This document shows, one piece after another, positions 1 to 64,000 of a DNA stretch of 64,000 nt. Each line of letters begins with the position of its first letter. Within the stretch, counting starts at the first letter, position 1. Both the position numbers and the translations under genes were made by a program. The notes under the pieces are model-generated. The model was not told the DNA's origin. It worked only from the letters and a program-made list of their open reading frames with translations, and made no database searches. Origin of the DNA: Lentisphaera araneosa HTCC2155 (GTDB lineage Bacteria; Verrucomicrobiota; Lentisphaeria; Lentisphaerales; Lentisphaeraceae); the NCBI RefSeq assembly GCF_000170755.1, contig NZ_ABCK01000009.1:1-64000 (forward strand). Direction: 5' to 3'.

Positions 1-451
1 GACAGTTATTCGTCTTCTTGATATCGGTTTGGATCCGATGAACTTTGCCGATGCACTTGTTGGTGTATTAGCTCAGCGTCTTATGCGTACTCTTTGCGGT
101 AACTGCAAACAACCAGTGAAGCCTGATCCTGAGTACCTTGAAAAGCTTATTCATTTTTACGGTGAGGAGTTTATTGATGAACTCGGCTACGATTTCGATA
201 CACATGAAATTATGGAAGCCCGTGGCTGCGATAAATGTAATGAAACAGGTTATCGTGGACGTGTGGGTATCCACGAACTCATGGAAGCGAGTCCAGAACT
301 TAAAAAATTAGTGGCAAAAGCTGCCCCCGTAGCTGAGTTGAAAAAACAAGCTGTTGAAGACGGTATGCGTACCTTGATGCAAGATGGTGTTTGGAAAACC
401 TTCGAAGGTGTTTCTGATCTTTCTCAGCTCAGAAGGGTACAAGCGCACTAG
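1..451 (+). CDS. GspE/PilB-family secretion ATPase, C-terminal part
   Basis: This is the C-terminal end of a type II secretion or type IV pilus assembly ATPase; the gene begins before the window and the frame is open from base 2. The visible part starts with a stretch reading TVIRLLDIGLDPMNFADAL, followed by LAQRL, which is the conserved region after the Walker B and His boxes of GspE. Two CxxC pairs (CGNC and CDKC, about 50 residues apart) form the tetracysteine zinc site typical of GspE/PilB. The family powers pseudopilus or pilus assembly from the cytoplasmic face of the inner membrane. Pseudopilin genes occur at 30-32 kb, but a functional link is only inferred. GspE and PilB cannot be told apart from this fragment. 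queC starts two bases after the stop codon. Confidence 0.88.
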   Translation, partial: TVIRLLDIGLDPMNFADALVGVLAQRLMRTLCGNCKQPVKPDPEYLEKLIHFYGEEFIDELGYDFDTHEIMEARGCDKCNETGYRGRVGIHELMEASPELKKLVAKAAPVAELKKQAVEDGMRTLMQDGVWKTFEGVSDLSQLRRVQAH

Positions 452-453
452 TA

Positions 454-1134
454 ATGAAGAAAGCAGCTGTATTAATTTCGGGTGGTCTCGATTCGACCAC
501 TCTTCTACACCATGTGATCAAGAGTCTTGGTTATGATGAAGTCTATGCATTGTCTTTTGATTACGGTCAAAAACATTCTCGTGAACTCATTGTTGCTAAG
601 GCACAATGCGATAGCTTGCCGGAAGTGAAAGAGCACAACGTACTCGATATTTCTTACATGGGAGATTTTTTAGGCTCCAGTTCTGCTCTCGTTAAAGGTG
701 GCGTTGAAGTTCCTGACTTGAAGGATATTGCCGAAGGTGATTTAGACCAGCCAGTGACCTATGTGCCCAATCGTAATATGATGCTTTTATCAATTGCTGC
801 ATCATTTGCGGAGAGCCGCGATTGCCGTCAATTATATTATGGTGCCCAAGCCCAAGATGAATACGGTTATTGGGATTGCACGGAATCCTTTTTAGCTCGC
901 ATGAATGATGTCTTCTCTCTTAATCGTCGAACAGGCGTGCACGTTGAGGCACCATTTGTGAATATGAGTAAGGGACATGTGGCCAAAATCGGTTTAGCCC
1001 TTGGTATTGATTACGCTCAAACTTGGACTTGTTATCGCGGTGGCGATAAGCCTTGCGAAGTCTGTCCCTCTTGTGTAGAACGTGCCCTTGCTTTCAAAGA
1101 ATGTGGAATTGACGATCCCTTATTAAAAAAGTAA
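454..1134 (+). CDS. queC: 7-cyano-7-deazaguanine synthase QueC
   Basis: QueC makes preQ0 from 7-carboxy-7-deazaguanine, ammonia and ATP in queuosine biosynthesis. The 226-residue protein has the PP-loop SGGLDSTT at its N terminus and a C-terminal Cys cluster (CYRGGDKPCEVCPSC) that binds zinc in the family; the length is typical. The ATG lies two bases after the stop of the secretion ATPase gene, so the two are probably co-transcribed although the functions are unrelated. No other queuosine gene and no preQ1 riboswitch is visible nearby. The tRNA-His genes that follow are substrates of the queuosine pathway (GUN anticodon), which may be chance. Confidence 0.96.
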   Translation: MKKAAVLISGGLDSTTLLHHVIKSLGYDEVYALSFDYGQKHSRELIVAKAQCDSLPEVKEHNVLDISYMGDFLGSSSALVKGGVEVPDLKDIAEGDLDQPVTYVPNRNMMLLSIAASFAESRDCRQLYYGAQAQDEYGYWDCTESFLARMNDVFSLNRRTGVHVEAPFVNMSKGHVAKIGLALGIDYAQTWTCYRGGDKPCEVCPSCVERALAFKECGIDDPLLKK

Positions 1135-1155
1135 AAAAATCACTAAAAATTGGTT

Positions 1156-1183
1156 TTGCATTTTTTGTCTGTGCATGTACTAT
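1156..1183 (+). promoter_or_regulatory. candidate sigma-70 promoter for the tRNA-His pair
   Basis: TTGCAT at 1156-1161 and TACTAT at 1178-1183 are separated by 16 bp and end 15 bp before the first tRNA-His. This resembles a -35/-10 pair. It was found by eye only. Confidence 0.4.
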
Positions 1184-1198
1184 TCAGCCCTATTAGGT

Positions 1199-1275
1199 GG
1201 TGGCTATAGCTCAGTTGGTAGAGCACCGGATTGTGATTCCGGCTGTCGCCGGTTCAAGTCCGGTTAGCCACCCCA
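1199..1275 (+). tRNA. tRNA-His (GTG), copy 1
   Basis: The cloverleaf is complete: acceptor stem GTGGCTA/TAGCCAC, anticodon stem CCGGA/TCCGG with loop TTGTGAT giving anticodon GTG, and T-loop GGTTCAAGTCC. C73 and CCA are encoded, and an extra G-1 precedes the acceptor stem, as required for tRNA-His. The sequence is identical to the next tRNA. Confidence 0.97.
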
Positions 1276-1285
1276 CCTTTTTTAT

Positions 1286-1362
1286 GGTGGCTATAGCTCA
1301 GTTGGTAGAGCACCGGATTGTGATTCCGGCTGTCGCCGGTTCAAGTCCGGTTAGCCACCCCA
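1286..1362 (+). tRNA. tRNA-His (GTG), copy 2
   Basis: This is an identical copy of the preceding tRNA-His, starting 87 bp downstream and separated from it by ten bases. It has the same GTG anticodon, G-1, C73 and encoded CCA. The two genes look like a recent tandem duplication read from one promoter. Confidence 0.97.
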
Positions 1363-1390
1363 TTAAAACCCTTTTTCCCCATGTGACTCT

Positions 1391-1954
1391 ATGAAAAAAC
1401 ATGCTCTGACAACAAACGAAGCTGCAGACTTGTTAGGTTTTGCGCGTACAAGTGTAATCAACTGGGTTGAGAAAGGTGAATTGAAATCTTTCCAAACGCC
1501 TGGTGGCCATCGCCGTTTTGAAATGGAGGATATTCAAGCCTTTGCTCAAAAACGTGGCATTCAAATAGAAGGTCAAGTTGAGCAGAAAGTGCAATTAAAT
1601 CGTGTGCTCGTTGTTGATGATGATCAAGACTTCCGTCAATTCTCCTTGGAAACCCTCGAGCTTGCCGGTGATTTTGAAGTCAAAGAAGCCGTCAACGGGA
1701 TTGAAGCAGCGCTCGTTACAGGCTCATGGAAGCCCGATATTATTTTATTAGATTTACACATGCCACAAATGAATGGCTATGAATTTATAGATCAATTACG
1801 CAAAGATGAGCAATTTAAAGAGATCAAAATCATTGTTTTGACTGCTTATGCCGATGAAGAAACTCGTGAGAAAGTCGGCGATGTGCATGACTTAATTTGT
1901 AAGCCAATTGGGATAAAAGATTTCGTCGGCAAATTACGCGACTTATCTAAATGA
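1391..1954 (+). CDS. MerR-type helix-turn-helix / receiver domain protein
   Basis: The 187-residue protein joins an N-terminal MerR/excisionase-like DNA-binding domain (about residues 5-57, with the wing motif TPGGHRRF) to a C-terminal response-regulator receiver domain (about 70-185). The receiver has the acidic triplet D76-D78, the phosphoacceptor D121 (in LLDLHMP), T151 and K171, so it should be phosphorylatable. The domain order is the reverse of most response regulators. No histidine kinase lies nearby, so the partner is unknown. The stop codon overlaps the start of the ABC-F gene by 4 bp (ATGA), which suggests translational coupling. The DNA target cannot be read from the sequence. Confidence 0.88.
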   Translation: MKKHALTTNEAADLLGFARTSVINWVEKGELKSFQTPGGHRRFEMEDIQAFAQKRGIQIEGQVEQKVQLNRVLVVDDDQDFRQFSLETLELAGDFEVKEAVNGIEAALVTGSWKPDIILLDLHMPQMNGYEFIDQLRKDEQFKEIKIIVLTAYADEETREKVGDVHDLICKPIGIKDFVGKLRDLSK

Positions 1955-3837
1955 AAGAACGCGGTATACCACTACTAGATGCGATTGATTTAACTTATGC
2001 TATTGGGCATAGGATGCTCTTGGATCATGTCTCTTTTACAATACATAATAAAGATAGAGTGGGGCTCATTGGTCGCAATGGCACGGGGAAGTCAACCCTG
2101 CTGAAGATTTTATCCAAACAACTTGAGCCTTTCGAGGTTTCCGAAATTCGTTTTAGCAAGGGCTTAAAAGTCTCTTATTTATCTCAAGATTTTGATATTG
2201 ATCCGAATTTGACCGTGATAGAAAATATTCGTGAAGGCGCTGGCTATATTTATGAATTACTCAAACAATATGAAAGTGGTGATCAGACTGAAGATGAGAT
2301 GTTCCGCATTCAAGATCAAATTACGGCTCTAGATGCCTGGGATTTAGATGCCTACGTTTTTGAACTTATCTCGCGCTTGTCTTGTCCGAGTGCAGACACT
2401 CCTTGTAAAGATCTTTCGGGTGGTGAAAAACGGCGAATTAACTTAGCGAAAGTTCTCGTTTCTAAACCCGATTTACTCATTTTAGACGAGCCGACAAACC
2501 ACCTGGATTCTCATGCGGTTGAATGGCTAGAGAAATGGCTCGAGACTTATTCAGGGGCACTCATTATGGTGACACACGATCGTTGCTTCTTAGATAGTGT
2601 TTGTAATCGTATTCTAGAATTACGTGAAGGGCAAGCAGATTTTTTTCCTGGGAATTATTCAGTTTATTTAGAGCAGAGTGCTGCACGTGATATGGCAATG
2701 CTAAGAGCGGATAATAAGCGCCATCAGTTCTTGAAAAAAGAACTCGAATGGGTGCGTCGAAGTCCTAAGGCACGTACCACTAAGTCACAGAGTCGAGTCG
2801 ATCGCTTTAATGATCTCAATGATAAAGAAAATTACGCTGTACAGGCCGATGCTGAACTCGTTTTACCTCCCGCGAAAGTTATTGGCAATGTAAGTGTCAG
2901 TTTAGAAAATGTGTGTAAAAGCTTTGGAGATAAACAGCTTTTCAAAGATTTGAGTTTTGAGTTAGAACCAGGTAGCCGCATAGCTCTAATGGGCGGTAAT
3001 GGCATGGGAAAAACGACTTTGCTTAAAATGATTATAGGTCAGGCAGAAGCAGATTCTGGAACGATTGTTCGCGGAGCGAGCTTAGATTATAATTACGTTG
3101 ATCAGAGTCGTAGTCAACTCAATGAAGATAATACCGTTTTTAAAGAAGTTGCGGATGGCGCAGAATCGGTGCGTTTGGGCGATATAAGTTTGTCAACGCG
3201 TTCTTACTTAAGACGTTTCTTATTCACTGATGATCGTATCAACACCAAAGTGAGTAAATTATCGGGCGGGGAACGCAATCGCCTCCTATTAGCTCGTTTA
3301 TTGCGTAAACCCTGTAACTTACTCATTCTGGATGAACCAACCAATGACTTGGACTTATCGACTTTGCAAGTCTTAGAGGAAGCTCTCGTCGCTTGGAAAG
3401 GCACTTTGCTCCTTGTGTCTCACGATAGATGGTTTGTGAACCGTGTGTGTAATGGCATTTTAGGCTTTGAGGGAAATGGTCAGGTGTATTACCAAGATGG
3501 TGATTATGACTATTACTTAGAGAAAAAAGCCGAGCGTGAGACTAAGCAAGTTAAAGTCGAGGTGGAAACTAAAAAAGTTGCGCCCAAAGCTGAAGAGCCC
3601 AAGAAAGCCACTAAAAAACTTACTTGGAAAGAAGAGCGTGAACTCGAAGGTATGGAAGACTTTGTCATGGAGCTCGATGAGCAGATTTCCGCGATTGAAA
3701 CAGCCATGCACGAACCCGACTTTTTTCAGCAAGAAGCTGAACTCATTCAAGAAAAAACGAATGAACTTGAATCCCTGCGTCAAAAGCTAGACCAAGCCTA
3801 TGCTCGTTGGGAAGAACTCGAAGCGAAAAAAGCTTAA
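1951..3837 (+). CDS. ABC-F family ATPase, Uup-like
   Basis: This is a soluble twin-ATPase protein of 628 residues without membrane segments. The first ATPase domain has Walker A GRNGTGKST, signature LSGGEKRR and Walker B LLILDEPTNHLD. The second has GGNGMGKTT, LSGGERNR and LLILDEPTNDLD. A charged linker follows, then a C-terminal coiled coil starting near KKLTWKEERELEGME, typical of Uup. ABC-F proteins act on the ribosome (translation factors or antibiotic protection); Uup has also been linked to DNA structures. The exact substrate is not predictable. The gene overlaps the upstream regulator by 4 bp. Confidence 0.93.
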   Translation: MKERGIPLLDAIDLTYAIGHRMLLDHVSFTIHNKDRVGLIGRNGTGKSTLLKILSKQLEPFEVSEIRFSKGLKVSYLSQDFDIDPNLTVIENIREGAGYIYELLKQYESGDQTEDEMFRIQDQITALDAWDLDAYVFELISRLSCPSADTPCKDLSGGEKRRINLAKVLVSKPDLLILDEPTNHLDSHAVEWLEKWLETYSGALIMVTHDRCFLDSVCNRILELREGQADFFPGNYSVYLEQSAARDMAMLRADNKRHQFLKKELEWVRRSPKARTTKSQSRVDRFNDLNDKENYAVQADAELVLPPAKVIGNVSVSLENVCKSFGDKQLFKDLSFELEPGSRIALMGGNGMGKTTLLKMIIGQAEADSGTIVRGASLDYNYVDQSRSQLNEDNTVFKEVADGAESVRLGDISLSTRSYLRRFLFTDDRINTKVSKLSGGERNRLLLARLLRKPCNLLILDEPTNDLDLSTLQVLEEALVAWKGTLLLVSHDRWFVNRVCNGILGFEGNGQVYYQDGDYDYYLEKKAERETKQVKVEVETKKVAPKAEEPKKATKKLTWKEERELEGMEDFVMELDEQISAIETAMHEPDFFQQEAELIQEKTNELESLRQKLDQAYARWEELEAKKA

Positions 3838-3948
3838 TTTCTCGCCAAGAACTCAGTCATTTTATTGCTTAATAGGGATGATTTATCGCTGTTTTTCACA
3901 AAATAGTAAAAACCTTTGTAAAAAATTCTTTTCCTCAATATTATTGGC

Positions 3949-3976
3949 TTGAAGCCGAGTAAAAGGTAGCTATGTT
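3949..3976 (+). promoter_or_regulatory. candidate sigma-70 promoter for tRNA-Leu
   Basis: TTGAAG at 3949-3954 and TATGTT at 3971-3976 are 16 bp apart and lie 40 bp before tRNA-Leu. The match to the consensus is moderate and was made by eye. Confidence 0.3.
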
Positions 3977-4016
3977 CAGCCCACTAATTCATCTTTTGAT
4001 GACTTAGATGCCAAAT

Positions 4017-4098
4017 GCTCGAGTGGTGGAATTGGCAGACACGACGGACTTAAAATCCGTTGCCTCACGGCGTGCCGGTTCAAGTCCGGCCTCGAGTA
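4017..4098 (+). tRNA. tRNA-Leu (TAA)
   Basis: This is a class II tRNA with a long variable arm. The acceptor stem is GCTCGAG/CTCGAGT, with a G-U pair at position 1-72. The anticodon stem ACGGA/TCCGT encloses loop CTTAAAA with anticodon TAA. The variable arm is around GCCTCACGGC, the T-arm has GGTTCAAGTCC, and the discriminator base is A73. CCA is not encoded, unlike in the two tRNA-His genes. A strong terminator follows. Confidence 0.96.
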
Positions 4099-4101
4099 CT
4101 A

Positions 4102-4134
4102 AAAAGCCTCAGAACGAAAGTTCTGAGGCTTTTA
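4102..4134 (+). terminator. intrinsic terminator after tRNA-Leu
   Basis: A perfect hairpin with stem AGCCTCAGAAC / GTTCTGAGGCT and loop GAAA is flanked by A and T tracts, so it may work in both directions. It ends tRNA-Leu and could also stop transcripts from the minus-strand sulfatase gene. Confidence 0.88.
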
Positions 4135-4167
4135 CATTTTACTGTGTTCGAGTCTTAAATCTTTCTC

Positions 4168-5721
4168 TTATTCAAAGCCGAGTTGGGAGGCACCGGGTGT
4201 TTTCTTATTAAGGAATTTGCTAGGAGCCTCTTTTTTGAGTATAGCGAGCATGGCTTTGACTTTCTTGGGATGTTGTTTGGAGAGGTCATTTGTCTCACCT
4301 GGATCATCAGCAAGGTTAAAGAGCATGCCGGGTGGGTGCACGGGTGTTTTGATCCATTCATCGAGTCCACCGCGTTCTGTAACAGTTCCAGGAGGAATGT
4401 ATTTCCAGTCTCCCATGCGTAGGGCGACTTGTGAGAGTGCTTCTTCGACCAGATAGTCGCGTCCAACAGGACTTTTCCCCATGAGGGCTGGGAGCATGTT
4501 TTGTCCATCGGGGCTGGCGCTCTTGGGTAAGTCTTTGCCAATGAGTGTTGCGATGCTCGCAAAAATATCGACTTGACTAATGAGTGCTGAAGAAGTTCCA
4601 CTTTGAATTTTTCCAGGCCAAGAAACGATAAAGGGCATGCGTGTGCCACCTTCCCATAGGCTGTATTTTCCACCTCGAAAAGGTCCAGCAGCTTTATGGT
4701 CGCCATTGCGAGCTTCAGAACCTTCCCAGTAACCATCAAAGAGCACGGGGCCATTATCACTCGATAAAATGATTAGCGTATTGCGGTACATTTTATTGGC
4801 CTTAAGTGTTTTTATTAGTTTTCCCACAGTCCAGTCAAATTGCACAATGGCATCACCGCGAGGTCCAAGGCTCGAAGAGCCTTGGAAGCGGGGATGAGGG
4901 CGACGGGGTACGTGGTTATCATGTGCGGCAAAGTACATAAAGAAGGGCTGATCTTTCGACTTATTAATGAAATCGATCGCTTTGTTGAGGTAGGTGTCGG
5001 CCATGTCTTCATCTTTAAAACGAGCTGCATGTCCACCAGTCATAGTACCGATGCGACTTATGCCGTTCACGATAGTGCCTGCGTGTTGAACATCAGCTTG
5101 AACCGTCAGTAAGTGAGGGTGGCTAATGCCAGTGGGCTCTGTACCTACAGGTTTGGCATAGCTGACTTTGATCGGGTCAGAAGGATCGAGGTCCACGACT
5201 TCGCTATTTTCGATATAAACCGAAGGTACGCGATCACCGGTTGCGGCCATGTAGAATGAATAATCGAAACCGAGTTCACGAGGTGCAGGTTTGATGTTCG
5301 AATTCCAGTCAAAAGAGCCATCCGAAAGGCCAAGGCCCAAATGCCATTTCCCGACTAGAGCCGTTATGTAGCCTGCATCTTTCATGAAACTAGCGATGTT
5401 TGGTTTAGCAGGGTCAATAATGAGAGGGGCATTGCCTGGAAGAATTTTGGCGGACTTATTGCGGAAAGCGTATTCACCCGTGAGAAGAGAATAACGTGAA
5501 GGCGTGCAAGTAGCGGCAGATGCATAGCCTGAACTGAAGCGTATGCCATCATTAGCTAAGCGATCAATGAAGGGAGTTTGAGCACCGGTGCCACCATAGC
5601 AACTGAGGTCGCCGTAGCCGATATCATCGGCATAAATAATAAGGATATTAGGTTTTTCTGTAGCAGCACTCAGTCCTTGGGTGAGGCTGAGAGCTAGTGC
5701 GAGGGCTAATTTTTTGAACAT
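4168..5721 (-). CDS. secreted sulfatase (arylsulfatase A-like)
   Basis: The 517-residue protein has a cleavable signal peptide (about residues 1-20) and the sulfatase fold start NILIIYADDIGYGD with metal ligands D32-D33. The formylglycine motif is C72-T-P-S-R, whose cysteine is converted by a formylglycine-generating enzyme not seen in this window. The protein should remove sulfate esters from glycans outside the cytoplasm. A strong ribosome site (AGGAGA) precedes the ATG. It lies 9 bp after the GH2 gene and is the last gene of a polysaccharide cluster, so its substrate is probably a sulfated galactan or a related algal polymer; this is inference from context. Confidence 0.93.
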   Translation of the reverse strand: MFKKLALALALSLTQGLSAATEKPNILIIYADDIGYGDLSCYGGTGAQTPFIDRLANDGIRFSSGYASAATCTPSRYSLLTGEYAFRNKSAKILPGNAPLIIDPAKPNIASFMKDAGYITALVGKWHLGLGLSDGSFDWNSNIKPAPRELGFDYSFYMAATGDRVPSVYIENSEVVDLDPSDPIKVSYAKPVGTEPTGISHPHLLTVQADVQHAGTIVNGISRIGTMTGGHAARFKDEDMADTYLNKAIDFINKSKDQPFFMYFAAHDNHVPRRPHPRFQGSSSLGPRGDAIVQFDWTVGKLIKTLKANKMYRNTLIILSSDNGPVLFDGYWEGSEARNGDHKAAGPFRGGKYSLWEGGTRMPFIVSWPGKIQSGTSSALISQVDIFASIATLIGKDLPKSASPDGQNMLPALMGKSPVGRDYLVEEALSQVALRMGDWKYIPPGTVTERGGLDEWIKTPVHPPGMLFNLADDPGETNDLSKQHPKKVKAMLAILKKEAPSKFLNKKTPGASQLGFE

Positions 5722-5730
5722 AGGTTTCTC

Positions 5731-8838
<3,108 letters not shown>

Positions 8839-9032
8839 TTAATTATTCAATAATTTTATTATAAATACGCGTAAGCGCTGCAATCTTAACAAGTTTGATC
8901 ATTTCTTATTTAACAAATTTGCATGACACGGACATAACAGAGCTTAGTAGTTTTCTATAAGCAAGAAAACTGCGCTCGAGTTCAAAGGTGACTGCAAAAG
9001 GGAAAGAAAATGGTAGAAAATACTTGTGGGAG

Positions 9033-9917
9033 CTATTGTTTTTGATAAACTCGAACGTAGTCAATTTCAAATTGATTGGGGAAGGGCGTTGAGCTTGGGT
9101 CGCCACCATTTGTGCCGCCAATCGCTAGGTTGAGTAAGAGGTAGTGAGCTTGTTGGAAGGGCTCTTTAGGACCTCGTGACGTATCGGGATTGATCGCTTT
9201 TTTTAAGTCGATGGTATTGAGTAATTGATCATCTAAAAAGAGTTTAATGGAATCTTTGTCCCAATCCATTTTCCAGATATGAAACTTTTTATCCCAATCA
9301 GGATCTTTAAAATCTTTGACGGGAGTTTTGCTACTATCCCATTTAGCCTGATAAGGACGCTTTGTTCCCCAGCAAGCATTGGCAAGGATCATGTCATTGT
9401 AGTATTCCATAAGGTCAATTTCTCCATTAGATGGCCATTGACCTTCCGTACCCAGAAACCAGATAGCGGGCCATAAGCCATCGGCAGCCTTAAGGCGTGC
9501 TTTGATCTCAAAGCGTCCGTATTTCCAGCTTTGCTTAGAAGTAAGACAACTGGACGTGTAATAAATATTTTTTCTCTTTTCTTTCCAATTATTTGCTTTC
9601 GCTTTAAAGCTAGGATTAGCTTTCATTTCTCGTCGACCCTCAATGAATAATTTGCCATCTTCGCAAAAGGCATTGTCCTCTTGATACCACTGGAGTTCGT
9701 GGTTGCGTTGAAAACCCTGCTCAAAGTCCCATTTGCTAGATTCAACTGAACCATCGGAATTGAATTCTTCCTGCCAAACTAATTCATAGCCTAAGCTCTT
9801 GTATTTGGAGGTGATTTTTTCTTGAACTGAAGCTTGTTTAGGCGCTTGAGTTTTAAGCTCATTCTGGCAGCTAGTAGCGAACAGCAATAATAAGGCAATA
9901 GATAAGATCTTTGTCAT
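9033..9917 (-). CDS. GH16 glycoside hydrolase lipoprotein (laminarinase/agarase-like)
   Basis: This is a 294-residue endo-acting glycanase. The N terminus is a lipoprotein signal (MTKILSIALLLLFATSC, lipidated C17), so it is probably membrane-anchored. The GH16 catalytic motif is E166-I-D168-L-M-E171, and the protein ends with the family strand FEIDYVRVYQ. I chose the ATG at 9917 because AAAGGA precedes it and the signal peptide starts there; longer in-frame starts would run into the upstream sulfatase gene. GH16 covers beta-1,3-glucanases, agarases, porphyranases and carrageenases. The motif alone does not decide between them, and the galactosidase and sulfatase neighbours favour a galactan. 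Confidence 0.9.
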   Translation of the reverse strand: MTKILSIALLLLFATSCQNELKTQAPKQASVQEKITSKYKSLGYELVWQEEFNSDGSVESSKWDFEQGFQRNHELQWYQEDNAFCEDGKLFIEGRREMKANPSFKAKANNWKEKRKNIYYTSSCLTSKQSWKYGRFEIKARLKAADGLWPAIWFLGTEGQWPSNGEIDLMEYYNDMILANACWGTKRPYQAKWDSSKTPVKDFKDPDWDKKFHIWKMDWDKDSIKLFLDDQLLNTIDLKKAINPDTSRGPKEPFQQAHYLLLNLAIGGTNGGDPSSTPFPNQFEIDYVRVYQKQ

Positions 9918-9960
9918 GGATAGTCCTTTGTTTTTTGTACTCATTACTTCACGCAAAGCC

Positions 9961-11286
9961 TTAGTGTGACTTCTTTTTCTTTTTATAGCCAGTTTGCCAT
10001 AATGCTTCGGCATGGGTCGACTTCCATTTACTCATTTCTTTGATTAGTTGTGCTTTAATTTCGGGAAATTGTTCAGAGAGATCATGCTTTTCGGATTGAT
10101 CATTTTCTAGATTATAGAGGGAACTACCAGTGGGTAAGATGTTGAGTTTCCATTTACCTTGGCGCATGGAGTAGTTTTTGCCGCGTGACCAAAATAGTTT
10201 GCGCGCATTTGTTTCTTGTGGCTTGTTAATGACGGGGAGCAAATCTATTCCATGGTAAGTTCGATCAGTGACTAATTCTCCACCTGCAGCCTGAATACAT
10301 GTAGCAAAAACATCGTAGGCAATGATGGGCTTGTCAGAGCTGAGGCCAGCGCTTATTTTCTCAGGCCATTGAAGGAGAAAGGGCGTTCGATTTCCCCCTT
10401 CAAACTCGCTGCCTTTAAAACCTCGCAACGGCCAATTAGACGAGCCATTATGAGTGGTTGGGCCACCATTGTCGCTCATGAAAAAGATTAAGGTGTTTTC
10501 GTATTGCTTTGAATCTTTGAGTGCCTGTAACAGTAAGCCAGTTTGATCATCGAGGTTTTTCATGAGCCCACTATACTTTTTGCGAAGAGGATTTTTGAAA
10601 TCGTAAGACATAATATCTTCATCTTTTGCATCCATGGGACCATGAACGGCATTGTGTGAGAGGTAGATAAAAAAGGGTTTGTCTTGTTCTTCTTGTATGA
10701 TGCGAATGGCTTCTTGAGTAAAAACTTCCGTAGTATAGCCACTGGAGGGTTCAGCAAATTCTTTGTTGCGCATGATTCGATCCATGTCACCGCGAAGTTC
10801 TCCTCCTAAAAAATAGGTTCGTGCCCCAGATAAAAAACCGTAAAAGTTATCAAACCCTCGAGCGTTAGGATGAAAATGGTCAGCTTCGCCAAGGTGCCAT
10901 TTGCCGATGCAGTGAGTGCTGTAACCGAGTTCTTTTAAGCTATCGGCTAGAGTAATTTCCGTGACTGGAAGTCCGAGTAATTCGGGGTCATTAGCTGAGT
11001 GCTTACTGTGAGGGATATTTGCAAGGTGTCCAAAAGTTTGTTGGTAGCGTCCGGTTAGGAGCCCTGCTCGAGAAGGGCTACAGACAGAGGAAGCAGTGTA
11101 GGCTTGAGTGAATTTAATACCATTATGGGCAATGCTATCGATATGAGGCGTTAACAGTTGTTTCGAGCCGTAGCAAGAGAAGTCGGATGAACCTGCATCA
11201 TCGGCTAAAATAATGATAATGTTTGGCGGTTCGTTCGCTAGGAGTGAAGTGCATAATAAAGAGAAAAGGCAGAATAAAATTTTCAC
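9961..11286 (-). CDS. secreted sulfatase
   Basis: The 441-residue S1-family sulfatase has a signal peptide (about 1-17), metal ligands D29-D30 in IIILADDAGSSD, and formylglycine motif C69-S-P-S-R. The motif variant (CSPSR) differs from that of the second sulfatase (CTPSR), and the proteins are diverged, so they probably remove different sulfate groups. It is the first gene of the cluster on the minus strand, followed 43 bp later by the GH16 lipoprotein. The C terminus is unusually basic (GYKKKKKSH). Confidence 0.92.
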   Translation of the reverse strand: MKILFCLFSLLCTSLLANEPPNIIIILADDAGSSDFSCYGSKQLLTPHIDSIAHNGIKFTQAYTASSVCSPSRAGLLTGRYQQTFGHLANIPHSKHSANDPELLGLPVTEITLADSLKELGYSTHCIGKWHLGEADHFHPNARGFDNFYGFLSGARTYFLGGELRGDMDRIMRNKEFAEPSSGYTTEVFTQEAIRIIQEEQDKPFFIYLSHNAVHGPMDAKDEDIMSYDFKNPLRKKYSGLMKNLDDQTGLLLQALKDSKQYENTLIFFMSDNGGPTTHNGSSNWPLRGFKGSEFEGGNRTPFLLQWPEKISAGLSSDKPIIAYDVFATCIQAAGGELVTDRTYHGIDLLPVINKPQETNARKLFWSRGKNYSMRQGKWKLNILPTGSSLYNLENDQSEKHDLSEQFPEIKAQLIKEMSKWKSTHAEALWQTGYKKKKKSH

Positions 11287-11467
11287 AAAAAAGTTCCTTT
11301 AGATATGGTTTATGCCTCATTACTTCATACACAATGATTATATGACAGCGAATAGAGAAAAAATACTTTTTGTGTTGTGACCTAGAGTTATTTTTTAATC
11401 ATCTAGGAAATGAATTTGCTAAAACTTAGGTTCGCATGTTAAGGTAAAGGGAACTTCAGGAGATAAG

Positions 11468-12049
11468 ATGACTTATAGAACACGCCTCACATTGATGCAA
11501 CGATTGAAGAACTCTGGTGATGATAAATCTTGGGAGGAATTTAACGAGATCTACCGCCCATTTATTTATAGTATAGTTCGTTCGATGTATGTGGAGGCTC
11601 ATTTGATTGATGATCTTCTTCAAGATGTTCTCGTATCGGTTTGGAAAGCTTTGCCTGGCTTTGAATATGATCCAGAGAAGGGGCGTTTTAGCTCGTGGTT
11701 AGCAACGATTACGATTAATCGAGTCAAGAGTACTCAGTTGAAACGCAGTAGGCAGGGAGCTCGAGATCATAAAGCTTTTGAACGTGAAGATGAGCTTGAT
11801 GAAGGCGATTTAGAAAAAATTGTGGATCGTGAGTGGGCGTCATTTTTAACGAAAACTGCTTGGGAGAATATCTCGGAGGATCTATCACCCGCAATGAAAT
11901 CTTGTTTCGAAGGTGTTATTGCAGGCAAAAAAGTTCGCGAGATTGGAAAGGATTTAGATATCCCAGAAAACACCGTCTCAATTTATAAGAAACGCGTCTC
12001 AGTGATTATGCGTCGTGAGATTCATCGTTTGGAAGAAGAACTTAACTGA
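11468..12049 (+). CDS. ECF-like RNA polymerase sigma factor
   Basis: This 193-residue sigma-70 family protein has region 2 at about 25-95 (the DDLLQDVLVSVWKALPGFE stretch) and a C-terminal region 4 helix-turn-helix (VREIGKDLDIPENTVSIYKKRV). No region 3 domain is present, as in ECF sigma factors. A ribosome site (CAGGAGAT) precedes the ATG. The convergent neighbour is a Ser/Thr kinase rather than an anti-sigma factor; sigma factors beside kinases are common in PVC bacteria. The last 28 bp overlap the 3' end of the kinase gene on the other strand. The regulon is unknown. Confidence 0.92.
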   Translation: MTYRTRLTLMQRLKNSGDDKSWEEFNEIYRPFIYSIVRSMYVEAHLIDDLLQDVLVSVWKALPGFEYDPEKGRFSSWLATITINRVKSTQLKRSRQGARDHKAFEREDELDEGDLEKIVDREWASFLTKTAWENISEDLSPAMKSCFEGVIAGKKVREIGKDLDIPENTVSIYKKRVSVIMRREIHRLEEELN

Positions 12050-14130
12050 TGAACTTGGACTCCTCTATCTTGGAGTGCTGTTGTGAGTTCGGTATTTAAT
12101 TGACCTTGATCTACAAAAAGCTCTTCAAGAGCAGGGTAAGATAGTAGTCGTGGTAAATTTTTTATATGATTTTTGGTGATATTCAGAATGCGAAGTTTGG
12201 GAGCATGTTTTGGAAGCTCTGTGATTTTTGTTTTATTCATGCTTAAGAGCTCAAGTGTAGTGAAGATTTGGTAGGGGATTGTCCTAACTTTAGTATGGTT
12301 GATGTTGAGCTCCTTCAGTTCACAGTTGGTCAGAAGCCACAGACCTTCAATATAACTGTTGCTGAGATCTAATTTTTCTATCTTGCAATCGGCTAAAGGG
12401 CTGAGATCCCAGATAGGGGCATGAGCAATATTGAGTTCCTTTAAAACTGAGTTCCTCAAAGAATCAATGTTATCTGTACGTGTCTCGCTTAGGTTCACTT
12501 GTTTTAACTTGAGCGCGCGCAAGAAATTGTTGTTAATGAAATGACTGTTGCCGTGGACGTCAAAAAGATCTCCATCATAAGAAAGTTCGAGTTCCGTTAC
12601 TTTTTGGTTTTCAATCTTAATGACTTGCTTGAGTTGCTCTAGGTTTCCAGATTGAAGAAAGCTGTGAAATAAGGCTCTTGCTTTTAAAATCTTGATAGGA
12701 GAAGAGTTTATGCGGTAATTATAAATATCCTTAGGCTGAGGATCTTTTTTGTCTAAAAGAAATTGGTTGAATGAGTGTTCTTGGCCAGAGTTATTAAGTA
12801 GTTCCCAGATATTTTTCGCTTGCGTGTAATCGCCATAAGCGAAATAGAGCTTAGCGCGCATTTTTTTGGCTTCTATGTTGTTGGGGTTGACGCGTAGAGC
12901 TAAGTCACAATACTCAATTGATTGATCAAGTTCATAGTATTCCCAATGCTCTTTCGCAATATTGAGGTAACGAGGAGACAGGGCAATAGAAAGTTTTTCA
13001 TTTTGCTTTTGCTCTTCAATAACTTGTTGAAGGTAGACTTCGGCTTGCTCTTTGGCCTGAATGGCTTGTCCTTTAGCATATAGAGCATCGGCGCGACTTT
13101 CTTGGATCTTGTGGATATAAAAAAGAGATGTGAGAATAAGCAAGACAAATGAAGCTAGTAGAAAATGGCAGCTTTGGCGATTGCGCTTGTAGAGCATTTT
13201 ACAATGATGAACAAAGTTAGCTTCTTCGGCAGAGGGAATAAAGTTGTTCTGAAGTGCATCCAGGTCATCTAAAAGTTCACGCATGTTTTGGTAACGATCT
13301 TCTTTTTTGGCGTGTAAACATTTAAGCATAATTGCGCTGAATCCCGAACTCATACGGTCTTGGTCAAAATAGGGGATTTCTCCTAGTTGGGTCTTAATAC
13401 AAATGCTTTTAAGATCTGGGGCATGAAAAGGCGATTGATTAAAAAAAATCGAATAGAGCAGGGCGCCAAGAGCGAAAACATCACTTCTTACATCGACATT
13501 TTGATTACAGATTTGTTCTGGTGACATGAATCCTGGAGTTCCACAAAAGGTCGTGTCACTAGATAGGGCTTCTCGGGTCGAAATCAGGGGGTTGTCTAAG
13601 GGACTTTCGAGGCTTTCGGTGAGGAAAATTTCAGCGAGTCCCCAATCAATCACTAAAACTTCGCCGTATTTATCTAAATGAATGTTCTCGGGTTTGAGAT
13701 CGAGATGAAGCACGCCGCGAGAGTGAGCATAATTCATGGCTTCGCATATTTTTCTAAAAATGGCTAAGGTATCGCGCTGATTTTGTTGTTTCTTAGACAG
13801 TTTTGCGAGGTTGGAGCCACGTAATAGTTTGCAGACTAAATAAGGTTCTTCACCATCATTCATATCGTAAACGGGAAGAATATTCGGATGCTGCAAGTAG
13901 GCCGTGATTCTTGCTTCACGCAGGAAAAGTTCCGTCGTGATAGAATCGTTTTTCAGGGGGCGGGCAAAGGCAACTTCCCGGCCACTAAGGTTATCACTGG
14001 CGCGATAAATGATTTTCGAACCACCACGGCCAATTTCTTCAAATTCTGAATAATGACCTTGATGTTCGTTGGTAGAGTCTTTGTGCAGAGTGTCGAAGAG
14101 TTCATTCCATTTGGATGTATTATCTACCAT
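12022..14130 (-). CDS. membrane Ser/Thr kinase-like protein with TPR and leucine-rich repeats
   Basis: The 702-residue protein has an N-terminal kinase domain (about 28-290), one membrane segment (about 314-336), a coiled-coil/TPR region (about 345-460) and C-terminal leucine-rich-like repeats (about 540-690). Seen motifs are the glycine loop IGRGGS, C-helix E72, the catalytic loop H143-L-D145-LKPEN with HLD in place of HRD, D162-W-G in place of DFG, and SPEQ in place of APE. The usual lysine of the VAIK motif is alanine (A56 in EVAFARP), so catalysis is uncertain unless R57 or K60 substitutes. The LRR part is predicted periplasmic and may sense a ligand. It converges on the sigma factor gene, a possible partner. 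Confidence 0.9.
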   Translation of the reverse strand: MVDNTSKWNELFDTLHKDSTNEHQGHYSEFEEIGRGGSKIIYRASDNLSGREVAFARPLKNDSITTELFLREARITAYLQHPNILPVYDMNDGEEPYLVCKLLRGSNLAKLSKKQQNQRDTLAIFRKICEAMNYAHSRGVLHLDLKPENIHLDKYGEVLVIDWGLAEIFLTESLESPLDNPLISTREALSSDTTFCGTPGFMSPEQICNQNVDVRSDVFALGALLYSIFFNQSPFHAPDLKSICIKTQLGEIPYFDQDRMSSGFSAIMLKCLHAKKEDRYQNMRELLDDLDALQNNFIPSAEEANFVHHCKMLYKRNRQSCHFLLASFVLLILTSLFYIHKIQESRADALYAKGQAIQAKEQAEVYLQQVIEEQKQNEKLSIALSPRYLNIAKEHWEYYELDQSIEYCDLALRVNPNNIEAKKMRAKLYFAYGDYTQAKNIWELLNNSGQEHSFNQFLLDKKDPQPKDIYNYRINSSPIKILKARALFHSFLQSGNLEQLKQVIKIENQKVTELELSYDGDLFDVHGNSHFINNNFLRALKLKQVNLSETRTDNIDSLRNSVLKELNIAHAPIWDLSPLADCKIEKLDLSNSYIEGLWLLTNCELKELNINHTKVRTIPYQIFTTLELLSMNKTKITELPKHAPKLRILNITKNHIKNLPRLLSYPALEELFVDQGQLNTELTTALQDRGVQVHQLSSSSKR

Positions 14131-14248
14131 AGATTTGACCGCAATGATTAAAGTGAGCTACTTAAGAATTAAACCTATGAAATTATTTATACCAATAAAA
14201 TAGCTTTAATTGGGAAGTTCTGAGTCAGCTGATTTTAGAACTAAAGGC

Positions 14249-14809
14249 TTAACCTAGGTGTTTAAAACGGTCGTAGTCTTGTGCGAGTGGGTGATGATGT
14301 TTATTGCCGTGATGCAATGTGCTGACCCATTCGCTGAGACGGCGGCCGAGTCGGCGGCAAGATTCTTTGACTTTCTCTTCTCTGGGTTCTCCAGCACAAA
14401 TACTTCCATAATGTGGGGAGAATTGCTTATCGACATAATCTGTCACACCAAAAGTGAGGAAACCATAATTCATTAGAATGGTGAGAAGAGTCATACAGGT
14501 TAATTCTTGGCCTCCGCCCCACGCTCCTGCAGAACTAAAAGCACAGCCGATTTTACCATCGCTTTGGCCCCAGCCTTCGGGAGGGAGTTTATCCCACCAC
14601 ATTTTCATTTGATGAGAAACCGTGCCATAATTTGTGGGTGAGCCTAGGGCAATTCCATCACACCAAATGAGGTCCTCGTGACTGGCTTCGTCGACAGTTA
14701 AGCAGCGGACAGTAGCGCCTTCAATTTGCTTTGCGCCTTCCGCAACGAGTTCAGCCATTTTTGCCGTATTGCCATCGTTACTATGAAATAGGATGAGTAT
14801 TTTTGACAT
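14249..14809 (-). CDS. flavodoxin-fold NAD(P)H reductase, WrbA-like
   Basis: The 186-residue protein has the flavodoxin start ILILFHSNDGNTAKMAELV (FMN phosphate loop) and the conserved segment ALGSPTNYGTVSHQMKMWWD, followed by SSAGAWGGGQE. These match the WrbA-like NAD(P)H:quinone reductase group. The C-terminal His-rich tail (HHGNKHHHP) is unusual. A good ribosome site (AGAGG) precedes the ATG. It stands alone between the kinase gene and pyrE. The substrate is unknown; a two-electron quinone reduction role is the family expectation. Confidence 0.87.
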   Translation of the reverse strand: MSKILILFHSNDGNTAKMAELVAEGAKQIEGATVRCLTVDEASHEDLIWCDGIALGSPTNYGTVSHQMKMWWDKLPPEGWGQSDGKIGCAFSSAGAWGGGQELTCMTLLTILMNYGFLTFGVTDYVDKQFSPHYGSICAGEPREEKVKESCRRLGRRLSEWVSTLHHGNKHHHPLAQDYDRFKHLG

Positions 14810-14837
14810 GTGAAACCTCTGGGTGTGATTGAGTAAT

Positions 14838-14864
14838 AAAAAGCGACCTTTAGGAGGTCGCTTT
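14838..14864 (-). terminator. intrinsic terminator after pyrE
   Basis: The hairpin AAAGCGACCT / AGGTCGCTTT lies 12 bp after the pyrE stop codon. On the minus strand it is followed by a T-rich run (TTTTTATT). It closes the long minus-strand run of genes. Confidence 0.82.
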
Positions 14865-14875
14865 AAGGATGTTAA

Positions 14876-15547
14876 TTAGATGCCGTACTGCGCTCTGTAA
14901 GCTTTGATGCGAGCTAATGTTTCATCGTCGATGATGACTTTGCCATTAACTTCTCGATTATAGAGATAATCCACAACCTCATCAATGCTGACGATGGGGT
15001 GAACGGGGATTTGGTAATCTTTTTCGATTTCTTGGATGGCGGATAAGTCGCCAGTACCTTTTTCCATGCGGTCAACAGAAACAATGATTGCCTCGATACT
15101 CAAGTCCGCGGCATCTTTCAAGATGGGGAGGTTTTCGCGCATTGCGGTTCCCGCAGTGATTACGTCTTCTACGATGATGACCTTTTGTTTGTCAGCAAGT
15201 TTGTAACCGACAAATGAACCGCCTTCGCCATGATTTTTAGCTTCTTTACGGTTGAAAGTGAAGCCGATATTTTTGTCGAACATAGAATAAATCGCCGATG
15301 AAATGGTGACTGCCAGAGGGATGCCCTTGTAGGCAGGTCCGTAAACTAAGTCGAAATCAAGCCCATAGCGATCTTTGATAGTTTCGGCGTAAAATTCGCC
15401 GAGTTTAGAGATTTTTTTTCCTGTGTCGTAATTACCTGTATTGACAAAGAAAGGGGTTTTACGGCCAGATTTCGTCGTGAAATCGCCAAAAGTTAAAACC
15501 TGTGATTCTACCATGAAATCGATAAAATCTTTTTTGTATTGTTCCAT
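14876..15547 (-). CDS. pyrE: orotate phosphoribosyltransferase
   Basis: PyrE joins orotate and PRPP to make OMP in pyrimidine synthesis. The 223-residue protein has the PRPP-binding motif VIIVEDVITAGTA and an early substrate segment (SGRKTPFFVNTG). Its length is close to the family norm. Its start overlaps the recR stop by one base, so it is translated at the end of a dnaX-recR-pyrE run. A hairpin terminator follows. Confidence 0.95.
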   Translation of the reverse strand: MEQYKKDFIDFMVESQVLTFGDFTTKSGRKTPFFVNTGNYDTGKKISKLGEFYAETIKDRYGLDFDLVYGPAYKGIPLAVTISSAIYSMFDKNIGFTFNRKEAKNHGEGGSFVGYKLADKQKVIIVEDVITAGTAMRENLPILKDAADLSIEAIIVSVDRMEKGTGDLSAIQEIEKDYQIPVHPIVSIDEVVDYLYNREVNGKVIIDDETLARIKAYRAQYGI

Positions 15548-16149
15548 TAGAGTTCTCTTCTTGAGTTTATAGCCATGGCAATTGACGCCGCGTCTGCATA
15601 ATTGAGGTCAGCCCCAATAGGGATACCTTGAGCAATGCGCGTCGTGTTAATGCCGTGTTCGTTTAAAAGTTTTGCAATAAATGAGGCCGTTGCCTGACCC
15701 TCAATGTCGGTAGAAGTCGCTAAGATGACTTCACTCACGTGGTTTTCCTTACAGCGTTGCAAGAGGCTGTCAATATTGATGTCATCTGGACCAATCCCAC
15801 TCATGGGACTTAATTTGCCGTGCAAGACATGGTATAGGCCTTTAAAAGAGCCGCTTTTTTCAATGACTGGAAGTTGTGATACCTGTTCGACGACACAGAT
15901 TTGGTGATTGAGACGTTTAGGGTCGGAGCAAATGGGGCATAAGGCATCTTTTTGAGAGAAGAAGCCACATTGCGCACAGTTGTGTAAGTCGTGTTGCATT
16001 GAATCGATAAGTGAAGCAAAATGTTTCAGTTTTGACTCTGGCCAAGAATAGAGGGCGAGGGCGAGTTTTTCAGCGCCTTTTTTTCCTATTCCCGGTAAGC
16101 TAGCAATGGTTTCAATTGCCTGTTGAAATTGTTCGGGGTAAAGCTTCAT
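15547..16149 (-). CDS. recR: recombination protein RecR
   Basis: RecR works with RecO/RecF in loading RecA at gaps. The 200-residue protein has the N-terminal helix-hairpin-helix (SLPGIGKKGAEKLA), a four-Cys zinc finger (CAQC and CPIC) and the Toprim segment (ICVVEQVSQLPVIEKSG). Its start overlaps the dnaX stop by 4 bp. The dnaX-recR order is conserved in many bacteria. Confidence 0.96.
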   Translation of the reverse strand: MKLYPEQFQQAIETIASLPGIGKKGAEKLALALYSWPESKLKHFASLIDSMQHDLHNCAQCGFFSQKDALCPICSDPKRLNHQICVVEQVSQLPVIEKSGSFKGLYHVLHGKLSPMSGIGPDDINIDSLLQRCKENHVSEVILATSTDIEGQATASFIAKLLNEHGINTTRIAQGIPIGADLNYADAASIAMAINSRREL

Positions 16150-18818
16150 TTAGAATCTTTCACGCTGATGATTGAGGCTTCAAAAAATTCTTGATAGCGT
16201 TCGACCGTGGGGTTGGAGTAGGCGCTTTCATTTTTCGTCTCAGCAGTTTTCGGCGAATTGCTAATGAGAAAAACTTTTAAGCGGCTTTCTCCGGAAAAAC
16301 CCGCCAGCTTTGTTTCGATAAATTCACTAAAGCCTTTTTTCTCTTTGATCTGGTCAATGCTTTCGTTTGAGCCTTGGATGACAAAGCGTTCACCACCTTC
16401 ATAGACCGCCGTGCATTGTTCTAAAATGGCGCGGTTTTCCGTTTTTAAACCGTCTAGTAATTCCAGCCAGGCGCGAGGAGGGGGAAGTTCTTTCACTTCA
16501 ACAACGGGGCGAGCCTTAGCTTCCTCTTCAACGGGAGCTTGACTGACTTTCTTGACCTCAGGTAGGTGAGCGTGGATTTGCTCCAAGCGCATGTTAAGGC
16601 TGTTTTTTGCAATAGTCAGATTTTTCTTGTCGTTGGGTGCAGAGAGTTCGACAAGGCGAAAACGTTCAAGACCAAGGCCGAGAATATCGGACGTGTTTGA
16701 ATCAGTGACTAAGCCTTTTGCATAAGGTCGGTCGGTGTAGTCAGGCTGGAGGTAGAGTTCGATTTCCTTGTCGTCAAAAATGTGACGTTCAAGTTCTTCG
16801 TCTTCGGGAGTAAGAGTTTCTTCTTGTTTTTCCGTAGTGATTGTTTCTTCTGAACGAGAATCCTCATTTGCATTAGCAAGTTCAGGTGTTGCTTGCACAT
16901 TGGCTTGCTCATTGGCTTGCTCATTGGCTTGCACATTGGCTTGCACATTGGCTTGCTCGTTTGCTTGCTCGTTTGCTTGCTCGTTAGCTTGCTCTGGAAG
17001 AACCTCAGTTTCGACTACAGGTTCTGCTTGGACTTCTGAGTCTTCAGCGTCGGGTTTAGTCTCAACTCCAGTCTCAATATTGCGTTCATCTTCAGAGTCA
17101 GGCTGCAATAAAATTTTGGAGAGTTCAGGATCATCTTTTTGGACAAAAATCGTTTCGGCTTTTGTGAGAGTGTCTTCATTTTCCGAAGTAGGAATGGCAA
17201 GCATTTGTTCAAGGGCAATACTGTTGGAGTGTCGCTCTTGTTTCGCAGGTGTTTGATCAGTACTCGGGCTTGCTTGGAAATTATCTACGGGTTCTGCTGC
17301 TTCCACTTGAAGAGCTACTTCTTCCACTTCAGTTTGAAGTGCGTCTTCTGGACTTTCTTTATCTTCTACAATTGCTGAGATAGTTTCTTCAGTTTCAGTA
17401 GCTTCGACTGTTGGAGTCGTCTCTTCAGCAGTGTCTTCTTCATAATAGTCATTTTGAGTGTCACTAGCACTGCTGTCACCGATGTTTTGAGTGTCGTTAA
17501 CTGTATCTACTTCCGCTTCAACTTTTGTGTCGATAATCGGTTTCTTAACGATAGATAAAGCTTCAGCGTTGGTGGCAGGGCGAAGTGATCGAGCTTCTAG
17601 CGACTCATTTTTTTTTTGAGTGATACTGAGTGGAGGTAAGTCGCCTTCTAGATCTTGAAGATTGCCTTGTTTACGTAAAGTCTGAATATGTTTGAGGAGG
17701 TCTTCCACTCTTAATGAGTGAGCATCTTTCATGATACGTAGAAGAGTGACTTCTAAGTAGGTGCGCTTATTGAGTGTGTGGCGAATTTTCCCGTCGTAAT
17801 CGAGGAAGCCATTCAGTAGTTTTTGTAAAAGCTTATTATTGGCTAGCTGCGCGAGTTCATAAAGCTGTTGGATTTCAACTTCTTCTAGGTCAAGAATGGA
17901 TCGTGCTTGTTGTGGAGATTCAAGTAAAATCATCACGTCACGGAAAAGTTGGAAGAGTTCGGAGTAGAGTTGCTCCATGTTACGTGCGGCTTTCGCAAGT
18001 GTATCAATGGCCTCAATGAGTGCTGGAGCTTGGTTTTGTAAAATGGCCGATGCAATGAGTTTGAGCTCGTTAGAGGAGCTCATGCCAAAGACGTCAATGA
18101 CATCTTGTTCAGAAATAATTTCATTGCCAGAACAAAAGGAAATCATTTGATCGAGAATACTTAAGCCATCACGCATACCACCGTTAGCCGTTCGTGAGAT
18201 TGCGTTAATCGCAGAATCTTCAATCGCAACGTTTTCAGTTTCACAAATGTGTTTCAAACGTCCTGCAATGACATTGCGTGGGATCGGTTTGAGTTCGAGT
18301 CTTTGGCAGCGCGAAAGAATAGTTGGTAGAACTCGATGAACCTCAGTGGTAGCAAATAAGAATTTAATATGAGGGGGTGGCTCTTCGAGTGTTTTTAGAA
18401 GGGCATTCCAAGCTGCATTAGACAGCATGTGGACTTCGTCAATAATGAATATTTTATAAGGGCATCTTGCAGGAGTGTATTGAGCGCCTTCGCGGATCTG
18501 TCTAATATCGTCAACGCTATTATTGGAGGCACCATCAATTTCGATAACGTCGATGCTAGAACCTTGAGTGATTTCAGTACAGTTAGTGCATTGCCCGCAA
18601 GGGTTGAGGTCGGCTCTAGGTGTTTCGCAGTTGAGGGCTTTGGCAAAAATTCGTGCAGAAGTTGTCTTGCCGATACCGCGTGTGCCAACAAAAATGTAAG
18701 CATGACCTACGCGTTGGTTTCGAATCGCATTTGTGAGTGTGGAAGTGATATGGTCTTGACCAGCCAAATCATCAAAAGTTTGTGGACGCCATTTACGTGC
18801 TAAAACTTGGTAGGTCAT
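16146..18818 (-). CDS. dnaX: DNA polymerase III subunit tau/gamma
   Basis: DnaX is the motor of the clamp loader. The 890-residue tau form has Walker A GTRGIGKTT (45-53), a zinc site (C64, C74, C77, C80), Walker B DEVH and sensor motifs in domains I-III (about 1-370). A long acidic linker (about 405-720) carries an EQAN/VQAN tandem repeat, and a C-terminal domain follows. Codons 401-404 (CAA AAA AAA AAT) form an A10 run. A slip into either other frame meets a stop at once, so a gamma-like product of about 404-406 residues is possible. The SRP RNA gene ends 34 bp upstream and recR overlaps downstream. Confidence 0.96.
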   Translation of the reverse strand: MTYQVLARKWRPQTFDDLAGQDHITSTLTNAIRNQRVGHAYIFVGTRGIGKTTSARIFAKALNCETPRADLNPCGQCTNCTEITQGSSIDVIEIDGASNNSVDDIRQIREGAQYTPARCPYKIFIIDEVHMLSNAAWNALLKTLEEPPPHIKFLFATTEVHRVLPTILSRCQRLELKPIPRNVIAGRLKHICETENVAIEDSAINAISRTANGGMRDGLSILDQMISFCSGNEIISEQDVIDVFGMSSSNELKLIASAILQNQAPALIEAIDTLAKAARNMEQLYSELFQLFRDVMILLESPQQARSILDLEEVEIQQLYELAQLANNKLLQKLLNGFLDYDGKIRHTLNKRTYLEVTLLRIMKDAHSLRVEDLLKHIQTLRKQGNLQDLEGDLPPLSITQKKNESLEARSLRPATNAEALSIVKKPIIDTKVEAEVDTVNDTQNIGDSSASDTQNDYYEEDTAEETTPTVEATETEETISAIVEDKESPEDALQTEVEEVALQVEAAEPVDNFQASPSTDQTPAKQERHSNSIALEQMLAIPTSENEDTLTKAETIFVQKDDPELSKILLQPDSEDERNIETGVETKPDAEDSEVQAEPVVETEVLPEQANEQANEQANEQANVQANVQANEQANEQANVQATPELANANEDSRSEETITTEKQEETLTPEDEELERHIFDDKEIELYLQPDYTDRPYAKGLVTDSNTSDILGLGLERFRLVELSAPNDKKNLTIAKNSLNMRLEQIHAHLPEVKKVSQAPVEEEAKARPVVEVKELPPPRAWLELLDGLKTENRAILEQCTAVYEGGERFVIQGSNESIDQIKEKKGFSEFIETKLAGFSGESRLKVFLISNSPKTAETKNESAYSNPTVERYQEFFEASIISVKDSK
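16888..16995 (-). repeat. 12-bp tandem repeat coding EQAN/VQAN in dnaX
   Basis: About nine copies of a 12-bp unit encode alternating EQAN and VQAN tetrapeptides in the acidic linker of DnaX. The unit keeps the reading frame, so copy-number change would alter linker length without breaking the protein. It is a coding minisatellite, not a CRISPR array. Confidence 0.9.
17608..17617 (-). other. A10 slippage site in dnaX (predicted gamma production)
   Basis: Ten consecutive A bases on the coding strand span codons 401-404, directly after clamp-loader domain III. Gain of one A (or a -1 ribosomal slip) gives Gln-Lys-Lys-Lys then TGA. Loss of one A gives Gln-Lys-Lys-Met-Ser-Arg then TAG. Known dnaX genes make gamma this way (ribosomal frameshift in Escherichia coli, transcriptional slippage on an A run in Thermus). 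No Shine-Dalgarno-like stimulator was noticed upstream, which favours polymerase slippage here. Confidence 0.72.
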
Positions 18819-18852
18819 AGTAAATTCTCTTTTGGGAAGGGGAATTTGAAAA

Positions 18853-18957
18853 CACAGCCCGGGTTAACCGCCTGCACCCGACATTGTTCCTTATGGCTGC
18901 TCGGTTCCCCGCCTGACCAGGTTCGGAACGCAGACGCCGCAGGGGGCCCGGACTGTG
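18853..18957 (-). ncRNA. ffs: signal recognition particle RNA (4.5S type)
   Basis: The minus strand carries the SRP core CTGGTCAGGC followed by GGGGAACCGAGCAGCC, the asymmetric and symmetric loops of helix 8 that bind Ffh. The ends pair as CACAGTCCGGG / CCCGGGCTGTG, giving a hairpin RNA of about 105 nt without an Alu domain. It ends 34 bp before dnaX. The exact ends are estimated from the pairing. Confidence 0.9.
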
Positions 18958-19025
18958 AGATTGGACTATACATCAAGACTGGTGTTTTACAGTCGAAGTA
19001 TAGTAAAAAGTACTAAAAAAATTAC

Positions 19026-19895
19026 TTACTTGCATTTGCCTGATACATAGTCGAGAATCAGTGCTAACTCGTCTTGGAGTTGTTCGCGATGTACGATGCG
19101 ATCCACAAGGCCGTGATCAACAAGGAATTCCGCTGTTTGGAAGTTCTCTGGGAGCTCAGCTTTAATGGTTGTTTCGATAACTCGTGCACCTGCAAAACCA
19201 ATGAGAGCATTGGGCTCAGAAATAATAATATCTCCAAGAGAAGCGTAACTTGCTGTGACGCCGCCATAAGTTGGGTTAGTTAAAAGACAGATCATTGGGA
19301 GATCATTGTTAGAAAGTCGAGCCAGTGCACCACTCGTTTTTGCCATTTGCATGAGGCTTACACAGCCTTCCTGCATACGAGCACCACCTGAAGCAGTGAC
19401 GATAATAACTGGAAGGCGTTTTTCTGTAGCGGCTTCAACAAGGCGAGTGATTTTTTCGCCCACAACGGAACCGAGGCTACCGCCCATGAATTTGAAGTCC
19501 ATGACAACAATGCCAGTTTTTTGACCTTTGATTTTGCCAAAGCCGCAAATTACTGCGTCTTTGGTGTCGAGGGTCATTTGCTTGGAAGTGAGAGTTTTGT
19601 CGTAGCCAGTGAAGCCTAAAAAGTTAACGGACTGCATGTTGGCGTCGATTTCCTCGAAGTCGGTCATCAGTGAGTTAATACGGTCCATGGCACGAAGTGG
19701 AAAGTGGTAGTCGCACTTAGGACAAATGGAACTGTTGGCCACAAGTTCTTCAATGAGAATGGGGCTTTCGCAACTACGGCATTTGGTGAAACCCTCTTGG
19801 GGGTTTTCGCTATCCTCAAGTGAGGGCATCGCCGCAGTGGGCGTGGTTTTGTCATAGTTGACAGTAGAAAATTTAGTTTTTCCGAAAATAGGCAT
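19026..19895 (-). CDS. accD: acetyl-CoA carboxylase carboxyltransferase subunit beta
   Basis: AccD forms the carboxyltransferase with AccA in the first step of fatty acid synthesis. The 289-residue protein has the N-terminal zinc ribbon (CRSC and CPKC) and the crotonase-like core with SGGARMQEG and NPTYGGVTASYASLGD. The start lies 3 bp after the comF stop. accA is not in the window. Confidence 0.96.
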   Translation of the reverse strand: MPIFGKTKFSTVNYDKTTPTAAMPSLEDSENPQEGFTKCRSCESPILIEELVANSSICPKCDYHFPLRAMDRINSLMTDFEEIDANMQSVNFLGFTGYDKTLTSKQMTLDTKDAVICGFGKIKGQKTGIVVMDFKFMGGSLGSVVGEKITRLVEAATEKRLPVIIVTASGGARMQEGCVSLMQMAKTSGALARLSNNDLPMICLLTNPTYGGVTASYASLGDIIISEPNALIGFAGARVIETTIKAELPENFQTAEFLVDHGLVDRIVHREQLQDELALILDYVSGKCK

Positions 19896-19898
19896 GTT

Positions 19899-20582
19899 CT
19901 ATCCTCTTGCAATCGTTAATACGGAGATCTCTTTAGGCTTTTCTTGTTGCAGAGCTTTGCAACAGGCGTTCAGAGTGGCTCCTGTGGTTAATATATCATC
20001 TATAAGCAATATACTTCGATCTTTTATCTTGTCTCTATTTTTGGGTGAGAAAAGATCCTTTACTGACTTAAGTCTGTCTCTCTTTGCTTTAGAAGCTTGG
20101 GCTTTCCCTAGGTGGCGTCGTTTTAAGAGTGCAAGGCATTCTGAATTTGGGTAGAGTGAGGCAAATTCTTTGGCTAATAGCTCACTTTGGTTCCATCCTC
20201 GGCTCAGTTTTTTGAGGGGGTGCATGGGCACGTAGGTGATTATATCAAATTCGGGTAGCTGCTTGGCTTTGTAGCTGGAGTTCATTTCTTTGCAAAGAAA
20301 ATCGAGTAGGTAGAGGTGACGGGAATATTTAAACCGCAAGATGAGTTCGCGAGCTAGGCCTTCGAAAGCAAATGCGGAGGTGGAATGGGACCATTTTGGA
20401 GGAGTTTTAAGGCAATTGCTACAGAGCCTTGTAGCCGTATCATTAAGGCCGTGACATGACGAACAAGTGTTTTCGTGATCGATATAGCTGAGTTTTTTTG
20501 TACAGGTTTCACAAAGAGGCGATTCGGGAGGTGTGGGTGCTTCACAGCAGACACATACATCCGGGTAGATATAATTAAGCAC
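19899..20582 (-). CDS. ComF family phosphoribosyltransferase-like protein
   Basis: The 227-residue protein has N-terminal Cys pairs (CVCC, CETC, CSSC, CSNC) that can bind zinc, and a C-terminal PRTase fold with the PRPP motif ILLIDDILTTGATL. ComF proteins are linked to DNA uptake and to single-strand DNA handling; the activity here is not known. The start codon is GTG and overlaps the upstream CPBP protease gene by 8 bp. Confidence 0.9.
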   Translation of the reverse strand: MLNYIYPDVCVCCEAPTPPESPLCETCTKKLSYIDHENTCSSCHGLNDTATRLCSNCLKTPPKWSHSTSAFAFEGLARELILRFKYSRHLYLLDFLCKEMNSSYKAKQLPEFDIITYVPMHPLKKLSRGWNQSELLAKEFASLYPNSECLALLKRRHLGKAQASKAKRDRLKSVKDLFSPKNRDKIKDRSILLIDDILTTGATLNACCKALQQEKPKEISVLTIARG

Positions 20583-21489
20583 AATTTTTGTTGCGTTTTT
20601 CTAGAAAGAACCAGGTGCCTAAGCAGATGATAGCGAGCCATAAAAAAGCGGCGTAGCCAGTGAATTTATCGTAGTTTCCCACAAGCCAGTAATAGGGAGA
20701 GTCTCCGTCTGTTCTAGTGACATTTGAATTGCCTTTGATGATACAGACCCAGCCAGCATGAATCCCAGCTGCCAGGGCGATATTACCTCGTTTTAATGTG
20801 AGGGCGGCTAGGAAAATGCCGACGGTTAGTAATGTGAGGAATGATCCAATAAATCGGGGGTCGGCATAGAGGCCAAAGGCGCTTTTGAGGTAGGTGAAGC
20901 CACTGTGCCAATGAATGACGTCATAATTGGTGCTGGAATCGCCTTTTATGAAGTGGACTGCGGCATAGATGGTGGAACTGATGAAAATGGCCATGAACAG
21001 GGTGCCAAGTCGAGAGAGGATGCGAGTGAGGATGCCGCGAAAAAAAATCTCTTCGATTAAACCAACGACAATTCCAGTTACAACGCCTTTGCGAATGCCT
21101 TTGAGGATGCGTTCATCGATGGGGCCACTTTTGAGTGTACGTAATTCGATGAAATAGAAAAAGAGTGCTAAGCATAGGAGGGTTATGGCTCCAAAGATGA
21201 AGCCCATGCCGAATTCTTTTAGAAATGATTTGCGAGGGATGGCTAAGCCAAAGTCGTCTTTGGTGGTGCAGTTAAGTTGTTTAGCTAAGGGCCAGAGGCC
21301 CCCGAAAGCAACGAGCATAAAAGCACGGTTGCAAACTTTGCCAAAAGAGGCTTCGCCTATAGATTCAATATTTTTTAAGGGGGTATTGTGAATGATCTCC
21401 CAAAGAAGAGGACAGATTAAACTGCCGAGGATGAAGACACTCAAAAGATAGGTGGTGAGTGCAATAATCTTTTTGCGGTCTTCGTTCAT
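20575..21489 (-). CDS. CPBP family intramembrane metalloprotease
   Basis: This 304-residue membrane protein has about eight hydrophobic segments. The motif EEIFFRG (EExxxR) sits in the middle, with later His residues (HFIKG, and HAGW near the C terminus) that fit the CPBP (CAAX protease and bacteriocin processing) family. The substrate is unknown. It sits in a gene run with comF and lpxD (6 bp from lpxD). Confidence 0.86.
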   Translation of the reverse strand: MNEDRKKIIALTTYLLSVFILGSLICPLLWEIIHNTPLKNIESIGEASFGKVCNRAFMLVAFGGLWPLAKQLNCTTKDDFGLAIPRKSFLKEFGMGFIFGAITLLCLALFFYFIELRTLKSGPIDERILKGIRKGVVTGIVVGLIEEIFFRGILTRILSRLGTLFMAIFISSTIYAAVHFIKGDSSTNYDVIHWHSGFTYLKSAFGLYADPRFIGSFLTLLTVGIFLAALTLKRGNIALAAGIHAGWVCIIKGNSNVTRTDGDSPYYWLVGNYDKFTGYAAFLWLAIICLGTWFFLEKRNKNCA

Positions 21490-21495
21490 TGGGGC

Positions 21496-22515
21496 TTATT
21501 TTAGTTTTTCTTCGAGCGCTTTAAGGCGTTTTTCGAGTTTCGAGATTTTGCGGAGTTGTGCGCGGTCCGCAATGAATTCTCGTCTAGATGTGGCAGGCAT
21601 GCCCATGACGACTTCACCTGGGTTGAGATCGCGTGTAACACCAGCTTTACCCATGATGGTGCAACCATCTCCGATCTGTAGATGGCCGCTGATCCCTGCT
21701 TGCCCAGCAATCGTCACAAAGTTGCCAATTTGAACGCTGCCCGCAATCGCTACAAGAGAAACGATGAAGCAGTGTTTGCCGATGATGACATTGTGGCCAA
21801 TTTGAATGATGTTGTCAAGTTTGGTGCCTTCGCCGACGATTGTTTTGCCAAAGCGAGCGCGGTCAATAGTTGTACAAGAGCCAACTTCCACATCATCATG
21901 TAATTGAACAATGCCGATTTGAGGGATTTTCTTATGGCCGTCTTTGCCTGGTATGAAACCAAAGCCGTCTGTACCAATCACGCAGGAGCTGTGTAAAATG
22001 ACGCGTTGGCCAATAATGCAACGTTCCCTAACCGTAGAGTTTGGGTAAAGGATGGAGTAGGCGCCGATTTCAGCTTGGTGGCCCACGTAGGCGTTGGCGC
22101 AAATGACTGCATTATTTCCAATTGTGGCGCCATCCATAATGATCGCACCTGGGCCAATGTAGACGTCTTCACCTATTTGGGCGTTTTCTGCGATGTTCGC
22201 AGCGGGATCGATCCCTGCTTGGTATTCAATTGTGGGTGGAGCAAAGTAGTTAGCAACTTTTGTAAAAGACGCGGAAGGGTCTTCACAAGAGATGAATAGT
22301 TTGTCAAAGCCTTGTGTGTCGAATTCCTTGTCAACCAAGATGATGGCTGCTTGAGAATCCTTGATTTGAGAGATGTAGCGCTTATTGCCTAAGAAGGAAA
22401 TTGAATTTATGCTCCCATCTATTAAGGCGCTGACTTCCTTGATTGTGATGTCAGCTTCTCGGTTAGCAGTTCCTTCGGTGATTTCGAGAATCTGCGTGAG
22501 ATTAAGGGCTTTCAT
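21496..22515 (-). CDS. lpxD: UDP-3-O-acylglucosamine N-acyltransferase
   Basis: LpxD adds the second acyl chain in lipid A synthesis. The 339-residue protein has an N-terminal uridine-binding domain (1-100) and a left-handed beta-helix of hexapeptide repeats (about 105-290), with the catalytic-region segment [15 protein letters not shown]-terminal helix ([14 protein letters not shown]) closes the trimer. It starts 2 bp after ompH, the usual Gram-negative order, and implies an LPS outer membrane. Confidence 0.95.
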
Positions 22516-22517
22516 TC

Positions 22518-23129
22518 TTATTTTGTAGCTTTATCAGTTTCGGCTTTTTTCTCATTCATGATTTTGTTGACAAAATCCTCGTGGCCTTTGTTGATTTTAG
22601 CAAGGATCTTATCTGTGATTGATAGAGAATTTTTGCTGTAGATTACAAGGTTGACGCCGTTGACTGATTTGCCTGAAGCATCGAGGACTAGGTCGACTTT
22701 GTTATCAACAGCGTACTTGTCAACAACTTTTTGGATATCTTTTGTGAGTTCGGCAGTAATTGTACGGCGTTTGCCAACAGCTTCTTTTTGAAGGTTTTGC
22801 TGGAAAAACTTTAAATTTTTGAGTGCGGCTTGCCCTTCTGTTGCTTTTGCTTCGGCATCTTGTTTTTTCTGTGTGCGCGCACCTTCGCTGAGGACTGGAT
22901 TCATGGATTCACGCATGAGAGTTTGGTAATCGTTTTGAAGTTTGTAGACTTGCGCCTGCATTTCTTTTAAACGTGATTCAGTGATGTCTTTTTCTTTAGC
23001 GAGTTTTTTGTTCTCAATCAAAGTACGGTAGTAGTTTTCGAAAACTTTGTTCATGTCGATGGTGACGACTTCTAAAGCTTGTGTCAGTGGAGCTGCAATG
23101 AAAAGAGCAATGAAAAGGAGTTTTTTCAT
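22518..23129 (-). CDS. periplasmic chaperone OmpH/Skp family
   Basis: The 203-residue protein has a signal peptide (about 1-18), the start [16 protein letters not shown] and long helices (about 40-120) that form the tentacle coiled coils of Skp. A C-terminal beta strand region (VDLVLDASG) completes the trimer body. Skp proteins escort outer membrane proteins through the periplasm. The C-terminal charged tail is slightly longer than usual. It lies directly before lpxD. Confidence 0.9.
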
Positions 23130-23147
23130 GGGTATATCCTAAGGGGG

Positions 23148-23627
23148 TTATGAGTTGTTTTCTTTTAAGTAAGTGATGATGTCTTGGAAAACTGGACGAT
23201 TTTCTTCGTTGGCGTCTATGAGTTCTTGGTGTGCATCGAGAATATTTTTATGTTTTTCTTCTTCGCTCATGTTTTCACTCTTTAAAGTGTGCATGGGGAT
23301 TTGCTGAGTCGAAGTGTTGGTGAAGTTGAGGATTTGGCTGATGCCTAAAGAATTAAAGTTCTTTTTGTTGGCTTCGTTGACATTGTTGAGCTCAACGGGG
23401 CAGGATTTCATGGTGCCCATTCTAGAAAGCATCGTGAGGATGCCCATGAAAGTACTATCCATGCCAGTGCATTCGAGCATATTGATGTCAATTTTTTGAG
23501 CAGAGCCTTCAATGGCCATCATGCAGAAGCTTCTAATGGCTTCGCTATTATCAAATGTACCTCGGCCTTTTACGGCGAGATGAGCAATATCTTTGTCCAT
23601 ACAAACAGTGATTGAGGCGCTTTGCAT
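23148..23627 (-). CDS. STAS domain protein (anti-sigma antagonist-like)
   Basis: The 159-residue protein has an N-terminal STAS fold (about 1-105) with the segment CTGMDSTFMGIL, whose Ser matches the phosphorylated residue of SpoIIAA-type antagonists. A C-terminal tail of about 50 charged residues is extra. It begins the ompH-lpxD gene run. Partner switching with an unseen kinase is likely by family; no RsbW-type kinase is nearby. Confidence 0.84.
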   Translation of the reverse strand: MQSASITVCMDKDIAHLAVKGRGTFDNSEAIRSFCMMAIEGSAQKIDINMLECTGMDSTFMGILTMLSRMGTMKSCPVELNNVNEANKKNFNSLGISQILNFTNTSTQQIPMHTLKSENMSEEEKHKNILDAHQELIDANEENRPVFQDIITYLKENNS

Positions 23628-23718
23628 GATGATTCCTATTTGATCTAATGTGATTTATTAGCCATTAGAGTATACCCAAAATTTAATCCGTAAAAGTGGA
23701 TAGGCGTTTTCTTACATA

Positions 23719-23749
23719 AAAAAACCTGCATTTAAAAATGCAGGTTTTT
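23719..23749 (-). terminator. intrinsic terminator
   Basis: The stem AAAAACCTGCATT / AATGCAGGTTTTT has A and T tracts on both sides. It lies 12 bp after the stop of the 130-residue gene and separates it from the STAS-ompH run. Confidence 0.88.
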
Positions 23750-23760
23750 GTAGTAAGAAA

Positions 23761-24153
23761 TTATTCTTGCTCTGAAGAGCCACCATCATTGATAATAGAC
23801 TCAATAGCTTGGGATATTTTGGAGTGAAGAGCACTTTCAAAATATGTCCTATCTAAGCCGGGAGGCAAATGGAAACGTAAGTGCAGATCAAGCATGTTGC
23901 CGTCAGCAGGGGCTTGGGTGGCAGGCGTTTCTTTGTTATCCACGTCGTCGCTTTCTGATGCAGGAGTGATTTTCGATTCTTTGATTTCCAGAATATGGAG
24001 GTTATCTGGAAGTGAAATCTGGTCATCCATGTGCGCTATATAGAATGAGCTCTGAGGATCTTTCTCTAGTTTGATTGAAGCCTCTTGCAAACTTGCGGCT
24101 TCAGCAACAGAAGATACTTCGCCAAGAGGGAGGATGTATTTTTTTAGTGACAT
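23761..24153 (-). CDS. hypothetical acidic protein, 130 aa
   Basis: I do not recognise this protein. It has an N-terminal half with mixed strands and helices (1-65), a low-complexity acidic linker (SESDDVDNKETPATQAPAD), and a C-terminal segment (LDLHLRFHLPPGLDR) followed by an amphipathic helix. No signal peptide or membrane segment is seen. It has its own terminator, and the large DHH/DHHA2 gene lies 173 bp upstream in the same direction. The reading is supported by a clear start and by the terminator. Confidence 0.7.
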   Translation of the reverse strand: MSLKKYILPLGEVSSVAEAASLQEASIKLEKDPQSSFYIAHMDDQISLPDNLHILEIKESKITPASESDDVDNKETPATQAPADGNMLDLHLRFHLPPGLDRTYFESALHSKISQAIESIINDGGSSEQE

Positions 24154-24326
24154 GTGTGTCTCCGTAAATTGTTTGGCATAGGAAAAGCACGAGTCGTGCC
24201 ATCAAGTATTTTTGAGTGTGTAAAATATTGCCTTCTAGTTAATTATGTGTTAAAAACAGGAGCTTATCAAGTCTTGTAGTGAAAGTAATGGCGTCATAAT
24301 GACGCATTACAGGGCGAAATGTCCGC

Positions 24327-26921
24327 TTATTTTGGCAGGAATGGCGTGATGTCTGCTTTCCGGCTATTCAGACTGCCTTGTTTGATTTTGAGGCATATAA
24401 TCGATCTTTTTTCTTTATTGTCTCGTATTGTGTAAGGCAACTTCAGGTTGTTTGTTATGATTGGTATGAGTATCTTGTTGTCCTCAGCGTTCGAGCCTTC
24501 GATGATGACTTCTTCAATAACGTCAGGGTATTTACTTGATTGTGTGAAGGTGTTAAAGAAAATTCTTAAGTGTGATTCAGCTTGTTCACTATTAGAGTTG
24601 ATACGAATCCAAATTTCATCACAGCCTTCTGAGTTTGAGTTTGATCCCTTCATTTCAATAGTTGAGTTCATCTGTAAAAAGAGATCTACAACAGAAGATT
24701 TCCGAGCAACAACTTCATTGCTATTTAACCAGCTCTCGAGAAGTGCATCACGATGCTCATTAAAACAATCGCGGTTATTGGGGAAGATTTTTAGTTGGCT
24801 AATTGCGCAGAACTCGTTTTGGATTTTGCGATCTTCGTAACAAAACTGGTGGTCTTTTGAGTTGGCTAACCATTGGCTAATCAAGACTTCGCGATAATCA
24901 AAAATGTTTTTGTAGAATGATTTTACATCTTCGTTATGGAGGAATTCCTTGATAGCGGCCTTGAGATCAGTTTTTGAAGCCCTGTTATATTTTTCTATGC
25001 TAAGAACTTGGACTTCTTTTTTACAGACGATGCTCTTCATGCGGTTGACGAGGTGAGCGACAGCACTGAGGTCACGCCATCCACATTTGTTGAAGAGGTC
25101 AGTATCATCAATAATAGCATTGAGCATGAGTGAGTATTCAATGAGCTCTCGTTCGGGGTTAATGAAATATTTGACCCCTGACCTGTAGACGGCTTGTTTT
25201 TTTTGGATTAAACGATTGAGAAGGCTAAAACCTTCAGAATTCAATGATTTGTTCTTGTGAAGTTCTGCCATTTGATCTTCGATTGAGTGAAGACTTTGGT
25301 TCTGACAACCATAACGATCGTTAATTGTGAAGGCTTGTTCGGCTATGATGACGTTGACAGATTGCACGTCTGCAATGGTGACCGTCATGCACTCTCTGGA
25401 GTTCATTTCCGACCTATGGTGATCGATAGCAGAGATCGTACGTACGCTTGGAGCAATTTTTATTTCGTCTAAATTACAGAAATCACGCAGTGTGACTGAA
25501 CCAAGGGAGTCGCTGACCATGTCCGAACGGTGAATCACCCCGACAGGGATAAGTCGTTGTTTTTTATCGTGGAAGCAAACTGTGACGTGCTGATAGCCAC
25601 GGAGCTTGTTCTTGATTTCAGTGGGTTCAGCTTTTGTACTAACGTAGTTGATTGTGTTGCCCAAAACTTCTTTTTTGACGGCAAGAGCGAGGTCCATGCG
25701 GTCATAGTAATTGCGACCAGCTTGTATTGAGGCACTTAAGTTGTCAAAAGCTTTGTTAAATGTGGCAAAGATTTTTGATCTCGCTAGAGAGAAGGCTTCG
25801 TTCTTGTAATCAAAGTTCTCTGGAGCAAGGAAAGAGTTCATGTGATCAACAAATTCACAGTAGTTCGAGTTCGAAACTTTATCCATGAATCTAAAGAAAT
25901 CGAGGAAGCTGGTTTTACTACCGTGCTCGAGCTTTAACACCTTTTTCAAATAGAGGTCCAAGAGTTCGCAATCTTGGTGGTGGTAGCGCTGGAAGCTCAT
26001 TTGACTGTCGCTTAAACTGCTGTTGAAGCTCTGGTCCAAGTACTCTTGTATTTCCTGATGAGTGATGGTGTCACGACTCATTAGCGCAGTGAAAGATGAT
26101 ATAAGTACTTTTTCGTATGAATGTATGGTGATGTTGAGCAGGCGCTGAATGCGACCTACCGTATCAACATCAGCTACGCGCCAGTCACCGAGGTAGTAGC
26201 CATCTTCATCCACCACGATTATGTGGTTAGTATTCCTTTCGTGTTGAAAGTCGCGGATGTTAGAATTGCCAGTTACACGAATCAATTTGTGTTGGTTGAC
26301 AATATCCATTGCCACTGGGGATATGAGAGACTTATGTTTGGCGACTCGACTGAAAACGTTGGGGGTGAAAATTTTGTTGAAAAAATGCGAGATGAGCGGG
26401 CTGGGCTCTCCCTGAGGGACATTCCAGACAGTAAGTGTTTGGCCAACTTTACAAGAGAAGGCATCCAACCAGCCAATAAAAGATCCCGTGGTACTATCGA
26501 GGTCTGGGGGATTGTGCGCCGTGATATAGTGCGAGTTTGGGTAGTATTTGTCGTGGCCAATAGGAAAGTAGAGTTGGTACTCATCTCTTGGGATGTGTTT
26601 CCCACTGATTTTACCACGAATAACGAACTGTTCTGCTTCATTGAGACCTGAGTGTTGGTTTAACCAACGTTCAAAAGCAGTAACATTAAATTTGCCGTCA
26701 AGGACGTGGCTCTCGGTGATTTTTGCCGCATAATCAATCACTTCTCTGAGTAGGAATGAATTGCGAGGTTCGGCTTCAATAAGCTCTAAGAGTGTTTTGT
26801 TGACCAACTCATTTCTTACGATGCTATTTTTATTGAGAAACTCTTGTGTGCAAAAGTTATTGAGGATTTCGTCCGTGTTTTTGAAAGATTTTTTTTCAAA
26901 AACTGTGTCTCCGATGAGCAT
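24327..26921 (-). CDS. large DHH/DHHA2 protein related to family II (CBS) pyrophosphatases
   Basis: This 864-residue protein has the ordered active-site motifs of family II pyrophosphatases. H136-x3-D140-x-D142 (AHNPPDLDS) matches the first metal motif. D500-H501-H502 (AIDHHRS) is the DHH motif. D605-D606-T607 matches the later SDT motif, and S853-R854-K855 with P860 matches the C-terminal SRKKQxxP substrate motif. Between the first two lie two CBS-like segments (about 213-252 and 443-470), placed as in nucleotide-regulated CBS pyrophosphatases. About 300 residues are extra: an N-terminal helical region (1-120), a middle insert (about 265-430) and a longer DHHA2 part. Hydrolysis of pyrophosphate or another phosphoanhydride is inferred only. 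Confidence 0.8.
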   Translation of the reverse strand: MLIGDTVFEKKSFKNTDEILNNFCTQEFLNKNSIVRNELVNKTLLELIEAEPRNSFLLREVIDYAAKITESHVLDGKFNVTAFERWLNQHSGLNEAEQFVIRGKISGKHIPRDEYQLYFPIGHDKYYPNSHYITAHNPPDLDSTTGSFIGWLDAFSCKVGQTLTVWNVPQGEPSPLISHFFNKIFTPNVFSRVAKHKSLISPVAMDIVNQHKLIRVTGNSNIRDFQHERNTNHIIVVDEDGYYLGDWRVADVDTVGRIQRLLNITIHSYEKVLISSFTALMSRDTITHQEIQEYLDQSFNSSLSDSQMSFQRYHHQDCELLDLYLKKVLKLEHGSKTSFLDFFRFMDKVSNSNYCEFVDHMNSFLAPENFDYKNEAFSLARSKIFATFNKAFDNLSASIQAGRNYYDRMDLALAVKKEVLGNTINYVSTKAEPTEIKNKLRGYQHVTVCFHDKKQRLIPVGVIHRSDMVSDSLGSVTLRDFCNLDEIKIAPSVRTISAIDHHRSEMNSRECMTVTIADVQSVNVIIAEQAFTINDRYGCQNQSLHSIEDQMAELHKNKSLNSEGFSLLNRLIQKKQAVYRSGVKYFINPERELIEYSLMLNAIIDDTDLFNKCGWRDLSAVAHLVNRMKSIVCKKEVQVLSIEKYNRASKTDLKAAIKEFLHNEDVKSFYKNIFDYREVLISQWLANSKDHQFCYEDRKIQNEFCAISQLKIFPNNRDCFNEHRDALLESWLNSNEVVARKSSVVDLFLQMNSTIEMKGSNSNSEGCDEIWIRINSNSEQAESHLRIFFNTFTQSSKYPDVIEEVIIEGSNAEDNKILIPIITNNLKLPYTIRDNKEKRSIICLKIKQGSLNSRKADITPFLPK

Positions 26922-27119
26922 TTTTTTATTCCTTGAAGTGAGAGGCTTAACTTAGTGACATGTAAAAAAGAGAGTTTTAAATTAAATCATGTCATATTTT
27001 GGACTGGTGAAGATTAAGTTCAAGCATATTTTCCTATAAAATGCTTTATTTAGACAAAAAACAGATCAATAGTATACAGTTTTGTATTCTTAGAAGGCTA
27101 ATTTCAAGGGGATTTAACA

Positions 27120-28940
27120 ATGCCAATCAATTTATTTATTGCGTCAGCAGGGTATGGGAGTCGCTTGCGTCCAGTGACAAATTTGTACCCTAAACCTCTG
27201 TTGCCAATTGCGGGTCAAAGTTTGATAGATAGAATGATAGATCGAGTTTCTATGAGTGTGGATATCAATGAGATAGCTTTGAATGTTCACTATAAAAAAG
27301 AACAATTCGAAAAATGGAATGAAGCAAAGCAGTATCAATTTTTTGAAGAAGAAGAACTCTTAGGGACAGGTGGCGCAATATGGAATGCTCAAAACTTTTT
27401 CAAAAAACAGACAAGTCTGTTAATTAATGGTGATGTCTTGACTGATTTTGACTGGAAAGGGATGCTCGAATATCATGAAAATTCAGGGAATTTAGTCACC
27501 TTAGCCGTGCAAGATCGCGAGCATGAACGTCGAGTTGGAGCCTCTGGAAAAGGCGCGTTTATTTGCATCGATAAAGCAATGAAAGACCCTCGTGTCGAGT
27601 GTTGGTTCGGCTATGCCTGTGTGGTCTTGTACGAGCCAGGGTTTTTGAAATATTTACCTGCGGGGGAATCTCATGTTGTGCCTTTTTGGGAAGATGCACG
27701 TAATGCGGGTGAAAAAGTGGGCGTTTACGATATTGGGCGAGAGTCGGAATGGTTGGATTTGGGCAATGTGAATACATACGCCGCAGGTGTTTTAGAGAGT
27801 ATGAATGGAGTGAAGAGGTTCTTTGCAGAACCTTTAAATATTCCATGGGATTGCCAAATAGACTCTTATTGTGTCGTTGAACAAGGCGTTGAAATTGGAG
27901 GCGATGTGCAACTCTCTAATGTTATTTTATTGCCTGGTACAAAGGTGGCTCAGGGAAGTCGACTGCAAAATTGTATCCTTGGGCCCGGGATGAAAGTTGA
28001 TTTTGATTATACTGAGGCGAGTAAAAATAGCGATCTAGATACGATTGGTAATGGTGGTTCGGACAGGATTTACAGAAGGCGGGATGAGGGTGTCGTTTTA
28101 GACTACTCAAGCATTGATCATACAATTGAGCGTCAGAAAACACTTACACAGCGCTTGCTTGCAGAGAAAGTATCGGTCCCTCAAATTTATAATCACCGAC
28201 CAAAAGCTAGGCAATTAGTTTTAGAAGATTGGGGGGATGATACTTTTCGTCTATGGTCTCAAGGTAAGACTCAAGAGCAAATTTTAGGCAAAGCTAAAGA
28301 ATGCTTAGTTGAGCTTCATAAGTTCCAATCTATAGCGGAACCTTTGAGGGACAAAGTTTTTAATTTAGATGTCTTGATGTGGGAGAGTTCTTATTTTTTA
28401 GAGCGCTTTATTTTTCGTGTGGCAGGCTTGGAAGATGAATACAAAAAAAATCAGGCTCAAGTTGATGCGGAGCGCCTAAGTTTAGCGAATCAAGTGAATG
28501 GCTTAGATAAAGTTTTGATGCATCGCGATTTTCAGTCTGAAAATGTGATGATTCGTCAGGGGAGTGTAGGTTTGATTGATTTTCAAGGAGCGCATTATGG
28601 GCCCGCACTTTATGATGCGGCATCCTTCATTGGAGATCCTTACATGGATTATGATCTTGATTTACAAGAAGAGCTGAAAAACTATTATTTTTCAAAATGT
28701 GCTCATGTGACTGATACAAGTGAAAGTGACTATAACCGTTGTGCGATACAAAGGCACATGCAAGCCTTAGGTGCCTATGGTTTTTTAAGTCATATTCGAG
28801 GGAAAGGGAGTTTTGAGTTTTATATCCCCGTAGCATTAAAAATGTTAAATCGTGAGTTGGGGCTTCATCAAAATGAGTATGAAGCGCTATATTCATTGGT
28901 GCAAAGTGCTGCCGACAAACTTTCCATTAAAGTTAATTAG
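27120..28940 (+). CDS. fused sugar-1-phosphate nucleotidyltransferase / sugar kinase (MurU-AmgK-like)
   Basis: The 606-residue protein has an N-terminal nucleotidyltransferase (about 1-235) with GYGSRLRPVTNLYPKPLLP, LLGTGGAIWNA and NGDVLTDFD. A short hexapeptide-repeat segment follows (about 240-295), then an aminoglycoside-phosphotransferase-type kinase (about 308-600) with catalytic H468-R-D470-x4-N475 and metal ligand D487 (LIDFQGA). In Pseudomonas, AmgK phosphorylates MurNAc at C1 and MurU makes UDP-MurNAc in cell wall recycling; here both steps seem joined in one chain. The substrate could be another sugar. A 5'-nucleotidase gene starts 10 bp after the stop codon. Confidence 0.87.
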   Translation: MPINLFIASAGYGSRLRPVTNLYPKPLLPIAGQSLIDRMIDRVSMSVDINEIALNVHYKKEQFEKWNEAKQYQFFEEEELLGTGGAIWNAQNFFKKQTSLLINGDVLTDFDWKGMLEYHENSGNLVTLAVQDREHERRVGASGKGAFICIDKAMKDPRVECWFGYACVVLYEPGFLKYLPAGESHVVPFWEDARNAGEKVGVYDIGRESEWLDLGNVNTYAAGVLESMNGVKRFFAEPLNIPWDCQIDSYCVVEQGVEIGGDVQLSNVILLPGTKVAQGSRLQNCILGPGMKVDFDYTEASKNSDLDTIGNGGSDRIYRRRDEGVVLDYSSIDHTIERQKTLTQRLLAEKVSVPQIYNHRPKARQLVLEDWGDDTFRLWSQGKTQEQILGKAKECLVELHKFQSIAEPLRDKVFNLDVLMWESSYFLERFIFRVAGLEDEYKKNQAQVDAERLSLANQVNGLDKVLMHRDFQSENVMIRQGSVGLIDFQGAHYGPALYDAASFIGDPYMDYDLDLQEELKNYYFSKCAHVTDTSESDYNRCAIQRHMQALGAYGFLSHIRGKGSFEFYIPVALKMLNRELGLHQNEYEALYSLVQSAADKLSIKVN

Positions 28941-28950
28941 AGCGATAAAG

Positions 28951-29904
28951 ATGAAAGTAGATTTAGAAAAAACTTTAGTGGTTGCGGTGTCCGCAACAGC
29001 TTTATTTGACATGAGTGAAGCGGATGACGTCTTTCAGGAAGCCTTCAAAGAAAACCCAGAAACTGCAGTAGAGAATTATCGTGCATACATGTTGAAGCGT
29101 GAAGAAGACGACTTAGCAGATGGGACGGCGATGCCTTTGGTGAGTGCACTCTTAGGGCTCAATCAGTATAAAAAACAGGGTGAAGTCCCCATTGTGGAAG
29201 TCGTTGTGATGTCGCGCAATAGTCCAGAGACGGGTGTAGTGGTTTTTAATAATATCAGAAGTCGTGGCTTAAATATTAGTCGACATGCTTTTACGGGGGG
29301 TGAATCAGTTGTGCCCTATTTAGAAGCCTATGATGTGGATCTCTTTTTGACAACGAATGTGCGAGATGCGCAAAAAGTTATCGATGCCAAAAGCTGTGCT
29401 TCTGCAATTGTACAAAAGCCACCACATACCTCCAATATCGAAGAAGGTCAGGTTCGCTTAGCTTTTGATGGTGACGCTGTCTTGTTTGATGATAGTAGCG
29501 AAATCGTCTTTAAAGCTCAAGGTCTCAAAGGTTTTTTTGATCATGAAGACGCCCATCAGGATGTGCCGATGCCCGAAGGACCCTACGCTCAGTTGTTACG
29601 AAGCATATCACAACTTCAGAGCCGTTTGCCCTTTAATGTAAAATCATCTCCCGTACGGATTGCGATTGTGACTGCCCGCAGTGCCCCTGCAGAAATGCGT
29701 GTAATTAAAACACTGCGGACTTGGGGCGTTTACGTGGACGAAGTTTTCTTTTTGGGTGGTCTAGATAAATCGAAAATTCTCAAGGCCTTCCGTCCCCATA
29801 TTTTCTTTGAAGACCAAGATCTTCATTTAGAAGAAGCAGCCAAGTATGTGCCATCTGGCAAAGTACCTTATAAAAGTGAATCAGAGATTCATAAGTATTT
29901 ATAG
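28951..29904 (+). CDS. cytosolic 5'-nucleotidase
   Basis: This 317-residue protein resembles the cytosolic 5'-nucleotidase I (NT5C1) family, which dephosphorylates nucleoside monophosphates. It shows the N-terminal segment LVVAVSATALFDM, the central SRNSPETGVVVFNN...GLNISRHAFTGG region, the segment LAFDGDAVLFDD and the late FFEDQDLH. I chose the ATG at 28951 because the homologous start fits; longer forms run back into the fusion gene. Its closeness to the MurU-AmgK-like gene suggests one transcript, though the metabolic link is unclear. Confidence 0.85.
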   Translation: MKVDLEKTLVVAVSATALFDMSEADDVFQEAFKENPETAVENYRAYMLKREEDDLADGTAMPLVSALLGLNQYKKQGEVPIVEVVVMSRNSPETGVVVFNNIRSRGLNISRHAFTGGESVVPYLEAYDVDLFLTTNVRDAQKVIDAKSCASAIVQKPPHTSNIEEGQVRLAFDGDAVLFDDSSEIVFKAQGLKGFFDHEDAHQDVPMPEGPYAQLLRSISQLQSRLPFNVKSSPVRIAIVTARSAPAEMRVIKTLRTWGVYVDEVFFLGGLDKSKILKAFRPHIFFEDQDLHLEEAAKYVPSGKVPYKSESEIHKYL

Positions 29905-30093
29905 TCATATCTTTAGAGGAGTACAACTTTTAGTCAAGAGTTAGAGGTGACTTATTAAACTGTTTACTATAAAACTATAGCAGAAGTTTTTGGTGTCGTT
30001 TTTAGTTAAGGCTTCGATTTGATTGAATCCTGCTTGTTTTCATTTAAATCATATTTATGCTCAAGTGATATTTGCTAATTGTCTTAAAAAATC

Positions 30094-30729
30094 TTAGGGT
30101 TTTTCTATTTCATAATACCAATCAGCAACACCGTTTTTGCCCGCCTGTATGCTTACTGTAGAAGACCAAGCTACATGACCATCGGCCCATAAAATATTGA
30201 GACCATTTTTATGACGATAGCCAACAGCATTTTCAGAGGGAAGGAGTTTGGAGGCAATCAGCCAATCACTTCCATCCACAGAGTCAGCAATGACCCCTGT
30301 TTCCACAGCAGATTCGATTTCTGTTAATTTCACTGCAGGCTTGTTTGCAAATCGGTCATCACCAAAATTGATGTTATAAGCAGTTCCGGCCTCTTGGTTT
30401 GTGTAGCCAGTACCAAGTTCTGAGTTTGGACATCTGAATGGGGCTGAACCACCACCGGAACCGTTTCCTTCTGTATTGAGGTAGGATGCTACGTGCATTT
30501 TCCATCCTAGTCGGCTCGATTGATTAGGATGTGATGTGGATGGCATATATTCGTTGTCATCTACGTATAAATAAATTGAGGTGCCAATTTGTTTTTGCTG
30601 TGAATTACAAACGGCTTGCTGAGATGTTTTACGAGCTTTGCCAAGAGCAGGTAGAATCATTGATGCTAAAATACCTATTATAGCAATGACGACTAGGAGC
30701 TCGATGAGGGAGAATTGTCTAACTTTCAT
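30094..30729 (-). CDS. pseudopilin with H-X9-DG motif
   Basis: The 211-residue protein has a prepilin N terminus: a short basic leader, then FSLIELLVVIAIIGILASMILPAL, with cleavage expected before the Phe and Glu at +5. The rest is a globular domain ending with H-KNGLNILWA-DG, the H-X9-DG motif of PVC-type pseudopilins. It is probably exported through a type II-like system. A good ribosome site (AAAGGAAA) precedes the ATG. It is a close paralogue of the next gene upstream. Confidence 0.9.
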   Translation of the reverse strand: MKVRQFSLIELLVVIAIIGILASMILPALGKARKTSQQAVCNSQQKQIGTSIYLYVDDNEYMPSTSHPNQSSRLGWKMHVASYLNTEGNGSGGGSAPFRCPNSELGTGYTNQEAGTAYNINFGDDRFANKPAVKLTEIESAVETGVIADSVDGSDWLIASKLLPSENAVGYRHKNGLNILWADGHVAWSSTVSIQAGKNGVADWYYEIEKP

Positions 30730-30810
30730 ATCTATTTCCTTTTAAACTTATTGCAGGATGAATAGCGATATAGTTAGTTGTTTTGACAGCTCTATGAAAA
30801 AAAGTTTACT

Positions 30811-31443
30811 TTAAGGTTTGCTGACTTCATAATACCAATCCGGAGTTCCATTCTTTCCAGCTTGAATGGCTACAGTGGTAAACCACTGCACGTGACCATC
30901 CGCCCAAAGAATATTTAAACCATTTTTGTGACGATAACCAACGGCATCCTCGGATGGTAGAAGTTTTGAGGCAATAACCCAATCGGTACCATCCACAGAA
31001 TCTGAGATTACTCCCGTTTGGACAGCGGATTCAATTTCATCTAATTTGACTGCTGGGCGGGCAGGGTAACGGTCATCACCCATTTTTATATTGTAAGCGG
31101 TGCCGGCTTCTTGGTTAGTGTAGCCAGTGCCCAGTTCAGAGTTTGGGCATCTAAAGGGGGCAGCGCCGCCTTCAGAACCATCTCCACTGGAGTTGATGTA
31201 AGGACCGAGGTGAACTTTCCACCCTAAACGACTGCTTTTAGTGGGGTGAGAAGCAGAGGGCATATATTCATTGTCATCTACATACATGTAGATGGCAGAG
31301 CCTAGTTGTTTTTGTTGAGATTTGCAGACGGCCTGTTGTGATGTTTTTCGAGCTTTTCCTAAAGTAGGTAGAAGAAGTGATGCAAGGATGCCAATAATGG
31401 CTACGACAAGCAAAAGTTCAATCAGTGTGAATTTATGTTTCAT
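30811..31443 (-). CDS. pseudopilin with H-X9-DG motif, tandem paralogue
   Basis: This 210-residue protein is very similar along its whole length to its downstream neighbour, with the same leader, helix and H-X9-DG motif. Shared blocks include FRCPNSELGTGYTNQEAGTA. The pair is a tandem duplication that has since diverged moderately. Cargo and function are unknown. Confidence 0.9.
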   Translation of the reverse strand: MKHKFTLIELLLVVAIIGILASLLLPTLGKARKTSQQAVCKSQQKQLGSAIYMYVDDNEYMPSASHPTKSSRLGWKVHLGPYINSSGDGSEGGAAPFRCPNSELGTGYTNQEAGTAYNIKMGDDRYPARPAVKLDEIESAVQTGVISDSVDGTDWVIASKLLPSEDAVGYRHKNGLNILWADGHVQWFTTVAIQAGKNGTPDWYYEVSKP

Positions 31444-31557
31444 GTGCCTATTTTGCCTTAAGAATTGCCAATCATTAAATACAAAGAATATGACCTTTGT
31501 CTTAAAAACAAATTTTATGGAGGTTTTTCATCAAAATCATATGAGTATAGTATAAAC

Positions 31558-32208
31558 TCAAGGCTTGTCGAAGAGGTAGTAGTAATGGTTTTCGCCATTT
31601 TTTCCTGCAGACATGAATTCTGTCGATTGCCAAGATACATGACCATCAACCCATGCCACATTGACACCACCTTTATGTCGATAGCCCACGGGCTTATCCT
31701 TAGTATTGGATGCGCTGTTATAATCAGTGTTGTCTAGGGAGTCAATAGTTGTTACTGTCTCAGTAGAATCTTCAATAGCACTTAATTGTTTTAAAGTATT
31801 GAAGGCTGCACCATTCGAATAAAAACGATTTGATCCAAAGTAACGGTTGTAAGCAGTTCCAGTCGCTTGATAAATGGTGCCTGAAATATTTTCTTGACTT
31901 GGGCAGTAAAATACTGATCCTTCAAAGTTGTCTCTATCTGTAGTGTCTATTTTTAGGTATTCTGCAATGTAGAGTTGCCAGCCTTTCCAGGTGTTTGATG
32001 TAGGATGATCAACTGTAGGGAAGTAATCATCATGATCATCGACGTACATGAAAATGGCAGTGTTCATCTGTTTATGTTGAGAGTTACATACAGCTTGTTG
32101 AGATTGTTTACGAGCTTTACCCAGAGCCGGTAGGATGAGGGAGGCTAAAATGCCAATGATCGCAATGACGACCAAAAGTTCGATGAGGGAGAATTTATTA
32201 GTTTTCAT
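31558..32208 (-). CDS. pseudopilin with H-X9-DG motif, third copy
   Basis: The 216-residue protein has the same prepilin leader and helix (KFSLIELLVVIAIIGILASL) and H-KGGVNVAWV-DG, but its middle differs from the other two (Tyr- and Ser-rich). I chose the ATG at 32208, preceded by AAAGGAA; a longer start adds a 26-residue stretch that does not fit a prepilin leader. The three genes are separated by 81 and 114 bp and may have separate promoters. Confidence 0.88.
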   Translation of the reverse strand: MKTNKFSLIELLVVIAIIGILASLILPALGKARKQSQQAVCNSQHKQMNTAIFMYVDDHDDYFPTVDHPTSNTWKGWQLYIAEYLKIDTTDRDNFEGSVFYCPSQENISGTIYQATGTAYNRYFGSNRFYSNGAAFNTLKQLSAIEDSTETVTTIDSLDNTDYNSASNTKDKPVGYRHKGGVNVAWVDGHVSWQSTEFMSAGKNGENHYYYLFDKP

Positions 32209-32430
32209 ATCGGATTCCTTTGTAGTGCTTTGTTTCAAGAGGAATCGCAACGCAATGAAAGGTTTTGACAGTCTTTTCATTTTCATTTTATAATGACTTA
32301 TCTGAGCACAGCTCTCATGAGTGGAGTTTAATAATAATCTGTTATTAAGAATGCTTGGGTAAATGTACTTTATATGTAATATTTAGTCTTTATGATCGTA
32401 TTATTAGTATGTAGATATAGAAAAGGGCCC

Positions 32431-33099
32431 ATGATTCTAAATAATATACAAGCAGCTGTTTTTGATATGGATGGCCTTCTTCTCGATACGGAGAGGATAT
32501 GTTGTGAAATCTTGACGCAAGTCTTCAAAGAATATGATCAAGAATTATCTCTCGATGAGTATCGTTCTTTGATAGGTTTAAATAGTCGAGAAGTTCGTTT
32601 GCGAATCGCGCAAAAACTGGGGCCGACTCATGACTTGGAGCCATTCGTCAAGCTTTGGAAAAGTCGCTATTTTGTGCAAACAGTTGAGAAAGCGGCGCCC
32701 GTGAAACAAGGAGTTGTTGCTTTGTTGGAGTACTTGAAACAAGAAGAAATTCCGATGGTGGTGGCGACATCTACAGACCATGCAACAGCGGAAAAAAAGT
32801 TGGCCAAAGCGGGGCTAATAAAATATTTTTCTATTCTTGTTGGTGGAGATCAAATCGAGCATAGTAAGCCCGCTCCAGATATTTATTTAAGCGCGGCCCA
32901 AAAACTTGGAGTCGATTCATTAAATTGTTTGGCCTTTGAAGATTCACGTTACGGAGTGGAGGCGGCGTTGAATGCGGGCATGCAAACGATTCACATTCCC
33001 GATATGCTTGAACTTCCCCAGGGCTTACTTGAGCGTTGTGCGGGTGTTTATCGTGATTGCGGAGATTTTTTAAATATTTTCGATAAGGTAAATACTTAA
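32431..33099 (+). CDS. HAD family hydrolase, beta-phosphoglucomutase-like
   Basis: The 222-residue protein has the HAD motif I FDMDGLLLDTE (nucleophile Asp followed by DxD acid), motif II Thr in VVATSTDHATA, motif III Lys in HSKPAPDIYL and motif IV FEDSRYGVEAA, with a helical cap after motif I. It fits the phosphoglucomutase/phosphatase group; substrate unknown. I use the ATG at 32431, preceded by AAAGGG, rather than an upstream ATG lacking a ribosome site. It abuts the next gene directly. Confidence 0.87.
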   Translation: MILNNIQAAVFDMDGLLLDTERICCEILTQVFKEYDQELSLDEYRSLIGLNSREVRLRIAQKLGPTHDLEPFVKLWKSRYFVQTVEKAAPVKQGVVALLEYLKQEEIPMVVATSTDHATAEKKLAKAGLIKYFSILVGGDQIEHSKPAPDIYLSAAQKLGVDSLNCLAFEDSRYGVEAALNAGMQTIHIPDMLELPQGLLERCAGVYRDCGDFLNIFDKVNT

Positions 33100-35304
33100 T
33101 TGAAACTTTTTCCCTTCTTTCTCTTTTTTACGCTCATGAGCTATGGGTGGTGTGCTGTTGATTTGATTGAGTCAAAATGTTGCCGATGCCATAAACCTGG
33201 AAAAGAAAAGGGTGGCTTAGATTTACAATCATTATTACCAAAAGAGCAAGGTCATTTGCGGTCACCGCAAAAATGGAAACGTGCTTGGAGCTATTTAAAG
33301 AGCCATGAGATGCCTCCGCAAGATAGTAAAAAAATCAGCTTAGAAGATCGGGAAAATATGACTGTTTGGCTCGAGGATAGCTTGAGTAAAACCTACATGT
33401 CCATAGATCCTGAAATTAGTGCTCTAAAACCTAGGCGTTTAAATAAGCAGGAGTACCAGAATACGCTTCAAGACTTGCTCTACCTCAGTAAGGCTCCGAG
33501 TTTAAACCTGCCTTCCGATAACTCTGGTTACGGCTTTGATAATATTGCCGAGCTCCTTAGTGTGACCTCACTTTCAATGGAAAAGTATTTGAAATATAGT
33601 AAACAAGTTCTTGATCAAGCCATTTTAGATGAATTACCCCAGCATAAAGAGTGGACTTTTGATGTCGAAAGTATGACGCGTTTGCCAAAAGCAAGTGGGC
33701 GAGTTATTGAAGATGTTCACCATGTGTGGGCGAATGGTAGTTTGTCGGTGAATTTCACTCTAAAGCATCAAGGTAAATACAGAATTCAGATGAAAGCAGA
33801 GGGAGACCAGGCAGGTGATGAAAAGGTCCAGGTTGAAATAGCAGTCAATGACAAGAAACTAAAAACTATTGATGTAAGTGCCGAAGAAACTAAAGCGGAA
33901 GGCTATTCTTTGGATGTGGACTTAGAACCTGGGACTCATAAAGTGAAGGTTTCCTTTATAAACGATTATAATCATCCTCTTCACGGCGATCGCAATTTCC
34001 ATTTTCATAACTTAAAGATTAGTGGACCTCAAAAACTTCCTGCAATCCCTCAAAGCCATCAGCGCTTGGTACCAAAGGATCAAAAATTTGATGTGATTCT
34101 TAAACGTTTCATGGAGAGGGCCTACCGGCGTCCTGTAAGTGTGAAAGAATCAGAGAGCTTTAATCGAGTTTACAAGGAATTACGTGCTCAAGGAGATGGG
34201 CATTTGAAAGCTTTGAAAAGCTGTTTTTTGGCGGTCTTAGTTTCACCAAAATTTTTGTTTCGAGTCGAGCAAAAACCTAAAGCAGCAATAACAATGCTCA
34301 ACGATTACGAGTTAGCTTCGCGTTTGTCATACTTTTTGTGGTCCAGCATGCCCGATGAAAGGCTTTTTCATTTAGCTCAAAAAAATGACTTGAATAAGGT
34401 CGAAGTTTTAAGGACCGAAGTGAAACGCATGCTGGAGTCTTATCGAGCAAAACAATTTGTGAAGAATTTTTCGGGTCAGTGGTTACAAGTGAGAAATTTA
34501 GAATTTGTGGATGTGAGTAACCGCAAATTCCCAGCTTGGAATGGCGGGCTTAAAGAGTCTATGAAAATGGAAGTCTACGCGTACTTCTCTTATGTGTTAG
34601 AAAATAACTTGCCGCTGAGTTTTTTTATCCGTGGGTATCAATTATTTATCAATGAAAAGCTGGCGAAGCACTATGGAGTTAAAGGTAAATATCAATGGAA
34701 TATAAAAGCAGTCCCTGCTTTTGCGGGGCGCGATAGTATTTTGTCAACGGCATCTGTTTTAACAGTGACTTCAGAGGCGTCGAGAACAAGTCCCGTTAAA
34801 CGAGGAAAATGGATACTGGAAGAAATGTTGGGTTTCACACCACCTCCGCCACCTCCCGGAGTTTCGGCTTTAGAAGAAGGTGATGAGAATCATGTGGGAA
34901 TGACGATTTCTCAGCAACTTGCCAAGCATAGAGAAGATCCAGATTGCGCGGTTTGTCATTTGCGAATGGATCCATTAGGACTGAGTTTTGAAAACTACAA
35001 TCCCATCGGCCAATGGCGCGATACTTATGAATTAGGGAAAGCGATTGATTTAGGAGGACGCTTACCCGACGGAAGTCAATTAAGTGGTTTGGCTGATGTG
35101 CAAAATTACTTAATGAATAACGAAACTGAGTTTCAGCATACAGTGATAGAAAAGCTAATGATATACGCCTTGGGTAGGGGCTTAGAGCCTGGTGATTATC
35201 GGACGCTTTATGAGATTCACCAAAAAACACTTGAAAACTCCTGTCGTCTCGAAGATGTTATTATAGAACTTGTTTTATCAAAAGTCTTTAGGTATAAATC
35301 TTAA
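33100..35304 (+). CDS. planctomycete-type cytochrome/DUF1592-DUF1588-DUF1585 protein
   Basis: The 734-residue exported protein starts at a TTG directly after the HAD stop codon and has a signal peptide (about 1-18). An N-terminal c-type heme motif (CCRCH) lies in a Cyt1-like domain. Next come a DUF1587-like region (PRRLNKQEYQNTLQDLL), a carbohydrate-binding-like beta domain (about 185-305), a DUF1595/1592 region (FMERAYRRPV... LASRLSYFLWSSMPD), DUF1588 with a second CxxCH (CAVCHLRMDPLG) and DUF1585 at the end. The biochemical role is not known; the family is abundant in PVC bacteria and usually paired with DUF1552, as here. Confidence 0.9.
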   Translation: MKLFPFFLFFTLMSYGWCAVDLIESKCCRCHKPGKEKGGLDLQSLLPKEQGHLRSPQKWKRAWSYLKSHEMPPQDSKKISLEDRENMTVWLEDSLSKTYMSIDPEISALKPRRLNKQEYQNTLQDLLYLSKAPSLNLPSDNSGYGFDNIAELLSVTSLSMEKYLKYSKQVLDQAILDELPQHKEWTFDVESMTRLPKASGRVIEDVHHVWANGSLSVNFTLKHQGKYRIQMKAEGDQAGDEKVQVEIAVNDKKLKTIDVSAEETKAEGYSLDVDLEPGTHKVKVSFINDYNHPLHGDRNFHFHNLKISGPQKLPAIPQSHQRLVPKDQKFDVILKRFMERAYRRPVSVKESESFNRVYKELRAQGDGHLKALKSCFLAVLVSPKFLFRVEQKPKAAITMLNDYELASRLSYFLWSSMPDERLFHLAQKNDLNKVEVLRTEVKRMLESYRAKQFVKNFSGQWLQVRNLEFVDVSNRKFPAWNGGLKESMKMEVYAYFSYVLENNLPLSFFIRGYQLFINEKLAKHYGVKGKYQWNIKAVPAFAGRDSILSTASVLTVTSEASRTSPVKRGKWILEEMLGFTPPPPPPGVSALEEGDENHVGMTISQQLAKHREDPDCAVCHLRMDPLGLSFENYNPIGQWRDTYELGKAIDLGGRLPDGSQLSGLADVQNYLMNNETEFQHTVIEKLMIYALGRGLEPGDYRTLYEIHQKTLENSCRLEDVIIELVLSKVFRYKS

Positions 35305-35336
35305 TATGAAAATCTTATCCAAGGTGAAAGTTATTT

Positions 35337-36668
35337 ATGAATGCGTTTGATCAGTTTAGTCGCCGTCGAGTGATTCAAGTTGCGGGACTCGCCATGAGCT
35401 TGCCCTGGCTCGAGACTTTTGCAGATAAGAAACAGGATATAGCTAAAACACGAGCAGTATTTATTTTTCTGCCGAATGGAGTTTGGTCTCCTGACTGGAA
35501 GCCGGAGCAAGCAGGCGCCGGCTATACGATGCCAGCGAGTTTGAAAAGTTTAGAAGAGTACAGAAAAGATTTCCTTCTTCTGAGTAATCTAGGTCATGAA
35601 AAAGCTCGTTCGAATGGTGATGGCGCAGGTGATCACGCACGAAGTAGTGGGACCTTTTTAACGGCGCGTCAAATTCGTAAAACTTCCGGGAAAAATATCC
35701 AAGCAGGGGTATCATTTGATCAAGTTTTGGCATCGCAAATTAGAGGTGAATGTACTTTTGATTCCTTAGAATACTCCATGGAATCGGGGGGCGTGGCAGG
35801 TCAATGTGATTCGGGTTATAGCTGTGCTTATGTAAATAATATTTCTTGGGCCAATGCTCAACTTCCCTTAGCGCGCGAGAGTGGTGTACGCGATGCTTTT
35901 GAACGTTTATTTGGTGATCCAGAAGCTCATTTATCGAGAAGGCAAAAAGCCCTAGCACGAGCACGTCAAAGTTCAGTTTTAGATTTAGTTCAACAAGAAA
36001 GTCAAGATTTAATGAGAGTTGTGTCGAAGAGTGATCGACTAAAAATTGAAGAATACCAAGATGCGCTCAGAGATATGGAAAAAAGCATGATGATTGCTTC
36101 AGAAACAGACTTGGATGAAAGTTTTGAGGTGCCCGATTTTTCAACAGATAAAAGCTTTAGCTATCCTCGCAAAGTCAAACTATTTTATGATGTCATGACT
36201 TTGGCTCTCCAGACCAATAAAACTCGTGTGTCCACACTCATGCTCGGCCGTGGGGGTTCTAATTTACGCCATAAATCCCTCGGCGTTGAAGAAGGGCATC
36301 ATTCCTTATCTCATCATCAAAATAAAGAGCATAAAATTGAGCAACTGAAAAAAATTGATCGCTATCATGTTGAGCACTTTTCTTACTTTCTTCAGAAGCT
36401 TAAAAGAGTTCAAGAAGGAGAGCAAAATTTACTCGATAATTCGATGGTGCTTTTTGGTTCCTGCATTCGCGATGGCAATCGCCATGATCACCATAACCTC
36501 CCATTGATTCTCGCAGGTAAAGGGCGAGGAGCTATCAAGAGTGGGGGACACAAAGTTTATGCGGAGGAAACCCCGCTCTCAAACCTGTTTCTCGGTATGT
36601 CTAATGCCTTTGGCACTCCTGTTCAGAAATTTGGAGACTCTACCGAGAGGATAGCTCTGGGGTCTTAG
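35337..36668 (+). CDS. DUF1552 protein with Tat-type signal
   Basis: The 443-residue protein begins with a twin-arginine-like signal (SRRRVIQVAGLAMSLPWLE). The body has the DUF1552 pattern: FLPNGVWSPDW, LSNLGHEKA, the GDGAGDHARSSGTFLT segment, and a late MVLFGSCIRDGNRHDHHNLPLIL. It starts 32 bp after the DUF1592 gene and probably forms an exported pair with it. Function unknown. Its 3' end overlaps the convergent PfaD-family gene by 4 bp. Confidence 0.9.
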   Translation: MNAFDQFSRRRVIQVAGLAMSLPWLETFADKKQDIAKTRAVFIFLPNGVWSPDWKPEQAGAGYTMPASLKSLEEYRKDFLLLSNLGHEKARSNGDGAGDHARSSGTFLTARQIRKTSGKNIQAGVSFDQVLASQIRGECTFDSLEYSMESGGVAGQCDSGYSCAYVNNISWANAQLPLARESGVRDAFERLFGDPEAHLSRRQKALARARQSSVLDLVQQESQDLMRVVSKSDRLKIEEYQDALRDMEKSMMIASETDLDESFEVPDFSTDKSFSYPRKVKLFYDVMTLALQTNKTRVSTLMLGRGGSNLRHKSLGVEEGHHSLSHHQNKEHKIEQLKKIDRYHVEHFSYFLQKLKRVQEGEQNLLDNSMVLFGSCIRDGNRHDHHNLPLILAGKGRGAIKSGGHKVYAEETPLSNLFLGMSNAFGTPVQKFGDSTERIALGS

Positions 36669-38014
36669 TTTAGGATAAAGGCAATGACGTCACTCGCGGA
36701 ATAAGATGTTTTATCTCGAGTGAGCTTTGTTAAAAATGAAAAGTCCTCACCAGCCGTCAAGAGTGGCGGTTCTACGAAGTCTTTGCGTACTTGGCCTAAT
36801 CCAACTGTGGCTAAGAGTGAATTGCACAAGCATTGACGTCCTTCGGTGTCTTGAAGCTCGCCACCCTTAGCGATGTAATTATCAGTATTTTCTGCGGGAC
36901 AGCGATACTCGAGTTTACCTTCGTCATTCAAGCAGGCTTCGCGTAGGTAACCTAGGTCGCAGACGCGTCGACGTTCTACTGCAGTTTCTTGCTTGTGCCA
37001 AGTTTGCTTGATGATCTTGAAGGGATAGCCAGTGGGGGAAGCTTTGAAATCAGTGTAAATCTGTAAACCTTTGGAGGTGTTTTCGCTGCTCACCTGGTTT
37101 TTAATTTCAGTGGTGATTCCAGATTCTTCGCAATAGGCAAAGGCTGAACCTACTTGAATGCCTGAGGCTCCTAAATCTATTGCAGTTTCTAAAGCGTTTT
37201 TCTGAGCGAAAGAACCCGCTAGCCAAAATGGATAGTTGAGATTTTTGAAGCGTTCTAGGTCGACGGAATCTTTAGAACTAAAGGCCTCGGTAGTTTGGTC
37301 TTTGACCTTCCTCGGAGGAGCATTGTGGCCACCCGCTGAGTGTGATTCAATGATAAAGCCTTCAATAGAACCCGTGGCGCGCTTTATAAGTGTTTTTGCA
37401 ACAATTTTACTGCTGATGATGGCTAAAAAAGCAGGTCTATTCAGCTCTGTATTTGGGCAGAATTCTTGTGGGTTAAATTCTTGATAGAAATCTTGTTCCT
37501 TTGAGGCGCCGCTTACAGGGATAGAGAGTCGACAGCATTCACCTTTACTCAGTTGATCTAAGATACCTGGGATAGCAATCGGAATTCCTGCGCCCATGAG
37601 TACGGCATCAACATTTGCGAGCATCGCACCGTAAAGTGCAGGAAGAAGTGGGAGCGAGATTTTTTCTAAATAGTTGATACCCACTTGACCACCAACCTGC
37701 TTAGCCAAGTAGACTTCACAAAAGTTAGCAGCAATGATGAGCTCTGTGAGTTCTGTCTTGAGCGGGATCGAGGCGAGTGGAGCTAGGCGATAGGGACGGT
37801 CCGCAACTTTTCCCTCAGCTAAGAAAAATTTAGAGATGATTTTTTCACTAATTGCCCTAATCGGGAAAGATTTAAGAGCTTTTAAAGTGTTGCGGTCGCC
37901 ATTTTGTAGGCGACGAATCATGACATTTTCAATTGCTGTGCCAGAAACGACACCTAGTTGACCTTGTTGAGCTACGGCTTTGGCGAGTTTCCAGTCAGAG
38001 ACTGCGATGCCCAT
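36665..38014 (-). CDS. PfaD-family (2-nitropropane dioxygenase-like) flavoprotein, 5' end removed by an insertion sequence
   Basis: The remaining 449 codons encode a TIM-barrel FMN protein of the PfaD / nitronate monooxygenase group: MGIAVSDWKLAKAVAQQGQLG, the GHNAPP segment and GASGIQVGSAFAYCEESG. PfaD acts as enoyl reductase in polyunsaturated fatty acid or polyketide synthesis, but no pfaABC genes are in the window. The in-frame codons before this ATG read P-K-I-I-Q-G-G and then meet a TGA formed at the IS junction. The lost start codon lies at 39604-39606, beyond the element. The intact ancestor began MNTLPKIIQGGMGIAVS. Expression from the internal ATG (codon 12) is possible but unproven. 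Confidence 0.85.
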   Translation of the reverse strand: MGIAVSDWKLAKAVAQQGQLGVVSGTAIENVMIRRLQNGDRNTLKALKSFPIRAISEKIISKFFLAEGKVADRPYRLAPLASIPLKTELTELIIAANFCEVYLAKQVGGQVGINYLEKISLPLLPALYGAMLANVDAVLMGAGIPIAIPGILDQLSKGECCRLSIPVSGASKEQDFYQEFNPQEFCPNTELNRPAFLAIISSKIVAKTLIKRATGSIEGFIIESHSAGGHNAPPRKVKDQTTEAFSSKDSVDLERFKNLNYPFWLAGSFAQKNALETAIDLGASGIQVGSAFAYCEESGITTEIKNQVSSENTSKGLQIYTDFKASPTGYPFKIIKQTWHKQETAVERRRVCDLGYLREACLNDEGKLEYRCPAENTDNYIAKGGELQDTEGRQCLCNSLLATVGLGQVRKDFVEPPLLTAGEDFSFLTKLTRDKTSYSASDVIAFILN

Positions 38015-38025
38015 GCCACCTTGGA

Positions 38026-38036
38026 TGATTTTTGGT
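38026..38036. repeat. 11-bp target site duplication, left copy
   Basis: TGATTTTTGGT is repeated exactly at 39585-39595, on either side of the IS element. Eleven bp fits the IS4 family. Confidence 0.9.
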
Positions 38037-39584
38037 CAATGGCTTCCGTAAATCAGGTTAATACTCGTGGTTTGAGTTCCTTGTAAAGCCATCTCAAGAG
38101 TTCTCGTATAGGCGTTTCTCTTAAAATGGCATTTTGAATGGATGAGACGGTCTTTCTGCTGAGCCGTCTTAAATTACCTGCGAGTCTAAGAGGGTTGATT
38201 TTTTGAGCTGAATCCGCTAGTGAATTACGGAGTTTATCAGTTCGCTTTTCTTGCTTTATCTGGGCAGGATGAACCATATCGGGATTGCGAACTAAATTCA
38301 GCTCGTTAAAACTGCGTATAATATTATAAGCAGATACGATTGAACACATCTGTATTTTCATACTGGGTATGCTGGTTCCCCAAGCTTTAATTTCACCTAA
38401 GTCATTTTTGGTGTTATCAAATGCCTTTTCGAACTGCCATCGTCTTCTGTAAAGTTCTGCAATTAAACCAGGGGGTATATCTGTACTAAGCGTGGTTAAA
38501 AATCGATAAGTTTTTTGACGCTCGACATCATAATATACGATAAGGCGGAGCTTTTCGTTTTTTCTCTTGAGCTTTTTGGTAACAAGGAAATCCTTGAGTA
38601 CATTAGTGTTGCTAGGGTCATTTTTATCCCACTGTAGTTTCTCCATTTTATCCCATGTCGAATTCTTTTTGGAGCGGGTAACTAAATAGTGCTTCTTTTT
38701 CATTTCATCAATAAGAAAACCTGCGCTAGACATAGCACGATCATAAACTGTAATCTTCTTATTTCTACACCATGAGCTTACTCTTTGATCTTCACAAAAA
38801 TCTTTGAAATATGGTATCTCACTTTCTTTTTTACTGCCATCTGAGACAACTTTTACGGGCTCAAGGAAGCCTGTTCTTAAATCAGTGCCAAATATGTAAC
38901 CTGCATTGGCTTTGTTCTTAGCCCCTGGTGCATTTTTAACATGACAGGCTCGTTTCATAAAGTGTCCGTCGTAGGCTACACAATCGTAGTCATCTAATTC
39001 ATTGAAATCTTTTAGGTGATTAACGCCTTGATCCGAAATTTCCTTTTGTAAAAGCTTATTAAAAAATGGAGTCACCGCCATAACCATTCGGGCACGACGT
39101 TCAGACTCATTAGCGTCAAACCACGTACTCGAAGCAACCTGTTGTTCAAGAACTTGGTCAAGGTGTTGCAGAAAATGAAGACCGCTTTTGACTTGAATAG
39201 TCGCTCGTAAAATACTGAACAACAAAAAATCAATATCTGAGATTACCTGACATTTTCGTATCCAATCAGGATGTCTTTCAGCATCCCTCGCCATTTCATA
39301 AGCTCGTATTAAAATTGCTTTTAGCTGATTTTGAATCGTTTCGTTTCCGTTGCTCTGTAACATCTATAAACTCCTTGTTATTAAGTACTTACATAGTTTC
39401 GAAAATCACGTAAATGCTTATCTGTCAAGTCCTTATAGAAATATATCAAGAGTTTTTCTCAGTTTGTGACTTTTTGAGATTTCACAAAATAATCTGATTT
39501 AATTAAGTTTAGCTCAGAATCAGCGCTTACGGCTGCCTGGGATTGACATCAAGCACAGAGTTGGGAGTTATATACAGATGCCGT
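38037..39584 (-). mobile_element. IS4-family insertion sequence, about 1548 bp
   Basis: The element is bounded by exact 11-bp direct repeats and carries one transposase gene. Its ends carry imperfect inverted repeats: ATGGCTTCCGTAAAT at 38039-38053, against ACGGCATCTGTATAT read from the other end (39584 back to 39570), 11 of 15 matching. The boundaries are sure to about 2 bp. Removing the element and one repeat restores the PfaD-family reading frame. The intact transposase frame and perfect direct repeats suggest a fairly recent insertion. Confidence 0.92.
38053..39363 (-). CDS. IS4-family transposase (DDE)
   Basis: The 436-residue protein has DDE motifs: an Asp in DCVAYDGHF, an Asp in ITVYDRAMSS, and the Glu in YRRRWQFEKAFDNTK. 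The last matches the Y-(2)-R-(3)-E-(6)-K signature of the IS4 family exactly. The ATG has a strong ribosome site (AAGGAG). The frame is complete, so the element may still be active. It points in the same direction as the disrupted host gene. Confidence 0.93.
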   Translation of the reverse strand: MLQSNGNETIQNQLKAILIRAYEMARDAERHPDWIRKCQVISDIDFLLFSILRATIQVKSGLHFLQHLDQVLEQQVASSTWFDANESERRARMVMAVTPFFNKLLQKEISDQGVNHLKDFNELDDYDCVAYDGHFMKRACHVKNAPGAKNKANAGYIFGTDLRTGFLEPVKVVSDGSKKESEIPYFKDFCEDQRVSSWCRNKKITVYDRAMSSAGFLIDEMKKKHYLVTRSKKNSTWDKMEKLQWDKNDPSNTNVLKDFLVTKKLKRKNEKLRLIVYYDVERQKTYRFLTTLSTDIPPGLIAELYRRRWQFEKAFDNTKNDLGEIKAWGTSIPSMKIQMCSIVSAYNIIRSFNELNLVRNPDMVHPAQIKQEKRTDKLRNSLADSAQKINPLRLAGNLRRLSRKTVSSIQNAILRETPIRELLRWLYKELKPRVLT

Positions 39585-39595
39585 TGATTTTTGGT
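39585..39595. repeat. 11-bp target site duplication, right copy
   Basis: This is the exact copy of 38026-38036. On the minus strand it covers codons 4-7 of the original PfaD-family gene. Confidence 0.9.
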
Positions 39596-39606
39596 AATGT
39601 ATTCAT
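39586..39606 (-). pseudogene. displaced 5' end of the PfaD-family gene
   Basis: The minus strand reads ATG AAT ACA TTA CCA AAA ATC (MNTLPKI), preceded by a ribosome site (GAGGA). The frame then enters the IS and stops after five more codons. Joined to the sequence after the left repeat it continues PKIIQGGMG without a gap, so this is the authentic start separated from its gene by the element. Confidence 0.88.
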
Positions 39607-39730
39607 TGTATCCTCATTCTTAAAAATAAAGAAGAGAATAGAGCAATGACTTTACTTAAAATAAATTATTTACATATAAGTATTTAATTATTAATTCTTT
39701 ATGTTGTTGATGTTGTCTAATCTATAGTGT

Positions 39731-39758
39731 ACGATTATGGATGTTCATCCATAATCGT
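39731..39758. repeat. perfect 13-bp inverted repeat
   Basis: ACGATTATGGATG and its exact complement are separated by TT, making a long hairpin 19 bp after the stop of the 192-residue gene. No T tract follows on either strand, so it is not a classical terminator. It could be an operator or an mRNA-stabilising hairpin. Confidence 0.75.
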
Positions 39759-39777
39759 ATAGTCACTCTAAGGGAAT

Positions 39778-40356
39778 CTAACTAGCCATGTTATACATAA
39801 GCTCGATTTCATCTTCATGGAGTTCATAAAAGATGGTACTCGCTTGTGTGATTTCTTCTACAGCATTATCGTGACTCGTATGGTAGTGTTTGATGATCAC
39901 TGGATGCTTATTTATATAACCGTCATAAGCTGAGTCTTTATTGGCCATCTCCAGAGCACAATGATTTTCTAGGGCAATTTTTTGTAGGATAGCGTGTTTA
40001 GCTTCAGTGCCGATGAATGAGTCAGTTATCAGTCGTTCTCGACAAAAATTCTTAATGTCGCTAGGTTTAAGTTTAGACAGTGAGCTAATCATTCTTTTGA
40101 TCATAAAAGTCATTCGACGAGTTTCTTGATTAAGAGAATCATTCATTTGATCATGGTACCATTCCTCCCAATTATTTTCATTACCCATTTTTTGTTCATT
40201 TTGAAGTTCTTTCATGATATGGGGTAAGTCAGGTTTATGTTCGGGTAAGAGGCGGGATCCAAAATCAAGTAAATGACATAAAAGATCTTGGCTTTGAAAG
40301 TGACCTGCATTAGATAAAACAGAAAACTCACTATTGCTTAAATGAATGTGATTCAT
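39778..40356 (-). CDS. hypothetical protein, 192 aa
   Basis: I do not recognise this protein. It is soluble and mostly helical, without signal peptide or membrane segments, and rich in His, Met and Glu. The middle (about 75-125) is basic and helical. A clear ribosome site (AAAAGGAG) precedes the ATG, which supports translation. It stands alone between the IS-split gene and the octaheme lipoprotein, followed by a perfect hairpin. Confidence 0.72.
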   Translation of the reverse strand: MNHIHLSNSEFSVLSNAGHFQSQDLLCHLLDFGSRLLPEHKPDLPHIMKELQNEQKMGNENNWEEWYHDQMNDSLNQETRRMTFMIKRMISSLSKLKPSDIKNFCRERLITDSFIGTEAKHAILQKIALENHCALEMANKDSAYDGYINKHPVIIKHYHTSHDNAVEEITQASTIFYELHEDEIELMYNMAS

Positions 40357-40464
40357 GGTATAACTCCTTTTATTTTACTGAATAATAAAAGGAGTTCTTA
40401 CGCAAGTTATAAAAGCTAGATTTAACAGATTTGTAATTTTTCTCTGTGTAAAGCCTTGCTAAGC

Positions 40465-42687
40465 TTATTGCGGAGGCTGTTGTTGGAGTTGCTGCTGGCG
40501 ACGTTGTTCACGTTCCTGCTGCTGCTGTTTAGCGCCTTCAATACGTTGAACGAAAGCACGGAGTTCGCCATAGCCTGGGTAAAGACGTAAGCCACTGTGG
40601 TAGATTTTTAAGGCTTGTTCATGCTGTCCCATTTTCTCCATGGTGAGGCCCCAGTTGCGAAAGACTTGAGGCGGGCAGTTAGGGAGTTGTGCTGCTTTTG
40701 CAAAGTGCTTTTGAGCTTCCATATAACGCGCTTCTTCAGCGAGGAGCTGACCGATCATGTACTGGAATTGTGCCAGCTGTGGATATTGAGATATGATGAT
40801 GCGCAATTCTTTTTCAGCAAGATCATTTTTACCTTGGCGTGAATAGAGTGTGGCCATAGCGCTTCGGGCTGGGTGGAAGAGTTTGTCCACTTTTAAAGAG
40901 GCGCGATAGAGATCAAGAGCTTCTTCTTGCTGACCTTTACGTTCATTGAAAATACCATAACGTAAGAGCCCGCCCGGTGAGTCACCAGTGCTTTCATTGG
41001 CTTGGATGAATTCGTCTTCGGCCTTTTTGCGAGCATTTCGATCTTTGCTTGGGAAATCGGCATCAGCAATAGAAGAGAGAACAAATGCGGCTTCTTGACG
41101 AACACTACGAATTTTATCTTTGAGTATAGGAGTTAAAAGACGAAGTTTTTCAGCGGCCGAGAGTGGATCACAAATTTCAACTGCAGCATAACGAACGAGA
41201 TCAGAAGGATCTGTAAGTTGCTTTTCAATCAGACGAACGACTTCTAGAGAATAAGTAGCGGGCAATTCCGAAAGGATCGCCGCACGTCCCATCTCTGGAG
41301 TGAGTTCAGGAGTCTTTAAGAGTTGCAAGGCGCGTTCAACGGAGCCAGGCTCATTATTGCGTAGGCTGAGAAGAACTTCACTGAAGTGAGCCTTTCTTGT
41401 GGGGCCATAATTCTTTTCGATGGCCTGTGCTGCCCAGTTGAAAGTACGGTCAGTGTGGCAGTCATTACATGCATTAGAGGTATTATAACGCTGGCTTAAG
41501 TCAGGTCGAGGAATACGGAATGAGTGATCGTGACGGAAGTCAACACCCATGTAAAAACGTCCAGGCATGTGGCAGTTGATGCATTTAGAGTCTTCAGCAT
41601 CTGTATGGAAAGTGTGTTTTGGCGTGTCGTATTGATCAGGAAGATGACATTGCGTACAAGTTTTATTGCCGGGGAACTTAGTTTTACCTGAGTGAGGGTT
41701 ATGGCAGTCAGAGCAACGAAGGCCAAAGCGGTGGTGACGACTTTGTGTGAATGAACCGTAAACAAATACTTCTGTTAATATCTGGCCGTCAGCTTGATAC
41801 TGACCATTGCGTGCGAGGTTCATCGCGTAGTTGTCGCCAATTGCTCCGTGTGGATTAGCGGCGTGATCAAGGCGGCTACGAAGGCCGTGACAAGGGGCAC
41901 AGCGATTGAGTTCTTCTTGTTGAGTTGTTCCGGATTTTTTTGTGAGTTTGATGAGGTCATCAACAATGCTTTTATCGCCCTTGTAATGATCTACGTGATT
42001 TTTCCCTGGGCCGTGACAAGATTCGCATGAGACAAAGCCTTCGGAATAATTGGTGTTAAATGAGTTGCTAGCACGATCATAGTTCACTTGAGTGTTGGTT
42101 GTATGGCAGTCGGCGCATTGTGAGTTCCAAGTCATGCCTTGACCTGTCCAGTGAAGCCAATCGCCTGCAGGGGGATTTTCATTCTTGTAGAGATGGTACC
42201 ATTCTTTTTTATTAGTATCCCAAGCAGTATGCAAGCATTGAATTCTATTGCCAGGCATTTTGACCATGTATTGCTGTAGAGGTTCATGACCTAAAACGTA
42301 TTCGACTTTGTAGCTCACCATTTCGCCTTTTTCATTGTCGGTTTCGACCATGAAGTCACCATTTTCGGCGCGGTAAAAACGGTGCGTAACGCCATTGACT
42401 TCTAGAGTTTGATTATCGAAGTTAGCTAAGACAGTCTTCTCGTCTGCGAGAGCCATCGCTTTTTCGTGGTCAGAGCCTAGCCATTCTTCATGTTCTTTTT
42501 GGTGGCATTCTGCGCAAGTTTTAGCCCCCACAAAATTGGCGTGTGGGTCATTGCTATCGCTTTTCTGCGTACTTGTTTGTTCTTGAGTTTTTGGTGCGGG
42601 ACTCGGTTTCGAGTTGCTCTTGTTATCACAAGAAAGGAAGAGAAAGAAAATGATGGAGAGAGTGAAAGAGGTGAAAAACTTGCTCAC
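40465..42687 (-). CDS. octaheme c-type cytochrome lipoprotein with HEAT-like and TPR repeats
   Basis: This 740-residue protein has a lipoprotein signal ending LFLSC and eight CxxCH heme motifs in its first half (CAECH, CADCH, CESCH, CAPCH, CSDCH, CTQCH, CINCH, CNDCH). A HEAT-like helical stretch follows, then several TPRs and a Gln-rich tail. The first half resembles cytochrome c554/nitrite-reductase-like multiheme proteins. I chose the GTG at 42687: AGGA precedes it and the signal peptide begins there, while an ATG at 42735 lies inside the terminator of the nrd operon. It probably moves electrons in the periplasm; the partner is unknown. Confidence 0.88.
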   Translation of the reverse strand: MSKFFTSFTLSIIFFLFLSCDNKSNSKPSPAPKTQEQTSTQKSDSNDPHANFVGAKTCAECHQKEHEEWLGSDHEKAMALADEKTVLANFDNQTLEVNGVTHRFYRAENGDFMVETDNEKGEMVSYKVEYVLGHEPLQQYMVKMPGNRIQCLHTAWDTNKKEWYHLYKNENPPAGDWLHWTGQGMTWNSQCADCHTTNTQVNYDRASNSFNTNYSEGFVSCESCHGPGKNHVDHYKGDKSIVDDLIKLTKKSGTTQQEELNRCAPCHGLRSRLDHAANPHGAIGDNYAMNLARNGQYQADGQILTEVFVYGSFTQSRHHRFGLRCSDCHNPHSGKTKFPGNKTCTQCHLPDQYDTPKHTFHTDAEDSKCINCHMPGRFYMGVDFRHDHSFRIPRPDLSQRYNTSNACNDCHTDRTFNWAAQAIEKNYGPTRKAHFSEVLLSLRNNEPGSVERALQLLKTPELTPEMGRAAILSELPATYSLEVVRLIEKQLTDPSDLVRYAAVEICDPLSAAEKLRLLTPILKDKIRSVRQEAAFVLSSIADADFPSKDRNARKKAEDEFIQANESTGDSPGGLLRYGIFNERKGQQEEALDLYRASLKVDKLFHPARSAMATLYSRQGKNDLAEKELRIIISQYPQLAQFQYMIGQLLAEEARYMEAQKHFAKAAQLPNCPPQVFRNWGLTMEKMGQHEQALKIYHSGLRLYPGYGELRAFVQRIEGAKQQQQEREQRRQQQLQQQPPQ

Positions 42688-42721
42688 GTAATTAATCCTA
42701 ATTGGTTTTTCGTAAAAATAG

Positions 42722-42746
42722 AGAAGGCTCCACATTGGGAGCCTCT
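42722..42746 (-). terminator. intrinsic terminator of the nrd operon
   Basis: On the minus strand AGAGGCTCC pairs with GGAGCCTTCT around a six-base loop and is followed by CTATTTTTAC. It lies 37 bp after the ferredoxin stop and just before the start of the cytochrome gene. Confidence 0.75.
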
Positions 42747-42782
42747 ATCAAAATAAGTGCTTATTGAGTTTAATTCAACTGC

Positions 42783-43076
42783 TTAAATGTTGAGTGAGTA
42801 AGCAGATTGAAATATATTTAATCTTTCTTTAAAGGAAAGTTCGACATCGCCTACAGCTTTGCTGCAACAAGTGAGGACTTCATCTTTCCCGAGTATATAC
42901 ATGCTGGACTCAATATTTTCTACATCGCCCTTTACAACAGTAGCTTTGCAAGCTCCGCAAAAACCGGAGCGGCAGCTGTAGTTAACATCGAGATTTTGAG
43001 CTTCGAGCTCTTCAAGGAGACTGATGTCTCCTTGTGCTTCAAAGCAGTGTGCGTCTTCTACGTGGATCTTAGACAT
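42783..43076 (-). CDS. 2Fe-2S ferredoxin (YfaE-like), partner of ribonucleotide reductase
   Basis: The 97-residue protein has the plant-type cluster motif CRSGFCGAC (C-x4-C-x2-C) and a later Cys in VLTCCSK. In Escherichia coli, YfaE maintains the diferric-tyrosyl cofactor of NrdB. Its position 2 bp after nrdB supports the same role here. Confidence 0.92.
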   Translation of the reverse strand: MSKIHVEDAHCFEAQGDISLLEELEAQNLDVNYSCRSGFCGACKATVVKGDVENIESSMYILGKDEVLTCCSKAVGDVELSFKERLNIFQSAYSLNI

Positions 43077-43078
43077 AG

Positions 43079-44209
43079 TTAGAAATCAAAGTCGTCGAAG
43101 GCATCTTCCGATACTTCGCTATCGATTTGTCCAACGAGGTAAGAACTGAGTTCAACTTCCTGTGGTGCCACTTGTACAGCGTCAGAGGAGAGCCAGCTAT
43201 TCATCCACGGAAGTGGATTTTGTGTTGTTGGGAAAACGTTTTTGTAGCCAGATGCTTTAAGGCGAACATTAGTAATGTACTCAACGTAATCACCAAGGAT
43301 GTCAGCATTTAAACCAATCATTGAACCATCGCGGAAGAGGAATTTTGCCCATTCTTTTTCCTGCTCAGCAGCAGAAGAGAAAATTTGGTAAACTTGACCT
43401 TCGCATTCAGCGGCGATTTCAGCCATCTCGGGGTCATCTTTTCCTTCGCGGAAAATTTGAATCATCTGCTGAGTCCCAGTGAGGTGAAGAGCTTCATCGC
43501 GAGCAATGAGTTTAATGATCTTTGCATTGCCTTCCATAACTGCGCGTTCCGCAAAAGCAAAACTACAAGCAAAGCTGACGTAGAAGCGGATGGCTTCCAG
43601 CACGTTGACTGAAACAACGGTCAAGAAAAGGCGACGCTTGAGTTCGCGCATATTAACGACAACTGGAACATCGTTGATCATGTGGGTACCTTCACCTAGG
43701 AGGTTGTAGTAACACTGGAGTTCGATGAAGCTATCGTAGTAGTGAGAAACTGATGAGGCGCGCTGAATGATGCTTTCGTTATTGACAATATCGTCAAAAA
43801 TTTCTGAAGGATCATTGACGATGTTACGAATAATATGTGTGTAACTGCGCGAGTGAATTGTTTCAGAGAAAGCCCATGTCTCAACCCAAGTTTCGAGCTC
43901 AGGAATAGAGATGACGGGGAGGAAAGCGACGTTTGGCGAGCGTCCCTGGACACTATCGAGGAGTGTTTGGTACTTGAGGTTAGACAAGAAAATGTGCTTC
44001 TCGTGAGCCGGTAGTTTTTTGAAGTCCGCACGATCGCGGCTCAAGTCGACTTCTTCTGGGCGCCAGAAGAAGGAGAGCTGCTTCTCGATAAGCTGTTCAA
44101 AAACAGGGTGTTTTTGTTGGTCGTAACGGGAGACGTTCACGTTGTTGCCAAAGAACATAGGTTCTTTGAGGGGGTCGTTTGGGACCTGACTGAAAATTGA
44201 ATACTGCAT
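43079..44209 (-). CDS. nrdB: ribonucleotide reductase class Ia, beta subunit
   Basis: NrdB holds the diiron-tyrosyl radical used by NrdA to make deoxyribonucleotides. The 376-residue protein has the helical ferritin-like fold, with iron-ligand segments ETIHSRSY and ARDEALH and an acidic C-terminal tail for binding the alpha subunit. It lies 20 bp after nrdA. Confidence 0.96.
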
Positions 44210-44229
44210 GATTTATCCTATTGAACTCT

Positions 44230-46497
44230 TTAAATTTTGCATGCGCCACCAGCACAGCCATCGTCTTCTTCTTGGGAATCACCAGCACCATCACGTGTAT
44301 TGTGGTAGTACAGGGTTTTGACGCCGTATTTGTAAGCAGTAAGTAAGTCCGTCAGGAGAGTTTTCATCGGAACCATGTTACCTTCAAATTTGGAGGGGTC
44401 GTAGTTTGTGTTGGCAGAAATTGTTTGGTCAATGAACTTTTGCATGATCGCTACGAGTTGGAGGTAACCCGTATTATTTGGCATCTGCCAAAGAAGTTCA
44501 TAGTAAGATTTATATTTTTCGATTTCAGGAACAACTTGCTTAAGGATGCCGTCTTTACTCTGCTTCACAGCAATGAGACCACGAGGGGGTTCGATGCCGT
44601 TTGTTGCATTGGAAATTTGGCTAGATGTTTCAGAAGGCATGAGCGCAGAGAGCGTACTGTTGCGCATACCGTGTTTTTTAACATCTTCTTTGAGTTGATC
44701 CCAATCGAGGTGAAGGTCTTCGTTACAGAAATCATCAACAGAACTTTTATAGGTGTCTGTGGGCATGATTCCCTGTGAGTAAGTCGTCTCGTTAAACTTA
44801 GGACAAGGACCGAGTTCTTGGGCTAACTTACAAGAAGCCTTAATGAGGTGGTACTGAAGGGATTCAAATGTTTTGTGCACCAAGTTGTTGGCACTGCCAT
44901 TTGAATAGAAGACACCATTTTTCGCGAGGTAGTAAGCAAAGTTAATGACGCCAATCCCGAGGGTACGACGATTGAGTGATGAATTGCGAGCTGCGGGCAC
45001 AGGGTAGTCCTGATAATCCAAGAGGCTATCGAGAGCACGAACGGCTAGCTCAGTTAATTCTTCCATTTCATCGAGGCTTTCGAGTGCGCCAAGGTTAATG
45101 GCGGAAAGAGTACAAAGAGCAATTTCACCATTTTCGTCATTGATGTGTTCGAGAGGCTTAGTTGGAAGCGCGATTTCTAGGCAGAGGTTACTCTGTCTGA
45201 TAGGAGCGACATCAGCTTGGAATGGGCTGTGAGTATTGCAGTGGTCGACATTTTGTAGATAAATGCGGCCCGTACTTGCACGTTCTGAAGCAAAGAGGGA
45301 GAAAAGCTCGATAGCTTTCATTGTTTCTTTCTGGATGCTCGGATCATTCTCGTACTTAATATAGAGCTCTTCGAATTTCTCTTGGTCTTCGAAGAATGCA
45401 TCGTAGAGACCTGGAACATCGCCAGGACTGAAGAGAGTGATATTGCCTTTTTTGACGAGGCGCTCATACATGAGTTTGTTGAACTGTACGCCGTAGTCGA
45501 GGTGACGAACGCGGTTTTCTTCAACACCACGGTTATTCTTTAAGACGAGCAGAGATTCAACTTCACGGTGCCATAAGGGGTAGAAAACCGTTGCCGCGCC
45601 GCCACGAACACCACCTTGTGAACAACTTTTAACGGCTGTTTGGAAGTGTTTATAGAAGGGGATACAACCTGTGTGGAAGGCTTCGCCATTGCGGATGGGG
45701 CTGCCGAGGGCGCGAATGCGACCGGCGTTGAGACCAATGCCTGCACGTTGGCTGACGTATTTTACAATAGCACTTGAAGAAGCATTGATCGAGTCGAGTG
45801 AGTCACCGCATTCGATGAGAACGCAGGAACTAAACTGACGAGTAGGTGTACGGACACCCGCCATGATTGGCGTAGGCAGAGAGATTTTGAAATTGGAAGC
45901 CGCATCATAGAAACGGATGATATAATCCATACGCGTTTCTTTTGGGTATTTAGAGAAGAGGCAAGCACCCACAAGCATGTAGAGGAACTGAGGACTTTCG
46001 TAGATAGCGCCTGTAACGCGGTTTTGCACGAGGTATTTACCTTCGAGCTGTTTTACGGCTGCATAAGAGAAGTTGAGGTCACGCCAATGGTCAAGAGCAT
46101 TTTCCATTTCGTTGAATTCGTCTTCTGTATAGTCTTCGATTAAATGCTTATCGTATTTCCCGTCTTCTACAAGTTTAGTAACGTGCTCAAAAAGCGGGGG
46201 CGGATCGAATTGGCCATAGGCTTTTTTGCGTAGGTGAAAAATAGCAAGACGAGCAGCAAGGTATTGGTAGTCGGGGCTCTCTTCAGAAATCAAGTCAGCT
46301 GCGGATTTAATCATCGTCTCGTGGATGTCTTCTGTCGTAACACCATCATGGAATTGGACATGCGATCGCAATTCTACTTGTGATACACTGACGTGATTGA
46401 GGTCTTTGGCGGCCCAGTCGATAACTCGGTGGATTTTTTCAAGATCAATGGGCTCGCGAGTGCCGTCTCTCTTGGTGACTTGGATGTTTGAAGTCAT
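44230..46497 (-). CDS. nrdA: ribonucleotide reductase class Ia, alpha subunit
   Basis: NrdA is the catalytic subunit. The 755-residue protein has an N-terminal ATP-cone (about 1-95, starting VTKRDGTREPIDLEKIHR), the catalytic barrel with FSSCVLIECGDS, AINLGAL and AIMQKFIDQTISANTNYDP, and the C-terminal redox pair CAGGAC used for turnover. Two palindromic NrdR-type boxes lie 261-307 bp upstream of the ATG. The operon order is nrdA-nrdB-ferredoxin. Confidence 0.97.
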   Translation of the reverse strand: MTSNIQVTKRDGTREPIDLEKIHRVIDWAAKDLNHVSVSQVELRSHVQFHDGVTTEDIHETMIKSAADLISEESPDYQYLAARLAIFHLRKKAYGQFDPPPLFEHVTKLVEDGKYDKHLIEDYTEDEFNEMENALDHWRDLNFSYAAVKQLEGKYLVQNRVTGAIYESPQFLYMLVGACLFSKYPKETRMDYIIRFYDAASNFKISLPTPIMAGVRTPTRQFSSCVLIECGDSLDSINASSSAIVKYVSQRAGIGLNAGRIRALGSPIRNGEAFHTGCIPFYKHFQTAVKSCSQGGVRGGAATVFYPLWHREVESLLVLKNNRGVEENRVRHLDYGVQFNKLMYERLVKKGNITLFSPGDVPGLYDAFFEDQEKFEELYIKYENDPSIQKETMKAIELFSLFASERASTGRIYLQNVDHCNTHSPFQADVAPIRQSNLCLEIALPTKPLEHINDENGEIALCTLSAINLGALESLDEMEELTELAVRALDSLLDYQDYPVPAARNSSLNRRTLGIGVINFAYYLAKNGVFYSNGSANNLVHKTFESLQYHLIKASCKLAQELGPCPKFNETTYSQGIMPTDTYKSSVDDFCNEDLHLDWDQLKEDVKKHGMRNSTLSALMPSETSSQISNATNGIEPPRGLIAVKQSKDGILKQVVPEIEKYKSYYELLWQMPNNTGYLQLVAIMQKFIDQTISANTNYDPSKFEGNMVPMKTLLTDLLTAYKYGVKTLYYHNTRDGAGDSQEEDDGCAGGACKI

Positions 46498-46757
46498 AGT
46501 TTCTCTACTCTACTCTCTTTTTTGGCTAATAAGAATTAGTCGGATTATTTTTAAGTGCTTGATTTCTACTGTGAGAATGGCTTATAAGGTGCAGAACTTG
46601 TTCATACTTAGGCTAAGCTAAGATCGGATTTTCGCGATGAAAAGTTATGAAGAAATTTTGGCTGATTGAGTCATCCTTAATTAAGTTTATCATGCTCTAA
46701 AAATTGGTCAATAGTGAAAGAATGGTAAAAACAAAAAAAAACAAAACTTTAATAAAA

Positions 46758-46773
46758 CCACTAGATCTAGTGG
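46758..46773. promoter_or_regulatory. NrdR box 1
   Basis: CCACTAGATCTAGTGG is a perfect 16-bp palindrome that resembles the NrdR consensus (ACACwATATATwGTGT type). It lies 261 bp upstream of nrdA. Confidence 0.85.
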
Positions 46774-46788
46774 CTGTGCCCTAAAACA

Positions 46789-46804
46789 ACACTAGATCTA
46801 GTGT
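46789..46804. promoter_or_regulatory. NrdR box 2
   Basis: ACACTAGATCTAGTGT is a perfect 16-bp palindrome starting 31 bp after box 1, three helical turns away, which is the usual spacing of paired NrdR sites. NrdR represses ribonucleotide reductase genes when dATP is high. Confidence 0.87.
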
Positions 46805-47031
46805 GAGAGGGTGAATTAGCTTTTGAGGTGATCAAAATAGATAAAAAGCTATAAAAACATAAAAAAAAAATGACAGAAGTCGTGTTTTTTGGCTTGCATA
46901 AATACTTGTTTGGCGCATCGGTCGAAAAATTTCTTATCTAGTATTATTAAAAATCAGGACTAAGTTTTTGAGAATTAAGCAAATAGATTTTCAGATTGCG
47001 CAGTAGTAACTAATAAATATAAGCATATTTT

Positions 47032-49992
47032 ATGTCAATTAATAGCCAGTTTTACCAAGAAAAGAGTCATACATACATCAATGAAATTGCGAGTGACGCA
47101 AAGGTTTACGAACATCCTGAGAGTGGAGCGAAAGTTCTCTTTTTAAAGAATGATGATGAGAATAAAGCCTTTTGTATCGGCTTTCGCACGGCTCCTAGTA
47201 GTGATAATGGTGTTGCGCATATTATGGAACACTCTGTATTGTGCGGATCTCGCAAATATCCGGTCAAAGAACCCTTTGTTGAATTGATGAAGGGCAGTTT
47301 GAATACCTTTTTAAATGCCATGACTTATCCCGATAAAACGGTTTACCCCATCGCCAGTTGCAATGAAGAAGATTTTCATAACTTGATGGATGTTTATCTG
47401 GATAGCGTTTTCTATCCCAAGTTAGATAAAGGGGCTTTTTTACAGGAGGGTTGGCATTACGAATGCGATGAATCCGCTGATCCTTATTATAAAGGCGTTG
47501 TGTACAACGAAATGAAAGGGGTCTATTCTTCGCCGGAGAGCATTTTATTCCAGGAACTCGACACGCATTTGTGTCCTGACACTAACTACCGTTATGATTC
47601 TGGGGGCAAGCCGTCGGCAATCCCTTCTCTCTCGTATGAGGAATATTGCGAATTTCACAAGGAAAAGTATCACCCCAGCAATTCCTGGACAGTAATTTAT
47701 GGTGATGTGGATGTGGAGCGCTGCCTGACGCATTTACATGAAGATTATTTTCAGCACTTTAAAAAGTTAGACGATATAAAACCCGACGCTTTATTTCAGC
47801 CAGCTTTTGATAAAGAGCGCATGGGCAAAATTTCTTATGCTTCTGGACCGGTTAAAGATGATGCGGAGCAAACATTTTTGGCGATGGCCTATTTATTATG
47901 TTCGAGTGGTGAGCTCGACGAACTCATGGGCTTACAAGTTTTAGAGCATGTGCTGACGGGAACTTCTGCGTCTCCATTGCGCAAAGCTTTAAATAGTTCA
48001 GGACTCGGTGGTGATGTGATTGGTTATGGTTTGAGTGATCAGGCACTGCAGTTGAGTTGGACCGTGGGCATTCGCGATAGTAAAGAAGAACGCCGAGATG
48101 AATTTATGGCAGTGGTCGATGGTGTCTTTAAAGACTTAGCAGAGAATGGCGTTCAAAAAGAACATGTCGACGCAGCGATCAACTCGATTGAATTCCGTTT
48201 GCGTGAAGCCAATTATGGCTCTACTCCTGCAGGAGTAGTCTACGCTTTAAATGCGATTTCCGCATGGAATTACGATTATGATCCCCTGGAACGTTTCTGT
48301 TACGAAAAGCATCTTGATCAATTAAAGAAAAATCTCAAAGCAGGCGGCTATTTAGAGGGACTGATTAAAAAGTACTTTATCGACAACTCGCATCGCGTAA
48401 CTTTAGTTTGTGCTCCAGATGAAAACTTGGGTGAGCAAGAAGCTGCGGAAGAGCAAGAGCGCTTACAGCAGGCTTGGGGAAGTTTTAGTGAGGACGAAAG
48501 AGTGGCCCTCCAAGCAGAGGCTAGCGAACTCCTCAAAGCTCAAGCTCAGCCAGACTCGCCCGCAGACCTTGAGAGTATTCCCCAGCTCTCGAGAAAAGAT
48601 TTGCGTCGTGAAATCAACAAAATCCCTTATGAAGTTAAAGAAGTCGATGGCGTCGAGTATTTGAGATGTGCGCAAAACTCGGGTGGGGTTCAATACATTA
48701 AATGGGCCTTTGATTTAAATGACTTCACAGTTGATGAATTACCCATGGCCAAACTCTTTGCTTTGGCTTGCCTGACTTGCGGTACGGCAAATAAAGGTTT
48801 TGAAGAATTGACGACGGAGCTGGCTTCTTGTGCGGGTGGCGTGGGCGCTTACTTCAGTTTGCCAAATAATTTGGATGGGCAGCACAAACGCAATCTCTTT
48901 ATCAGCGCTAAAGTGATGCAGGCTCGTGAACAAGAGTTTCTCGACTTATTAAAAGAAGTCGTTCGCGATTTAGATTTTTCCGATTCAAAGCGCCTCAACG
49001 AATTGCTGCATCAGCAAATTTCCAAAGTGCAGTCCTCTTTCGTTAAAGGTGGAGAATGGATTTCTCGACTAATCCTTAATAGTGGGCTCAATGAAGCCGA
49101 CTACCTCGATGAAAAAGTCAGTGGGCCTAGTTTTTTAAGTTTCCTTCAGAAAGCTTTGGAGCGCGTCGAAAGTGGTCAGTTAGGTCGTGAATTGTGTGCT
49201 CTAAAAGAGCGTGTCTTTAATAAAAATGGCTTGATCGTTAGCCTTACAGGTGAAGCAGAAACCATCGACCAAGGTCTGAAGAATCTTGCGAGCTTTTCGG
49301 GTGTTCTCCCAGTGAATCAAAAAACGTTTGTTCAGCCGCAAATCAAACTCGAAAAAGCTAATGTGGGCTTGGCAACAGAGGGCCAAGTTCAGTACGTGAG
49401 TATGGGAGTGAACTTAAAGGAATATGGCCTCCAAGATGATCCTCGTTTCCCTCTCTTAAGCCAATTGCTTTCCACGGGTTATTTATGGGAGCGCGTCCGC
49501 GTTCAGGGCGGAGCTTATGGTTGCTTCCTCAGTTACGAAAAATTTGATGGCGTTTTAAATATTTGTTCCTACCGTGACCCGAATTTAGAAGAGACCTTAG
49601 AGGTCTATAAAGGCGTGGCTGATTTTATTCGCAACTTAGATGTGAGCGAAGTGGAATTCGATAAGATCTTCATCGGTACTTTTGGTCGCATTGACTCACC
49701 CATGACAGTATCGCAAAAAGCCGGCGTGGTTTTAAGTCGTTATATGGCCGGGATCGATGATGAGCTCTTACAGTCGCGTCGCGATGCCTTGTTGAAATGT
49801 ACTTTAGAGGACATCAAAGCCTTGGCCCCGTGGTTCGATAAACTCAATGAATCTGGACAAATTTGTGTGCACGGAGGACGAGCTCGAGTCGAAAAAGCGA
49901 GCGCGCTGTTTGATCGCCTCGATTACCTCGCCGGAGCAGGCGGTGACGAAGACGACGATGAAGAGGAAGACGATTTTTTCACAAGTCCTTGA
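47032..49992 (+). CDS. M16 family zinc peptidase, PreP-like
   Basis: The 986-residue protein is a single-chain M16C peptidase like the presequence protease of organelles, which degrades peptides in a closed chamber. The inverted zinc motif is H63-I-M-E66-H67, followed by the conserved LCGSRKYPVKEPF and LNAMTYPDKTVYP segments and the downstream Glu region (VYNEMKGVYSSPES). The second half is the catalytically silent half-domain pair. The C-terminal tail is very acidic. No signal peptide is seen, so it is probably cytoplasmic. Confidence 0.94.
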   Translation: MSINSQFYQEKSHTYINEIASDAKVYEHPESGAKVLFLKNDDENKAFCIGFRTAPSSDNGVAHIMEHSVLCGSRKYPVKEPFVELMKGSLNTFLNAMTYPDKTVYPIASCNEEDFHNLMDVYLDSVFYPKLDKGAFLQEGWHYECDESADPYYKGVVYNEMKGVYSSPESILFQELDTHLCPDTNYRYDSGGKPSAIPSLSYEEYCEFHKEKYHPSNSWTVIYGDVDVERCLTHLHEDYFQHFKKLDDIKPDALFQPAFDKERMGKISYASGPVKDDAEQTFLAMAYLLCSSGELDELMGLQVLEHVLTGTSASPLRKALNSSGLGGDVIGYGLSDQALQLSWTVGIRDSKEERRDEFMAVVDGVFKDLAENGVQKEHVDAAINSIEFRLREANYGSTPAGVVYALNAISAWNYDYDPLERFCYEKHLDQLKKNLKAGGYLEGLIKKYFIDNSHRVTLVCAPDENLGEQEAAEEQERLQQAWGSFSEDERVALQAEASELLKAQAQPDSPADLESIPQLSRKDLRREINKIPYEVKEVDGVEYLRCAQNSGGVQYIKWAFDLNDFTVDELPMAKLFALACLTCGTANKGFEELTTELASCAGGVGAYFSLPNNLDGQHKRNLFISAKVMQAREQEFLDLLKEVVRDLDFSDSKRLNELLHQQISKVQSSFVKGGEWISRLILNSGLNEADYLDEKVSGPSFLSFLQKALERVESGQLGRELCALKERVFNKNGLIVSLTGEAETIDQGLKNLASFSGVLPVNQKTFVQPQIKLEKANVGLATEGQVQYVSMGVNLKEYGLQDDPRFPLLSQLLSTGYLWERVRVQGGAYGCFLSYEKFDGVLNICSYRDPNLEETLEVYKGVADFIRNLDVSEVEFDKIFIGTFGRIDSPMTVSQKAGVVLSRYMAGIDDELLQSRRDALLKCTLEDIKALAPWFDKLNESGQICVHGGRARVEKASALFDRLDYLAGAGGDEDDDEEEDDFFTSP

Positions 49993-49996
49993 TTTG

Positions 49997-50014
49997 AGGG
50001 CTTTTGAAAGCCCT
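49997..50014 (+). terminator. weak hairpin after the M16 peptidase gene
   Basis: AGGGCTTT and AAAGCCCT pair around TG five bases after the stop codon, followed by only a short T run. It may be a weak terminator. Confidence 0.35.
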
Positions 50015-50138
50015 TTGTGGTCTGCGTGATTGACTAAGTTTTTGAACCATTTTTAACTGTCCTAACTTGGAATTTTTGTGGATCGGTTAATAGTTGGGCT
50101 GATTAAATTTATTTAAGATATAATAATAGGAATTATAC

Positions 50139-51053
50139 ATGTCACTTCCTGAACATCGCGTTACGCACTTAAAAGCGTTGGAAGCGGAAAGTATTCACAT
50201 CTTCCGTGAAGTCGCAGCTGAGTTCGATAATCCTGTCATGCTCTACTCTGTAGGTAAGGATTCATCCGTTCTTCTCCATTTGGCACTCAAAGCCTTTTAC
50301 CCCGCAAAACTCCCCTTCAAACTCCTCCACGTTGATACCAACTGGAAGTTCAAAGAAATGATCGAATTCCGTGATGAGTTTGCCAAGAAAAAAGATCTCG
50401 ACTTAATCGTTTACAAGAACCCTGAGGGTCTTGAAATGAATATCAACCCATTTGTTCATGGTAGTGCCGTTCACACGGATATCATGAAAACTCAAGGCCT
50501 CAAAAAAGCTTTAGATATCTATGGTTTTGATGCAGCCTTTGGTGGTGCTCGCCGCGATGAAGAAAAATCTCGTGCAAAAGAGCGTGTGTTCTCTTTCCGT
50601 GACCGCAATCACCGCTGGGATCCAAAAAATCAGCGTCCTGAACTTTGGGACCTCTATAATCCTCGCGTCCGAAAAGGCGAGAGTATTCGCGTTTTCCCAA
50701 TGTCGAACTGGACTGAGTTGGATATCTGGCAATACATCTATCTCGAAAATATCGAGATTGTTCCACTTTATTATTCTAAGCCACGTCCTGTCGTTGTTCG
50801 TGATGGCGTAAAAATCCTCGTTGATGATGATCGCCTCGAACTCGAGCCTGGCGAAGAATCCACAATGGAAAGTGTGCGTTTCCGTACACTCGGTTGTTAC
50901 CCACTTACAGGTGCAGTTGAATCCGAAGCTGCAACGCTTCCGGAAATCATTCAGGAAATGCTTCTCACTAAGACATCTGAGAGACAAGGTCGTGTCATCG
51001 ACAGCGATTCATCTGGTTCCATGGAGAAGAAAAAAATCGAAGGGTATTTCTAA
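50139..51053 (+). CDS. cysD: sulfate adenylyltransferase subunit 2
   Basis: CysD is the catalytic PAPS-reductase-type subunit of ATP sulfurylase, making APS from sulfate and ATP. The 304-residue protein has the PP-loop [12 protein letters not shown] and the segments [14 protein letters not shown] and [14 protein letters not shown]. It overlaps cysN by one base (TAATG). Confidence 0.96.
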
Positions 51054-52483
51054 TGTCACATAGTTCAGATCTTATTGCAGAAGATATTCATGCATATCTC
51101 AAAGAACACGAAAACAAAGAGCTTCTTCGCTTTTTAACTTGTGGTAGTGTAGATGATGGTAAATCGACTCTTATCGGTCGTTTGCTTTACGATTCAAAAA
51201 TGATCTACGAGGATCAGCTAAGCGCTATCCAAAAAGACTCAAGTAAGTACAACACAACAAACGAAGAGTTCGACCTCGCTTTATTGACTGATGGCCTTCA
51301 AGCTGAACGTGAGCAAGGTATCACAATTGATGTGGCTTACCGTTACTTTTCTACAAATAACCGCAAATTCATTATTGCCGATACTCCTGGGCACGAGCAA
51401 TACACTCGTAACATGGCCACAGGTGCTTCCACATGTGATTTAGCGATTATTTTGATTGATGCACGTCATGGTATCCAAACTCAAACTCGTCGTCACAGCT
51501 ATATCGTATCACTTCTCGGTATCAAGCACGTTGTGATCGCGGTGAATAAAATGGATATCGAGATTGATGGCAAAACTTTCAATGAAGATGTTTACGACAA
51601 GATCGTTACTGACTACAAAGTCATTGCCAACGAACTTGGTATCAATGATCCTATCTACGTTCCCATGTCGGCACTCAAGGGCGACAACGTCGTTAACAAG
51701 AGTGAGCAAACGCCTTGGTACAAGGGTCAATCTCTCATGGAAGTACTTGAGACCGTTAAGATCTCTGAAGACAGAAACTTCGAAAACTTCCGTTTCCCAG
51801 TTCAATACGTCAATCGTCCGAACTTAAACTTCCGTGGTTTCTGCGGCACGATTTCTTCTGGCGAAATTAAGCCAGGTGATGAAATCGTTTCATTGCCTTC
51901 TGGCATGACAAGTAAAATCAAAAGCATCGTGACTTATGATGGTGAGCAAGACACTGGTTTCGCTGGCCAAGCAGTCACTTTGACTACTGAAGATGAAATT
52001 GACATCAGTCGCGGCAATATGATCGTGAAAAAAGATGATCAGCCTTCCGTGAGTAACTCATTCACTGCTGACCTTGTTTGGATGGCAGAAAAAGATCTTG
52101 AGCCTGGCCGTGAGTACTACTTCAAAGTGGGTACAAAAACTGTTTCAGGTACAGTGAGTCATATTGAGTACCGTACAGATGTTAACACTTGGGAACATCA
52201 GTCAGTCGATTCTTTAAAGCTCAACGAAATTGCTCGTTGCGTCATCAACCTCAGTGAGCCCATGGCTGTTGACGAGTACAAAGTTTGCCGTGCAACTGGC
52301 GCCTTCATTGTCATTGACCGTCTCAGTAACACAACGATGGCGGCTGGTATGGTGGCATCGGTGCTCAGTTCTGCTGAAACTGAAATTCGTCGTGAATTCA
52401 GTGAAGATGAGCTTACACTCAATGCTTTCATTCGTGAGCAATACCCCCACTGGAACTGTGTTGATATAAGCAAGCTCAAGTAA
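51053..52483 (+). CDS. cysN: sulfate adenylyltransferase subunit 1 (GTPase)
   Basis: CysN drives APS synthesis by GTP hydrolysis. The 476-residue protein has G1 GSVDDGKST, the switch segment REQGITIDVAYRYF, G3 DTPGHEQYTRN and G4 NKMD, then two EF-Tu-like beta barrels. There is no fused APS kinase (CysC) domain and no cysC nearby. An intrinsic terminator follows. Confidence 0.96.
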   Translation: MSHSSDLIAEDIHAYLKEHENKELLRFLTCGSVDDGKSTLIGRLLYDSKMIYEDQLSAIQKDSSKYNTTNEEFDLALLTDGLQAEREQGITIDVAYRYFSTNNRKFIIADTPGHEQYTRNMATGASTCDLAIILIDARHGIQTQTRRHSYIVSLLGIKHVVIAVNKMDIEIDGKTFNEDVYDKIVTDYKVIANELGINDPIYVPMSALKGDNVVNKSEQTPWYKGQSLMEVLETVKISEDRNFENFRFPVQYVNRPNLNFRGFCGTISSGEIKPGDEIVSLPSGMTSKIKSIVTYDGEQDTGFAGQAVTLTTEDEIDISRGNMIVKKDDQPSVSNSFTADLVWMAEKDLEPGREYYFKVGTKTVSGTVSHIEYRTDVNTWEHQSVDSLKLNEIARCVINLSEPMAVDEYKVCRATGAFIVIDRLSNTTMAAGMVASVLSSAETEIRREFSEDELTLNAFIREQYPHWNCVDISKLK

Positions 52484-52503
52484 GTTTAAGCTTCACAGAT
52501 CTA

Positions 52504-52535
52504 AAAAAAGCACTCGCCAAGGCGGGTGCTTTTTT
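52504..52535 (+). terminator. intrinsic terminator of cysDN
   Basis: AAAAAGCACTCGCC pairs with GGCGGGTGCTTTTT around an AA loop, with a T tract, 21 bp after the cysN stop codon. Confidence 0.9.
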
Positions 52536-52704
52536 ATTTGAGAGCAAGGTCAAAATTCTGTACTCCTAGAGCTTACGTTCATTAATATAAATGTTAAATT
52601 ATTATTAATGTATCACTTTTGGATATATATTGTTAGGTATCTAAGCGGATAGCTCTGCGTAGATTTAGTGAGGACTGAGCTATCCCATTTTAGGAGATAG
52701 CACT

Positions 52705-53754
52705 ATGGCAAACCCGCAAGAAAGCACAGTTTTACAGGATATATGGAAGGCTTTTGAAGCCAGTTTACACACTTCGGATTATGAACCCGTCAATACGAGC
52801 GAAACAGCACGTATGGATGGTGAAATTTTAGCACCCGAGCCTGAAAACAATGAGGTCGATTCGGAAGAACTTGTTGAAGAAGAATATCATGCCAATATGC
52901 TCTGCCCAGGATGTAAAAAGACCAGCGTCTTTTCTTTCAAAAAAATGTTCGAAAAAGTCGTCTGTGCGGAATGCCAAGCAAGCTTTCGTGTCCCCGTTAA
53001 TACGGAAGAATTTATTTTCGATAAGCATGTTTTAGGCTTGCCCAACTTTAATATTTTCCGAGCCTACAATAAAGAGAATGAATTCTACGGCGATGTGGTC
53101 ATCTATGATCAACAAGGTAACTGTGAGCTAGATGAAGTTGTGCAAGTGGTTCGCAACTTCTCGCAGCTCCAATTAAGCAAGTATGTCAGTCCCCATCACT
53201 TTCAGGTCGATGATAAAGCTTATTATTTGACGCGGCCTCAAGCAGCTTATCAGATGCAAATTTATCTCGATCAAAATGAAGAGACGAGCAACGGACAACT
53301 GGCAACGATTTTGGATCAAACAACGGTCTTGTTAATGAGTTTGTGTAAGCACCAGGTCATTGGCGAAATTCTCCCCTCAGATATCTGCTTAAATTCTGAA
53401 GGCCAAGTAGAGATTTGTGACTATGGCTTGAGAGAAGCGCTTTTCGCAAAGCTAGGGACTCATTTACCTTATACTCTTTTAGCGCCAGAAATTATTGCTG
53501 GCGGACAACGCAACGAAGCTTCCTTAGTTTACTCATTAGGTATTCTTGCAGCAACACTTTTAAAGAAAGAACCGCCCTTTAATGAATTAGATGCTCAGCT
53601 CATTAATCAAGAACGAGAAAACTACATCGAAAATTTCCAAGAAACGAAACTCCCTGGCTTCTTAAAATTACTCCTCAAAGTCGTCCCCAAAGAACGCCCA
53701 CCGCTCATGCAATGCCGTGACTTCTTCCTGCGCCTCTCCCGCCAAAGAAAGTGA
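52705..53754 (+). CDS. zinc-ribbon protein with degenerate kinase fold (pseudokinase)
   Basis: The 349-residue cytoplasmic protein has an acidic N terminus, a zinc ribbon (C67, C70, C87, C90) and a C-terminal kinase-like region (about 105-345). In that region the stretch normally HGDxKPxN reads I-G-E221-I-L223-P-S-D226, so the catalytic Asp, the Lys and the Asn are all replaced. D239-Y-G (DFG-like), LAPE (APE motif) and YSLGILAATLL (F-helix) are kept. No VAIK lysine is recognisable. It is probably a signalling scaffold rather than an enzyme. A strong ribosome site (TAGGAGAT) precedes the ATG. Confidence 0.8.
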   Translation: MANPQESTVLQDIWKAFEASLHTSDYEPVNTSETARMDGEILAPEPENNEVDSEELVEEEYHANMLCPGCKKTSVFSFKKMFEKVVCAECQASFRVPVNTEEFIFDKHVLGLPNFNIFRAYNKENEFYGDVVIYDQQGNCELDEVVQVVRNFSQLQLSKYVSPHHFQVDDKAYYLTRPQAAYQMQIYLDQNEETSNGQLATILDQTTVLLMSLCKHQVIGEILPSDICLNSEGQVEICDYGLREALFAKLGTHLPYTLLAPEIIAGGQRNEASLVYSLGILAATLLKKEPPFNELDAQLINQERENYIENFQETKLPGFLKLLLKVVPKERPPLMQCRDFFLRLSRQRK

Positions 53755-53813
53755 TCTCACTCACTTTTCGTTCAAGCCTAATGTTCACTTGTTATAGGTT
53801 CCCATTTTTTTAC

Positions 53814-54224
53814 TTAGTGATCATGAAAATATTCTCTGTTCTTGCATCTACCATATTTAGGATCTTTACAGGCGCCGCATTTATGGCATTGAACCCAACC
53901 ACAAGATTTACAAACGGTGTCTACTCGCTTATCGATAATGACTTTTTCACCTCTTTTGATTAAACAATCCCAGCAATTGTTGAAATAATTACTGGATGTC
54001 GTAGGTAGCAATAAATTGGCTCTTTTTTTATTTTCCTGTATTTGAGCAACTAATTCTTTAGAAAAAGGTTTATTCTTATAAATTTCTCTAAGTTTGTCAA
54101 GGACTGTCATAATCATTTGAGTTCGACCTTTCATAGATGATCTATTGTTTACTTGTTTTGCCTTTAGTAAATCATCAACATACCGACTAAGTCTTTCAAT
54201 TAGTACTGTAGGTTTTTCAGACAT
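53814..54224 (-). CDS. hypothetical protein with Cys-rich zinc-binding C terminus
   Basis: The function of this 136-residue protein is unknown. The N-terminal two thirds are helical and basic. The C terminus has four close Cys pairs (CWDC, CKSC, CHKC and CKDP...C) that should bind one or two zinc ions. It converges on the pseudokinase gene, 59 bp away. The clear ATG and Cys pattern favour a real gene, but no strong ribosome site is visible. Confidence 0.62.
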   Translation of the reverse strand: MSEKPTVLIERLSRYVDDLLKAKQVNNRSSMKGRTQMIMTVLDKLREIYKNKPFSKELVAQIQENKKRANLLLPTTSSNYFNNCWDCLIKRGEKVIIDKRVDTVCKSCGWVQCHKCGACKDPKYGRCKNREYFHDH

Positions 54225-54543
54225 GATTGTTTATTTTTCCATATAACATTATAATTGGTAGAATGTTCTGATTTATTTGTTAAAATGGGGCGATTGTGGA
54301 TCCGCATGATCAGTCTCTGTGATAAAGACCGATTTGATTTGGTGGCAAGTGTATTTGTAATAATGAACCTCCTGACCTTAGTTCTTATGACTCCTTGGCA
54401 TAAATGACTACTTTGAATAGGGACTTCAAGCTTTTTCGGGAATGAGGCGAGGTTTTTGCTGTGAAAATTTCTAAGAAAAGTATTCGTCTAGAGGGCTGAT
54501 CTACCCATTACCTTTCAATGTTTCACTCCGCGACTCTGCGTGA

Positions 54544-54564
54544 TAAAGGGCAATTTTGAATGGT
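54544..54564 (+). repeat. 21-bp direct repeat, copy 1
   Basis: TAAAGGGCAATTTTG followed by AATGGT recurs at 54779-54799 with one mismatch. Both copies follow a degraded CACAGAG/GTCGC-type repeat, so the whole unit seems duplicated about 235 bp apart. Confidence 0.8.
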
Positions 54565-54778
54565 GAATGTTTAATGACTATAAGTTGTTTCTTCTCGGTG
54601 TTCTCCGTGCGCTCTGTGGTGAAATATCTTAGTATAGCTATAAAAAAAATTCTCAAGTATAAGTCTAGAAAAAAACTTCGTGCCTTGGCGCCTGCGCGAG
54701 AGAATCTAAAAGTCATTTTCCTATGCCAATTCTGTTTAAATAAAGAAACATTATTTCACGCTAAGTCGCCAAGAGATC

Positions 54779-54799
54779 TAAAGGGCAATTTTGCATGGT
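54779..54799 (+). repeat. 21-bp direct repeat, copy 2
   Basis: This matches 54544-54564 in 20 of 21 bases. Confidence 0.8.
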
Positions 54800-54972
54800 A
54801 GGTAGTTCACGCTTCAACGTGTGGGATAGGGCTGGAGGACCTCTTATTATGGGATTTCAGTTCAATGGTTTTTGAGTTAAATGAATTCTCACAGAGTCGC
54901 GAAGGCGCAGAGAGTGATTGATAAATGACTTGGGGGATTTAAATTAAGTTTAAATGATAGGGAGTGAATGTA

Positions 54973-55545
54973 ATGGCAAAGATGAAGTTTTGGGAGAGGT
55001 TTAAGATCTCATTTCGCTGGGTTGCGAGCTTATTGATTTTTATGGGTGTCTTGGAGTTCGCCAACCACTTATCGAATTACGCCTTGAGTGTGAATGGGGG
55101 TATTGTGCCGCGCGTGCCTTCTCGCCTTTGGGCCATTTTCACGGCGCCCTTTTTACATTTTTCCCCAGAGCATTATTTGCTCAATAGTATTTCCTTTGCG
55201 ATCTTGGGTGGACTCGTGGTCTTAGAGGATCGGCGGATCTTTGTGAAGCTGACTTTATTCTCATGCTTTTTTGCGGGGCTCGCCGTGTGGTTGGTGGGGC
55301 GACCTCATTCAGTGCATGCGGGCTCCAGTTTATTGATATTTGCTTACTTTGGCTTTGTGGTCGCATCGGGTTGGTTCGCCAAAAATTGGAAGTCATTCTT
55401 TTTGGCGATACTCATTGGTTTGATCTATGGCGGGATGATTTTTCAGGCTCTACCCACAGAAGAATTCATTTCTTGGGAAAGCCATTTATTTGGTATGATA
55501 GCTGGCATCCTCTTTGCCAAAATTCTCGGGAAACGAGGCAGATAA
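54973..55545 (+). CDS. rhomboid-like intramembrane serine protease
   Basis: The 190-residue membrane protein has about six hydrophobic segments. The likely catalytic Ser is in HAGSSLLIFAYFG (GxS-type motif) and the His is in SHLFGMIAGIL, as in rhomboids; HYLLNSISFAILGG matches the first conserved helix. Alternative starts exist (GTG 54964, ATG 54982). I chose the ATG at 54973 because AGGGAG lies about 10 bases upstream. Substrate unknown. Confidence 0.78.
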   Translation: MAKMKFWERFKISFRWVASLLIFMGVLEFANHLSNYALSVNGGIVPRVPSRLWAIFTAPFLHFSPEHYLLNSISFAILGGLVVLEDRRIFVKLTLFSCFFAGLAVWLVGRPHSVHAGSSLLIFAYFGFVVASGWFAKNWKSFFLAILIGLIYGGMIFQALPTEEFISWESHLFGMIAGILFAKILGKRGR

Positions 55546-55572
55546 GTATATTTAAGTAGAAGATCAAAAGCT

Positions 55573-55605
55573 TAAACCACAGAGGACACAGAGAGCACTG
55601 AGTAA
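55573..55605 (+). repeat. CACAGAG repeat, left flank of the GxxExxY gene
   Basis: The stretch includes ACCACAGAGGACACAGAGAG and lies just after the stop of the GxxExxY gene. It is inverted relative to the copy at 56091-56126. Confidence 0.78.
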
Positions 55606-55633
55606 ATAAATAAAGATTTAGCTAAAACTTTAA

Positions 55634-56008
55634 TTACAATACAAAGCGTTTGATACCATTTTTAAGGAGTCGTTCGTTAAAATTGATTAATAAGCCAGTG
55701 TTCATTTTTGCTAATTTCATATAGGTCAATAGTTGTGCTTCGTGAATTGGTAGAACTTTACTCACACTCTTGAGTTCAACAATCACTTCCTGTTCAATAA
55801 CTAGATCTAAGCGATAGCCACAATCTAAGTTTAAACCTTTGTATTTCACTGGCATGGCTTGTTCTAGGGTGAAACGCAAGCCAGCCAAACGTAACTCATG
55901 AGCTAAGCATTGCTGGTACGCGGACTCCAATAAACCTGGGCCAAGATGTTTATGCACCTCAATCGCACAAGCCAATATTCGCACAGTTAAATTATCGTTC
56001 CCATCCAT
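55634..56008 (-). CDS. GxxExxY family protein
   Basis: The 124-residue protein carries the family motif G-L-L-E-S-A-Y in HKHLGPGLLESAYQQCL, then LDLVIEQEVIVELKSV and LLTYMKLAKMNTGLLINF, a PD-(D/E)xK nuclease-like core pattern. The start at 56008 has a strong ribosome site (AGGAAGGA); a longer frame is possible but does not fit the family length of about 125. Such genes occur in many copies in PVC and other genomes; function unknown. It is bracketed by inverted CACAGAG repeats, suggesting it moves or spreads as a unit. Confidence 0.88.
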   Translation of the reverse strand: MDGNDNLTVRILACAIEVHKHLGPGLLESAYQQCLAHELRLAGLRFTLEQAMPVKYKGLNLDCGYRLDLVIEQEVIVELKSVSKVLPIHEAQLLTYMKLAKMNTGLLINFNERLLKNGIKRFVL

Positions 56009-56090
56009 AACTATGTCCTTCCTAATATTCAAATTTAGATTACTTACTCTTAAAACAACTCTCAAGCTCCCCTTAAGAATCTACTTAGAT

Positions 56091-56126
56091 TTTCTCCGTG
56101 ATCTCTGTGGCCTCTGTGGTGAAAAT
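56091..56126 (-). repeat. CACAGAG repeat, right flank of the GxxExxY gene
   Basis: The minus strand includes CACCACAGAGGCCACAGAGA and continues with TCACGGAGAAAATC, matching the left flank in opposite orientation. The pair frames a segment of about 550 bp. Confidence 0.78.
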
Positions 56127-56174
56127 ATATCTTCGGAGCATGCTTAGCAGCCGATCTGCCAACTTCTTTTAAAC

Positions 56175-58676
56175 CTAAATCCTGCGGAAGAGGGTGCTGA
56201 GGATGAGGCTGCAGATGGCCATGAGCGCAAAAATATTGAGGGCACTCTTTTGAGTTTTGATTTCTTTGCGCTCTTCGCTAATTTTTTCAAAGCTCTCGAG
56301 ACTATCAAAGATTTCTGGTTTCGTTGATGCGAGTAAATATTCTTTGGGGTAGGTACTGATTTTACTGATGGTTTTGAGTCGGTTATTGCTTTGATCGTGG
56401 AGGCGCAGAGTGAAGTTCTCGTCTGCGGGTTTCGCAAAGTTCGTATGGTAATAACCAAAGCCCACTTGCTGAATCGGAAGTTTTTGAACTTTGCCGTTAT
56501 TATCCATGAGGGTGGCATCCCAAGTAATATGATTTTCAGGCGTGCCATTTTCATTGCTGCGGTAAATCTGAATGTTCATTTCTTTATCATTGCCTTTGAG
56601 ATCCGTAATGAAGCCCTGGGCGGATTTATTGCGGACAATTGAGCGCACTACTTGAGCCCAAAACTTACCAAAGTCATTCCATTCTAACCATTCCCCAGCC
56701 CACAAATCCGTGGTGTCGGAAGTGAAGGCCACTGATTGACCCAAGCCATAACGGCCAGAAGCGAGCAGGGGGTCACCCGTTTCGGTAAGTAACTGCACCT
56801 GAGCACTAGCTTTGACCTTGGTCATGACGTAACCGAGGAGAAGTGGTGTTTCGTCTATATTAATGCCTTGGAGGTAATCTGAGTCATCAATTTTAATGGG
56901 TGCAAAGGGTTCCTCTTTAATGGCCGAGCGTGAGGCCTCCATAGTCTCCTTAGTGAAGATACGAGGCATTTCTTCGGCATTATTAGTGACGTAAGCTCGG
57001 CCATTGCCAATTTGTGCAATGGCAGCCATGAGATCGACCGCAGCGCCTTGTCCGAGGGAGACAGTTGAGATAGTTACGCCCATTTGAGCGAGTTCGGAAC
57101 TGATGCCTTCGAAGTCACCGCCTTGGCTCTGACCATCACTCAAGACAATCATGTGTTTGATTTTGGCACTAGCGATACCCAGCATATCACGGCCCATGAC
57201 CATGGCGGGATAGAGGTTTGTACCACCACCCGCACCGATGCCATCAATCTGAGAGAGTACCTCGCCTTTATTGGCAGCAGAAGTTAAGTCAGTCACGAGT
57301 TTGGCACTGCCATCAAAGGCAATGACCCCCACTTGATCTCGGCTTGAGAGCAGTTCAGCTGCGGCCTTTGAGGCTTCGCGAGCGAGGACAATTGGTTGAC
57401 CATTCATACTACCGGATTTATCGATGACGAGAACGAGTGCGAGTGAGGGCTGTTCTTTTTCTTTTTCGTAACGGGAAGTGACGGGGAGGACTTCTTCAAT
57501 GGGAGTTTTATAATAACCGCCTAGGCCAAAACTATTTTCTGAGCCAGTCATGATGAGTCCACCACCGAACTCAGTGACGTACTTGCGAACATTATCCATT
57601 TGTCTCGCACTCAAGTGAGTGGCTTCGATATCGGCAAACATAATGGCGTCAAATTCGTTGAGTTGCTGCAATGAGGCAGGCAGTCCGTATTTTCCGCGTA
57701 CATCCATGCTGATGCCCTGTTTTTCCAGAGCCTTTTTGAGCTCACGTAGCTTGGTGGGTTGATTGTGAAGAGCAAGGACTTTTGCCTCTCCCTGCATGAT
57801 CAGTGAACAACGAGCGATATTATTGATTGGGAAGTAATCTTTTGGGGCAGAGATTTCGGCTTCCCAAATGCCACTAGTGGTTTCGTTGCTAGTGACTTGG
57901 AAGTTGACTTTTTTGGGTAGGTCTTTCTCTAACTGAAGCTCAATGGCATGAACGATGATACCCTGTGAGACAAATTTGAGTTTGGCTTGCGTTGTGTAAT
58001 TACTCAAGACGGTCGCCGTCATTTTTACTACTTCGCCACGGTAAGCCACTGGGCTACTACTTTTGAGCTCGACTACCGAGACTTCTGGCTTTTGAATTTT
58101 CTTGAGTTCGTGAAAACTCATTTGTATGTCTTCTTGCTTGAGACTCTCGATGGAGGAGAGCAATTGCTCACCCGTTTCAATACCATCGGAAAAGAGGCAG
58201 AGTTTTTTGATTTTATTAGCGGGGTAGACCATCTTGACCACTTCGAGGGCAGAAGCAATGGAAGATTGACTGCGGAAAAGATCATCAGAGAATTTGCTAT
58301 CCCAATCCTTGAGAGTCTGCCTAAGCTCTTTTAAGGTGGTTTTTTGGACGCCATTCGCAAAGCTGTAGAGCGAATAAGAATCACTTGATTTTAGAGTGCT
58401 GATACTGGCTTCGATTTCATCGAGGGTTTCTTGAGCGTCAGCTAAATCAATAGACTGGGAGACATCCACAAGATAGACCGCGTGAAGATCTTCCGAAGAA
58501 CTGGAAAAGTAGGGATGACACAGGGCTAAAATGAGGCAAATGAGTGCAGTGATCCTAAAGAAATTGGCCGCGTGATGTTTCTTCTTGCTTCGAGTCACCA
58601 AGGTGGTGAAAATAAAGTAGGCGAGGGGGAGGAGGATTCCGAGCCAGAACAAGGGCGTGTAAGTCGTGAGAGTCAT
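56175..58676 (-). CDS. membrane protein with von Willebrand A and glutamine-amidotransferase-like domains
   Basis: The 833-residue protein has two N-terminal membrane helices (about 8-26 and 38-58), a first vWA-like domain (VYLVDVSQSIDLADA), an amidotransferase-like segment (GGGLIMTGSENSFGLGGYY) and a second vWA domain with a full MIDAS start (VIDKSGSMNG) at about 415. A C-terminal membrane helix closes it. It overlaps the upstream BatA-like gene by one base and is the last gene of the MoxR cluster. Role unknown. Confidence 0.87.
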   Translation of the reverse strand: MTLTTYTPLFWLGILLPLAYFIFTTLVTRSKKKHHAANFFRITALICLILALCHPYFSSSSEDLHAVYLVDVSQSIDLADAQETLDEIEASISTLKSSDSYSLYSFANGVQKTTLKELRQTLKDWDSKFSDDLFRSQSSIASALEVVKMVYPANKIKKLCLFSDGIETGEQLLSSIESLKQEDIQMSFHELKKIQKPEVSVVELKSSSPVAYRGEVVKMTATVLSNYTTQAKLKFVSQGIIVHAIELQLEKDLPKKVNFQVTSNETTSGIWEAEISAPKDYFPINNIARCSLIMQGEAKVLALHNQPTKLRELKKALEKQGISMDVRGKYGLPASLQQLNEFDAIMFADIEATHLSARQMDNVRKYVTEFGGGLIMTGSENSFGLGGYYKTPIEEVLPVTSRYEKEKEQPSLALVLVIDKSGSMNGQPIVLAREASKAAAELLSSRDQVGVIAFDGSAKLVTDLTSAANKGEVLSQIDGIGAGGGTNLYPAMVMGRDMLGIASAKIKHMIVLSDGQSQGGDFEGISSELAQMGVTISTVSLGQGAAVDLMAAIAQIGNGRAYVTNNAEEMPRIFTKETMEASRSAIKEEPFAPIKIDDSDYLQGINIDETPLLLGYVMTKVKASAQVQLLTETGDPLLASGRYGLGQSVAFTSDTTDLWAGEWLEWNDFGKFWAQVVRSIVRNKSAQGFITDLKGNDKEMNIQIYRSNENGTPENHITWDATLMDNNGKVQKLPIQQVGFGYYHTNFAKPADENFTLRLHDQSNNRLKTISKISTYPKEYLLASTKPEIFDSLESFEKISEERKEIKTQKSALNIFALMAICSLILSTLFRRI

Positions 58677-60427
58677 TAACCGAGCTTCCTTCTGTGGTAG
58701 AGCATGGCTTCGCAGGCGATGAGGATAAGCGCTACAATTAAGAGGGAGTCGCCGATGGGGAAACTCGAATTAATCGCTTTGGCATTTGATTTGCTGAGCT
58801 TATTAAAAATACTTGATTCAAATTTATTATTTAAAGAAACCGCAAATTGTTCTTCTTTGCCGGCTTTAGTGAATTGGTAGAAACCCACTTCATTGAGTTT
58901 TAGAAGTTTTTGCTCTGAGTCCAGTTCTCCACTGGGACCCTGTAAATTTTGTACTACGGGAAGCTCTAGGATATCACCTGTGAGATGATTAGATTTTTTC
59001 ATATCGTCTCGACCACTAAGGTCATAGGAGAGTGAGTAAACTAAGACGGGGAAATAGATGTTGAAGTAGAGTTGCGCTTTGGCGGGGTCCATGTTCACCA
59101 CAATGGCGTTGGTGCCCTCGACAGTAGTTTTGTAGAGCAGGGGAGTTTTATCTTCGTTTTCGACGAGGATGACGGAGTTCTTTGGAGCAGAGATTTCTTG
59201 GGCCCCATCAAAAGTCAGCGTATCGAGGGGACAAAACTTAATCGCGGGGTGCTCGGGCAAAAGAACTTTGGGTAAAGTATTGTCGAGGGGGCGGGGTTCG
59301 CCTTGCCAATAAGGGGAAGTTCCTTGAGGAGAAAAAATGATTTTATTGATTCCGGTATTTTCACCATTGGAGGAAATGCTGATTTCGGGAGATTGAGTCA
59401 CGGCTTTCATGGATTGACCGGCACTTTGAAAGGCGTCGACGCAGCGTTTGAAAAAGGCTTGATTTTGATCTAAGTCGAGTTGGATGCGCACGGGCGAAGG
59501 GGGATCTAATTGTGCGAAAGCTAGGTTATCAATGGCGAGGGCATCGCTAAGTTCATGTTTGAGAAACCAGGCGCCAGTGCCTTGATCCGAGAGGTCCATG
59601 ACTTTGGCCTCATTGAGGCCGGGCTCAACAGTGATGGGAATGATTTTGACGAGCTGATTAGGATCTTGATGGGCGAGGTGAAGTTCAATTTCTTGGATTT
59701 GATCGAAGCTACTCGTGACTTGAAAGAAGATCCCGAGCTTATTGTTTTCACCGGGTATTTGGCGGATATCAAAAGCGGTAATGCCGATGTTTTCACGGGG
59801 GCTACCCACTTTTACTAATTCGAGTTGATCAATTTTATCCGAACCTTGAAAGCAGGTGTCAGAAATGAAGATAAAACGCGAATTGGCAATAATGGATTTG
59901 TTTTTGGCAATGGCCTGGAGTTCTTGAGCATTTAGAGGGTTCTGACTTTGGCTGATGGCTTCAATGCCCTTAATCAGACTGCGGCGATTGCTGGTGGCAT
60001 CAACTTTGATTTGCAGTGAATTAGAAATGGAAGTAATTAGTGCAGTTTGCGAAGAAGAGAGACTTTTTACCATGTTGATGGCTTTTTCTTTGGCATCTTC
60101 TAAGCGACTTTTTCCTTCTTCGAGGCTGCCCATGCTAGCGCTATTGTCAATAATAATGACGAGGTTTTGGTCACTGTCATCAAGATTGAGGGAGGGTTGT
60201 GCCATGGCCAAGATGATTGCGGAAAACGCGAGAATGAGAATCAGTAGACTGATGAGATCTCGCATATTTTTAAATAAGCCATTTTGCTTTTTTTCTTCAA
60301 AGATCTGATTCCACAAAAAGAGGGCGGTCGTTGACTTCTTTTCGGGGCGAACTTTGAAAAAATAGAGTGCAATCAGGGGGATGAGTGATAAAAAAGCCCA
60401 GAGTGCCGCAGGGTTGAGAAAGGTCAT
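58676..60427 (-). CDS. BatA-like vWA membrane protein
   Basis: The 583-residue protein starts with the double-helix N-terminal domain of aerotolerance BatA (LNPAALWAFLSLIPLIALYFF and a second helix near 60-80), then a vWA domain with MIDAS DNSASMGS, and ends with a membrane helix (about 560-578). It overlaps the DUF58 gene by 4 bp. Confidence 0.88.
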   Translation of the reverse strand: MTFLNPAALWAFLSLIPLIALYFFKVRPEKKSTTALFLWNQIFEEKKQNGLFKNMRDLISLLILILAFSAIILAMAQPSLNLDDSDQNLVIIIDNSASMGSLEEGKSRLEDAKEKAINMVKSLSSSQTALITSISNSLQIKVDATSNRRSLIKGIEAISQSQNPLNAQELQAIAKNKSIIANSRFIFISDTCFQGSDKIDQLELVKVGSPRENIGITAFDIRQIPGENNKLGIFFQVTSSFDQIQEIELHLAHQDPNQLVKIIPITVEPGLNEAKVMDLSDQGTGAWFLKHELSDALAIDNLAFAQLDPPSPVRIQLDLDQNQAFFKRCVDAFQSAGQSMKAVTQSPEISISSNGENTGINKIIFSPQGTSPYWQGEPRPLDNTLPKVLLPEHPAIKFCPLDTLTFDGAQEISAPKNSVILVENEDKTPLLYKTTVEGTNAIVVNMDPAKAQLYFNIYFPVLVYSLSYDLSGRDDMKKSNHLTGDILELPVVQNLQGPSGELDSEQKLLKLNEVGFYQFTKAGKEEQFAVSLNNKFESSIFNKLSKSNAKAINSSFPIGDSLLIVALILIACEAMLYHRRKLG

Positions 60428-61290
60428 GCGACAAGGCCTCCACGGCGTAGGATACTCTGGATCACGGTTTCAAAAGGCGTTTCAGTGGTGGTTTGAATGA
60501 GGCCGATGCCCGATTTGGCACAATCGTTTTTGAGGGTTTCGTTCCACTCAGCCATGAGCTGATTAAATTTTGCGGCTTCCGCAGGGCTCACAGTCACTTT
60601 TTTCATGGCTTTGGTTTCGACACATTCTAGCTCGAGATCACCACGTAAATTGCAGTCGAGTTCACTGGGATCGAGAACTTGAATACAGAAGACATCATTT
60701 TTTGACCAACGTAGCAGGTCGAGAGCTTTTTTGTAACCATCTTCCACCAAGAAATCAGAGATGACTACACAGACTGCGGGGCGTTTGAGCTTGGCTTGTA
60801 GGGTTTTGATTGAAGTAAGAAACTTTGTGTCTTGACCAAAAAGAATGCTTTCTTCCAGACTATTGAGCATCGGGAAAATTTTGCTTTTACCATGACTAGG
60901 TTTGAGCACGGTTTGAAGTGAGTCCGCAATGCCATAAACCGTGAGGCGATCTGTATTGCTGAGAGCAATATAGGAGAGGGCGGCGGCGAGTTGCTTGGCG
61001 TAAAGTTGTTTTGATGCCATGGAATGACTGAGGTCGAGCAAAATATTGATTTGCACGTCTTCTTCGAGTTCAAAGAGTTTGATGACGAGCTGCTCGAGGC
61101 GCGCGGCAATATTCCAGTCAATATTCCTGAGGTCGTCGCCTTGACTATATTCTTGGTAATCGGCAAAGGTGGTTCCGCTACCCTTCTTATTACTTTTGCG
61201 GTCAGCTTTGAGTTCCCCATTGAGGACTTTGCGTGCCAAGAGGGCAAGCATCTCGAGGCGCTTGATGAACTGTGGATCGGTTAAAAGCAT
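60424..61290 (-). CDS. DUF58 domain protein
   Basis: The 288-residue protein has the family motif GSGTTFADYQEYSQGDDLR followed by IDWNIAA and a vWA-like segment (LLDLSHSM). DUF58 proteins work with MoxR ATPases. It lies 4 bp after moxR and overlaps the BatA-like gene by 4 bp, so the set is translationally coupled. Confidence 0.92.
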   Translation of the reverse strand: MLLTDPQFIKRLEMLALLARKVLNGELKADRKSNKKGSGTTFADYQEYSQGDDLRNIDWNIAARLEQLVIKLFELEEDVQINILLDLSHSMASKQLYAKQLAAALSYIALSNTDRLTVYGIADSLQTVLKPSHGKSKIFPMLNSLEESILFGQDTKFLTSIKTLQAKLKRPAVCVVISDFLVEDGYKKALDLLRWSKNDVFCIQVLDPSELDCNLRGDLELECVETKAMKKVTVSPAEAAKFNQLMAEWNETLKNDCAKSGIGLIQTTTETPFETVIQSILRRGGLVA

Positions 61291-61294
61291 CTGA

Positions 61295-62290
61295 TTATTT
61301 GAGTAATTCGATGATGTCTTTAATAATTTGTTCAGTTGTGATGCCTTCGGCCTCCCCTTCGAAGCTGAGCAACATACGGTGCCTCATTGCGGGGATCGCA
61401 ACGGCGTTGATGTCCTCTTTAGCCACGTGATAGCGACCAGAGATAAGGGCGTGAATGCGAGCGGCGAGTAAAATGGATTGGGCCGCACGAGGCGAAACGC
61501 CATAGCGGATGTACTGCTTAACTACATTAGGTGATTGGTCTTTCTCAGGGTGAGTCGAAATAGCGAGTTTGATTAGGTAGTTTTTGACGTCGTCGGCAAT
61601 GGGCACCTGGCAAGCCGTTTTGCCCATTTCGATAATGCGTTCGCCATTGGTGATGGGCTTAATTTCTGGACGTGTTAAACCCGTGGTACGATCGAGGATT
61701 GCAGAGAATTCATCGTGGTTGGGCATTTTGACATCGAGCTTAAAGAAAAAGCGGTCCAGCTGAGCTTCAGGAAGGGGGTAGGTGCCATCCATTTCGAGTG
61801 GGTTCTGAGTGGCCAAAACGAAGTAGGGTTTATCGAGGATATGAGTTTTGTTGGCAACGGTAACCGTTTTTTCCTGCATAGTTTCGAGTAGTGCCGACTG
61901 AGTCTTAGGCGTGGCACGGTTGATCTCGTCTGCCAAAAGGATATTGGTAAATACTGGACCTTTTTGGAATTCAAAAACTTTTTCGCCATCGCGTTCCACA
62001 AGAATATTGGTGCCGAGTATATCGGCGGGGAGCAAGTCAGGAGTGAATTGAATGCGTTTTGAGTCGAGGTGAATGGCTTTCGAAATCGTATTAACCAAGG
62101 CAGTTTTACCGAGGCCTGGAACACCCTCGAGAAGAACGTGACCCCCAGCAATAATCGAGATGAGGACGTGATTGACCACTTCTTCTTGACCAACAATGAA
62201 CTTGCCGATCTCTTCTTTGAGGGCAGTAAAAGTACTTCTAAATTCTGTTACCTCTTTCTCAACGGCCTCGTTTTCGTATGTGACTGACAT
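61295..62290 (-). CDS. MoxR family AAA+ ATPase
   Basis: The 331-residue protein has Walker A GVPGLGKTALV, Walker B ILLADEINRA, and the segment QNPLEMDGTYPLPEAQLDRF. MoxR ATPases act as chaperones for vWA-protein complexes; the DUF58 and vWA genes that follow fit this. It starts 8 bp after the upstream coiled-coil gene. Confidence 0.95.
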   Translation of the reverse strand: MSVTYENEAVEKEVTEFRSTFTALKEEIGKFIVGQEEVVNHVLISIIAGGHVLLEGVPGLGKTALVNTISKAIHLDSKRIQFTPDLLPADILGTNILVERDGEKVFEFQKGPVFTNILLADEINRATPKTQSALLETMQEKTVTVANKTHILDKPYFVLATQNPLEMDGTYPLPEAQLDRFFFKLDVKMPNHDEFSAILDRTTGLTRPEIKPITNGERIIEMGKTACQVPIADDVKNYLIKLAISTHPEKDQSPNVVKQYIRYGVSPRAAQSILLAARIHALISGRYHVAKEDINAVAIPAMRHRMLLSFEGEAEGITTEQIIKDIIELLK

Positions 62291-62298
62291 ATGCTCTC

Positions 62299-63840
62299 CT
62301 ATTCTTTATGAATTTTTTTAAAGTATTCTTTTACACCAGATTTCATGGCTTCAGGAACGTTTTCCTGTTCAATAAATGATTCCATTTGGCGCTTATATTC
62401 GATTTGACGATTGGAGCCTTCTCGTGAGCGAGAAACACCAGCGCCGCTACTTGCCTGTTCGATTTGCGTGAGTGAACTTCCCTCGCCCTGCTGACCCTTG
62501 AGTTGAGTGTCGTATGCGGCGTCAATTTTCTTCAATTCGGTATTTTTCGATTCCTGACTTCCGGTGCCGACTCCGGCGCCCTGTGCTAAAGATTGGAACT
62601 TTGACATGCCGTTGATTTTTGCTTGCGACATGGCTAAGGCTTGTTGCATTTTGTCGAGTTTTGAGAGGAAGAGGTTTTTGGTTTCATTTTCGTTGAGTTT
62701 ATCACAGAGTTGATAAACGGCATCTTTCATTTCGCCACTGCATTCTTTGGCTTCGCCCATCTTGCATTGCGAAGGGTTTTTGCAGATGTTATTGCAAAGC
62801 TTTTTACTGAGTTTGGCCATCTTGCTGATGTCTTGCTTCATTTGGCTATTGTTGGCCTTGAGATTCTCAGCGGCATTTTTCATTTTTTGGCTGAGATTTT
62901 TCATTTCATTGGCGAGATCTTGAGCTTCTTGAGAAGCCTGTTTTTGGGAGGCGTCTTTCAGAGCTTCTTGGAGCTTTTTCATTTTGTCTTTGAGTTCTTT
63001 CGCGGCATCTTTGTATTGCTTCTGGGCGAGCATTTTCCCCATCTTATTGGTGGCGCGATTTTTCTCGAGCTCACGTGAGATCTCGTCGAGGAGTTTTTTG
63101 TCGTGCTTGAGATTCATTTTGTCGCTCATGGAAGAGATTTCTTTTTCGAGCTTTGCATACTGACGTAGGGCATCGACTTTATTCTCGCTGGCCTCAATAT
63201 TTTTCAGTACTTGCTTGATTTTACTCGACTTAAAGAGTTCTCGTTCTTCCTCGGTCATTTTTTCTTCGAGTTCATCAATTGTTTTTTCGAGTTCCTTTTT
63301 ATTCTCAGTACTCGTTTTGAGGGTCGCTTGAGCTAAAGCTCGCTGGTTTTTGACTTCATCGGAATCATCAAAGGAGCACAGTACGAGTGTGGCTAAAGTG
63401 AATAAGATAGCAAGGCCTAGACTTTTTTTAGGGAGTACAATAGGAATCTGCGCGACTTTTTGTTGCTGACATAAATCTGAGGTTTGCTTGAGTTGTAAGT
63501 CGTAAAATTGTTTTTGAGTTTCATCGCTTTCGGGGCGCTGATGAAAATCTAAATGTGAAATGAGTGAGTTTTTGAGCTTAAAAAATGCATCGGCGAATTT
63601 TGCCGCATCAGCTTTTGTCGGAGCTTTTGTAAAAATCCCAATTAAGTACCCCAGTACAGCTAGCACGATAGGGTAGAGCAAGAGGCTCGTTTCGACTCGG
63701 TGGCCTTGAAGATAAAAAGAACTTGCAATGATTAAACAAATGAGGCTCAAGATTAAGCAAAAAGGGCCGAGCAAAGCGACAAAGCGAGCTTTGAGTAGCC
63801 TAGCTTTAACTCGGTCTAAAAAACTGTTGATCTCATTCAT
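62299..63840 (-). CDS. membrane-anchored coiled-coil protein
   Basis: The 513-residue protein has two N-terminal membrane helices (about 18-45 and 52-70) and a third hydrophobic segment (about 146-162), then long charged coiled coils (about 180-410) rich in Lys, Glu and Ala. A short Cys cluster (CNNICKNPSQCKMGEAKEC) sits within. No enzyme motif is seen. It is the first complete gene of the MoxR cluster in the window and probably part of that machine. Confidence 0.8.
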   Translation of the reverse strand: MNEINSFLDRVKARLLKARFVALLGPFCLILSLICLIIASSFYLQGHRVETSLLLYPIVLAVLGYLIGIFTKAPTKADAAKFADAFFKLKNSLISHLDFHQRPESDETQKQFYDLQLKQTSDLCQQQKVAQIPIVLPKKSLGLAILFTLATLVLCSFDDSDEVKNQRALAQATLKTSTENKKELEKTIDELEEKMTEEERELFKSSKIKQVLKNIEASENKVDALRQYAKLEKEISSMSDKMNLKHDKKLLDEISRELEKNRATNKMGKMLAQKQYKDAAKELKDKMKKLQEALKDASQKQASQEAQDLANEMKNLSQKMKNAAENLKANNSQMKQDISKMAKLSKKLCNNICKNPSQCKMGEAKECSGEMKDAVYQLCDKLNENETKNLFLSKLDKMQQALAMSQAKINGMSKFQSLAQGAGVGTGSQESKNTELKKIDAAYDTQLKGQQGEGSSLTQIEQASSGAGVSRSREGSNRQIEYKRQMESFIEQENVPEAMKSGVKEYFKKIHKE

Positions 63841-63852
63841 AGAATGTCTCCA

Positions 63853-64000
63853 TCACTTAAGCTTGAGCCTTTTTTTCACTTTGTCAATTTCCTTAATCCG
63901 TTTCTTGAACATGAGCTTGCATTCTGGGGACTCAAGAACCTTAATTTGTGCCTCTTTTAAATTTTCTTTGCCAATACCATCATCCCATTTAGGAAGAGAG
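63853..64000 (-). CDS. partial hypothetical protein, C-terminal end
   Basis: The minus strand is open from the window edge to a TGA at 63853-63855. The last 48 residues are basic and helical (ending KVKKRLKLK). The spacing of 12 bp to the next start supports a common transcript with the MoxR cluster. The rest lies outside the window. Confidence 0.65.
   Translation of the reverse strand, partial: SLPKWDDGIGKENLKEAQIKVLESPECKLMFKKRIKEIDKVKKRLKLK

Follow-up and report, generated by a model that had tools for sequence, protein, structure and literature searches.

An 864-residue DHH/DHHA2 protein with an inserted CBS pair is a probable soluble pyrophosphatase of Lentisphaeraceae and environmental Chlamydiota

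The window analysed here, a stretch of 64,000 nt from Lentisphaera araneosa HTCC2155, contains a gene for an 864-aa protein that very probably is a soluble inorganic pyrophosphatase (PPase) of a divergent family II (DHH/DHHA2) branch, and the sole PPase in the cytoplasm of Lentisphaeraceae and of the majority of Chlamydiota outside Chlamydiaceae. The ORF is genuine and carries no internal stops. The original prediction had read in it the motifs of family II PPases, and all four of them (HxxxDxD in the form HNPPDLD, DHH, DDT and SRK) were confirmed at base level (Table 1). The ∼300 extra residues that it had counted are right when a CBS-PPase of ∼550 aa is taken as the reference; relative to a canonical PPase of 309 aa the excess is ∼555 residues. 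Between the two functions then proposed, a regulated family II-type PPase is supported by invariant catalytic residues, the predicted fold, weak Mn-PPase profile matches, an insert-less homologue and a reciprocal presence/absence pattern, and a new phosphoesterase that senses a nucleotide signal is not needed.

Table 1. Position of the 864-aa protein gene, its domains and motifs, and the adjacent orphan gene in the window.
Feature	Coordinates	Strand	Basis
Complete gene, 864 aa	24327..26921	minus	ATG at 26921, stop 24327-24329; kept across 46 aligned homologues
All-helical N-terminal domain, aa 1-125	26547..26921	minus	AF2 secondary structure, pLDDT mostly 75-95 to ∼residue 110
DHH domain, first part, aa 130-195	26337..26534	minus	VIA alignment to family II PPases begins at residue 132
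HxxxDxD metal motif, H136-N-P-P-D140-L-D142 (= H9, D13, D15 of B. subtilis PPase)	26496..26516	minus	46/46 invariant; aligned with 2eb0, 1k23
CBS1-like segment, aa ∼198-262	26136..26330	minus	VIA matches to CBS pairs 4gqy, 1xkf, 3l31
Helical segment between CBS domains, aa ∼263-405	25707..26135	minus	AF2 secondary structure
CBS2-like segment, aa ∼406-472	25506..25706	minus	Weak 1vr9 match; sub-threshold Pfam CBS; VIA
DHH domain, second part, aa 473-640, enlarged	25002..25505	minus	VIA, motif spacings
D480 in invariant RDF motif (= bridging ligand D75)	25482..25484	minus	hhalign; 46/46, kept in insert-less homologue
DHH motif, D500-H501-H502	25416..25424	minus	hhalign, 46/46 invariant, base-level check
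DDT motif with D606 (= D149)	25101..25109	minus	Homologue L078 vs 2eb0; invariant
DHHA2-like C-terminal domain, aa 688-864	24330..24860	minus	VIA, PPase alignments running to residue 864
D697xK699 (= D203xK205), then Q709 (= Q218)	24825..24833	minus	By-eye correspondence; both sides invariant within own families
S853-R854-K855 (= SRK of the SRKKQ signature)	24357..24365	minus	Alignment, base-level check
Orphan gene, 130 aa, directly downstream of the 864-aa gene	23761..24153	minus	

When the 864-aa protein was searched alone, nothing above threshold was found in Pfam, NCBIfam or the PDB sequences; no model reached a curated Pfam or NCBIfam threshold, which counts against PPase identity. Among all PDB sequences, the best match of the family profile was 2eb0, the Mn-PPase of M. 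jannaschii (E 0.0076), in an alignment that covers both HxxxDxD and DHH; its other matches were spike proteins, AMP deaminase and a CBS protein. The insert-less homologue returned three PDB matches only, all of them Mn-PPases (best E 0.0048). At the level of single members, the top weak NCBIfam matches were Mn-dependent PPase models and the CBS-type PRK14869 (best 6.9e-5), with PRK05427 lying below threshold in 12 out of 40 members (best 6.9e-5). Pfam DHH was likewise sub-threshold in 19/40 (best 8.4e-5) and Pfam CBS in 12/40 (best E 0.0033), and Pfam DHHA2 matched none of the 40. Comparison of the DHHA2 part alone with PPases by hhalign also gave no signal, and because sequence comparison recovers no DHHA2 similarity, the assignment of this domain rests on structure and motifs. 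Judged by current curated models, the protein would thus be placed in a related branch and not counted as a family II PPase member; it is family II-like by residues and fold and stands outside all curated models. The earlier claim of an undescribed family holds insofar as all curated models stay below threshold and we found no paper describing it, and has to be narrowed because the protein represents a divergent branch within a superfamily that is already known.

We next compared the catalytic positions in an alignment of 46 homologues that reaches down to ∼29% identity. Fifteen positions showed no variation in 46/46 sequences, insert-less forms included: H136, D140, D142, D480, D500, H501, H502, D606, D697, K699, Q709, S853, R854, K855 and P860. 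They correspond, in this order, to positions conserved throughout eight aligned family II PPases (H9, D13, D15, D75, D96, H97, H98, D149, D203, K205, Q218, S294, R295, K296 and P301). Invariance over such distances argues that the motifs did not arise by chance. The metal ligands of family II PPases are H9, D13, D15, D75, H97 and D149, and the equivalents of all six are present in all 46 homologues. One of them, D480, was absent from the ligand list of the original prediction; its equivalence to B. subtilis D75 follows from a profile-profile alignment by hhalign, which places SVTLRDFCN...AIDHHR on GVILVDHNE...VIDHHR of family II PPases (P 4e-4), and its distance to H501 is 21 residues, compared with the 22 of the B. 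subtilis enzyme. The correspondence of D606 was given by phmmer, where homologue L078 and 2eb0 were aligned as AIIDDTDLL and AIISDTVLF. The D697xK699...Q709 motif had also been missed, and its correspondence to D203xK205...Q218 was drawn by eye. At the C-terminus, SRK is present in 46/46 homologues, with the P five residues on; of the 46 sequences, 39 have Ala and only 2 have Lys at the fourth position. The second Lys of SRKK is therefore nearly always replaced, a result that counts against PPase identity. Two divergent homologues of 758/759 aa (L075 and L076, from genomes G502 and G503) have the full SRKK motif on a long branch, and may represent an intermediate on the way to canonical family II PPases.

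The predicted structures point to the same family. The first AF2 model, built with nine sequences (pLDDT 76.5, pTM 0.59), was compared with known structures by VIA, and nine family II PPases occupied ranks 1-9 (Z 12.2-14.2), the best being 1k20 (Z 14.2, rmsd 3.7 Å, 276/310 residues, model range 132-864). They were followed by the yeast exopolyphosphatase PPX1 and then by CBS pairs at residues 198-473 (Z up to 11.1). A second model, with a chlamydial query placed first, was weaker (pLDDT 69.5) and again matched family II PPases best (top Z 12.0), with CBS pairs also recovered. Both models contained the two-domain DHH plus DHHA2 fold, with low local confidence at the site loops (residues 120-138 and 469-520 in the first model) and pTM values of 0.49-0.59. 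DHHA2-type matches at residues 683-864 included Cdc45 and DhhP. The helical N-terminal domain, which canonical PPases do not have, is kept in the insert-less homologue.

The two CBS-like segments of the original prediction were borne out by structure, since residues 198-473 of the model matched CBS pairs at Z ∼9-11, although Pfam CBS stayed below threshold. Their position is between D142 and D480, inside the DHH domain. The regulatory region of the C. perfringens CBS-PPase was matched in both models (Z 8.8 and 10.6). With 3l31, VIA aligned only 102 of 234 residues. Residues 263-405, for which there was no Pfam match, are predicted to be all-helical and lie where characterised CBS-PPases have DRTGG. 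Two Chlamydiota genomes contain natural short homologues, of 511 aa (G454) and 621 aa (G452), that retain all catalytic residues. Between positions 212 and 472 they have 4 and 43 residues, respectively, compared with 260 in the 864-aa protein. As a consequence of this deletion, the distance from the last Asp of HxxxDxD to the D75 counterpart becomes 68 residues in G454, close to the 60 of the B. subtilis PPase. The natural deletion indicates that the CBS-bearing insert is a removable module, located at the same site as in CBS-PPases, and that D480 belongs to the catalytic core.

We then examined the distribution of the gene. It was found in 6/6 Lentisphaeraceae genomes (48-87% identity, the nearest named homologue being that of Lentisphaera marina, 87% identical) and in 148 out of 234 Chlamydiota genomes (∼29-37% identity), and was absent from all other sampled Verrucomicrobiota (388 sampled). 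A scan of one genome per species in 84,980 species, non-exhaustive as it used two short peptides as patterns, matched only Lentisphaeraceae and Chlamydiota. No relatives were found in plasmids, phages or viral contigs. The direction of transfer between Chlamydiota and Lentisphaeraceae is not given by our quick tree, which is unrooted and has long branches.

The strongest argument for the substrate comes from the comparison of this distribution with that of non-HAD PPases (family I, family II and membrane enzymes), searched with Pfam models. In the 234 Chlamydiota genomes, 148 carried the gene and 57 a family I PPase (PF00719), and only 3 carried both, when ∼36 were expected (Fisher P = 1.3e-26, a value inflated by the relatedness of the genomes by descent). 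The gene was present without family I or membrane PPase in 137 Chlamydiota. Two of the three genomes with both genes are G452 and G454, those with the short homologues. Along the genome order of Chlamydiota, seemingly a taxonomic one, the two states alternate many times, which suggests repeated replacement between the gene and family I PPase. Family I, membrane and DHHA2-type (family II) PPases were all undetected in the six Lentisphaeraceae; within Lentisphaeria, a known PPase was found in 0/6 carriers of the gene vs 21/24 non-carriers (P = 1.4e-4, inflated because kinship is uncorrected). Neither the gene nor the searched PPases were found in 16 Chlamydiota and 3 Lentisphaeria. Pyrophosphatase is as a rule essential, and the pattern looks like the non-orthologous replacement of an essential enzyme. 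It is mainly on account of this reciprocal distribution that we favour PPi as the substrate rather than polyphosphate or nucleotides. Other Lentisphaeria genera (L086-L088 among them) have DHHA2 proteins in ORFs of 566-620 aa, the ordinary CBS-PPase size; these and the 864-aa family share the class and never occurred in one genome (30 checked).

Several DHH-superfamily activities could be considered for such a fold. A short-chain or exo-polyphosphatase like yeast PPX1 or metazoan prune would apply the DHH-DHHA2 chemistry to polyphosphate ends instead of PPi, and Foldseek does rank the yeast exopolyphosphatase 2qb6/2qb7 first (E 1.6e-3); the VIA match to PPX1 extends over 331 residues (Z 11.9), and PPX1-type enzymes also do without the second Lys of SRKK. 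Nevertheless, the nine family II PPases outrank PPX1 in VIA, the weak sequence matches point to Mn-PPases, and near-exclusion with family I fits a PPase and not an exopolyphosphatase, so that we consider this activity very unlikely. PPX1 and prune are not known to have a CBS insert. A nucleotide or cyclic-dinucleotide phosphodiesterase of the NrnA, GdpP or DhhP type, which would degrade a nucleotide messenger or sense it, appears even more improbable: these enzymes do belong to the DHH superfamily, and Borrelia DhhP (9r7o) was aligned over residues 683-864 (Z 6.9), but their folds scored well below PPases, the DHHA1 GG(G)H motif was found in none of the 46 homologues and the C-terminus carries the SRK...P of DHHA2.

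A different question is what the insert does in a PPase. It might be merely structural or bind another ligand (a divalent metal, SAM or c-di-AMP), with no adenylate regulation. CBS pairs bind diverse ligands, and those matched by VIA were of mixed types, since MgtE (Mg), MJ0100 (SAM/MTA) and CbpB and OpuCA (c-di-AMP) appeared together with AMPK, AcuB and CBS-PPase. However, the insertion point equals that of the nucleotide-regulated CBS-PPases (PMC10742508), and the C. perfringens regulatory region is one of the matches. On these grounds we regard a PPase without adenylate control as a real but rather unlikely possibility, and adenylate regulation of the putative PPase through its CBS pair, by analogy with CBS-PPases, as probable.

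Under the PPase reading, H136, D140, D142, D480, H501 and D606 would hold an Mn/Co-Mg cluster on the DHH domain, and H502, K699, R854 and K855 would grip pyrophosphate upon closure of the DHHA2 domain. A metal-bridging water would then attack phosphorus, and MgPPi would be hydrolysed between DHH and DHHA2 by a di-metal mechanism. This catalytic half of the proposed mechanism is well supported. The CBS pair, formed by residues 198-262 and 406-472 and split by the helical segment, may act as an adenine-nucleotide-sensing brake on which AMP and ADP would inhibit and ATP or Ap4A would activate, by analogy with CBS-PPases. We infer PPi as the substrate, and likewise the metal, the nucleotide ligand and the direction of the nucleotide effect.

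Compared with the CBS-PPases of Desulfitobacterium hafniense, Clostridium perfringens and Moorella, the protein shares DHH, DHHA2 and a CBS pair inserted between HxxxDxD and the D75 strand. It differs from these ∼550-aa enzymes in its greater length, with an extra N-terminal helical domain and enlarged linkers, DHH and DHHA2, in the all-helical segment predicted at the place of DRTGG, and in having SRK[A/S/T] for SRKK, and there is no significant full-length sequence similarity. Characterised CBS-PPases are inhibited by AMP and ADP and activated by ATP and Ap4A, and many but not all carry DRTGG between the CBS domains (PMC10742508). A full-length high-resolution CBS-PPase structure does not appear in PMC7226116 and PMC10742508. 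With canonical family II Mn-PPases (B. subtilis PpaC 1k23/1wpm and M. jannaschii 2eb0) the protein has the fold in common (Z 13.7-14.2), and of their metal- and phosphate-binding residues it lacks only the second Lys of SRKK; canonical enzymes, of 309 aa, have neither N-terminal domain nor CBS insert, and the G454 and G452 proteins approach them by insert loss. As regards yeast PPX1 (2qb6) and prune, the DHH-DHHA2 fold is common and they fill the top Foldseek rows, whereas PPX1 is lower in VIA Z and the distribution favours PPi. In the text available, a review of microbial PPases refers to Chlamydia solely in connection with its family I enzyme, describes CBS-PPases of ∼550 aa and does not mention Lentisphaera (PMC11210485). 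Open-licence literature on PPase together with Chlamydiae and CBS or DHH yielded no description of the protein. Separately, E. coli and Klebsiella plasmids (L070, L071) were seen to carry an Mn-dependent PPase gene with a universal stress protein gene directly after it.

Regarding the locus, a promoter/terminator scan around the gene gave values near background. The 130-aa orphan adjoins it in 6/6 Lentisphaeraceae, was not seen beside homologues at four named Chlamydiota loci and has no Pfam match. Its product is a candidate partner of the DHH protein; the idea of an operon was dropped, since the pairing is limited to Lentisphaeraceae and the orphan has no family. Between the orphan and OmpH/LpxD genes, positions 23148-23627 (minus strand) encode a STAS protein resembling the anti-sigma antagonist RssC. 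MurU/AmgK-type peptidoglycan-recycling enzymes are as a rule encoded by two genes, and the divergent neighbour (27120-28940, plus strand) joins a MurU-like nucleotidyltransferase to an AmgK-like kinase in one 606-aa fusion protein, in which hexapeptide repeats separate the two parts.

Taken together, these findings propose a concrete function for a large conserved protein that no curated family covers, and one that would fill the PPase gap of all Lentisphaeraceae and most Chlamydiota in the sample, where Pfam-detectable PPases are seemingly missing. A broader reading, which we put forward tentatively and which may well prove wrong in some of its parts, is that this is an unrecognised regulated PPase subfamily that serves most environmental Chlamydiota and the Lentisphaeraceae as their only soluble PPase, alternates with family I by repeated replacement and ties PPi removal to the cellular adenylate level, and whose sensor is shed in lineages that gain family I (G452, G454). 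The insert-bearing and insert-less homologues offer a natural experiment on the restraint of family II PPases by CBS domains. If the broader reading is true, PPi removal, and hence all biosynthesis, would be coupled to the adenylate level in bacteria that are often energy parasites.
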